Below, piece after piece: positions 1 to 38,118 of a DNA stretch of 38,118 bases. The notes beneath the pieces are model-generated. The model was not told the DNA's origin, did no database searches, and saw only the letters and a program-made list of their open reading frames with translations. Position numbers and translations under genes: made by a program. How positions within the stretch are numbered: the stretch's first letter is position 1; each line of letters starts with the position of its first letter. Source of the stretch: an uncultured Alphaproteobacteria bacterium (GTDB taxonomy: Bacteria; Pseudomonadota; Alphaproteobacteria; HIMB59; GCA-002718135); the NCBI GenBank assembly GCA_902574475.1, contig CACGNZ010000012.1, positions 1 through 38,118 on the forward strand. Reading direction: 5' to 3'.

Positions 1-668
1 CTTTCAATATTATAGAAGTCATTAATAATTTTTTTAAATTCAGATATGGAAAAATCTGGCCAAAGAGTTTCAGTAAAAAATAATTCGGTATAAGTAAGAT
101 TATACATTATAAAATTACTTAATCTTTTGTGACCACCTGTCCTTATTAATAAATCAGGGTCTTTTATATTTCCTAAATAAAATAATTCTTTAATATCATT
201 TTCATTATCAAAGTTAATTTTATATTCTCCTGAAGATACTTTTTGTAAAATATATTTGACTTCATTTTTAAATCCATAATTAAATGCAATATTCAAAATG
301 AGAGATTTATTGTTTGCAGAAATATCTTCTATTTTATCAAATATATCTTGTATTTTTTTTGGTAAATTTTCTTTAGAGCCAAATATGTTGATTTTAATAT
401 CTTTTTCTTCAATTAATTGATTTAATAAATTTGTAAAATTTTTATAAATAACTTCATAGATTACACTTACAGAGGCTCTATTAAAATTTTCTGAAGAAAG
501 TGCAAATAAAGTAATAGATGATACTTTAATATCTAAGGAATAATCAACTATTTCTTTTATTTTTTCGAAGCCCTTAGTGTAACCTGAGATAGCGTTTATG
601 TTATTTTTTTTTGACCATCTTTTATTACCATCTAAAATAAGAGCTATATGCTTTAAACTATTATTCAA
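1..668 (-). CDS. uppS: Isoprenyl transferase (undecaprenyl diphosphate synthase), 3' end cut by window edge
   Basis: Condenses isopentenyl diphosphate onto farnesyl diphosphate in cis to make the C55 lipid carrier for cell-wall and LPS assembly. The frame is open from a TTG at 668 to the window edge (222 codons). Visible motifs are HIALILDGN at residues 7-15, with the catalytic Asp at 13, then KRW, FALSSENF, and the C-terminal DPDLLIRTGGHKRLSNF and LWPDF blocks of the cis-prenyltransferase family. The last readable residues (FYNIE) match the start of the family's usual C-terminal ERRFG tail, so only some 10-20 residues are missing. No ATG lies before the first motif, and a stop lies a few codons upstream, so the TTG, two bases after the frr stop, is the likely start. 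It is the last visible gene of rpsB-tsf-pyrH-frr-uppS. The usual DGNGRW motif reads DGNKRW here. Confidence 0.93.
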   Translation of the reverse strand, partial: MNNSLKHIALILDGNKRWSKKNNINAISGYTKGFEKIKEIVDYSLDIKVSSITLFALSSENFNRASVSVIYEVIYKNFTNLLNQLIEEKDIKINIFGSKENLPKKIQDIFDKIEDISANNKSLILNIAFNYGFKNEVKYILQKVSSGEYKINFDNENDIKELFYLGNIKDPDLLIRTGGHKRLSNFIMYNLTYTELFFTETLWPDFSISEFKKIINDFYNIE

Positions 669-670
669 GT

Positions 671-1213
671 TTAAACTTTCATAATATCAATTTTTTTCGA
701 TTCAAAAATTTCTTCAATTCTCTTAATAAAATTATCTGTTACTTTCTGTATCTCATTTATATTTTTTTTAAGTTCATCCTCGGATAAATTAGAATCTTTT
801 TTTTCATTTTTACTTAGGTCAATGTATTCTCTTCTAATATTTCTAATTGCAACTTTAGAATTTTCTGCAAATTCAGATGCAATTTTTATAATATCTTTTC
901 TTCTTTCTTCACTTAATTTAGGAATTGGAAGTCTAATAAGTTGACCATCTATTTGTGGATTAATACCAAGATTTGATTCAGTAATTGCAATTTCAACAGA
1001 TTTAATGATAGTTTTATCCCATACTTGAATTGTTAATGTATTAGGGTCTGGAGTTGAAATATTACCTAATTGACTTATAGGTGATTTGGACCCATATGCA
1101 TCTACTAATATGTTGTCTAACATATTAGGATTTGCTCTTGAAGTTCTTAAAGAATTTAATTCTTTTTCAAAATGAATAATCGTTGAATTCATTTTATTTT
1201 CAAGAGATTCCAT
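671..1213 (-). CDS. frr: Ribosome recycling factor
   Basis: RRF splits the post-termination 70S ribosome together with EF-G. The protein has 180 residues (family about 185) and shows the expected pieces: an N-terminal helix, RTSRANP near residues 23-29, the beta domain with YGSKSPISQLGNIS and LTIQVWD, and the long C-terminal helices with LSEERRKDI and AIRNIRRE. The ATG at 1213 follows the pyrH stop by two bases, and the TAA is two bases before the uppS start, so it is almost certainly cotranscribed and translationally coupled. Nothing unusual in length or motifs. Confidence 0.96.
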   Translation of the reverse strand: MESLENKMNSTIIHFEKELNSLRTSRANPNMLDNILVDAYGSKSPISQLGNISTPDPNTLTIQVWDKTIIKSVEIAITESNLGINPQIDGQLIRLPIPKLSEERRKDIIKIASEFAENSKVAIRNIRREYIDLSKNEKKDSNLSEDELKKNINEIQKVTDNFIKRIEEIFESKKIDIMKV

Positions 1214-1215
1214 AA

Positions 1216-1917
1216 TTACCCTATTTTACTATATGATCCTTTGTTATTCAAAACATTAATTAATGAATTTTTATTAAATATATTTGTAATATAAATAGGT
1301 ATTTTTGTTTCTTTTGCTAAACTTATAGCAGTTAGATCCATCACTTTAAGATTTTTACTTATTACATTATCATAAGAAATTCTTTTAATAAGTTTTGCTT
1401 TTTTATTTTTAATTGGATCGCTGTCATAAATTCCATTAACTTTAGTTGCCTTAATAATAAATTTACAATCTAGTTCAGATGCTCTTAAAGTTGCAGCGGT
1501 ATCTGTTGAAAAAAAAGGGTTGCCAGTACCAGCAGCAAAAATAACAATTCTATTTTTTTCTAAATGCCTTATTGCCCTTCTTCTAATATATGACTCAGCA
1601 ATTTGAGACATAGAAATTGCAGATTGTACTCTAGTAGGGACATTAATTTTTTCTAAGCTACTTTGAAGAGATAAGGCATTCATCACAGTAGCAAGCATCC
1701 CCATATAATCTGATGTTGATCTATCAATACCGTCAGATGCACCTTTGATTCCACGAAAAATATTCCCCCCACCAATTATTAAACAAATTTGATATTTTTT
1801 TTTATGAACAATTTTTATTTCATTAGAAATTTTATTTATTGTTGCAACATCTATACCATATCCAGACTTGCCCATTAGAGATTCACCAGAAATTTTAAGC
1901 AATATTCTTTTTGTCAT
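1216..1917 (-). CDS. pyrH: UMP kinase
   Basis: Phosphorylates UMP to UDP in pyrimidine nucleotide synthesis; bacterial UMP kinases belong to the amino-acid-kinase family and are hexameric. Visible motifs in the 233-residue protein: KISGESLMG at residues 8-16 (phosphate binding), IGGGNIFRG near 48-56, [12 protein letters not shown] (UMP site), [15 protein letters not shown] (nucleotide binding) and a late MDLTAISLA helix. Length is normal (235-245). The ATG at 1917 begins one base after the tsf stop. The position between tsf and frr is the standard bacterial arrangement. Confidence 0.96.
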
Positions 1918-1918
1918 T

Positions 1919-2776
1919 TTAAAGACTAATTAAATCGAAAGATAAAATTTTATAATCATAATCCTTTGTGTATTCTGACAAAAGTGATTTTATTGTTTTT
2001 TCTTGATCTAGAATATATGTCTGATTTAGAAGCGTCACCTCAGAATAAAATTTTTTCATCTTGCCTTCTAAAATTTTTTCTACAATATTTTCTGGCTTAC
2101 CTGAACTTAAAATTAATTCTTTTTGAATATTTTGTTCTTTTGATATTATTTCATTATCTAAATCATCAATATCTAAGGATTCTGGCTTCATAGCTGCTAC
2201 ATGCATACATAAGTTTTTAGATAATTTTTCAATTTCATTGTTATAAGTTTTTGAAGAATATTTAATGGTTGAAATAATTTTACCAATATTATCTTTATAG
2301 CTATTATGTATGTAATATGAAAAATTAGAATTTTTATTATTCATTATTATTAAATCATTAAGAATTAAATTCTCTCCAATTTTAGCAATCATATTATTAA
2401 AATAGTTTTCTATTGTCTCGCCTTCATAAGATAGTTTTAAAAAAGCTTGTTTGTCTAAATTAATATTATTATTTTTTAGCGCTAACTCACCCAAACTATC
2501 TAAGAAATTTAAAAAAATATCACTTTTAGCTGCAAAATCAGTCTCGCTATTAACTTTAATTATAACTATTAAATCATTATTAGAGTATATTCCAACTGCA
2601 CCCTCATTTGCCTCTCTATCCATTTTTTTTGATGCTTTTGCCAAACCTTTTTTTCTTAAAGTTTCAATAGATTTTTCCATATCGTTATTATTCTCTTCAA
2701 GAGATTTTTTGCAATCTAGGAATCCTGCTCCAGTTTTTTCTCTAAGTTCTTTTATAAGAGTTGTAATTTGTGACAT
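1919..2776 (-). CDS. tsf: Elongation factor Ts
   Basis: Guanine nucleotide exchange factor for EF-Tu. The N-terminal UBA-like module contains [16 protein letters not shown] (residues 11-26) and the core has NSETDFAAK near residue 76, matching the TDFVA motif that disrupts the EF-Tu Mg site in the family. Total length is 285 residues (E. coli 283). The ATG directly abuts the rpsB stop with no spacer, indicating coupling with S2, as in most bacteria. Plus-strand open frames within this region are shadows of its A/T-rich codons. Confidence 0.96.
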
Positions 2777-3544
2777 TTATTTTGACTCCTTATTTATATC
2801 ATCTTTAATATTTTCTTCTTTGGTATTGTTAACTTCTTCTTTTTGATTATCAGTATATTGAAGAGCATCCTTAATTGTTTCAAAAAAATATTTTTTATAT
2901 AAATTTATTGACCTTAAAGCATCATCATTACCAGGTATTATATAATCTATATTATCTGGATCAGAATTAGTATCAACAATTGCTACGATTGGAATTTGTA
3001 ATTTTATTGCTTCTCGAACAGCAATTTTATCTTTCAACACATCGAAAATTATAATTAAATCAGGTTTACCATTGAGATTACGAATACCGCCAATATTTAA
3101 TTCAAGTTTTTCTTTTTCTCTAGATATATCTAGTAGTTCTTTTTTCGATAAACTTTTTGATGTTTCATTATCAATTAGAAAAGATTCTATTTCCTCTAAT
3201 CTTTTTATTGAATTAGAAATAGTACTCCAATTAGTTAAAGTGCCACCTAGCCATCTTTTATTAACATAAAAATTATTGTTTAGAGATGCTAAATCTTTGA
3301 CAACATCCCCACATTGTTTTTTTGTTCCTACAAAAAGAATCTTTCCAGATTTTGATGCAGTTTCATGTATTTTTGTAAGTGCAGTATTTATTAAATCTAA
3401 TGTAATTCTTAGATCAAATATATGAATGTTATTTCTTACTCCATAAATATATTCTTTCATTTTGGGATTCCATCTTCTTACATTATGGCCAAAATGAACT
3501 CCTGATTCAAGCAATTCCTCTATTTTTACTTCTGGTAAATTCAT
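2777..3544 (-). CDS. rpsB: 30S ribosomal protein S2
   Basis: Small-subunit protein S2. The 255-residue product begins with [20 protein letters not shown] (near residues 10-29), the family signature, followed by [19 protein letters not shown] and PDLIIIFD, and ends with a Lys/Glu-rich tail. The ATG at 3544 is preceded by GGAG at 3553-3550 with five bases between, so the start is well supported. It is the first gene of the rpsB-tsf-pyrH-frr-uppS operon and has a 95-base leader carrying a promoter-like sequence and a hairpin (separate entries). S2 autoregulates its operon in gammaproteobacteria; here that is inference from the leader. Confidence 0.97.
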
Positions 3545-3550
3545 AATAAC

Positions 3551-3595
3551 TCCGGTTCAACCTCCACAGAAAGAAAAACACCGGTTTTTTCTGTG
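3551..3595 (-). promoter_or_regulatory. rpsB leader hairpin with loop able to pair with the Shine-Dalgarno region
   Basis: A stem of about 12 base pairs (CACAG at 3565-3569 with CTGTG at 3591-3595, extended by an A/T-rich inner helix with a small bulge) lies in the rpsB 5' leader. In the minus-strand RNA the loop side carries CCGGT (3584-3580). A complementary ACCGG (3556-3552) covers the first two bases of the GGAG ribosome binding site (3553-3550), so a pseudoknot that hides it is possible. A second GGAGG sits at 3565-3561 at the hairpin foot. No T-run follows the hairpin, so it is not an ordinary dnaE terminator. Autoregulation by S2 is inferred, not shown. Confidence 0.45.
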
Positions 3596-3615
3596 TGCTA
3601 GATTTATTTGAAGAC

Positions 3616-3643
3616 CTAATATTATAATAAATTAAATTTTCAA
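3616..3643 (-). promoter_or_regulatory. Candidate promoter of the rpsB operon
   Basis: On the minus strand TTGAAA (3643-3638) is followed after 16 bases by TATTAG (3621-3616); an overlapping perfect TATAAT lies at 3626-3621, but only 11 bases from TTGAAA. Transcription would start near 3610, just upstream of the leader hairpin. The -35-like element overlaps the dnaE stop codon. Such sequences arise easily in A/T-rich DNA, so this is a moderate call supported mainly by the right place before a ribosomal protein operon. Confidence 0.4.
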
Positions 3644-6600
3644 GGAATTTCTAAAGAATAATCTAAGATATTTGACTGACTTAATTCATCAAGTTTTTTA
3701 AAAGATTTGATAGAATATTGGCTAAAATCAAAATTTACTAACTTTTGATCAACTGTAATAAAAAGTTCTATAATATTTTTAATATTATTTTGTTTTTTTT
3801 CAAAAACATTATCTTTTACTTTAGATATATTTTCAATATTTGAATAAATGTTAAATTTATAATGCTTTTGAGAAAAAAAAGTGTCGAGTAAATTTAAATC
3901 TCTTATAATATATCTGACATCAGTATTATTTTTCACAATATCTATATTGAAGATTAATAGATTGCCTTCTTTTAATATTGGTCTATATTTATATAAGTTT
4001 TCACTAAAAATTGTTAATTCAAACTGATAGTTTGTTTCTGACACAGTAATAAATGCATATTTTTTTCCGTCTTTATTTGACCTCTCTTTAATATCTAAAA
4101 TAGCTCCACAAACTTTAATAGATGTTAAATTATTATCCTCTTGGTAGTCTTTAAAATTACTAATATTTTCTAATTGAAAAAATTTTTTAGGATAATGATT
4201 TAATGGATGATCAGAAAAATAAAAACCTATGACTTCCAGCTCATTAGATAAAATTTCTGAATTTTTCCACTTTTCAAAATTTTGATTGAATAAATTTTTG
4301 TCATTAAAGGAAATTTCATTTTCTTCAAAAAGCAAATTTTGATTTATATTTTTATCACCACCATATAATTCTACAAGCTTTGGCACATTATGAAATAATT
4401 TTGATCTATTTGGTTCTATACTATCCAATGCTCCAGCTTGAATAAGTTTTTCAAGTTGTCTTTTGTTTATAACATCTTTGGAAACTCGATTCATAAAATC
4501 GATAACATTTTTAAATTTACCATTTCGCTTTCTCTCTTCTACCATACTTGAAATTGATTTTAATCCTACTCCTTTTATTGCTGAAAGACCAAATCTAATT
4601 GATTTTAAAGAGTCATTTATTTCAATTGAAAATAAAGCTTCTGAATAATTTATATCAGGTTTTGAAAAGATAATATTTAATCTTTCTATTTCTTGTTTAA
4701 GTAAAATAATTTTTTCTGTTCTATCAATTGAATAATTTAATGTTGCTGTAAGAAATTCATGTGGAAAGTTAGCTTTTAAATAAGCAGTTTGATATGATAT
4801 TAAAGCATATGCTGCTGCATGACTTTTATTAAATCCATATCCAGCAAACTTATCAACCAAATCAAAAATTATTGAAGCTTCTTTTTTATCAATATTATTT
4901 TGAACAGCACCTTCAATAAATCTTGATTTTTGCATATCCATTTCTTTTTGGATTTTTTTTCCCATTGCTCTTCTTAGTAAATCTGCTTCACCTAAAGTAT
5001 AATTTGATAAAACTTGTGCAATCTGCATTACTTGTTCTTGATAAACAATAATTCCATAAGTTTCTTTTAATACTTCTTCCAACATAGAATGAAGATATTT
5101 AATTTCTTCACGTCCGTGTTTTCTATTACAAAAAGAAGGAATATTATCCATTGGCCCAGGTCTAAACAAAGCAACTACAGCAATTATTTCTTCAAATCTA
5201 TCAGGTTGCAATTGGCGAAGGACGCTACCCATACCATTACTTTCTAGTTGGAATATTCCAACTGTTTCACCTTTACTTAACTGATCATAGGTTTTTGTAT
5301 CATTAAGCGGTATTTTATTTATTGAAAAATTTTTATTTTCTTTAACTATTAATTTTATGCAATCATCTATAATTGATAAGGTAGTTAAACCAAGAAAATC
5401 AAATTTAATTAAACCTGCCTCTTCAACATACTTCATTGAAAATTGTGTAGCATTTGTATTAGTATTTTGATCTTTGTATAAAGGAACTACTTTAGATAAC
5501 TTTTCATGACCAATTACAACTCCAGCAGCATGGGTTGAAGCGTGTCTGTGAGTTCCTTCAATTTTTAGACTTACATCAATAATATTTGAAATTCTTTCAT
5601 CACTGCTTATCCTTTCTTGCAAACTTCTTTCAGATTTAATAGACTCACTTAAACTAAGTGGATTTGATGGATTAAAAGGTATTAGTTTAGCAAAAGAATC
5701 TACCTCTCCATACGGAACTTCCAAAACTCTACCAATATCTCTTACTGCAGCTCTTGATGCTAGGGTACCAAATGTAATTATATGAGCCACACATTCACTT
5801 CCATATTTATTATTTACGTATGCAATCACTTCATCTCTTCTAGTTTGACAAAAATCTATGTCAAAATCTGGCATTGACACTCTTTCTGGGTTGAGAAATC
5901 GTTCAAATAGTAAATCATACTCCAATGGATCTAAATCAGTTATTCCTAAACACCAAGCTACTAAACTGCCGGCACCTGATCCTCTTCCAGGGCCAACAGG
6001 AATGAATTGCTCTTTAGCCCAATTAACAAAATCTGCTACTATTAAAAAGTATCCTGCAAAACCCATTCTAATTATTATTTCATTTTCATATTTCAATCTA
6101 TCGCTATAAATTTTTATATTCTCAATGTTCTTTTCTTTTATTTTTTTTTCAAGTCCCAGTTCTGAGGATTTTAATAAAAAATTTTCTGCTGATAAATTTA
6201 AATCATTTTTAAATTCAGGTAATTGTGGTTTTGTTGATTCAGGAAAATAATTACAAGATAGAGAAACATTTAGATTATTTTTTATTATTTCAGGAATATC
6301 TTCAAAATTTGAATACATTTCATCATTTGATTTAAAATAAATATTTTCATTTGAAGTATTTCTTTGAGAATTATTAATTGTAGATTTTTGAGCAATACAT
6401 AGTAGTGCATCATGAGCTGAATAATCATCTTTATTAGCATACTTTATATTATTTGAACCAATAAGGGGTATGTCAAATTCTTTTGATAAATTAATAAATT
6501 CTTTTTCAAAAATATCGATATTTTGATCATTTATTCTTTGAATTTCAAAAAGAAAATTTTGCCTAAAAACTTTTTTAAAATTATCTATTAATTTAATGAT

Positions 6601-7041
6601 ATCTTTTTTTTTATTTTCTTTGTTTAATAAAAGTAAAGGATTAAATTCACCACCTATATAACAGAATAAACCTTCAGAAAATTTCTCTAATTGTGAAAAG
6701 TATATACCAACATTATTTCCTTCATTAAGATGAGAGAGTGAGCTTAATTCTAATAGATTTCTATAGCCATTTTCATTTTTGACTAAAAATGTAACTTGGG
6801 AAATTTGATTATTTACAATAATATCTAATAAATTTATTGAAGTTCCAATTATAGGTTGAATATTATTTTTTATACATTCTTTGGAAAATTCAAATACTCC
6901 AAACATATTATTATTATCTGTAATGGCGATTGCAGGCATGTCATTTTTTTTAGCAAGATCTACTAAATTGTTAATTTTTAAAGTACTTTCAGATAAAGAA
7001 TATGAAGATAAAGATCGTAAATGAATAAAAGGATTATTCAT
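3640..7041 (-). CDS. dnaE: DNA polymerase III alpha subunit (replicative polymerase)
   Basis: Catalytic subunit of the replicative DNA polymerase, 1133 residues (E. coli 1160). Order of parts: N-terminal PHP domain (FIHLRSLSSYS at residues 5-15), the C-family polymerase palm with GPGRGSGAGSLVAW near 350-363 and PDFDIDF at 391-397, then IKFDFLGL at 545-552, helix-hairpin-helix region, and a C-terminal OB fold near 960-1040. Spacing to the E. coli catalytic residues 401/403/555 identifies Asp394, Asp396 and Asp548 as the catalytic triad. The PHP start has no HxH or HxxxH metal motif, so this domain is probably inactive and proofreading must come from a separate epsilon subunit. The ATG overlaps the lolD stop by eight bases. 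Last gene of the proS-lolC-lolD-dnaE run. Confidence 0.97.
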   Translation of the reverse strand: MNNPFIHLRSLSSYSLSESTLKINNLVDLAKKNDMPAIAITDNNNMFGVFEFSKECIKNNIQPIIGTSINLLDIIVNNQISQVTFLVKNENGYRNLLELSSLSHLNEGNNVGIYFSQLEKFSEGLFCYIGGEFNPLLLLNKENKKKDIIKLIDNFKKVFRQNFLFEIQRINDQNIDIFEKEFINLSKEFDIPLIGSNNIKYANKDDYSAHDALLCIAQKSTINNSQRNTSNENIYFKSNDEMYSNFEDIPEIIKNNLNVSLSCNYFPESTKPQLPEFKNDLNLSAENFLLKSSELGLEKKIKEKNIENIKIYSDRLKYENEIIIRMGFAGYFLIVADFVNWAKEQFIPVGPGRGSGAGSLVAWCLGITDLDPLEYDLLFERFLNPERVSMPDFDIDFCQTRRDEVIAYVNNKYGSECVAHIITFGTLASRAAVRDIGRVLEVPYGEVDSFAKLIPFNPSNPLSLSESIKSERSLQERISSDERISNIIDVSLKIEGTHRHASTHAAGVVIGHEKLSKVVPLYKDQNTNTNATQFSMKYVEEAGLIKFDFLGLTTLSIIDDCIKLIVKENKNFSINKIPLNDTKTYDQLSKGETVGIFQLESNGMGSVLRQLQPDRFEEIIAVVALFRPGPMDNIPSFCNRKHGREEIKYLHSMLEEVLKETYGIIVYQEQVMQIAQVLSNYTLGEADLLRRAMGKKIQKEMDMQKSRFIEGAVQNNIDKKEASIIFDLVDKFAGYGFNKSHAAAYALISYQTAYLKANFPHEFLTATLNYSIDRTEKIILLKQEIERLNIIFSKPDINYSEALFSIEINDSLKSIRFGLSAIKGVGLKSISSMVEERKRNGKFKNVIDFMNRVSKDVINKRQLEKLIQAGALDSIEPNRSKLFHNVPKLVELYGGDKNINQNLLFEENEISFNDKNLFNQNFEKWKNSEILSNELEVIGFYFSDHPLNHYPKKFFQLENISNFKDYQEDNNLTSIKVCGAILDIKERSNKDGKKYAFITVSETNYQFELTIFSENLYKYRPILKEGNLLIFNIDIVKNNTDVRYIIRDLNLLDTFFSQKHYKFNIYSNIENISKVKDNVFEKKQNNIKNIIELFITVDQKLVNFDFSQYSIKSFKKLDELSQSNILDYSLEIP

Positions 7042-7723
7042 TTGTTAAATGTATTTTTTTATTTTTAAAATAATAAATTTCATCAGCTAATAAAGAATAA
7101 GTTTTGTTATGAGTAACATATACTAAAGTTTTTTTATTTTGTTCGATATAATTTATGAAAAATTTAAAAATGTTGTTAGCAGTATGTTCATCAAGATTTC
7201 CAGTCATCTCATCAGCTAAAATTAAATCTGGATTATTTACTAAAGATCTTGCTATAGCGACTCGTTGTTGCTCTCCACCTGATAATTTTAAAGGTTTATA
7301 ATTAATCCTAGCATCTAAACCAAATTCAAGAAGTAGTTTTTTAGAAATTTCGTAACTTTTATTTTCATTTTTATTTATTAATAATGGGAGCATAACATTC
7401 TCGATCACAGTGAGTTCAGGAATCAGATGAAAAAATTGATGAATAAAACCAATTGATAATCCTCTAATTTTATTCGTTTCATCTTTAGAGCATAAAGAAA
7501 TATCTTTATTCTTAAAATAAAAGTTTCCATCATATTCTGAATCAAGTAATCCAATAATATTAAGAAAAGTTGTTTTGCCTGAACCTGAAGGCCCAATAAT
7601 TGAAACTTTAGTGTTTTGCATTAATTTAAAATTTAGATTTTTAATTATCTCAATTTTTAAATTATTTTCATTAGAATAATGTTTACCTAAATTGGATATC
7701 TCTAATAAATATTTGTTATTCAC
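7034..7723 (-). CDS. lolD: Lipoprotein-releasing ABC transporter ATP-binding subunit LolD
   Basis: ATPase of the Lol system that extracts lipoproteins from the inner membrane for delivery to LolA. The 229-residue protein has Walker A GPSGSGKT (44-51), the ABC signature LSGGEQQR (147-154) and Walker B LILADE (167-172) followed by MTGNLDEHT (the usual proline of ADEPTGNLD is Met). The family's HQFFHLIPELTVIENV segment is also present. The start is a GTG that overlaps the lolC stop by eight bases (GTGAATAA), and its own stop overlaps dnaE by eight, so translation of all three is likely coupled. Confidence 0.93.
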   Translation of the reverse strand: MNNKYLLEISNLGKHYSNENNLKIEIIKNLNFKLMQNTKVSIIGPSGSGKTTFLNIIGLLDSEYDGNFYFKNKDISLCSKDETNKIRGLSIGFIHQFFHLIPELTVIENVMLPLLINKNENKSYEISKKLLLEFGLDARINYKPLKLSGGEQQRVAIARSLVNNPDLILADEMTGNLDEHTANNIFKFFINYIEQNKKTLVYVTHNKTYSLLADEIYYFKNKKIHLTNE

Positions 7724-8966
7724 TTCTTAAACTTTTAACAGGATCTATTCTAGCTGAACTTAAAGCTGGAAAAATAGTTGAGATAATTGATATAATTATT
7801 GCTACACAAAGTACATAAACAACCTCATTTATGCTAATTTTTGAAGGTAAAGATGATAGATAATACACTTCTTCAGAAAACAGTTTTGTTCCAAGTAAAT
7901 ATTCTAAAAAACTTTGAATTGATTTAATATTTATTGTGAAAAGTATTCCAATTATTAATCCTATTAAAGACCCAATCAAACCTATTGAGATTCCAATAGT
8001 AAAAAATATTTTTATAATACTTTTATTACTCATTCCAATAGTTTTTAAAATACCAATATCTTTATTTTTTTCTTTAACAAATATAATTAACCCTGAAATT
8101 ATATTTAATGATGCAACTAATATAATTAAAGAAAGAATAATAAACATAACATTCTTTTCTACCTTAAGTGCATTTATTAGAGTTTTGTTTTGATCCTTCC
8201 AAGATATTGAATAAAAATTTAATAAAAGATTAGATATTTCTAATTCTACTTTATTTTTAAATAGTTCGATTTCAGTAGGAGATGACGTAAAGAATTCAAT
8301 TTTGTTATATATATCTTCATTATATAAGAGTAATTTTCTAACAAGTTCTGAAGATAAAAAAATTAAATTGGAATCATATTCATATAAACCAAGATCAAAT
8401 ATACCAACTACTTCCAATGTTTTGAATCTTGGAATGTTACCTAATATTGTTTTATCAGTCTTTGGAATTGCAATTTTAACCTTGTCTCCCACATTTAAAT
8501 TCATTTCATTCGCTAAGGAATCTCCAATTAATATTTCACTTTTTGGATTTTGAATTAATGCCCCCCTTTTAATTGAATTAAACAAATAATGATTTTTATC
8601 ATATTCGTCATAGCCTTTGATCATAACACCTTTTGAGTTATTTGATTTTATAATTAATCCATTTGTTTCAATAGATTTGTAATGTTGGAAAAAAAAAGAA
8701 TTATCAATATTCAATATGAGTTCATCAGCTTGCTTATTTGTTATCTCATTATCAAAACTATAAATATTAAGGTGTGAATTAAGTCCGATTATTCTGTTAG
8801 TTAGATCAATTCTAAAACCATTCATAATAGACATTACTATAATAATTGCTGCTACTCCTAAACTAATACCTATTATTGAAAACCAAGCGAAAATAGATAC
8901 ATAGCCATCAGATTTCTTAGAGAATAAAAACCTAAAAATCAGTAATCGTTCTGATTTAGAAATCAT
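7716..8966 (-). CDS. lolC: Lipoprotein-releasing ABC transporter permease (LolC/LolE family)
   Basis: Inner-membrane permease of the lipoprotein-releasing system; 416 residues (family about 400-415). One membrane helix lies at about residues 24-46, followed by a large periplasmic domain (about 47-265), then three helices near 270-295, 315-345 and 378-402, the FtsX-like layout. The N-terminus (RFLFSKKSDGYVSIFAWFSIIGISLGVAAIIIVMSIMNG) is typical. Only one permease gene accompanies lolD, as in many alphaproteobacteria where a single LolC/E-type protein probably forms a homodimer. The ATG lies directly at the proS stop with no gap. Confidence 0.92.
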   Translation of the reverse strand: MISKSERLLIFRFLFSKKSDGYVSIFAWFSIIGISLGVAAIIIVMSIMNGFRIDLTNRIIGLNSHLNIYSFDNEITNKQADELILNIDNSFFFQHYKSIETNGLIIKSNNSKGVMIKGYDEYDKNHYLFNSIKRGALIQNPKSEILIGDSLANEMNLNVGDKVKIAIPKTDKTILGNIPRFKTLEVVGIFDLGLYEYDSNLIFLSSELVRKLLLYNEDIYNKIEFFTSSPTEIELFKNKVELEISNLLLNFYSISWKDQNKTLINALKVEKNVMFIILSLIILVASLNIISGLIIFVKEKNKDIGILKTIGMSNKSIIKIFFTIGISIGLIGSLIGLIIGILFTINIKSIQSFLEYLLGTKLFSEEVYYLSSLPSKISINEVVYVLCVAIIISIISTIFPALSSARIDPVKSLRSE

Positions 8967-10262
8967 CTATTTTTTTAACTTATTATTAATAAAATCAATT
9001 ACAATACTGGATGAAATTTTTTCACTTTCATTATTTTGGCGATTTTTTATTTCTACTAAATTATCTTTTAAATCTCTTTTGCCAATAATAATTTGGTATG
9101 GAATACCAATTAACTCATTATCAGATAATTTTTTTCCTATACTGCAGATTCTATCATCTAAAATGACTTCAATATTATTTTTCATAAAATATTCATAATA
9201 CTCTAATGATTTTGTGGCACAATCTTGATCTTCTGGCATTAAATTAACTATGGAAACCTTAAATGGAGCAACCTCTAAAGGCCACCTAATTCCTTTTTCA
9301 TCATGATAAGCTTCTATAATTGCACCCACAAGTCTTGAAACACCAATGCCATATGACCCCATATGCACTGGAACATTTTTCCCACTTTTATCTTGAACAA
9401 ATGCATTTAATTTCTCAGAATATTTTGTTCCAAAATAAAATATATGACCCACTTCAATACCCTTAGAAATTTTTAAATCTTCATTTGAAATTGGGCAATT
9501 TTTTTCATCATGTTGATCATCAACTGCAGCATAAAATGACTGCAACTCATTTGGGTCTATAGTCTCAGGGTTTAGTGTTTCTAATTTTTTATCATAATAA
9601 AGTGTACTTTCACCAGTCTTAGCTAGTATTTGAAATTCATGACTTAAGTTACCGCCAATTGGTCCTGTTTCTGCTCTTAATGAAATTGGTGTTAAACCCA
9701 TTCTAATAAAAGTTTTTATGTATGCTTTAAACATATTGTCATAAGATTTTTTTGCTTCGTTTTCATCAAGATCAAATGAGTAATTGTCCTTCATTAAGAA
9801 TTCTCTTCCTCGCATTACTCCAAACCTAGGCCTAACTTCATCTCGGAATTTCCATTGAATATGATAAAGATTTTTTGGAAGATCTTTGTAAGAATTTATA
9901 TGTGATTGAAATATATCTGTAATCAATTCTTCATTTGTTGGGCCGTAAAGCATTTCCCTTCCACTTCTATCTGTAATCCTTAACATTTCTTTTCCATAAT
10001 CATCATATCTTCCTGATTTAATCCATAAATCAGAAGATTGAATCGTAGGCATAAGCAGTTCTACTGCTCCTGCATTATTTTGTTCTTCTCTAACAATCTG
10101 TTCAATTTTTTTTAATACAAGTAGACCTAGAGGTAACCAAGAATAAATACCAGCACTAGATTGTTTAATCATTCCAGCCCTGATCATTAATTTATGTGAA
10201 ATTATTTCAGCATCTGATGGTGCATCTTTAATAGTGGGAAGAAAAAAGTTAGAATATTTCAT
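8967..10262 (-). CDS. proS: Prolyl-tRNA synthetase, short form
   Basis: Class II synthetase charging tRNA-Pro. At 431 residues it is the short alphaproteobacterial/mitochondrial-like form: the region between motif 2 (FRDEVRPRFGVMRGREFLMKD) and motif 3 (GSYGIGVSRLVGAIIEA) runs straight through HEFQILAKTGESTLYYDK without the roughly 180-residue editing insertion of E. coli ProRS. A C-terminal anticodon-binding domain (VAPFKVSIVNLMP to the end) is present. The ATG overlaps the TGA of the preceding DUF1467 gene (ATGA). Absence of the editing domain means mischarged Ala-tRNA-Pro would need a free-standing deacylase, not seen in this window. Confidence 0.95.
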   Translation of the reverse strand: MKYSNFFLPTIKDAPSDAEIISHKLMIRAGMIKQSSAGIYSWLPLGLLVLKKIEQIVREEQNNAGAVELLMPTIQSSDLWIKSGRYDDYGKEMLRITDRSGREMLYGPTNEELITDIFQSHINSYKDLPKNLYHIQWKFRDEVRPRFGVMRGREFLMKDNYSFDLDENEAKKSYDNMFKAYIKTFIRMGLTPISLRAETGPIGGNLSHEFQILAKTGESTLYYDKKLETLNPETIDPNELQSFYAAVDDQHDEKNCPISNEDLKISKGIEVGHIFYFGTKYSEKLNAFVQDKSGKNVPVHMGSYGIGVSRLVGAIIEAYHDEKGIRWPLEVAPFKVSIVNLMPEDQDCATKSLEYYEYFMKNNIEVILDDRICSIGKKLSDNELIGIPYQIIIGKRDLKDNLVEIKNRQNNESEKISSSIVIDFINNKLKK

Positions 10263-10492
10263 TTATTAAATATATTTGATAAATCAAATCCAAATAAAAT
10301 CAAAAAAAATAAAATTAAAGCTGATATTAATGAAGTTGCTATAAATTTTATTAGAAGATATGGCTTACTTGGAGCACTTTTTGCATGTCCAGATTCTACT
10401 TTTTGGGGTACTTTTATCTTAATCGGTAGAAGTATGAAAAATAAAATCCACCAAACAAGGATAAAAATTAGAACATGAGTAAATAGTGCCAT
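10259..10492 (-). CDS. DUF1467 family small membrane protein
   Basis: A 77-residue protein with two hydrophobic helices (about residues 4-26 and 47-72) separated by a short polar segment with charged and Ser/Pro residues (VESGHAKSAPSKPYLLIKF). It resembles the DUF1467 proteins found between the ribonuclease J gene and proS in alphaproteobacteria; function unknown. It starts at an ATG that shares one base with the rnj stop (TAATG) and ends in a four-base ATGA overlap with proS, so it is firmly inside the operon. Family assignment rests on size, topology and gene context. Confidence 0.8.
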   Translation of the reverse strand: MALFTHVLIFILVWWILFFILLPIKIKVPQKVESGHAKSAPSKPYLLIKFIATSLISALILFFLILFGFDLSNIFNK

Positions 10493-12165
10493 TAAGATCG
10501 TATTAAATGAACTTCAATTTCTGGTTTTTTTTGAATTGAATTTTTTATAATCTTTCTAAAACTACTTTTAACTAAGTCAGATACTATAAGATCTGATGAT
10601 TTTTGATCTTTGTTAAGTTTTGTATAGTTTTCTATAAAATGTATTTTAAAATCATTTTTAATGTTTTCTTCATCTATCCCCGGCAATCCTTTTAAGGTAA
10701 GTAACATATTTTTATTAACTGAATAGTCTTTATCATTAATAATTATAGAAATTAAAACCAGCCCCTCAAATGAATATTTCCTTCTCTCTTTAATAAATGC
10801 AGATTCAGAGTCGTAAAGATTTTTACCCTCAACAATTAACTTTCCAGTTTCAAATTTTTCTACAATTTTAGGTTCACCTGGTGCAATTTTGAGACATTTT
10901 CCATTTTCTAAAATTTTGGTAAATGGTACTTGTGATGAGTAAGATAATTGTTTATGTGCCTCTAGATGCATTGGTTCACCATGCACAGGAATAGATAAAT
11001 ACGGTTTTGTCCAATTATACATTTGTTTTATTTCATCTGCATAACCATGACCTGAAACATGTACTAAATCATCATCAGCTGTTACTATCTCAACTCTTTG
11101 TCTAATAAGTAAGTTCTTTAAATTATTTATTGATTTTTCATTTCCAGGAATATCTCTAGAACTAAAAATTACTACATCTTGAGGCTCTAAATGTAAATGT
11201 TGATGAGAATTATAAGCTATTCTGAAAAGAGCAGATCTTTTTTCACCCTGACTTCCAGTACAAATTATGACTAAATTTTCTCTTGGTATATAAGAAGCTT
11301 CATCTTCACTGATAAAAATTTCATCATCTGATACATAACCACATTTTCTTGCTACCTCGATATTTTTTTTCATACTTCTACCAACAAGGGCGACCTTTCT
11401 TTTATTTTTTTTTGCTGCTTGAATAATATTTTTCATTCTTGCAATATTTGAAGAAAAACAGGTAACAACAATTCTATTAGAAAATCTTGAAAATATATTT
11501 GTCAATTCATCCCTAACATCACTTTCAGATTCTGATTTACCAGGCACATTTGCATTAGTAGAGTCACCTATTAAGGCAAGTAATCCATCATTTCCTAATT
11601 TTTCAAATTTTTCCTTTGAAAATGAGTCTCCTAAAGTAGGTGAATGATCTATTTTCCAATCAGCAGTATGAAGTAATGATCCGTATGTTGTTTTAATTAC
11701 TATTGCAGTTGGTTCAGGAATTGAATGTGTAGTTGGAATAAAACTTATGTCAAAATTATTGAGTATTAATTTCTTGTCTAGATTTATCTCTTCTAAAGTA
11801 AATCCTTCTACTTTATTGAATTCTTTTAGCCTATTTTCGATAAGAAATTTTGCAAATTTACTTGCATATACAGGACATTTAATTTTATTTGCTAAGAACG
11901 CTACAGCTCCTGCATGATCTTCATGACCATGGCTGATAATAATAGCCTCAAGATTATCTTCTAAACTTTCAATATGATCTATTTTTGGTACCAATAAATC
12001 TACACCAGGAAACCTTTCATCTGCAAATGAAAGACCTAAATCTATCATTATCCATTTTCCATCACATCCGTAAAGATAACAATTTGCACCTATTTCTCCA
12101 ATACCCCCAAGAGATAAAAAGTGTAATCCTTCATTAAAATCATTTAGTTGTAAATTATTACTCAT
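10492..12165 (-). CDS. rnj: Ribonuclease J (metallo-beta-lactamase/beta-CASP RNase)
   Basis: Endo/5'-exoribonuclease for rRNA and mRNA processing. The chosen product has 557 residues (family about 550-560). It shows LSLGGIGEIGANCYLYG near the N-terminus, the zinc motif HGHEDH at residues 79-84, THSIPEPTAIVIKT, the LHTADWKID segment, a beta-CASP domain with STNANVPGKSESE and GHGYADE, and a C-terminal domain. I chose the ATG at 12165, which overlaps the coaX stop by eight bases (ATGAGTAA); the alternative is an in-frame TTG at 12183 adding six residues. It sits between coaX and the DUF1467 gene, the usual alphaproteobacterial place. Confidence 0.93.
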   Translation of the reverse strand: MSNNLQLNDFNEGLHFLSLGGIGEIGANCYLYGCDGKWIMIDLGLSFADERFPGVDLLVPKIDHIESLEDNLEAIIISHGHEDHAGAVAFLANKIKCPVYASKFAKFLIENRLKEFNKVEGFTLEEINLDKKLILNNFDISFIPTTHSIPEPTAIVIKTTYGSLLHTADWKIDHSPTLGDSFSKEKFEKLGNDGLLALIGDSTNANVPGKSESESDVRDELTNIFSRFSNRIVVTCFSSNIARMKNIIQAAKKNKRKVALVGRSMKKNIEVARKCGYVSDDEIFISEDEASYIPRENLVIICTGSQGEKRSALFRIAYNSHQHLHLEPQDVVIFSSRDIPGNEKSINNLKNLLIRQRVEIVTADDDLVHVSGHGYADEIKQMYNWTKPYLSIPVHGEPMHLEAHKQLSYSSQVPFTKILENGKCLKIAPGEPKIVEKFETGKLIVEGKNLYDSESAFIKERRKYSFEGLVLISIIINDKDYSVNKNMLLTLKGLPGIDEENIKNDFKIHFIENYTKLNKDQKSSDLIVSDLVKSSFRKIIKNSIQKKPEIEVHLIRS

Positions 12166-12919
12166 AAAAATGTTTGATACCAATTTCTTTTATTCCTTCT
12201 AATGTCAAATGTTCCATATATATAGGTTTATAAATAATTTTATCCCTAAATATTTTACCTAGACCACCCGTAATATAGACTTTGGGCTTAAAGTTATTCT
12301 CCTTAATAATTTGCTTTAATATGCCATTAACTACATGCAAATAACCAAAATAGAAACCTGATTGAATAGAAGCTGATGTATTATTATTAACAATTTTATT
12401 TGATTTTGAGATTTTTGAAGTTTTTATTAACTCAGCATTTTTTAAAAGCGTCTCCATTGATAGATTAATACCTGGAAAAATTAATCCACCTAAATACTGA
12501 TTATTTTTAATGACATCAAAAGTAGTAGCTGTACCAAAGTCGACAATTATACAGTCTTTAATTTTCTTACTAAATACATAGGCATAGTTTGCTATTCGAT
12601 CACTTCCAATTTGATTTAAATTATAATTGATACTATTTCTAAACGATATTTTTTTTGGATTAATTACATAAAATTTGAATTTATTTTTTTGAAAAATTTT
12701 TTTAAAAATTAAATTTAAAGAAGGTACAACAGAGGACAAGATACAAAATCTATCTTTAAGATTATTAATCAACTTTTTGTTAGATTTAAAAAATTTATTT
12801 ATTTCTTTTTGTGTAATATTGACTTTTTTTTCTGTTTTTAATCTAATAATTTTAATTAATTTATTTTTTGTATAAAAACCTATAACTATATTCGTGTTAC
12901 CTGCATCTATAACAATCAT
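12158..12919 (-). CDS. coaX: Type III pantothenate kinase
   Basis: Catalyses ATP-dependent phosphorylation of pantothenate, the first step of coenzyme A synthesis. The 253-residue protein has the three ASKHA-fold phosphate motifs of type III kinases: DAGNTNIVIG (residues 5-14), DFGTATTFDVI in the middle, and VYITGGLG near the C-terminus, plus GGLIFPGINLSMETL. The Lys-rich composition reflects the A+T bias. The ATG shares one base with the birA stop (TAATG). CoaX is typically next to birA and rnj in this group. Confidence 0.93.
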   Translation of the reverse strand: MIVIDAGNTNIVIGFYTKNKLIKIIRLKTEKKVNITQKEINKFFKSNKKLINNLKDRFCILSSVVPSLNLIFKKIFQKNKFKFYVINPKKISFRNSINYNLNQIGSDRIANYAYVFSKKIKDCIIVDFGTATTFDVIKNNQYLGGLIFPGINLSMETLLKNAELIKTSKISKSNKIVNNNTSASIQSGFYFGYLHVVNGILKQIIKENNFKPKVYITGGLGKIFRDKIIYKPIYMEHLTLEGIKEIGIKHFYE

Positions 12920-13653
12920 TAAATTATTCTAGCATTATATATATTTTCAAAATTAATATTATTTTTTAAAGTGATTGAACCATCTGGGTTAAGATTATGA
13001 AATATTCCTTGTTTTACATTTTGTTCATCAATTTTTAAATTAATATTGCCTCCTAAATATAATAATCTACTTTTATATTCAGTCATAATTTTTTCGTGAT
13101 TATTTAGCAGTTGTTTGAAATTGTTAAAATACTCTTCCATAATTTCATATACAAAATAAAAATTGTTAATTTCTTTATTATATTTATTAATATTTGTTGT
13201 TGGATAATTTTCAATTTTTGGGGAAGATACTATATTAACTCCAAAACCAGTATTTATATATTTATCACTTTTGATACTAAATATTTCAGAAATTATTCCA
13301 GAGATTTTTTCTTTATTAATTAAAATGTCATTTGGCCATTTAATTTGAGTTTTAACATTACAAATATTTTCAATCACAGAACAGATCATATTAGTAATAA
13401 AAGCATTATTTAAAAAATGATTTTCTATTGGCAATATATTTTTAGATAAAATAGAAATATAAACATTATTTTTTGGACTTTCCCAAGTTGTTCCTCGTCT
13501 TCCAAATCCTTTTTTTTGTTCATTTGCCATCAAACATATATTTCTATTATCAATAAGTTTTTTAACCTCTGACATTGTAGAATCTACAGATTCAATAAAA
13601 TGAAAATCAAAATTGTTTTTATCTAATAGATTTTTAATTTTATATAATGACAT
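12919..13653 (-). CDS. birA: Biotin--[acetyl-CoA-carboxylase] ligase, catalytic form without DNA-binding domain
   Basis: Attaches biotin to the biotin carboxyl carrier protein through biotinyl-AMP. The 244-residue protein begins directly in the catalytic domain: FIESVDSTMSE (19-29), the biotinyl-AMP loop with GFGRRGTTWESPKNNVY (about 49-65), and IKWPNDILINKEKISGIISE. A small C-terminal SH3-like domain follows. There is no N-terminal winged-helix, so it is an enzyme and not a bio operon repressor. The ATG at 13653 starts three bases after the nuoN stop, so it follows the nuo operon without a visible terminator. Confidence 0.92.
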   Translation of the reverse strand: MSLYKIKNLLDKNNFDFHFIESVDSTMSEVKKLIDNRNICLMANEQKKGFGRRGTTWESPKNNVYISILSKNILPIENHFLNNAFITNMICSVIENICNVKTQIKWPNDILINKEKISGIISEIFSIKSDKYINTGFGVNIVSSPKIENYPTTNINKYNKEINNFYFVYEIMEEYFNNFKQLLNNHEKIMTEYKSRLLYLGGNINLKIDEQNVKQGIFHNLNPDGSITLKNNINFENIYNARII

Positions 13654-13656
13654 TAA

Positions 13657-15093
13657 TCAAATGGTCAAACTTGCTGATATATTAATCAATAAAGATGGAT
13701 AAAATATAAAACAAATAATTAAAAACAAACTTAAGAACAGAATAATTTTTGATTGAAAAGAAATTTTAAAATTAATTATTCCTTCACTTTTACTTTCGTC
13801 AAAATACATTATCTTAATAATTCTTAAATAATAAAAAGCAGAAATAACACTGGCTAGGACACCAAGAACTGAAAGTACATATAATTCTTGTTCAATTGCA
13901 GCAATGAAAACATAAAACTTTCCAAAAAATCCTATAAATGGAGGGATGCCAGCCATAGATAGCATTATTATTGAAATAGAAAGACTTACGATTGGATTAC
14001 TTTTACTTAACCCTTTTAAATCACTTATATTAATTAAATATTCATTTTTAACTTTTAATGAAAGTAAAATAGCAAAAATAGCAACATTCATTATCATGTA
14101 TGAAAACATATAAATTGATGCTGCTTTAATTCCATCATCATTTGCTGCAACTAAAGCAATTAATATATAACCTATATGTCCGATAGAACTATAAGCTAAT
14201 AATCTTTTAATATTTGACTGTGCTATAGCCGCTATAGCTCCAAGAAACATTGAGGCTATTGATAAAAATAAAATTATTTGACTCCATTCTAAGTAAAAAT
14301 TTTCAAATGGAACTAAGCAAAAACGATAAATTAAAGCTACTGCAGCAATCTTAGGTACAATAGCAAAAAAACCTGTAATTGAATTTGGGGCTCCTTCATA
14401 AACATCGGGAGTCCACATATGGAAAGGTACAGCTGAAACCTTAAAAGCCAAGCCTACCATCACAAATACAAGCCCAAATATTAGACCTAAATTTAAATTA
14501 TCGTATTTTGATAAATAGAAACTTATATCATCAAAATTCATTGAACCAGTAAATCCATAAATTAAGGAGAAACCATACAAAAGTATACCCGAAGATAATG
14601 CTCCTAAAATAAAGTATTTTACTCCTGACTCAGCTGATGAAATTGAATCTCTTTTTATTGCTGCAGCAACATAGAGAGATAAACTTTGTAGTTCTATTGC
14701 TAGATACATAGACATAAGATTATTTGAAGCAATCATTAACATCATCCCTAGTGTTGAAAATAAAAATAAAACAGGAATTTCAAAATTTTTAAGCTTTATG
14801 CCTAAGAAATAATCTTTAGAAATAATGATACTAGCTATAGATCCTGATAGAGCTAAAATTTTAAAAAAATTTATAAAAGAAGAGTGGCTAAATAAACTTT
14901 TATAATTTGCAAAATTTGATTCACTATCATTGTAAACAAGAAAAATGGTTAATAATAAAACGAAAACTGCTAGATTGGAAGTTTGCCTAAATGCATTCTT
15001 TTTTAAAAAAAGACCAAAAAGTAAGCAAACAAAAGAGGAGCATGCTAAAAAAATTTCGGGTATAAAAAAAATATTGTAAATATTATTTAGCAT
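13657..15093 (-). CDS. nuoN: NADH-quinone oxidoreductase subunit N
   Basis: One of the three Mrp-antiporter-like proton-pumping subunits in the membrane arm of complex I. 478 residues, about 14 membrane helices. Family marks include the helix with MYLAIELQSLSLYVAAA (pumping Glu), a Lys-bearing broken-helix region FKVSAVPFHMWTPDVYEGAP, and KRLLAYSSIGHIGYIL. The ATG overlaps the nuoM stop by 11 bases. It is the last gene of a complete nuoA-N run. Function and identity are clear from sequence and order. Confidence 0.96.
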   Translation of the reverse strand: MLNNIYNIFFIPEIFLACSSFVCLLFGLFLKKNAFRQTSNLAVFVLLLTIFLVYNDSESNFANYKSLFSHSSFINFFKILALSGSIASIIISKDYFLGIKLKNFEIPVLFLFSTLGMMLMIASNNLMSMYLAIELQSLSLYVAAAIKRDSISSAESGVKYFILGALSSGILLYGFSLIYGFTGSMNFDDISFYLSKYDNLNLGLIFGLVFVMVGLAFKVSAVPFHMWTPDVYEGAPNSITGFFAIVPKIAAVALIYRFCLVPFENFYLEWSQIILFLSIASMFLGAIAAIAQSNIKRLLAYSSIGHIGYILIALVAANDDGIKAASIYMFSYMIMNVAIFAILLSLKVKNEYLINISDLKGLSKSNPIVSLSISIIMLSMAGIPPFIGFFGKFYVFIAAIEQELYVLSVLGVLASVISAFYYLRIIKIMYFDESKSEGIINFKISFQSKIILFLSLFLIICFIFYPSLLINISASLTI

Positions 15094-16567
15094 TGGCTAT
15101 TTCATAGTTTGTTATAATTAGTTCAAGTGATAATCTCATAGGATCTAAAAATAGATTTGGAAATATACCTAGTAATATTACTGAAATTGCTAAAGGAATT
15201 AATATGATTTTCTCTCTTGTGTTTATATCTAAAATATCTGCAAGTTTATTATTAGTTATGGTGCCAAAAATAATTCTTTTATAAAGGTATAGCATGTAAA
15301 CAGCGGATAATATTATTCCAAAAGCCGCGCCAATAACAACGTAACTTGAAAATTTAAATGCGCCAACAATAACTAAAAATTCTCCAATAAAACCACTAGT
15401 CCCAGGTAATCCAACTGATCCCAGCATAAAAATCATAAATACTGTTGCATAAAGTGGCATTCTTTGAACTAATCCTCCGTAAAATTCAATTTCTCTAGTA
15501 TGCATTCGATCATAAATAACACCAACACATAAAAATAAAGCTGCTGAGACTAGTCCATGACTAATCATTTGCATCATTGCTCCTTCTAAACCTTGTTGAT
15601 TAACTAAAAAAATTCCAATTGTTACAATTCCCATATGAGCAACAGATGAATATGCAATTAGTTTTTTTATATCAGTTTGTGCTAGTGCCACTAACGAAGT
15701 GTATACTATAGCAACTATACTTAATGTCATAATTAAAGGAATAAAAAACTCTGTTGCTTCTGGAAGCATACCTAGAGAGAAACGGATAAAACCATATCCC
15801 CCCATTTTTAAAAGTACTCCGGCTAAAATAACAGATCCAGCCGTTGGAGCTTCAACATGGGCATCGGGCAACCATGTATGAAAAGGCCACATAGGAATTT
15901 TAACTGCAAAGGAAGCAAAGAAGGCAAGCCAAAGAAACAACTGAGTATTATAGGAAAAATAATTACCTTGTAAGAACTCAATACTCATTGAACTTGTATT
16001 TCTATACATCACAATAATAGCAATCAACATGAGTACTGAACCCAAAAGAGTGTAGAGAAAGAATTTAAAAGAAGCATAGATTCTTCTATTGCCTCCCCAT
16101 ATACCTATGATTAGATACATTGGTATTAATACTGCTTCAAAAAAAATATAAAATAAAAGTATGTCTATAGAAGCAAACATTCCAATCATTACAGTCTCTA
16201 AAAATAAAAAAGAAAGCATGTATTCCTTGACTCTTTTTTTAATATTATTCCAACTAGCTAAAATACAAAGTGGGGTCAAAAATGTACTTAATAAAATCAT
16301 AAAAAGTGAAATACCGTCAACTCCAATATGGTAGAAGAAATTAAAATCATCAAACCATCTAAATTTTTCTTCATATTGATAAGACGGATTGGAATAATCA
16401 AATTGTAGCCAGAGTATTAAACTTAAAACAAATGTTCCTAACGTTGTTAGCAAAGCAGCCCATTTAATATTAATTGATGTTAATTCATCTTCTTTAATAA
16501 AAAGAATAATTAAAGCGCCAATTAAAGGTAAAAAAATTATTACTGATACTAACGGCCAGTCAATCAT
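15083..16567 (-). CDS. nuoM: NADH-quinone oxidoreductase subunit M
   Basis: Antiporter-like membrane subunit of complex I, 494 residues with about 14 helices. Recognisable segments: FFEAVLIPMYLIIGIWGG (helix 5 with the conserved Glu), AVKIPMWPFHTWLPDAHVEAPTAGSVILA (conserved Lys and the broken helix), KKLIAYSSVAHMG, and LPGTSGFIGEF. Length agrees with the family (about 500). Its ATG abuts the nuoL stop and its 3' end overlaps nuoN by 11 bases. Confidence 0.97.
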   Translation of the reverse strand: MIDWPLVSVIIFLPLIGALIILFIKEDELTSINIKWAALLTTLGTFVLSLILWLQFDYSNPSYQYEEKFRWFDDFNFFYHIGVDGISLFMILLSTFLTPLCILASWNNIKKRVKEYMLSFLFLETVMIGMFASIDILLFYIFFEAVLIPMYLIIGIWGGNRRIYASFKFFLYTLLGSVLMLIAIIVMYRNTSSMSIEFLQGNYFSYNTQLFLWLAFFASFAVKIPMWPFHTWLPDAHVEAPTAGSVILAGVLLKMGGYGFIRFSLGMLPEATEFFIPLIMTLSIVAIVYTSLVALAQTDIKKLIAYSSVAHMGIVTIGIFLVNQQGLEGAMMQMISHGLVSAALFLCVGVIYDRMHTREIEFYGGLVQRMPLYATVFMIFMLGSVGLPGTSGFIGEFLVIVGAFKFSSYVVIGAAFGIILSAVYMLYLYKRIIFGTITNNKLADILDINTREKIILIPLAISVILLGIFPNLFLDPMRLSLELIITNYEIANAK

Positions 16568-18475
16568 TTAGTAATATAAAAACCATGTTAAAATTATTAC
16601 TAAGCCACCAAGCATAGCAAAAGCATAATGAAACAAATACCCTGATTGAAATAAACTTACATAAGATGAAGATTTTGAAATAATCCAGGAGACCCCGTTT
16701 GGTCCTAAACCATCAATAGTTTTTTCATCCCCTCTTTTCCAGAAAAAGTTTGCTAATTTGAAAAAAGTTAAAACGAATACTTTATGATATAGCTCATCCA
16801 CATACCATTTATTTTTAGAAAGAGAATATAAAGGATCTAAATTATAGGAAAGATTTTTTGCTCTGTTTAAATTATTTGAATATATCAACACACAGACAAG
16901 AATTCCAACTGCAACAGCAGACTTTGATATTAATGATTGTGCAAGAGGAAGATATTTATGAGAACTTTCTGTTAATAATATAGCATTATCCCAAAATTCT
17001 TTTTTATAATATCCAATAAAATAATCAGCAAAGAATATTCCAGAAAAAATAGAACCAATTGCAAGAATAAATAATGGAGCTGTCATTACTAAAGGTGATT
17101 CATGGGCGTGATCATATGTTTGATTATTTGATCTATTTTCACCATGAAATGTTAGGAATAATAATCTCCATGAATAAAAAGCAGTAAGTAAAGCAGTTAA
17201 AATACCTACTAAATATGCAAAGTATGCTATTCCATTTGAAGCATAGAAAGCATTTTCTAAAATACTTTCTTTTGAATAGTAACCAGATAGATATGGGAAA
17301 CCAATAATTGCAAGAGACCCAATCCACATCATTGAGGCAGTAAAAGGTATTTTTTTGAAAAGTCCCCCCATTTTTCTCATATCCTGTTCATGATGCATTG
17401 CGTGAATTACAGAACCTGCCGAAAGAAATAGAAGGGCTTTAAAAAATGCATGAGTTGTTAAGTGAAATATTGATGCATTATAAGCTCCTACACCTGCTGC
17501 AAAAAACATATATCCTAATTGACTGCATGTTGAATATGCAATGACTCGTTTAATATCATTTTGCGTTAAGGCTATAGAGGCAGCAAAAATAGCTGTGGCT
17601 GCACCAATAAAAGTAATGAATAAATTAGTAAATGTCGCAAACTCATAAAGAGGACTCATTCTTGCAACTAAAAATACACCAGCAGTTACCATTGTTGCAG
17701 CATGTATTAGTGCAGATACAGGAGTAGGTCCCTCCATGGCATCTGGCAACCATGTGTGTAAACCTAATTGGGCAGATTTACCCATTGCACCAATGAATAA
17801 AAGAAAGCATAAAAAATCTAAAGTTGGAAAACTGAATGAAAGGAATTGAATTTGATGCTCGCTAAATCGATCCACTTGTGAAAATATACTGTCGAAACTT
17901 ATCGTGCCAAAAATATAAAAAATTCCAGCAATTCCAATTGCGTATCCAAAATCTCCAACTCTGTTTACAACAAATGCTTTTATAGCAGCTTTATTTGCTG
18001 AATCTTTATGGTGCCAAAAACCAATTAATAAATATGAGGCTAGCCCAACACCTTCCCAACCAAAGAACATTTGCAGCAAGTTATTACTTGATACAAGAAC
18101 AAGCATAAAAAAAGTAAATAAGCTTAGATAACCCATAAATCTTATTTTTGATGGATCTTCTTCCATATAACCTATTGAATATAAATGAACACAAGCAGAA
18201 ACAGTTGTAACCACAATGAACATCACAGCAGTTAAAGTGTCTAATCTAATTGACCAATCAACAATAAAGGTTCCAGAAGTGATCCAGTTAAGAATAAAAA
18301 TTATTTCAGTTTCCTTATTATTAATAAACTGAATGAATATTATCCAAGAAAATAAAGTACAAAGAAAAAGGATTGAAGTTGTTGATATTTGATAAACCTT
18401 ATAGTTAAACTGTTTACCGAGTAAAAAACAAAAAAGAAAACCAAGTAGAGGTAAAAATATAATTGAGGTTGCCAT
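16568..18475 (-). CDS. nuoL: NADH-quinone oxidoreductase subunit L
   Basis: Distal antiporter-like subunit of complex I with the long lateral helix. 635 residues, about 16 membrane helices. Family segments include FGWEGVGLASYLLIGFWHHK, GAMGKSAQLGLHTWLPDAMEGPTPVSALIHAATMVTAGVFL, KRVIAYSTCSQLGYMFFAAG and HAFFKALLFLSAGSVIHA. The C-terminal part (about residues 530-635) holds the amphipathic horizontal helix and a final membrane anchor. ATG start; three-base gap after the nuoK stop. Confidence 0.97.
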   Translation of the reverse strand: MATSIIFLPLLGFLFCFLLGKQFNYKVYQISTTSILFLCTLFSWIIFIQFINNKETEIIFILNWITSGTFIVDWSIRLDTLTAVMFIVVTTVSACVHLYSIGYMEEDPSKIRFMGYLSLFTFFMLVLVSSNNLLQMFFGWEGVGLASYLLIGFWHHKDSANKAAIKAFVVNRVGDFGYAIGIAGIFYIFGTISFDSIFSQVDRFSEHQIQFLSFSFPTLDFLCFLLFIGAMGKSAQLGLHTWLPDAMEGPTPVSALIHAATMVTAGVFLVARMSPLYEFATFTNLFITFIGAATAIFAASIALTQNDIKRVIAYSTCSQLGYMFFAAGVGAYNASIFHLTTHAFFKALLFLSAGSVIHAMHHEQDMRKMGGLFKKIPFTASMMWIGSLAIIGFPYLSGYYSKESILENAFYASNGIAYFAYLVGILTALLTAFYSWRLLFLTFHGENRSNNQTYDHAHESPLVMTAPLFILAIGSIFSGIFFADYFIGYYKKEFWDNAILLTESSHKYLPLAQSLISKSAVAVGILVCVLIYSNNLNRAKNLSYNLDPLYSLSKNKWYVDELYHKVFVLTFFKLANFFWKRGDEKTIDGLGPNGVSWIISKSSSYVSLFQSGYLFHYAFAMLGGLVIILTWFLYY

Positions 18476-18478
18476 CTA

Positions 18479-18784
18479 CTATCCCTTAAGCTGATTAATT
18501 TTATTTACTTCTATTGATCCTAAATTTCTAAAAAATACTACAAGTATGGCGAGTCCAATTGCTGCTTCGGCGGCTGCAACAGTAAGTGTAAGCATTGCGA
18601 AGATTTGCCCTGAGATATCATTAATATACGCTGAGAAAGCAATAAAATTAATATTTACCGACAACAAGATGAGTTCTATAGACATTAAAATTATAATTAA
18701 ATTTTTCTTATTTAAAAATATTCCTAAAACACCTAAGGTAAAAATAATTGCGCCGAGAAAAAGATAGTGTTCAAGGGTAATCAT
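18479..18784 (-). CDS. nuoK: NADH-quinone oxidoreductase subunit K
   Basis: Small membrane subunit of complex I, 101 residues with three helices at about 5-24, 29-50 and 61-84. The second helix carries the conserved Glu in [19 protein letters not shown] and the third the second Glu in [13 protein letters not shown]; both belong to the E-channel that links quinone chemistry to pumping. The length is exactly typical. Starts three bases after the nuoJ stop. Confidence 0.96.
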
Positions 18785-18787
18785 TAA

Positions 18788-19399
18788 TTAAATTCCTTCG
18801 CCTATTTTTACTTTTTTCTTTTCTATAGCTGTTGATGCATCAACTGTATTTTGAGAGTCTATATTTTGCCTTTTAACACCACCTTTATCTCTTAATGTAA
18901 GTGTAATAGAGCCAATCATTGCGACTAATAAAATTATCCCACATATTTGAAATAAATAAAAATATTCAGTGTAGAGTATTTGCCCAATCATTTTTGTATT
19001 TTCCACTTCATTAACTATAGGTTGTAGTGGAGTTTGATTGTTATAAATATTAGACGATCTATCTGTTAAAAAAAGTATTCCAAGTTCAATTACTAGAACT
19101 ATCCCTAATAATGCTCCAAAAGGTAAATATTGCAAAAAACCTTCTCTCAACTTTACAAAATTTATATCAAGCATCATTACAACAAATAGAAAAAGGACGG
19201 CAACAGCTCCAACATATACAACAACAAGGATCATTGCCAAAAATTCAGCACCTAATAAAACAAACAGTCCTGATGCGTTAACAAAGCTTAAAATTAAGAA
19301 CAAAACTGAATGAACTGGATTTTTTGCACTTATAACCATTAGAGCAGAAAGAACTGCAACAGATGAAAAAAGATAAAATGTTAATGAATAAAGAACCAT
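18788..19399 (-). CDS. nuoJ: NADH-quinone oxidoreductase subunit J
   Basis: Membrane subunit of complex I, 203 residues, five helices. The third helix contains FLAMILVVVYVGAVAVLFLFVVMMLDI, which includes the conserved Tyr and the pi-bulge region involved in coupling. The C-terminal tail after the last helix (LRDKGGVKRQNIDSQ onward) is polar and cytoplasmic. The ATG lies two bases after the nuoI stop. Confidence 0.96.
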   Translation of the reverse strand: MVLYSLTFYLFSSVAVLSALMVISAKNPVHSVLFLILSFVNASGLFVLLGAEFLAMILVVVYVGAVAVLFLFVVMMLDINFVKLREGFLQYLPFGALLGIVLVIELGILFLTDRSSNIYNNQTPLQPIVNEVENTKMIGQILYTEYFYLFQICGIILLVAMIGSITLTLRDKGGVKRQNIDSQNTVDASTAIEKKKVKIGEGI

Positions 19400-19401
19400 T
19401 C

Positions 19402-19881
19402 TTATCTATATTTTCTATCGAGATGAATATTTTGAGCAATTTCTTGCTCCCATCTATCTCCATTTTCTAAAAGTTTATCTTTATTATAAATTAATTCTTC
19501 TCTTGTTTCAGTGGCAAATTCAAAATTTGGTCCTTCTACTATCGCATCAACTGGGCAAGATTCTTGACATAAACCACAGTAAATACATTTAGTCATATCT
19601 ATATCATATCTTGTTGTTCTTCTGCTTCCATCCTCTCTTGGCTCTGCTTCAATTGTAATTGCCTGAGCAGGACATACTGCTTCACAAAGTTTACATGCGA
19701 TACATCTCTCTTCCCCACTTGGATATCTTCTCAAAGCATGTTCGCCTCTAAAACGTGGGCTTAATGGACCTTTTTCATGAGGATAATTTATTGTAACTTT
19801 AGATTTAAATATGTATTTGAAAGTTAAAAATAGTCCTTGAAATAATTCAAATAAAGTAAAAGATTTAATTAATTTATACAT
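19402..19881 (-). CDS. nuoI: NADH-quinone oxidoreductase subunit I (2x[4Fe-4S])
   Basis: Peripheral-arm subunit carrying clusters N6a and N6b. With the ATG at 19881 the protein is 159 residues. Two ferredoxin motifs are visible: C60-C63-C66-C70 ([12 protein letters not shown]) and C99-C102-C105-C109 ([12 protein letters not shown]). The N-terminal amphipathic helix ([17 protein letters not shown]) matches relatives. An upstream in-frame TTG at 19902 would add seven residues and overlap nuoH by 20 bases; the ATG, one base after the nuoH stop, fits the family's N-terminus better. Confidence 0.95.
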
Positions 19882-19882
19882 A

Positions 19883-20884
19883 TTAATTTGGCAGCATGTC
19901 AAAATATACTAAAAAACCAGAAGTTGCCACAACCCAAAACAAAGAAAACGGTAGAAAAACTTTCCATCCAAGTCTCATTAACTGATCATATCTATATCTT
20001 GGGAAAGTTCCTCTAACCCAAATAAATAAAAATAATATAAATATTACTTTCACAGTAAACCAGATTACTCCAGGAACAACATTTAATGGGTATACATCAA
20101 ATGGAGGAAGCCATCCGCCTAAAAAAAGAATGACAGTCATAGAGGACATTAAAATCATACTCGCGTATTCACCTAAAAAAAATAATACAAATGAAGCAGA
20201 GGAATATTCAGTAAAAAATCCTGCAACAAGTGTTGATTCATCTTCAGGAAGATCAAAAGGTAATCTATTTGTTTCAGCTAACGCAGAAATAAAAAAAATA
20301 ATGAACATAGGTAATAATGGAATTGCAAACCATACAGTCTGCTGAGCTAAAACTATCTTTGATAAATTTAAAGAACCTACACATAATAATACTGTAATTA
20401 TTACAAATCCAATAGATACTTCATATGAAACCATTTGAGCAGCTGATCTTAATGCTCCTAGAAAAGGATATTGAGAGTTACTAGCCCATCCAGCCATTAT
20501 TATTCCATATACTCCAAGAGATGATACTGCAAACAGATACATGATACCTACGTTAATATCAGAGACTACCCATCCTGGAGCAAAAGGTATTACTGCCCAA
20601 CCTGCTAAGCTAAGTACCATTGTTATTATAGGTGCTAAAATAAAAACAATTTTATTTGATCCACTAGGTATAATATTTTCTTTAGTAATAAGTTTTAATG
20701 CATCAGCAAAGCTTTGTAATATACCAAAAGGCCCTACTATATTTGGACCTCTTCTTAATTGAATTAATGCTAAAACTTTTCTTTCAGCATAAACTAAAAA
20801 AGCTACAGATATTAAAACTGGCACAACAACAGCAAGTATTTGGGCAATGATTATTAACCCTGTAATTAATATATCATAAGTCAT
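19883..20884 (-). CDS. nuoH: NADH-quinone oxidoreductase subunit H
   Basis: Membrane subunit that forms the quinone chamber with NuoB and NuoD; 333 residues with eight helices. Visible family segments: [24 protein letters not shown] (about residues 32-55), [24 protein letters not shown]-like loop ([18 protein letters not shown]) with its conserved acidic residues, and [18 protein letters not shown] near the C-terminus. ATG at 20884, seven bases after the nuoG stop. Confidence 0.97.
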
Positions 20885-20891
20885 CTAATTA

Positions 20892-22931
20892 TTATGCTGC
20901 CTTAATTAAAATATCTTTAGTACATTTTGCCATTGTTTCAGAAGATCTAGAAATAGAATCATTCATATAAAAGTTTTCAATGTTATATTTAATTTTAATA
21001 TTCTCAATTTTATTATTTTTAGCAAAAGTAATTTCGCCAATAGAATTAACTTCATTTAAGAGAGCAAATTGACCATAGGTACTTGTAAGCTCATTTCGAA
21101 GCTCCCCAAGATTATTAAAATTTAAATTTTTTTCAAATAAGTCACTTAAAACTCTAAAAATTTTCCACTCCTCTTTTGCCTCACCTATTGGATTATGACA
21201 CTTAGTTGTTTGAATAACTCTACCTTCTATATTCATATAAGTAGAACTTTTCTCAGTATATGCAGGGGTTGGTAAAATTATATCAGCTATAGATGCTGAA
21301 ACATCTCCATGATGACCAAGATAAACAACAAAAGCATTTTCAAATGTTGAAAAATTTATCTCATCTAACCCCATTAAGAAAACTAAAGGCTTTGTTTTAT
21401 CAATATGTTTTTTTAATTGTTTATTGTAATCATTATCAAATTTTTTATTATAAAATTTCAAATCTAATGCTCCTACTCTAGAAATATCTTGGTTAAGAAT
21501 ATTTAAAGGATTTATATTTTTATTTTTTTGAATATTTTTCGCAATTAATCCTGCAGTTTCTAATATTTTTTTTCCATGATCATTATTTATTGCTGAAGTA
21601 CCTAATATTATAAGTGGGTTTTTTGCAGATTTTAAAACTTTATTGAATTCAGATTTATTATTAGATAATTTATTAAGGTAAGCTAAAGAATCAGATAAAT
21701 GATGATAATCGTAAGTAAGATCTAATTTAGGACCTATAAGACCAATTTTGCAATTATTTTCGATATATGCCTTTCTAATTCTAGCGTTTAGTACCGCTGC
21801 TTCCCATCTAGGGTTTGATCCGATTAAAAGAATAGCATCAGCCTTTTCAATTTCTTGAATTGTTGAATTAAATTTATAACTTGAAGATGAATTATCGATA
21901 ATTTGTGTATTATCAAATCTGCAATCATAGTTTTTTGATTTTAGTGAATTGCTAAATTTTTGTGCGGAATATAAAGTTTCAATATCGGTAAACTTACCAG
22001 ATAGAAATACCGTATTTTCTTTACCTCTTTTTGTAATTTCTTTTTTTATTAATTCAAATGCATTATCCCATGAAGATTTTTGGAGTTTTTTATTTGATTT
22101 AGAATATACATTATCCAATCTTTGACTTGAGAGTCCATCAACTGCAAATCTAGATTTATCACTTATCCATTCTTCATTGGTTTCTTCATTTATTCTAGGA
22201 AGAGCTCTTAAAACTTTTTTTCCTCTTGTATCAATCCTTATACTTGAACCTATACCATCAAACACATCAAATGTTTCTGTCTTGGTCAGCTCCCATGGTC
22301 TAGATTTAAATGCATATGGTTTACTTGTTAAAGCACCTACGGGGCATAAATCAATTACATTTCCAGATAATTCTGATTCAATAGTTTTTTCTAAGTACGT
22401 CGTGATCTCAGCATTTTCACCTCTGCCAAGTAATCCTATATCATCAACACCCGCAACTTCTGTAGAAAACCTTACGCATCTTGTACAATGTATACATCTT
22501 GTCATAATTGTTTTGACAAGTGGTCCCATATTTTTATTTTGAACTGCTCTTTTATTTTCTTCATATCTAGTTTTATCAAAACCATAATACATCGCCTGAT
22601 CTTGAAGATCACATTCTCCTCCTTGATCACAAATAGGGCAATCCAATGGATGATTAATGAGAAGAAACTCCATTACACCTTTTCGAGCTTTTTTAACTGT
22701 TTCTGTTTTTGTTTTTATAACCATTCCATCTGCAGCTGGCATGGCACATGATGCAATAGGTTTTGGAGCTTTTTCCATTTCTACTAAACACATTCTACAG
22801 TTTCCTGCTATTGAGAGTTTTTCATGATAACAAAATCTGGGAATTTCAGTTCCTGCTTGTTCACAAGCTTGCATTACGGTCATTCCGTTTTCAAATTCGT
22901 ATTCCTTATTATCAATTGTTATCTTTGGCAC
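20892..22931 (-). CDS. nuoG: NADH-quinone oxidoreductase subunit G
   Basis: Large peripheral-arm subunit carrying electron-transfer clusters. All ligands are visible: N1b C34, C45, C48, C62; N5 H94, C98, C101, C107; N4 C146, C149, C152, C196. No further CxxCxxxC follows, so the extra N7 cluster of E. coli-type NuoG is absent, as in mitochondrial and most alphaproteobacterial enzymes. The C-terminal two-thirds is the inactive molybdopterin-oxidoreductase-like domain; total 679 residues. The start is a GTG whose G is the last base of the nuoF stop (TAGTG), suggesting re-initiation. Confidence 0.96.
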   Translation of the reverse strand: MPKITIDNKEYEFENGMTVMQACEQAGTEIPRFCYHEKLSIAGNCRMCLVEMEKAPKPIASCAMPAADGMVIKTKTETVKKARKGVMEFLLINHPLDCPICDQGGECDLQDQAMYYGFDKTRYEENKRAVQNKNMGPLVKTIMTRCIHCTRCVRFSTEVAGVDDIGLLGRGENAEITTYLEKTIESELSGNVIDLCPVGALTSKPYAFKSRPWELTKTETFDVFDGIGSSIRIDTRGKKVLRALPRINEETNEEWISDKSRFAVDGLSSQRLDNVYSKSNKKLQKSSWDNAFELIKKEITKRGKENTVFLSGKFTDIETLYSAQKFSNSLKSKNYDCRFDNTQIIDNSSSSYKFNSTIQEIEKADAILLIGSNPRWEAAVLNARIRKAYIENNCKIGLIGPKLDLTYDYHHLSDSLAYLNKLSNNKSEFNKVLKSAKNPLIILGTSAINNDHGKKILETAGLIAKNIQKNKNINPLNILNQDISRVGALDLKFYNKKFDNDYNKQLKKHIDKTKPLVFLMGLDEINFSTFENAFVVYLGHHGDVSASIADIILPTPAYTEKSSTYMNIEGRVIQTTKCHNPIGEAKEEWKIFRVLSDLFEKNLNFNNLGELRNELTSTYGQFALLNEVNSIGEITFAKNNKIENIKIKYNIENFYMNDSISRSSETMAKCTKDILIKAA

Positions 22932-24205
22932 TAGGCTACCCTTCTGTTTCTTTCTTGAATTCTTTTTTCAATTTCAGGTCTAAAGTGTCTAAACAAACCT
23001 TGAATAGGCCAAGCAGCAGCATCGCCTAAGGCACAAATAGTATGACCTTCAATTTGCTTAGTCACATCTAAAATTTTATCAATATCTTGATGTTCAACAT
23101 TTCCATGAATCATTTTTTCCATCATTCTGTACATCCATCCAGTACCTTCTCTGCAAGGTGTACATTGACCGCAGCTCTCATGTTTATAAAAATGTGATAA
23201 TCTAGCTATTGCTTCAACAATATCTGTTGATTTATTCATTACAATAACAGCAGCAGTTCCTAATCCACTTTGAACTTCTTTTAAACTATCAAAATCCATT
23301 TTTACAGTATCACAAATAGACTTAGGTAATAAAGGCACACTTGCACCTCCAGGAATTACAGCTAATAAATTTTCCCAACCACCAATTACCCCACCTGCAT
23401 GTTTTTCAATCAGATCTTTTAGCGGTATTCCCATTTCTTCTTCTACATTACATGGGTTGTTTACGTGTCCAGAGATACTAAAAATTTTTGTACCTGTATT
23501 GTTGGCACTACCTAAATTAGCAAACCATTTTGAACCACGTCTTAAAATAGTTGGGGAAACAGCAATTGTTTCAACATTTGTAACTGTTGTAGGGCATCCA
23601 TATAAACCTGCGCCAGCAGGAAACGGAGGTTTTAATCGGGGCTGACCTTTTTTACCCTCTAAACTTTCAAGTAAAGCAGTTTCTTCACCACAAATATATG
23701 CTCCTGCTCCTCTGTGAAGATAAATATCAAAATCCCACCCTGTACCACATGCATTTTTACCAATTAAATTATTTGCGTAAGCTTCATCTATTGCTTTTTG
23801 TAAATTAGAAGATTCAGAATAATATTCACCCCTTATATAAATATAACAAGTATGTGCATGCATAGCAAAAGCAGCAACTAAACAACCTTCTAAAAGAAGA
23901 TGTGGGTCGTTTCTCATAATCTCTCGATCTTTACATGTGCCTGGTTCTGACTCATCAGCATTAACAACTAGGTAATGATCTTTTCCAGAGTCTTTTGGCA
24001 TAAATGACCACTTAAGTCCCGCAGGGAAACCTGCTCCTCCCCTTCCTCTTAATTGACTATTTTTAATTTCCTCAACAATTTTTTCGCTACCCATTTTAAT
24101 AAGTTCTTTAGTATTTGACCAAATACCTCTTTTTTTGGCACCTTCTAATTTCCAGTCTTCAAAACCGTATAAATTTTTAAAAATTTTATCTTTTTCCTTA
24201 AGCAT
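22931..24205 (-). CDS. nuoF: NADH-quinone oxidoreductase subunit F (NADH/FMN-binding)
   Basis: Takes electrons from NADH to FMN and cluster N3. With the ATG at 24205 it has 424 residues. Visible: [15 protein letters not shown] (52-66, NADH/FMN loop), [15 protein letters not shown] (83-96), [19 protein letters not shown] (167-184), and N3 ligands C345, C348, C351 and C391. The ATG overlaps the nuoE stop by eight bases (ATGCTTAA) and yields an N-terminus ([14 protein letters not shown]) typical of the family; an upstream start at 24241 would overlap nuoE by 44 bases and add an atypical 12 residues. Confidence 0.96.
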
Positions 24206-24797
24206 CAAATTTTCTTTCAGGTTGTGATGATTTTCTACCAATTTGTGAACCTACTTTTATTGATTTATTATCTTTTAAATCTTGAAGTATTTTTTTAAAA
24301 CTCTCTTCATCTAAATCTTCATAATAATCATCATTGATCTGGACCATAGGAGCATTGCAACATGCACCTAAGCATTCAACTTCAACAACTGTAAATATTT
24401 TATTATCACTTGTTTCCCCAATATTGGTTTCACAAACTTCTTGTGCAACTTTAGACAGTTTATCACTCCCTCTTAACCAACAAGGTGTCGTTCTACAAAT
24501 TTGGACAAAATTTTTACCAATAGGTTCTAAATTAAACATCGAATAAAAAGTGGCAACTTCCAACACTCTTATATAAGACATACTTAGAGTTTCAGCTACC
24601 TTTTCCATTGAGTTTTTACTTAGCCATCCATTATTTTGTCTTTGTGCTAAATCAAGTAAAGGAATAACTGCGCTTTGAATACGGTTTGATGGATATTTTT
24701 TTATTATTTCAGAAATTTTTTTAAAATTTTCTGATGACCATTCAAAATTATCATTAATTTTTTTATATACTTTATTATTTGTACCAGGATGGTGCAT
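24198..24797 (-). CDS. nuoE: NADH-quinone oxidoreductase subunit E (N1a [2Fe-2S])
   Basis: Thioredoxin-like subunit carrying cluster N1a beside the FMN. The 199-residue protein has the four ligands C101, C106, C142 and C146 in CRTTPC and ECLGAC, and the preceding [13 protein letters not shown] segment. The ATG at 24797 shares one base with the nuoD stop (TAATG). The C-terminal tail (residues about 175-199) is polar and variable. Confidence 0.95.
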
Positions 24798-25975
24798 TAT
24801 CTATCTATCTCTCCAAAAACAATATCTAAGCTACCTAGTATAGCGGCTATGTCAGCCATTAAGTGGCCTTTAGATAAATGATCCAATGTTTGAAGGTGTG
24901 CAAAACCTGGTGCTCTTATTTTGCATCTATATGGTTTGCTAGATCCATCAGAAACAAGGTAAACCCCAAATTCACCCTTTGGAGCTTCAACTGCACTATA
25001 AACTTGACCAGCTGGAACACGGTAACCTTCAGTGAAAAGTTTAAAATGATGAATTAATGCTTCCATTGATTTTTTCATTTGATTTCTTTTAGGAGGTGTA
25101 ATTTTATTATCCTCAATTGATATTGGGCCTGGTTTGATTTTATTTAAACATTGGTTAATAATACTAATGCTTTGTCTCATCTCCTCTATGCGAACCAAAT
25201 ATCGATCAAAACAATCACCTTTTTTTCCAACAGGAACTTCAAAATCAACTTGATCATAGGCGTCATAAGGTTGAGATCTTCTTAAATCCCATGCTACACC
25301 TGCACTTCTTAATACTGGACCCGAACACCCCCATTCAATTGCTTCTGACTTTGAAATTATTCCTATATCAACTGATCTTTGTCTTAAAATTCTGTTATTA
25401 GTCAGCAAGCTTTCAAGATCATCAATAAATTTTGGAAGAGTTTTAAAATGCTCAAATAATTTTTCTTCCATTCCCTCTGGCATATCCTGATGGACGCCGC
25501 CAGGTCTAAAATAGGCTGCATGAAATCTTGCACCAGATACGGCTTCATGAAACTCCAAAAGCTTTTCCCTTTCTTCAAAACACCATAAAAATGGTGTCAC
25601 TGCACCAATGTCAGCAGCATAGGCAGGTATATTTAATAAATGATTTAGTATTCTAGTAATTTCAGCAAAAATAACACGAATATATTTAGCTCTTTCAGGA
25701 ACATTAATACCAAGCAGATTTTCAGTTGCTAATGCAAAAGCATGTTCTTGACACATTGGCGAAACATAATCAAGTCTATCAAAATAAGGAACTGCCTGAA
25801 GATAAGTTTTATATTCAATTAATTTTTCTGTTCCTCTATGTAACAATCCAATGTGTGGTTCTGCTCTTTGAACTACTTCACCTTCTAGTTCAACTACTAA
25901 ACGTAAAACACCATGCGCAGCAGGATGTTGGGGACCAAAGTTAATTGTAGTTGTATTTAGCTCTACTTCTTTCAT
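24797..25975 (-). CDS. nuoD: NADH-quinone oxidoreductase subunit D
   Basis: 49-kDa-type subunit lining the quinone site. 392 residues; begins with [21 protein letters not shown] (His of the quinone-binding loop), contains [16 protein letters not shown] and [13 protein letters not shown], and ends with the highly conserved [12 protein letters not shown] start directly after the nuoC stop, no gap. Separate from nuoC (not a nuoCD fusion), as in alphaproteobacteria and mitochondria. Confidence 0.97.
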
Positions 25976-26557
25976 TTAATTTTCACCAGTAGATTTCTCA
26001 TCACCAAAAAGTTTGTTTTCCATTCCTTCCCAAGGAGATTCACTATCGAAATTTCTAAATTCTTGAGTTAACTTAACAGGCTCATATATCACTTTTTTTT
26101 CAAGGTCATCGTAGCGAACTTCTGTGTGTCCAGTTAAAGGAAAATCTTTGCGCAATGGATAACCTTCAAAATTGTAATCCGTCATTATCCTTCTTAAATC
26201 AGGATGGTTAGTGAATTCAATTCCAAATAAATCATAACATTCTCTTTCATACCAATCCGCAGATTTGTGAATATTGGTTATTGATTCTATGCTTTCATTT
26301 ACTTGAATAAAAGTTTTAAAAATAATTTTTTTATTTTTTGTTAAACTTTGCAAAATATAAATCAAATCAAATCTAAATTCCCTTGAAGGATAATCAACAG
26401 CTGTAATATCTAGTAATTGATTAAAATTAAGCTCAGTGTTATCTTTTAATTCGTTAAAAATTTTTATAATATTATTTTTTTCAAATTCTATTTCTAGCAA
26501 ATTATTATTCTCTAAAACATTATTTATACCATCTATTTTAGAAAGAATTTTAATCAT
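25976..26557 (-). CDS. nuoC: NADH-quinone oxidoreductase subunit C
   Basis: 30-kDa-type peripheral subunit, 193 residues. The conserved core is present: SADWYERECYDLFGIEFTNHPDLRRIMTDYNFEGYPLRKDFPLTGHTEVRYD, followed by a short C-terminal segment with EFRNFDSESPWEG. The N-terminal third is divergent and Asn/Ile-rich, which follows the base composition. Six bases separate its ATG from the nuoB stop. Confidence 0.95.
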   Translation of the reverse strand: MIKILSKIDGINNVLENNNLLEIEFEKNNIIKIFNELKDNTELNFNQLLDITAVDYPSREFRFDLIYILQSLTKNKKIIFKTFIQVNESIESITNIHKSADWYERECYDLFGIEFTNHPDLRRIMTDYNFEGYPLRKDFPLTGHTEVRYDDLEKKVIYEPVKLTQEFRNFDSESPWEGMENKLFGDEKSTGEN

Positions 26558-26563
26558 ATAAAA

Positions 26564-27076
26564 TTATCTTTTAAATTTATTTTCTCTTCTAATTTTTTTT
26601 TGTAATTGCAATATACCATATACTAATGCTTCTGCTGTTGGAGGGCATCCTGGTACGTAAACATCAACAGGGACAATTCGATCACATCCTCTAACTACTG
26701 AATAAGAATAATGATAATAACCTCCTCCATTTGCACAAGAGCCCATTGATATAACCCATCGAGGTTCTGGCATTTGATCATAAACTTTTCTTAAAGCTGG
26801 AGCCATTTTATTTGTTAATGTGCCAGCAACTATCATTACATCAGATTGTCTTGGACTTCCTCTTGGTATTACTCCGTAACGATCAAGATCATATCTTGCC
26901 ATATAAGAATGTATCATTTCTACTCCACAGCATGCCAAACCAAAAGTCATTGGCCATAAAGAACCAGTTCTAGCCCATGTGAGAATTTTATCGTAGCTAG
27001 CAACTAAGAAACCTTTAGAGGATAATTCTGTGTTTAGGGTATCATCAACAATTTTTTTTGCTTCATCTACTCCCAT
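26564..27076 (-). CDS. nuoB: NADH-quinone oxidoreductase subunit B (N2 [4Fe-4S])
   Basis: Carries the terminal cluster N2 that reduces quinone. With the ATG at 27076 it has 170 residues and the ligands C49, C50 (LACCGVE), C114 (GSCANGG) and C144 (VPGCPPT). I chose this start because a perfect AAGGAG lies six to seven bases upstream; the upstream ATG at 27097 would add seven residues and lacks such a site. The start overlaps the end of nuoA by ten bases, and the ribosome binding site lies inside nuoA codons. Confidence 0.95.
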
Positions 27077-27432
27077 TCTAAAGCTCCTTTTTTCCATTCA
27101 TAAATAAAACCAATAGTCAAAACTGTTAAAAAAATCATCATTGACCAAAAACCAAATAATCCAATTTTACCAAGTGTTATTGCCCATGGAAACAAGAAAG
27201 CAACTTCTAAATCAAAGATAATAAATAAAATTGCTACTAAATAAAATCTTACATCAAATCTTCCACGAGCATCATCAAAGGCCTCAAATCCACACTCATA
27301 AGCAGATAATTTTTCTTGATCTGGCTGAGAGTCTCCAACTACAAAAGATAATAGAGTCATTCCTACAGCCAATGCTAAAGCTATAAAAATAAAAATTAAT
27401 ATGGGTAAATATTCAAATAGAAACTCTGACAC
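27067..27432 (-). CDS. nuoA: NADH-quinone oxidoreductase subunit A
   Basis: Small membrane subunit near the quinone entry, 121 residues with three helices (about 8-32, 64-86, 92-113). The conserved loop [44 protein letters not shown] is intact. The start is a GTG at 27432 and no strong Shine-Dalgarno is seen before it. First gene of the nuo operon; about 100 bases separate it from tRNA-Asp and I could not identify a convincing promoter there, so cotranscription with the tRNAs is possible. Confidence 0.95.
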
Positions 27433-27513
27433 TATAATCTCACAATTAAATTAGTAATGTATTTAACGATTTATTCAACAATAACAACGTGTCTCGTTGC
27501 GACTTTAATACAC

Positions 27514-27534
27514 AAAAAAACACTGAATAAAGTG
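27514..27534 (-). terminator. Weak candidate terminator just after tRNA-Asp
   Basis: On the minus strand a four-base-pair stem (CACT/AGTG at 27534-27521, using part of the encoded CCA end) is followed by a run of seven T (27520-27514). The stem is short and would compete with tRNA folding, so read-through into nuoA is likely; it may simply be a tRNA trailer. Confidence 0.25.
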
Positions 27535-27609
27535 GCGCGAGAGACGGGATTCGAACCCGCGGCCTCTGCCGTGACAGGGCAGCGTTCTAACCAGCTGAAC
27601 TACTCCCGC
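27533..27609 (-). tRNA. tRNA-Asp (GUC)
   Basis: A 77-base cloverleaf with encoded CCA. The acceptor stem GCGGGAG pairs with CUCUCGC, the D stem is GUUC/GAAC, the anticodon stem CUGCC/GGCAG encloses CUGUCAC (anticodon GUC), and the T arm is GCGGG-UUCGAAU-CCCGU. It lies three bases after tRNA-Val on the same strand and upstream of nuoA. Confidence 0.97.
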
Positions 27610-27612
27610 GCA

Positions 27613-27688
27613 TGGTGGGTGTTGAGAGACTTGAACTCCCGACCCTCTCGGTGTAAACGAGATGCTCTACCAACTGAGCTAAACACCC
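27613..27688 (-). tRNA. tRNA-Val (UAC)
   Basis: A 76-base cloverleaf with encoded CCA. Acceptor stem GGGUGUU/AACACCC, D arm AGCUCAGUUGGUAGAGC, anticodon stem UCUCG/CGAGA around UUUACAC (anticodon UAC), T arm with GGGAGUUCAAGUCUCUC. It is separated by only three bases from tRNA-Asp, so both are probably processed from one transcript. Confidence 0.97.
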
Positions 27689-27692
27689 AAAT

Positions 27693-27722
27693 AAAAGCGG
27701 CTGTTAAATTTATTTAACAGCC
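27693..27722 (-). terminator. Candidate terminator after hupB
   Basis: A perfect ten-base-pair stem with a four-base loop (27699-27708 with 27713-27722) lies between hupB and tRNA-Val. In the minus direction it is followed by GC and four T. The stem is strong but the T-run is short, so termination may be partial and some hupB transcripts may continue into the tRNAs. On the plus strand there is no T-run, so it does not act that way. Confidence 0.5.
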
Positions 27723-27742
27723 GGTGCAAGAAAAAAAAATAA

Positions 27743-28018
27743 TTAATTGTTTACAGAGTCTTTTAAAGCTTTTCCTACAGTAAATTTAGGTCTTTTAGAT
27801 GCTGGTATTTGGATTGACTCACCTGTTCTAGGGTTTCTTCCAGTAGTAGCTTTTCTATGGCTAACACTAAAATTACCAAAGCCAACTATACTTACTTTCT
27901 CATCTCTTTTAAGAGCATTAGTAATTGAATCTAAAAAACTTTCAATTGCTCTAGTTGCGTCAGATTTTGATAGTCCTGCGGAAGATGCTACAGATGCGAT
28001 AAGATCATTTTTGTTCAC
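27743..28018 (-). CDS. hupB: DNA-binding protein HU
   Basis: Nucleoid-associated DNA-bending protein, 91 residues. Contains the HU/IHF signature: KVSIVGFGNFSVSHRKATTGRNPRTGESIQIPASKRPKFTVGKALKDSVN, with the beta-arm RNPRTGE and its Pro. The start is a GTG at 28018 preceded by AAAGGAG with seven bases between, so the start is well supported. A TTGACT-like -35 element lies near 28070-28065 but no good -10 is placed after it. The lon-hupB order is conserved in proteobacteria. Confidence 0.96.
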   Translation of the reverse strand: MNKNDLIASVASSAGLSKSDATRAIESFLDSITNALKRDEKVSIVGFGNFSVSHRKATTGRNPRTGESIQIPASKRPKFTVGKALKDSVNN

Positions 28019-28084
28019 TTTTAATCTCCTTTATTAAATTTAAGTAATAATTCTTTGTTTTTCAAACAAGTCAACATTATTATA

Positions 28085-28111
28085 AAATTTTTCCCAGAAA
28101 TAAGGGAATTT
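28085..28111 (-). terminator. Weak hairpin between lon and hupB
   Basis: TTCCC (28091-28095) and GGGAA (28104-28108) form a short stem with an eight-base loop, flanked by A/T bases that can extend it imperfectly. In the minus direction it is followed by a mixed A/T stretch with four T. It might terminate lon transcripts weakly; the stem has only five well-defined pairs. Confidence 0.25.
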
Positions 28112-28154
28112 AATAATAAAATGGCTTAATAGCTATATAATTAAAGGTAAGATT

Positions 28155-30521
28155 TTAATGAGTACTAGTAGTATTTTGGTTATTTTTGAGTTGAGATTCG
28201 GTTAAATTTAATGGAATTACTGGTTTTGTCAAAGTATGCTCAAGAATTGAGAATGCATCAGATACTGCAATTATCTTGATACCTTTGATAACTTCTTTAT
28301 CAAATTCAGAAACTTCTCTATAATTTTCCTGAGGTATTAGAACTTTTTTAATGCCTGCTCTTCCAGCTGCATATATTTTTTCTTTTAAACCTCCGATGGG
28401 AAGTACTCGCCCTCTAAGAGTAATTTCGCCGGTCATTGCAACATCTCTTCTTATTTTATTATTAGTTAAGGATGATACTAAGGAATTAAAAATAGCAATA
28501 CCTGCACTTGGGCCATCTTTAGGTGTCGCTCCTTCAGGTACATGTATGTGAATATCATAATTTTCAAACTCCCTTGGATTTATTCCTAAACTTACAGACT
28601 TTGACTTTACATACGAAGTAGCAGCTTGAATTGATTCTCTCATTACTTCACCTAATTTACCTGTGATAGTGAGTTTTCCTTTACCTATAGATAAAATAAC
28701 CTCGACAGATAAAATTTCTCCACCTACTTCTGTCCAAGCCAAGCCATTAGTAACACCCACTAAATTCTTCTTTTCAATTTCACTTGATCTAAATTTTGCA
28801 ATACCAAGAAGATCTTGTAAGGATTTGTCATTTAATTTGATCTTTTTCATTTTTGAAGTTTCTAATTTTTTTACAGTTTTTCTACAAACTTTAGAAATTT
28901 CTTTTTCAAGATTTCTTACTCCGGCCTCTCTTGTATAATTTCTAATAATAGAGTTTAAAACTTTAGAATTGAATGAAATTTCAGATTTTTTTATTCCATG
29001 ATTTTTAATTTGTTTAGGAACTAAGTATCTTTTTGCAATTTGATTTTTTTCTTTTTCAGTGTAGCCTGGTATTCTTATAACTTCCATTCTATCAAGAAGG
29101 GCTGGAGGTATGTTAAGGGTATTAGCAGTGCATACAAACATAACATCGGAAAGATCATAATCTAATTCCAAATAATGGTCATTAAACTTACTATTTTGTT
29201 CAGGGTCAAGAACCTCTAGAAGAGCAGAAGATGGATCTCCCCTCCAATCAGAACCAAGTTTGTCAATTTCATCAAGCAATATGAGTGGGTTAGAAGATTT
29301 TGATTTTTTCATAGCTTGAATAAATCTTCCGGGCATTGAACCAATATATGTTTTTCTGTGACCTCTTATTTCAGCTTCATCCCTTACACCTCCAAGGGAC
29401 ATTCTGACAAAACTTCTTCCTGTTGAATTAGCAATGGATTTACCAAGAGAGGTCTTTCCAACACCAGGTGGTCCAACCAAACACAATATAGGGCCTTTAA
29501 GTTTATTAGTTCTTTTTTGAACCGCCAAATATTCAAGAATTCTTTCTTTAACCTTTTTTAATCCATAGTGGTCGTTCTCTAATATTGTAGATGCTTTTTT
29601 GATGTTTTGAGAAATTTGATCAGGATTATTCCATGGTATTGTCATCACCCAGTCTAAATAGTTTCTAATTACAGTTGCCTCAGCTGACATTGGGCTCATA
29701 TTTTTTAATTTTTTTATTTCAGCTGAGCATTTATCTTTAGCTTCTTTTGATAAATTATACTGGTTAACTTTCTTTTCTAGCTCAGCAATTTCATCTAAAT
29801 CTTCATTTTCTCCTAATTCCTTTTGGATAGCCTTCATTTGTTCATTTAAATAATATTCCTTCTGTGTTTTCTCCATTTGTCTTTTTACACGGCCCTTTAT
29901 TTTTTTCTCAACTTGAAACGAATCAATTTCAGATACTAAATAGCCATAAATTTTATTAAGCCTATCTTCTGGATTTGTGATTTCTAAAATTTCTTGTTTT
30001 TGAGATAAAGAAATTGAAATATTAGAAACAATTACATCAACAATTTTATCTGAGTCATTAAATGTTTTTACATTATTAATTACATCAAGAGAAACTTTTT
30101 TATTAATTTTTTGAAACTCAACAAACTGCTCAATAATGAGTTTTTGTAAAGCTCTAATATTTGCATTTTTTTTAGTTTTTTGATTAATTTCGGTAATTGA
30201 TGCAGTTATAAATTCTTTATTGAAATTTATTTTATTTACTTTTGCTCTTTGGATACCTTCCACTAAAACCTTTAGAGTTCCATCAGGAAGTTTTAAAAGC
30301 TGAATAATTTTAGCGACAGTTCCAAAAGAATATAGGTTTTCCTTGTTAGGATTATCAATTTTTGAATTCTTTTGAGAAAGTAAAAAAATTTTCTTATCAC
30401 CTGTCATAACATGGTTAAGGGCATTTACTGATTGCTCTCTTCCAACGAATAGGGGGGCAACCATATTAGGAAAAACCACTATATCTCTAAGTGGAAGAAC
30501 GGGGATCTGATTTTTTACCAT
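28155..30521 (-). CDS. lon: ATP-dependent protease Lon
   Basis: Cytoplasmic AAA+ serine protease that degrades misfolded and regulatory proteins. 788 residues (E. coli 784). N-terminal substrate domain (PVLPLRDIVVFPNMVAPLFVGR), coiled-coil region near 200-275, AAA+ module with Walker A GPPGVGKT at 350-357 and ILLDEIDKLG, and the protease domain with catalytic Ser672 (DGPSAGIA) and Lys713 (GGLKEKI), at the spacing of the family. ATG at 30521; 30 bases downstream of clpX. Confidence 0.97.
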   Translation of the reverse strand: MVKNQIPVLPLRDIVVFPNMVAPLFVGREQSVNALNHVMTGDKKIFLLSQKNSKIDNPNKENLYSFGTVAKIIQLLKLPDGTLKVLVEGIQRAKVNKINFNKEFITASITEINQKTKKNANIRALQKLIIEQFVEFQKINKKVSLDVINNVKTFNDSDKIVDVIVSNISISLSQKQEILEITNPEDRLNKIYGYLVSEIDSFQVEKKIKGRVKRQMEKTQKEYYLNEQMKAIQKELGENEDLDEIAELEKKVNQYNLSKEAKDKCSAEIKKLKNMSPMSAEATVIRNYLDWVMTIPWNNPDQISQNIKKASTILENDHYGLKKVKERILEYLAVQKRTNKLKGPILCLVGPPGVGKTSLGKSIANSTGRSFVRMSLGGVRDEAEIRGHRKTYIGSMPGRFIQAMKKSKSSNPLILLDEIDKLGSDWRGDPSSALLEVLDPEQNSKFNDHYLELDYDLSDVMFVCTANTLNIPPALLDRMEVIRIPGYTEKEKNQIAKRYLVPKQIKNHGIKKSEISFNSKVLNSIIRNYTREAGVRNLEKEISKVCRKTVKKLETSKMKKIKLNDKSLQDLLGIAKFRSSEIEKKNLVGVTNGLAWTEVGGEILSVEVILSIGKGKLTITGKLGEVMRESIQAATSYVKSKSVSLGINPREFENYDIHIHVPEGATPKDGPSAGIAIFNSLVSSLTNNKIRRDVAMTGEITLRGRVLPIGGLKEKIYAAGRAGIKKVLIPQENYREVSEFDKEVIKGIKIIAVSDAFSILEHTLTKPVIPLNLTESQLKNNQNTTSTH

Positions 30522-30551
30522 ATTTAATAAATGTCTATATATTAATTAAAT

Positions 30552-31817
30552 TCAAGAGTTATTAGTCATTAATTTTTGACTATTTTCTTTATTTGAATAA
30601 ATTAAAATTGGATCAGTTTTTTTTGTGATTACATCTTTATTTATCACTACTTTATATAAATCTTTTTGATCTGGAACTTTATACATAAGATCCATTAGTG
30701 AGTCCTCTATTATTGATCTTAATCCTCTAGCGCCAGTATTTTGAGATACTGCTAACTTTGCAATTTCTTTTAAAGCATCTTCTTTAATTTCCAATTTAAC
30801 CCCATCCATTTTCATGAGAGATTCAAATTGCTTTACGATAGCATTTTTTGGCTGAGTCATTATTCGAATTAGCATATCTTCATCAAGTTCACTCAAAGTG
30901 GTAATTACTGGTAGTCTTCCAATAAATTCAGGTATCATTCCAAATTTTAATAAATCTTGATTCTCTAGTTTTTTAAGTGATGCTCCAACAGTTTTGTTAG
31001 GTTCTAAATCTAATTTAGAATTAAAACCTATTGCTGTTCCTTTTAAGCGATAATTTATAATTTCCTCTAAACCTGAAAATGCCCCTCCACATATGAAGAG
31101 TATGTTAGAAGTGTCAACTTGTAAAAATTCTTGTTGGGGATGCTTCCTTCCCCCTTGTGGTGGGACACTAGCAATAGTTCCTTCCATAATTTTAAGGAGA
31201 GCTTGTTGAACACCTTCTCCAGAAACATCTCTTGTTATTGAAGGATTATCACTTTTTCTTCCAATTTTATCAATTTCATCAATATAAACTATTCCTTTTT
31301 GTGCACGTTCAACATTGTAGTCAGATGCTTGTAGTAGTTTAAGAATAATATTTTCTACATCTTCTCCAACATATCCTGCTTCAGTTAAACTCGTTGCATC
31401 AGCGACTGTAAAAGGAACATCTAATATTTTTGCTAATGTTTGAGCTAATAATGTTTTACCTGTTCCTGTTGGGCCAACTAAAAGAATATTTGATTTTGAT
31501 ATTTCGATATTATCATTTTCTAAATTAGAAGATAATCTTTTATAGTGATTGTAAACAGCTACCGAGAGTATTTTTTTTGAATCTTTCTGGCCAATTACAT
31601 AATCATTTAAAAATTTATTAATTTCTGAGGGCTTTGGTATATCTTTTTTAATTTTGAATTTATTATTTTTGTTATCCTCTTTAATTATGTCCATACATAA
31701 TTCTACGCATTCATCACACACAAAGACAGTTGGGCCAGCAATTAACTTTTTAACTTCTTTCTGATTTTTGCCACAAAAAGAACAAAACAATGAATCTTTA
31801 TCGTTTTTTTTATTCAT
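30552..31817 (-). CDS. clpX: ATP-dependent Clp protease ATP-binding subunit ClpX
   Basis: AAA+ unfoldase that feeds ClpP. 421 residues. Zinc-binding domain C12, C15, C34, C37; Walker A GPTGTGKT at 115-122; Walker [12 protein letters not shown] at 176-186; and the ClpP-docking IGF loop at 263-265. Pore loop GYVGEDVE at 148-155. The ATG shares one base with the clpP stop (TAATG), matching the functional pairing. Confidence 0.97.
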
Positions 31818-32428
31818 TATTTCCTACCCTTCACAACTTTATCAATTAAACCAAATTTAATTGCTTCATCAGCAGAGAAATACTTATCTCTTTCCATGAT
31901 ACTTGAAATTTCTGATAATTTCTTTCCTGTATGTTTTGAGTAAATTTCATTTAATTTCAATTTTGTTTTTTTAATCTCATTAGTTTGAATTTCAATATCT
32001 GTAACTTGCCCTTGCATACCACCACTAGGTTGATGAACCATTATTCTTGAATTTGGAAGAGAAAATCTCATTCCTTTTTCACCAGCAGTTAAAAGAAGGG
32101 AGCCTGCTGATGCTGCCTGCCCAATACAAATAGTCATAATTTTCGAAGAAACATATTGCATAGTATCGTAAATTGCTAATCCTGACCAAACAATACCTCC
32201 AGGAGAATTAATATAAAAAGAGATTTCTTTTTTTGGATTTTCAGACTCTAGAAATAATATTTGTGCACAAATTAGACTTGCAATGTTATCGTCAATTGGA
32301 CCAGTTAGAAAGATTATTCTTTCTTTTAACAATCTCGAGTAGATGTCATAAGATCTTTCGCCCCTTGATGATTGCTCAACAACCATTGGAATTAAGTTAT
32401 TTGTAAAATTATCTATCGGATCTTTCAT
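31817..32428 (-). CDS. clpP: ATP-dependent Clp protease proteolytic subunit
   Basis: Serine peptidase forming the double-ring chamber. 203 residues with a short N-terminal propeptide-like region. The catalytic triad is Ser107 (GQAASAG), His132 (MVHQPSGG) and Asp181 (ERDKYFSA); their spacing (25 and 49) is identical to the E. coli enzyme. The ATG overlaps the tig stop by four bases (ATGA). Confidence 0.97.
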
Positions 32429-33777
32429 TTTTTTATATCTTTAATATCAAATGTTTTAACTTCAAGTTTTTTGTAAGCATCTTCATTTAATTTTATAACA
32501 TTTGTTTTCGATTTGGAAATAATTGAATCGATTACTTTTTGTTCGATAAGAGGTGCTCGAATTGTATCCAGTGATGATGGATTTTTTTCAAAATATTCCA
32601 TAATCTGCTTTTCTTGACCAGGATATTGCTTAGAATATTCCAATATACCTTTGTTAATTTCTTCTTGAGATAAAATAACTTTTTCTTCTGAGGCGATATG
32701 TTGCATTAATATACCAAGCTTAACTCTTCTTTCTGAAATTTTTTTATATCTTTTTTTAAGATCGTCGTCTTTTAATAGCTTGTCATCCTCATCTAAACTA
32801 CCTTCTTTTTTAGCCTGCTCTAAACGATTCCATATTTGATTAAAATCATCTTCTAAAATTCCATCAGGTAGATCAAATTTATAACTATTATCCAAAAGAT
32901 CCATCAATTCTTTTTTTTCTATTTGTTTTATGCCTTGTTCATATTGATTTTTGATATTGCTTACCAAAAAATCTTTAAGTTCTTTTTCTGTTTTGAATCC
33001 ATTCTTATCCAAAAACTCTTTTGTAAGTTCAAATTTAATTTTTTCTTCAATAGATATAATTTTAAAATTAAAAATTGTTTTATTAAATTTATCATCTTTA
33101 AGAATTTTAGATAAATTTAATTTTATTTCTAATTCATCACCAACTTTTACTTTTTTAGAAATCAATTCCTTATTTAAGTTTGGAAGTATTCCGTCATCAA
33201 ATTCTAAATCAATAGGAAAATTTTTTTGAGATTTTAAATATTCTGGAAGGTCTTCTTGAGAAGATTCAAAATTAACAATAACCTTATCAGTATTTTTAAT
33301 TATTCGGGAACTGTCAATTTTTTTAAAGTTTTTTTGAGAAGCAATAAAACTCTTAAATTGATTTTCCTCTGCTTTTTTGCTTAATTCAATTTCATATTTA
33401 TTTATTTTAAGATCTTTAAAATCTTTGAGTTTAATTTCAGGTTTTAAATCAAATTTTAAATTTATAGTTATGGGTTTATTTTTTTCATAGCTAATCAGCT
33501 CGATCTTAGGAGCTCTAAAAAGTGAGAAATTTTTTTCATCAATTAATTTTTTTGTATTTGTATCAATTACTTTTTGAATAACTTCATTTAACACATTGTC
33601 TTCATATTTTTTTTTGACAATATTTAATGGTGCTTTTCCCTTTCTAAAACCAGGAATATTTACTGTAGGCATTATTTGAGTTATTTTATTATCTACTTCA
33701 GTATCAATTTCTTCATAAGGAATTTCTAATGAGTATTCTTTGAAAAGCTTTGTAGATTTTATTTCTTTAATATTCAT
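32425..33777 (-). CDS. tig: Trigger factor
   Basis: Ribosome-bound chaperone. 450 residues. The ribosome-docking motif GFRKGKAP is at 43-50 exactly as in E. coli. The middle FKBP-like domain (about 150-240) is recognisable only by position and short motifs ([29 protein letters not shown]); typical FKBP Gly/Phe residues are lost, so prolyl isomerase activity is doubtful. The C-terminal helical arms follow. The ATG lies only 16 bases after the tRNA-Leu CCA end and has no Shine-Dalgarno. Confidence 0.93.
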
Positions 33778-33793
33778 ATTTTTTCAAACCTAA

Positions 33794-33878
33794 TGGTAGG
33801 CCGGAAAGGACTTGAACCTTCACACCTCGCGGCACTAGAACCTAAATCTAGCGTGTCTACCAATTCCACCACCGGCCC
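33794..33878 (-). tRNA. tRNA-Leu (UAG)
   Basis: An 85-base class II tRNA with long variable arm and encoded CCA. Acceptor GGGCCGG pairs with CCGGCCU, the D arm contains GGUGGAAUUGGUAGACACG, the anticodon stem CUAGA/UCUAG encloses UUUAGGU (anticodon UAG), and the T arm is AAGGUUCAAGUCCUU. Located directly upstream of tig on the same strand. Confidence 0.97.
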
Positions 33879-33945
33879 ATATTATTATTAGCCTTTTATG
33901 TACAATAAATTAAAAAACAATAGAGAAAGTTAACTTAAGAGAAAA

Positions 33946-34023
33946 TGGGGCGAACGATGGGATTCGAACCCACGGCATCAGGCACCACAAGCCTGCGCTC
34001 TAACCAACTGAGCTACGCTCGCC
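33946..34023 (-). tRNA. tRNA-His (GUG) with encoded G-1
   Basis: Cloverleaf with acceptor GCGAGCG/CGUUCGC, D stem GCUC/GAGC, anticodon stem CAGGC/GCCUG around UUGUGGU (anticodon GUG), T arm GUGGG-UUCGAAU-CCCAU and encoded CCA. The base before the acceptor is G (position -1, at 34023) and the discriminator is C73 (33949), so the ancestral G-1:C73 identity pair is present in the gene. First gene of the long minus-strand block. Confidence 0.97.
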
Positions 34024-34075
34024 ATATAACTTAATTAAAAGTTTAATTTTTATATTAAATCGCTATATCAAAAAT

Positions 34076-35233
34076 ATGGAAGTTTCAAAAAGAATATTTA
34101 ACTTAGAAACAGAAACAGCATTCTCTATTCTTGCAAAAGCAAATAATTTAGCAGCTAAAGGTAAAGATATTATTAACTTAGGAATAGGACAACCTGATTT
34201 TCCTACGCCAATAAATATTCAGGAAGCTGCTATTAAAGCAATCAAGGATGGATATCACGGTTATACTCCATCAAATGGAATATCTGAATTACGAGAAGGA
34301 ATTTCAGAACTAGTATTCAACAAATACAAAGCTAATATTAAACCAGAAAATGTTTTAATAACACCAGGTGGTAAACCGGTAATTTTTATTTCAGCATTAT
34401 TATTAGGTAGTGAAGAAAGAGAAATAATTTTTCCTGACCCTGGTTTTCCAATTTATAGATCCATGATTAAATATAGTGGTGCAAAAGCTGTTCCACTAAA
34501 GCTTTCAGAAAATGATAACTTCGAAATTAATACTGAACAATTAAAAGAATTAATTTCTGATAAAACAAGTTTGATAATCATAAATAATCCAAATAATCCA
34601 ACGGGATCATACATGAATAAGAAAAAAATTACTGATCTTGTTAATTTATTAGAGCAGTATCCAAAAGTCTCCATTTTAAGTGATGAAATTTATAGTAATA
34701 TTATTTTTAATAATGAACAAATGCCATCATTATTAGAATACGAAAGTATAAGAGATAGATTAATAGTTCTTGAAGGATGGAGCAAAACATATTGCATGAC
34801 TGGATGGAGATTAGGTTGGAGTATATGGCCAGATAATTTAATTGAACATGCGAATAAAATATGTGTAAATTACAATTCCTGCGCTACTTCAATTTCGCAA
34901 TATGCAGGATTAGAAGCAATTAAAGGTTCACAGGAAGAAATTACAAAAATTGTTAGTGAATTTCAAGAAAGAAAAGAATACGTTTTCAATGAATTAAATA
35001 AATTAGATAAAATATCATGTTTTGAACCAGGTGGTGCTTTTTATGCATTTCCTAATATTTCAAAAACTGGATTGAGCGGAAATCAGTTTTCAGAAATAGC
35101 ACTTGAAGAAAAAGGTGTTGCATTAGTTCCAGGTTCAAGTTTTGGTGATAATGCTAGTGAATTTGTTAGAATAAGTTTTGCTAATTCGCTAGAAAACATT
35201 AAAGAAGCAATTAAAAGATTATCTACAATATGA
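34076..35233 (+). CDS. Pyridoxal-phosphate-dependent aminotransferase, class I/II
   Basis: Fold-type I aminotransferase of 385 residues, in the AspC-like/aromatic aminotransferase group. Visible: substrate-side [12 protein letters not shown] (34-45), [13 protein letters not shown] (62-73), NNPNNPTG (170-177, PLP contact Asn), LSDEIYSN (201-208, Asp203 and Tyr206), the Schiff-base Lys237 in [15 protein letters not shown], and the C-terminal FVRISFANS with the carboxylate-binding Arg. Exact substrate cannot be read from sequence; an amino acid:2-oxoglutarate reaction is likely. It overlaps glnB by four bases (ATGA), so it may share nitrogen regulation. First gene after the divergent 52-base gap from tRNA-His. 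Confidence 0.9.
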
Positions 35234-35571
35234 AAAAAATAGAAGCAATCATTAAACCTTTTAAACTTTCTCAAGTAAAAGAAGCTCTCCATGAAATTGG
35301 AATATCTGGAATGACTTTAATTGACGTTAAGGGTTTCGGAAGACAACGGGGATCGACTGGTGGCATGGATGCTAATGATGCATATGATGATGAATTTTTA
35401 GCCAAAATGAAATTAGAGGTAATTGTTGAAGATAATCAAGTAGATCAAGTTATAGAATCAATAAAATCTAGCGCATACTCTGGAAAAATTGGAGATGGTA
35501 AGATTTTTGTATCCAATATAGAGCAAGTAATAAGAATAAGGACTGGTGAAAAAGACAGTGATGCTGTCTAA
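35230..35571 (+). CDS. glnB: PII family nitrogen regulatory protein with divergent T-loop
   Basis: PII trimer proteins bind ATP/ADP and 2-oxoglutarate and report nitrogen status to glutamine synthetase, transporters and kinases. The 113-residue protein keeps [29 protein letters not shown] (33-41), KIGDGKIFV and the C-terminal VIRIRTGE, so nucleotide and 2-oxoglutarate sites look intact (Gln39 present). The T-loop reads [15 protein letters not shown] (42-56) instead of the usual HTELYRGAEYVVDF; it is one residue longer and the uridylylated-Tyr motif YRGAEY is gone, although Tyr52 lies close to the position of Tyr51. Interaction with usual partners may therefore differ. A hairpin overlaps its stop codon. 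Confidence 0.92.
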
Positions 35572-35590
35572 TTTTTCTTTACTTTTTTTT
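35553..35590 (+). terminator. Likely intrinsic terminator overlapping the glnB stop
   Basis: AGACAG (35553-35558) and CTGTCT (35564-35569) form a six-base-pair stem with a five-base loop. They encode the last codons of glnB. A run of five T follows (35572-35576) and a second run of eight T at 35583-35590. This probably ends most aminotransferase-glnB transcripts, so glnA would depend mainly on its own promoter. The stem is short, so some read-through is possible. Confidence 0.5.
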
Positions 35591-35612
35591 AAAAGCAAGT
35601 AATTAATCTATA

Positions 35613-35662
35613 ATCGTTCAACTCTTTTAGAGTCGGAAGTAGGCATTGTGCCGAAGGAACGC
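35613..35662 (+). ncRNA. Glutamine riboswitch aptamer, copy 1 (glnA RNA motif)
   Basis: Matches the conserved core of the glnA-motif glutamine aptamer: AUCGUUCA (35613-35620), a small hairpin (ACUC/GAGU region 35621-35633), the core CGGAAGUAGG (35634-35643), a GGC/GCC hairpin (35642-35652) and CGAAGGAACGC (35652-35662). P1 is CGUUC (35615-35619) with GAACG (35657-35661). It sits 158 bases before the glnA start and 16 bases from a second copy. The family binds L-glutamine and typically lowers glnA expression. Confidence 0.88.
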
Positions 35663-35677
35663 ATGCAAAAGTTATAA

Positions 35678-35733
35678 ATCGTTCAACCTATTTTTTTATA
35701 GGTCGGAAGTAAGCCCAAAGCTGAAGGAACGCG
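35678..35733 (+). ncRNA. Glutamine riboswitch aptamer, copy 2 (glnA RNA motif)
   Basis: Second tandem copy with the same conserved blocks: AUCGUUCA (35678-35685), hairpin ACCUAU/AUAGGU (35686-35703), core CGGAAGUAAGC (35704-35714), hairpin AGC/GCU, and GAAGGAACGC (35723-35732). P1 CGUUC (35680-35684) pairs with GAACG (35727-35731). The hairpin stems differ in sequence from copy 1 but keep pairing, which is covariation evidence for the structure inside one locus. Confidence 0.88.
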
Positions 35734-35772
35734 CATCAAAAGCAGATTTCATAACTAGAGCATGATTTAACC

Positions 35773-35799
35773 GGGTAACGCTGGATAGCATACCCTTTT
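35773..35799 (+). promoter_or_regulatory. Hairpin with short T-run between riboswitch and glnA (candidate expression platform)
   Basis: GGGTA (35773-35777) pairs with TACCC (35791-35795), and inner GCT (35780-35782) with AGC (35787-35789); four T follow (35796-35799). It lies between the second aptamer and the AAGGAG Shine-Dalgarno at 35808-35813. It could be a weak terminator or a translation-control hairpin. How glutamine binding would change it cannot be told by eye. Confidence 0.45.
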
Positions 35800-35819
35800 G
35801 TTGAAGTAAGGAGATAGAT

Positions 35820-37250
35820 ATGAAATTAAAAAGCTCGACTCCAAAAGATTTAATGTCTGAAATTAAAGATATGGACATTAAGATGGTTGATATGCGCTTT
35901 ACTGATATACCAGGAACAACTCAACATTTTACAATACCAATTAAATTTTTAGACGAAGATATATTTTCTGACGGACTTGGTTTTGATGGATCTTCAGTAA
36001 GAGGTTTCCAAGAAATTCAAGACAGTGATATGATTGTTTTGCCAGATGCAACAACTGCATACATTGATCCTTTTTTTTCAGAAAAAACTTTAGCATTACA
36101 TTGTAATATTAAAGATCCTGTAACTTTGGTTGATTATAGTCGTGACCCAAGAAATATTGCTAAAAAAGCTGAAGCCTATTTGAAATCATCTGGTATTGGC
36201 GATACAGCATTTTTTGGTCCAGAAGCAGAATTTTTTGTCTTTAATAATGTGCAGTTTGATTCTGGATCAAACTATGCATTTCATGAAGTTGATTCTGTTG
36301 AAGGTACTTGGAATAGTGGTGCGGATGAAAATCCTAATCTAGGTCATAAACCTAGACATAAGGAAGGATATTTTCCTTTACCTCCAGTTGATACACTTCA
36401 GGATGTTAGAACTGAAATGGTAATGACAATGCAAGATATTGGTCTAACTGTTGAGGCGCATCACCATGAAGTTGCAACAGGTGGACAATGTGAAATTGAT
36501 TTAGAATTTTCGCCACTCTTGAAGATGGCTGATGATATGATGAAATATAAGTACGTTGTTAAAAATGTTGCTAGACAACATGGAATGACAGCTACATTTA
36601 TGCCTAAACCTTTATTCGAAGATAATGGTTCAGGTATGCACGTTCATCAAAGTGTTTGGAAAGACGGTGACACATTAATGTATAAAGAAGGCAACTATGC
36701 TAACCTAAGTGATTTAGCTTTAAATTATATTGGCGGTATACTTAAACATGCACCTGCTCTTTTAGCTTTTTGTGCTCCTACTACTAATTCTTATAAAAGA
36801 TTGGTCCCAGGCTTCGAAGCTCCGGTGAACATTGTTTACTCTCAAAGAAATAGAACTGCATCTGTTAGAATTCCTGCTTATTCTCAAAGCCCTAAAGCAA
36901 AAAGAATGGAATTTAGATGTCCAGATCCAAGTGCAAATCCATACTTAGCATTCTCAGCAATGTTAATGGCAGGATTAGATGGAATTAAAAATAAAATTAA
37001 TCCTGGTGATCCAACAGATATAAATCTCTATGCTGCTAGCGATGAAGTTTTGTCTAAAATTCAATCTACGCCTGGATCTTTAGCTGAATCTCTTGAAGCT
37101 CTTGAGAAAGATCATGCATTTTTATTAGAGGGTGATGTATTCACCAAAGATGTAATTGAAACTTATATTAGCTATAAAAAAGAGAGTGAGGTCGACCCTA
37201 TTAATATTAGACCTCATCCACACGAGTTTAAATTATACTACGACGTGTAG
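35820..37250 (+). CDS. glnA: Glutamine synthetase type I
   Basis: ATP-dependent ligation of ammonia to glutamate. 476 residues (E. coli 469). Visible: [11 protein letters not shown] (27-37), [10 protein letters not shown], the metal/glutamate site [34 protein letters not shown], and the C-terminal [10 protein letters not shown] and [17 protein letters not shown] segments. The adenylylation Tyr is present (Tyr404, codon 37029-37031), but its neighbourhood is NLYAASDEV, not the usual NLYDLPPEE. The ATG has an AAGGAG at 35808-35813. The leader carries tandem glutamine aptamers and I see no sigma-54 promoter. A strong terminator follows. Confidence 0.97.
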
Positions 37251-37271
37251 ATTATACTTGTCTCTATAAAG

Positions 37272-37297
37272 AAAACCGCCTTAAGGCGGTTTTTTTT
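37272..37297 (+). terminator. Strong intrinsic terminator after glnA
   Basis: A nine-base-pair stem AAAACCGCC/GGCGGTTTT (37272-37280 with 37285-37293) with a TTAA loop, running into an uninterrupted T8 tract from 37290. It lies 22 bases after the glnA stop and separates glnA from parE. Confidence 0.93.
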
Positions 37298-37333
37298 ATG
37301 TTTTTAGAACAACACTTTTGATATGAAATATTT

Positions 37334-38118
37334 GTGGCTAAAAAATCTACTTATAATGCCAAAGATATTGAAGTACTTGAGGGTCTTGAGCCAGTTCGTA
37401 AAAGACCGGGTATGTATATTGGAAGCACAAATCAAGATGGTCTTCATCATTTAGTTAACGAAGTACTAGATAATAGTATAGATGAAGTTTTAGCTGGTCA
37501 CGCGACCGATATAAGTTTTCAATATAAAAAAGATGGTACAATCAAAATAAAAGATAATGGAAGAGGTATTCCTATTGATTTTCATCCAAAATATAAAAAT
37601 AAAAGAGCACTTGAAGTAGTTTTAACTACACTTCACGCAGGTGGTAAATTTAACAGTAATGCTTACAAAACTTCTGGTGGATTACACGGGGTTGGGATTT
37701 CTGTTGTAAATGCATTAAGTTCTTTATTACAAGTTCAAGTATTCAAAGATGGAAAAGTGTATAGACAAGATTACTCAAAAGGAAAGGTTAAGACAAAAAT
37801 AAAAATTGAAAAATGTAGCAAAAAATTAAAAGGTACAGAAATTTCTTTTATCCCAGATGAAAGCATATTTGAAGAAACACAATTTGTTCCAAAAAAATTA
37901 TATAATTTTATAAATATGAAATCAGTATTAGTTGGAGGCACAACTATCAACTTTGAAATTGATAAAGAATTAATAAAAGATAAAACCCCTAACAAAAAAA
38001 GTTTTTTTTATAAAAAAGGAATTGAAGATTATTTTCAATTAGAATACGCAAACAACTCTAAATTATTTGAAAAAAATTTTTTATTAAAATCAAAAATTAA
38101 AAATAATGAAAATTTTGA
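37334..38118 (+). CDS. parE: DNA topoisomerase IV subunit B, 3' end cut by window edge
   Basis: ATPase subunit of topoisomerase IV, which decatenates chromosomes. The first 261 codons are present. GHKL ATPase motifs: EVLDNSIDE (ATP-binding Asn), IKDNGRGIPID, and the ATP-lid TSGGLHGVGISVVNALS. I call ParE over GyrB because of DEVLAGHA, HPKYKNKRALEVVLTTLHAGGKF and the lack of gyrase-type segments; these match alphaproteobacterial ParE. The start is a GTG at 37334, because a stop lies just upstream in frame. No clear Shine-Dalgarno is seen. Confidence 0.85.
   Translation, partial: MAKKSTYNAKDIEVLEGLEPVRKRPGMYIGSTNQDGLHHLVNEVLDNSIDEVLAGHATDISFQYKKDGTIKIKDNGRGIPIDFHPKYKNKRALEVVLTTLHAGGKFNSNAYKTSGGLHGVGISVVNALSSLLQVQVFKDGKVYRQDYSKGKVKTKIKIEKCSKKLKGTEISFIPDESIFEETQFVPKKLYNFINMKSVLVGGTTINFEIDKELIKDKTPNKKSFFYKKGIEDYFQLEYANNSKLFEKNFLLKSKIKNNENF

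Follow-up and report, generated by a model that had tools for sequence, protein, structure and literature searches.

The leader of glnA in an AT-rich, streamlined marine alphaproteobacterium contains two glutamine-I riboswitch aptamers (RF01739) in tandem, and on balance we favor the view that this tandem riboswitch controls the translation of glnA and that, in a bacterial family lacking GlnD and GlnE, glutamine feedback has passed to it. The window analyzed here is the whole 38,118-nucleotide stretch of DNA (contig CACGNZ010000012.1 of assembly GCA_902574475.1), and both aptamers are housed in its 248-nt gap between glnB and glnA. By model score this RNA is a glutamine-I tandem pair, for which glutamine would be the ligand; both copies match the RF01739 model over its full length (1-53) in a cmscan search, in which the gathering score is 35 bits. 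The features of this region, all on the forward (+) strand, are as follows.

35230 to 35571, +: glnB, encoding PII (PF00543), with a T-loop one residue longer and the ELYRGAEY motif absent
35553 to 35569, +: terminator-like stem overlapping the glnB stop codon and followed by AATTTTTCTT, the whole spanning about 35553-35579 (one found against a shuffle mean of 0.2)
35577 to 35582, +: CTTTAC, a candidate −35 box, invariant in the leader alignment
35613 to 35665, +: glutamine-I aptamer 1 (RF01739, 64.3 bits, E 3.6e-12), with P1 at 35615-35619 / 35657-35661
35662, +: the C directly after P1 of aptamer 1, the 'linchpin' position
35662 to 35679, +: linker between the aptamers, one strand of the predicted helix P0 (CAUGC at 35662-35666, AGUUAU at 35670-35675)
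35678 to 35735, +: glutamine-I aptamer 2 (RF01739, 64.2 bits, E 3.8e-12), with P1 at 35680-35684 / 35727-35731
35747 to 35765, +: nearly invariant element UUUCAUAACUAGAGCAUGA, predicted to pair with the linker (P0) or, through its UUUCAUA, with the start-codon region
35767 to 35806, +: hairpin of variable sequence between the element and the Shine-Dalgarno sequence, with an inner stem at 35773-35777 / 35791-35795
35810 to 35813, +: Shine-Dalgarno sequence GGAG, read from the sequence
35815 to 35826, +: start-codon region UAG-AU-AUGAAAU, the predicted target of the element
35820 to 37250, +: glnA, type I glutamine synthetase (TIGR00653, 666.7 bits), with the adenylylation loop NLYAASDE instead of NLYDLPPE

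The earlier note on this DNA had called tandem glutamine-I aptamers in the glnA leader and suggested a covariance-model search, which bears out the call for both copies, far over the gathering score, and also returned matches in related genomes. The conserved blocks, P1 and two hairpins described for each copy are all present, and the copies indeed differ in the sequence of P2 and P3 while keeping their pairing. The spacing of 16 bases given there was close: the model ends are separated by 12 nt, and the two P1 helices by 18 nt (35662-35679). The contig is also alphaproteobacterial as proposed, with nuo, birA-coaX-rnj and tig-clpP-clpX-lon gene orders in the list of open reading frames (names assigned by eye; glnA and glnB by profile). 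The glutamine-II model (RF01704, Downstream-peptide) had no match in the window at its gathering threshold. Across 33 leaders the core columns, including CGGAAGUA and GAAGGAACG, are invariant, and RNAalifold recovered compensatory changes on both sides in 14 of 33 predicted pairs, all of them in P2 or P3; P1 of aptamer 2, the letters of which are invariant, was not drawn in this analysis. A score above the cut-off, a core of three helices in which P2 and P3 covary, and a nitrogen-metabolism gene downstream together place the RNA in the RF01739 class.

At the upstream end of the leader, the sequence of the terminator-like stem is highly conserved among relatives in the glnA leader alignment. 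This stem suggests that transcription of glnB and glnA is separated at the end of glnB and that the glnA leader has a promoter of its own, to which CTTTAC may belong; a promoter consensus scan did not call this hexamer as a promoter. A TATAAT over the start of aptamer 1, which as a promoter would cut off the aptamer, was dropped as a candidate because it is unconserved in the leader alignment.

Six RF01739 matches were found in the genome of the window (84% complete), namely the glnA pair and two further pairs that each precede an amt gene. Matches occur in 60 of 61 genomes of the genus (its own included) versus none of 40 sister-family genomes, and across the whole order (162 genomes) in 106 of 110 from the window's family versus 0 of 52 from the sister family, a split in which 36 match-less, unlisted genomes are counted as sister-family (the list runs by kinship, with one genus outside the family). 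A class-wide draw of 385 genomes gave six with RF01739, two in the window's genus and four in a family referred to here as f10. At the level of loci, 70 of 71 related glnA genes (L038-L109 minus L107, an outgroup) are preceded by the tandem pair, 69 by block scan and one (L090) by cmscan, which detected two aptamers where the block scan detected one; the sole locus without the pair, L047, has just 111 bases upstream of glnA on hand. Because 70 of these 71 loci carry two aptamers, the pair is not a product of chance. None of nine outgroup glnA loci (L107 and L110-L117) has aptamers by block scan, and four of them were also blank by cmscan; in one sister-family genome (G061) the glnB-glnA spacing is 44 nt and holds no RF01739 match. 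Most of the relatives that have names are genomes obtained from uncultured organisms by single-cell or metagenome sequencing; one is AG-337-I02, which we also take to be the name of the genus, with HIMB59 presumably that of the order. The glutamine-I class reaches beyond cyanobacteria and unassigned metagenomes.

Tandem leaders in the genus and family precede four kinds of gene, identified by tblastn of the downstream gene: glnA (88 rows), a circularly permuted ATP-grasp gene (PF14403; 28 rows), amt1 (23) and amt2 (22), where rows are redundant and one locus (L166) has no gene assignment. Eight rows, likewise redundant, have a single aptamer, among them a contig-end artefact (L024). In the window's own genome, RF01739 precedes just glnA, amt1 and amt2, and the amt genes behind its two further pairs are of the 'marine subtype' (TIGR03644). 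Single aptamers precede a third amt gene and, in f10, the same kind of ATP-grasp gene; since this kind of gene is found in the regulons of both f10 and the window's genus, the ATP-grasp enzyme may have a role in glutamine metabolism.

Several of these leaders differ in their details. The third amt gene, at L007, L159 and L160, is divergent and has a single glutamine-I aptamer in a different leader with no element. In f10 (L119-L122, about 1501-1600) the single aptamer stands directly before the ATP-grasp gene, and CUCUUUC/GAAAGAG right after the aptamer could pair across the Shine-Dalgarno sequence. By eye, L118 (1690-1750) and similar leaders have an open reading frame of ~20 codons between the element and the ATP-grasp start; its stop overlaps or abuts that start (TGATG), which would make translational coupling possible, and in one subgroup its own start looks complementary to the ATP-grasp element. 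The amt1 and amt2 tandem leaders of the window's genome (L037, about 5345-5498 and 7385-7538) are identical, the proteins being 66.6% identical, and gene conversion between the two leaders is possible in this genome; over 11 loci, median identity of amt leaders was 0.922 within and 0.916 between genomes, hardly any excess that would indicate concerted evolution. Between these two genes lies an open reading frame of 124 aa (L037 6941-7315) with no Pfam or NCBIfam match.

The proteobacterial GlnD-PII-GlnE/NtrBC cascade adjusts glnA and ammonium uptake to glutamine. Among the genomes compared here, RNA glutamine sensing stands where GlnD and GlnE were lost: GlnD was found in none of 62 genus and none of 110 family genomes and in 42 of 52 sister-family and 3 of 4 f10 genomes, and GlnE in none of the 62 genus and 4 f10 genomes and in 13 of 14 sister-family genomes. 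As most of these genomes are incomplete, the absence of GlnD and GlnE rests on numbers. PII was present in all 24 genomes tested; all 71 family rows lack ELYRGAEY in its T-loop, 70 of them with a loop one residue longer, and the motif is kept in the three outgroup rows (74 rows in all, some repeating one genome, with the third outgroup row taken as L107). The adenylylation loop of glutamine synthetase is altered in 74 of 74 family rows with its tyrosine retained (two of these rows, L302 and L102, being one contig), and all 11 outgroup rows, which represent 10 loci, keep YDLPP.

The earlier note had supposed that RNA replaced or supplemented NtrBC control of glnA. The idea of a replacement stood insofar as the protein sensing chain changes with the riboswitch (GlnD, GlnE, and the target loops of PII and glutamine synthetase); the reference to NtrBC did not, since NtrC and sigma54 are also missing in the riboswitch-free sister family. 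Over the cut-off, NtrC was found in none of 101 genomes (98 have weaker matches), and sigma54 likewise in none of 101, in searches that covered both families and took in 40 sister-family genomes, none with a glutamine riboswitch. Because both are missing from both families, the missing NtrC and sigma54 fail to explain the riboswitch, which goes with the absence of GlnD and GlnE and not with that of NtrBC. The sensor swap is not strict, since riboswitch and GlnD are both missing from one genome of the same family but another genus, the 93%-complete G529, which may represent an intermediate or a secondary loss. Three further family genomes are without RF01739 matches. By eye, one locus (L133 1480-4219) has an NtrY-like kinase and an NtrX-like regulator beside trkA, and the AAA domain of the latter seems degenerate, in a lineage without sigma54.

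The two aptamers do not look like independent riboswitches, and the linker between them appears to share in one expression platform. The element after aptamer 2 is nearly invariant when 71 glnA leaders, the window's and those of 70 loci, are aligned, and it is present in 102 of 102 unique tandem leaders versus 0 of 7 single-aptamer leaders. The linker, which measures 16-18 nt from P1 to P1 in all 102, is complementary to this element through CAUGC/GCAUG and AGUUAU/AUAACU (the element strand reads AUAGCU before amt and ATP-grasp genes), forming the putative helix P0. At most 2 of 200 shuffles gave as good a duplex in 124 of 136 unique tandem leaders, a count that also separates aptamer differences and requires an assigned gene and hence differs from 102, and median z values were -3.5 to -4.3 in the four gene classes. 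The outer five pairs of P0 are kept in every one of the 102 unique tandem leaders, the inner six in 101, 102, 102, 102, 98 and 97 of them; between gene classes, U-A and U-G exchange and the loop size varies (3/3, 2/2, 1/2). RNAalifold, run on the 33 leaders, returned the outer segment unprompted. The inner segment was not drawn in this alignment, which misplaces the linker between gene classes, and GGAA of aptamer 2 was paired with UUYC of the element instead; this modeled alternative could also hold the element.

A different arrangement, in which the copies are two complete, independent riboswitches that act pseudo-cooperatively through expression platforms of their own, has precedent in the 157 doublets and 4 triplets filed in this way in the relevant part of a 2022 review (PMC9481103). 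We regard it as quite improbable for these leaders: the 16-18 nt between P1 helices are too short for a terminator hairpin in all 102 unique tandem leaders, none of which has a platform of its own after each aptamer, and the linker is complementary to an element that the single-aptamer leaders lack. By anatomy alone, the leaders correspond to the dual-aptamer, single-platform (glycine) type, with the sole platform candidate after aptamer 2. It is plausible that tandem copies give a steeper response, as the earlier note had suggested, and the anatomy would place that response in one shared platform.

In five leaders and in a locus from another genus (L301), the linker is altered and AAC is inserted ahead of the element. 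These linkers pair with their own element at a similar energy (-11.0 to -12.3 kcal/mol) through different pairs and pair with the common element as well or better, which argues for persistence of P0 and not for compensation. Covariation in P0 is nearly absent, so strong is its conservation. One may postulate that the element is conserved for another partner, either a protein that binds RNA or some unknown RNA, and that its complementarity to the linker is incidental; the near invariance of the element does go beyond what pairing alone needs, but all four gene classes, which differ in loop size, and the changed-linker lineages maintain P0 complementarity, and we consider this explanation improbable.

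Upstream of glnA, UUUCAUA of the element is complementary to UAUGAAA at the start codon, and we predict that the leader works as a shared-platform translational OFF switch, a prediction in which ligand, direction and joint action of the aptamers are conjectural and for which support outside glnA is weak. At low glutamine, the linker would hold the element in P0, below P1 of aptamer 1 and enclosing aptamer 2, and the glnA start would be open. On glutamine binding, the C that follows P1 of aptamer 1 would join a new pair at the foot of that helix, and P1 of aptamer 2 would be stabilized, so that P0 would lose its grip; the freed element would then pair with UAUGAAA, and translation would stop. 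Glutamine binding is described as bringing in G23, which then pairs with C60 at the lower end of P1 (PMC11477058), and from a crystal sequence (PMC5393176) we take C60 as the base after P1. As C60 would be the first base of P0 in these leaders, glutamine should loosen P0 and close the start. The fullest form of this proposal, in which an inverted OFF logic with a linker anti-sequestor that is freed only when both aptamers bind replaced the whole chain (GlnD, GlnE, PII uridylylation and glutamine synthetase adenylylation) as the glutamine sensor of the family, is one that we put forward tentatively, as a serious possibility rather than the probable state of affairs.

Folding calculations give a mixed picture of this mechanism. 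With aptamers enforced in 73 unique glnA leaders, median P0 occupancy was 0.89 and start-codon openness 0.61. Blocking the outer P0 strand lowered median openness from 0.61 to 0.00 at a cost of 1.2 kcal/mol, and the start closed by >0.1 in 56 of the 73 leaders; the Shine-Dalgarno sequence opened by >0.1 in 46 of 73 while the AUG closed. These models suggest that the two states of glnA are nearly equal in energy, the balance that a switch would need. The same block closed the start in 1 of 17 amt1, 9 of 19 amt2 and 1 of 27 ATP-grasp leaders. Start sequestration in glnA is moderately over chance (z -2.1; 55 of 73 leaders at 10/200 or better) and is weak elsewhere (z -0.4 for amt1, -1.3 for amt2 and -1.0 for the ATP-grasp gene). 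The glnA element pairs with its own start at -7.8, the amt2 start at -7.0 and the amt1 start at -3.1, and for amt elements the glnA start (-6.3) is about as good a partner as their own starts (-6.4 and -7.1); because amt elements pair equally well with the glnA start, and the glnA element nearly so with that of amt2, co-adaptation of element and start is not established. In ATP-grasp leaders, the element does not pair with the gene's annotated start (-1.7 kcal/mol).

The direction of control is where an alternative deserves the most attention. Folded without constraints, glnA leaders adopt the sequestered state, and median start openness rises from 0.05 to 0.61 once the aptamers are enforced (one leader, L080, is sequestered with or without enforced aptamers); taken alone, this predicts that glutamine turns glnA ON as in cyanobacteria, with the same riboswitch and the same P0, ligand-folded aptamers favoring P0 and thereby an open start. 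Activation is also what the portion of a 2018 review on cyanobacterial type 1 and type 2 switches describes (PMC6316151), and a stem starting from the same C is found in 81 of 113 viral leaders, touching a Shine-Dalgarno-like core in 75 of the 81, among the matches listed. This viral excess is moderate, however, as stems starting 5-20 nt further on occur in 47-69 of 113 leaders among the matches listed. The folding programs omit ligand-bound tertiary pairs, the same C sits in the anti-sequestor P0 in the leaders studied here, where its capture should close the start, and activation of glnA and ammonium uptake by glutamine would be the reverse of feedback. We consider an ON switch rather unlikely and retain the OFF switch as the preferred reading; the same ligand event may have opposite signs in viral leaders (ON) and in these leaders (OFF).

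A further possibility concerns the hairpin after the element, which could act as an intrinsic terminator in transcription attenuation. A hairpin of at least 6 pairs is predicted between element and Shine-Dalgarno sequence in all 64 unique glnA and amt segments, and in the window the inner stem is followed by UUUUG, although without a full U-run. Terminator-like sequences were recognized in 5 of 65 unique segments (3 of 39 glnA, 1 of 8 amt1, 1 of 18 amt2); the other 60, the window's included, are not terminator-like, and a terminator scan found none at the window hairpin, which makes attenuation very improbable.

Much of the background had been described. The relevant parts of earlier publications (PMC9481103, PMC2864571, PMC6316151, PMC9004378) cover the aptamer class, its occurrence as tandem copies and, in marine sequence, its association with PII, GS, GOGAT and amt, and the pertinent text of PMC9004378 reports the class from phages that infect alphaproteobacteria and OM43, with Pelagibacter phage Mosig and methylophage Melnitz as examples. 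The passages of the 2018 review that treat the class state that glutamine riboswitches are limited to cyanobacteria and that those linked to glnA and amt seem limited to uncultured environmental strains (PMC6316151). No report of glutamine riboswitches in chromosomes of the window's family was found among the openly licensed papers listed, and the word glutamine is absent from the main text of a paper on AEGEAN-169/HIMB59 (PMC10308909). Within the reach of these searches, three things are new: the family of hosts with its regulon, the finding that GlnD is distributed reciprocally, and the platform of linker and element. Riboswitches linked to glnA and amt thereby gain a chromosomal home and a regulon, and the sister families, the first having GlnD but not the riboswitch and the second the reverse, amount to a natural experiment in the exchange of a protein for an RNA metabolite sensor. 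The linker-element anatomy suggests, in a concrete form open to testing, a way for tandem glutamine aptamers to share one platform with the sign reversed relative to cyanobacteria.

Comparison with known systems places the leader among several relatives. Our scan of viral contigs gave at least 120 loci with glutamine-I-like cores in 117 groups (three loci are without a full core, and one, L192, looks like a chance match). The IMG/VR phage riboswitches share the aptamer, and some are tandem (11 of 117 groups are doublets, among the matches listed); unlike the window leaders, their linkers are 6-11 nt and they have no element motif among the matches listed, the motif being found in none of the viral leaders scanned (at least 120 loci), and in the examples inspected the Shine-Dalgarno sequence follows closely after the last aptamer. 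The GlnD-PII-GlnE/NtrBC cascade does the same job with protein sensors, whereas in the window's family GlnD, GlnE, NtrC over the cut-off and sigma54 were not found, and the PII and glutamine synthetase loops are altered. Cyanobacterial and marine-metagenome glutamine-I riboswitches have the same aptamer core and P1-P3, are associated with nitrogen-assimilation genes and occasionally occur in tandem; unlike these, the window's switch belongs to a family of alphaproteobacteria, precedes glnA and amt themselves, coincides with the absence of GlnD and GlnE, and is predicted to be an OFF switch with a shared platform and a linker helix. The tandem glycine riboswitch, as outlined in part of PMC9481103, likewise combines two homologous aptamers for one ligand with a single platform; the ligand and the fold are different, and in the window the linker itself is the predicted anti-sequestor strand.
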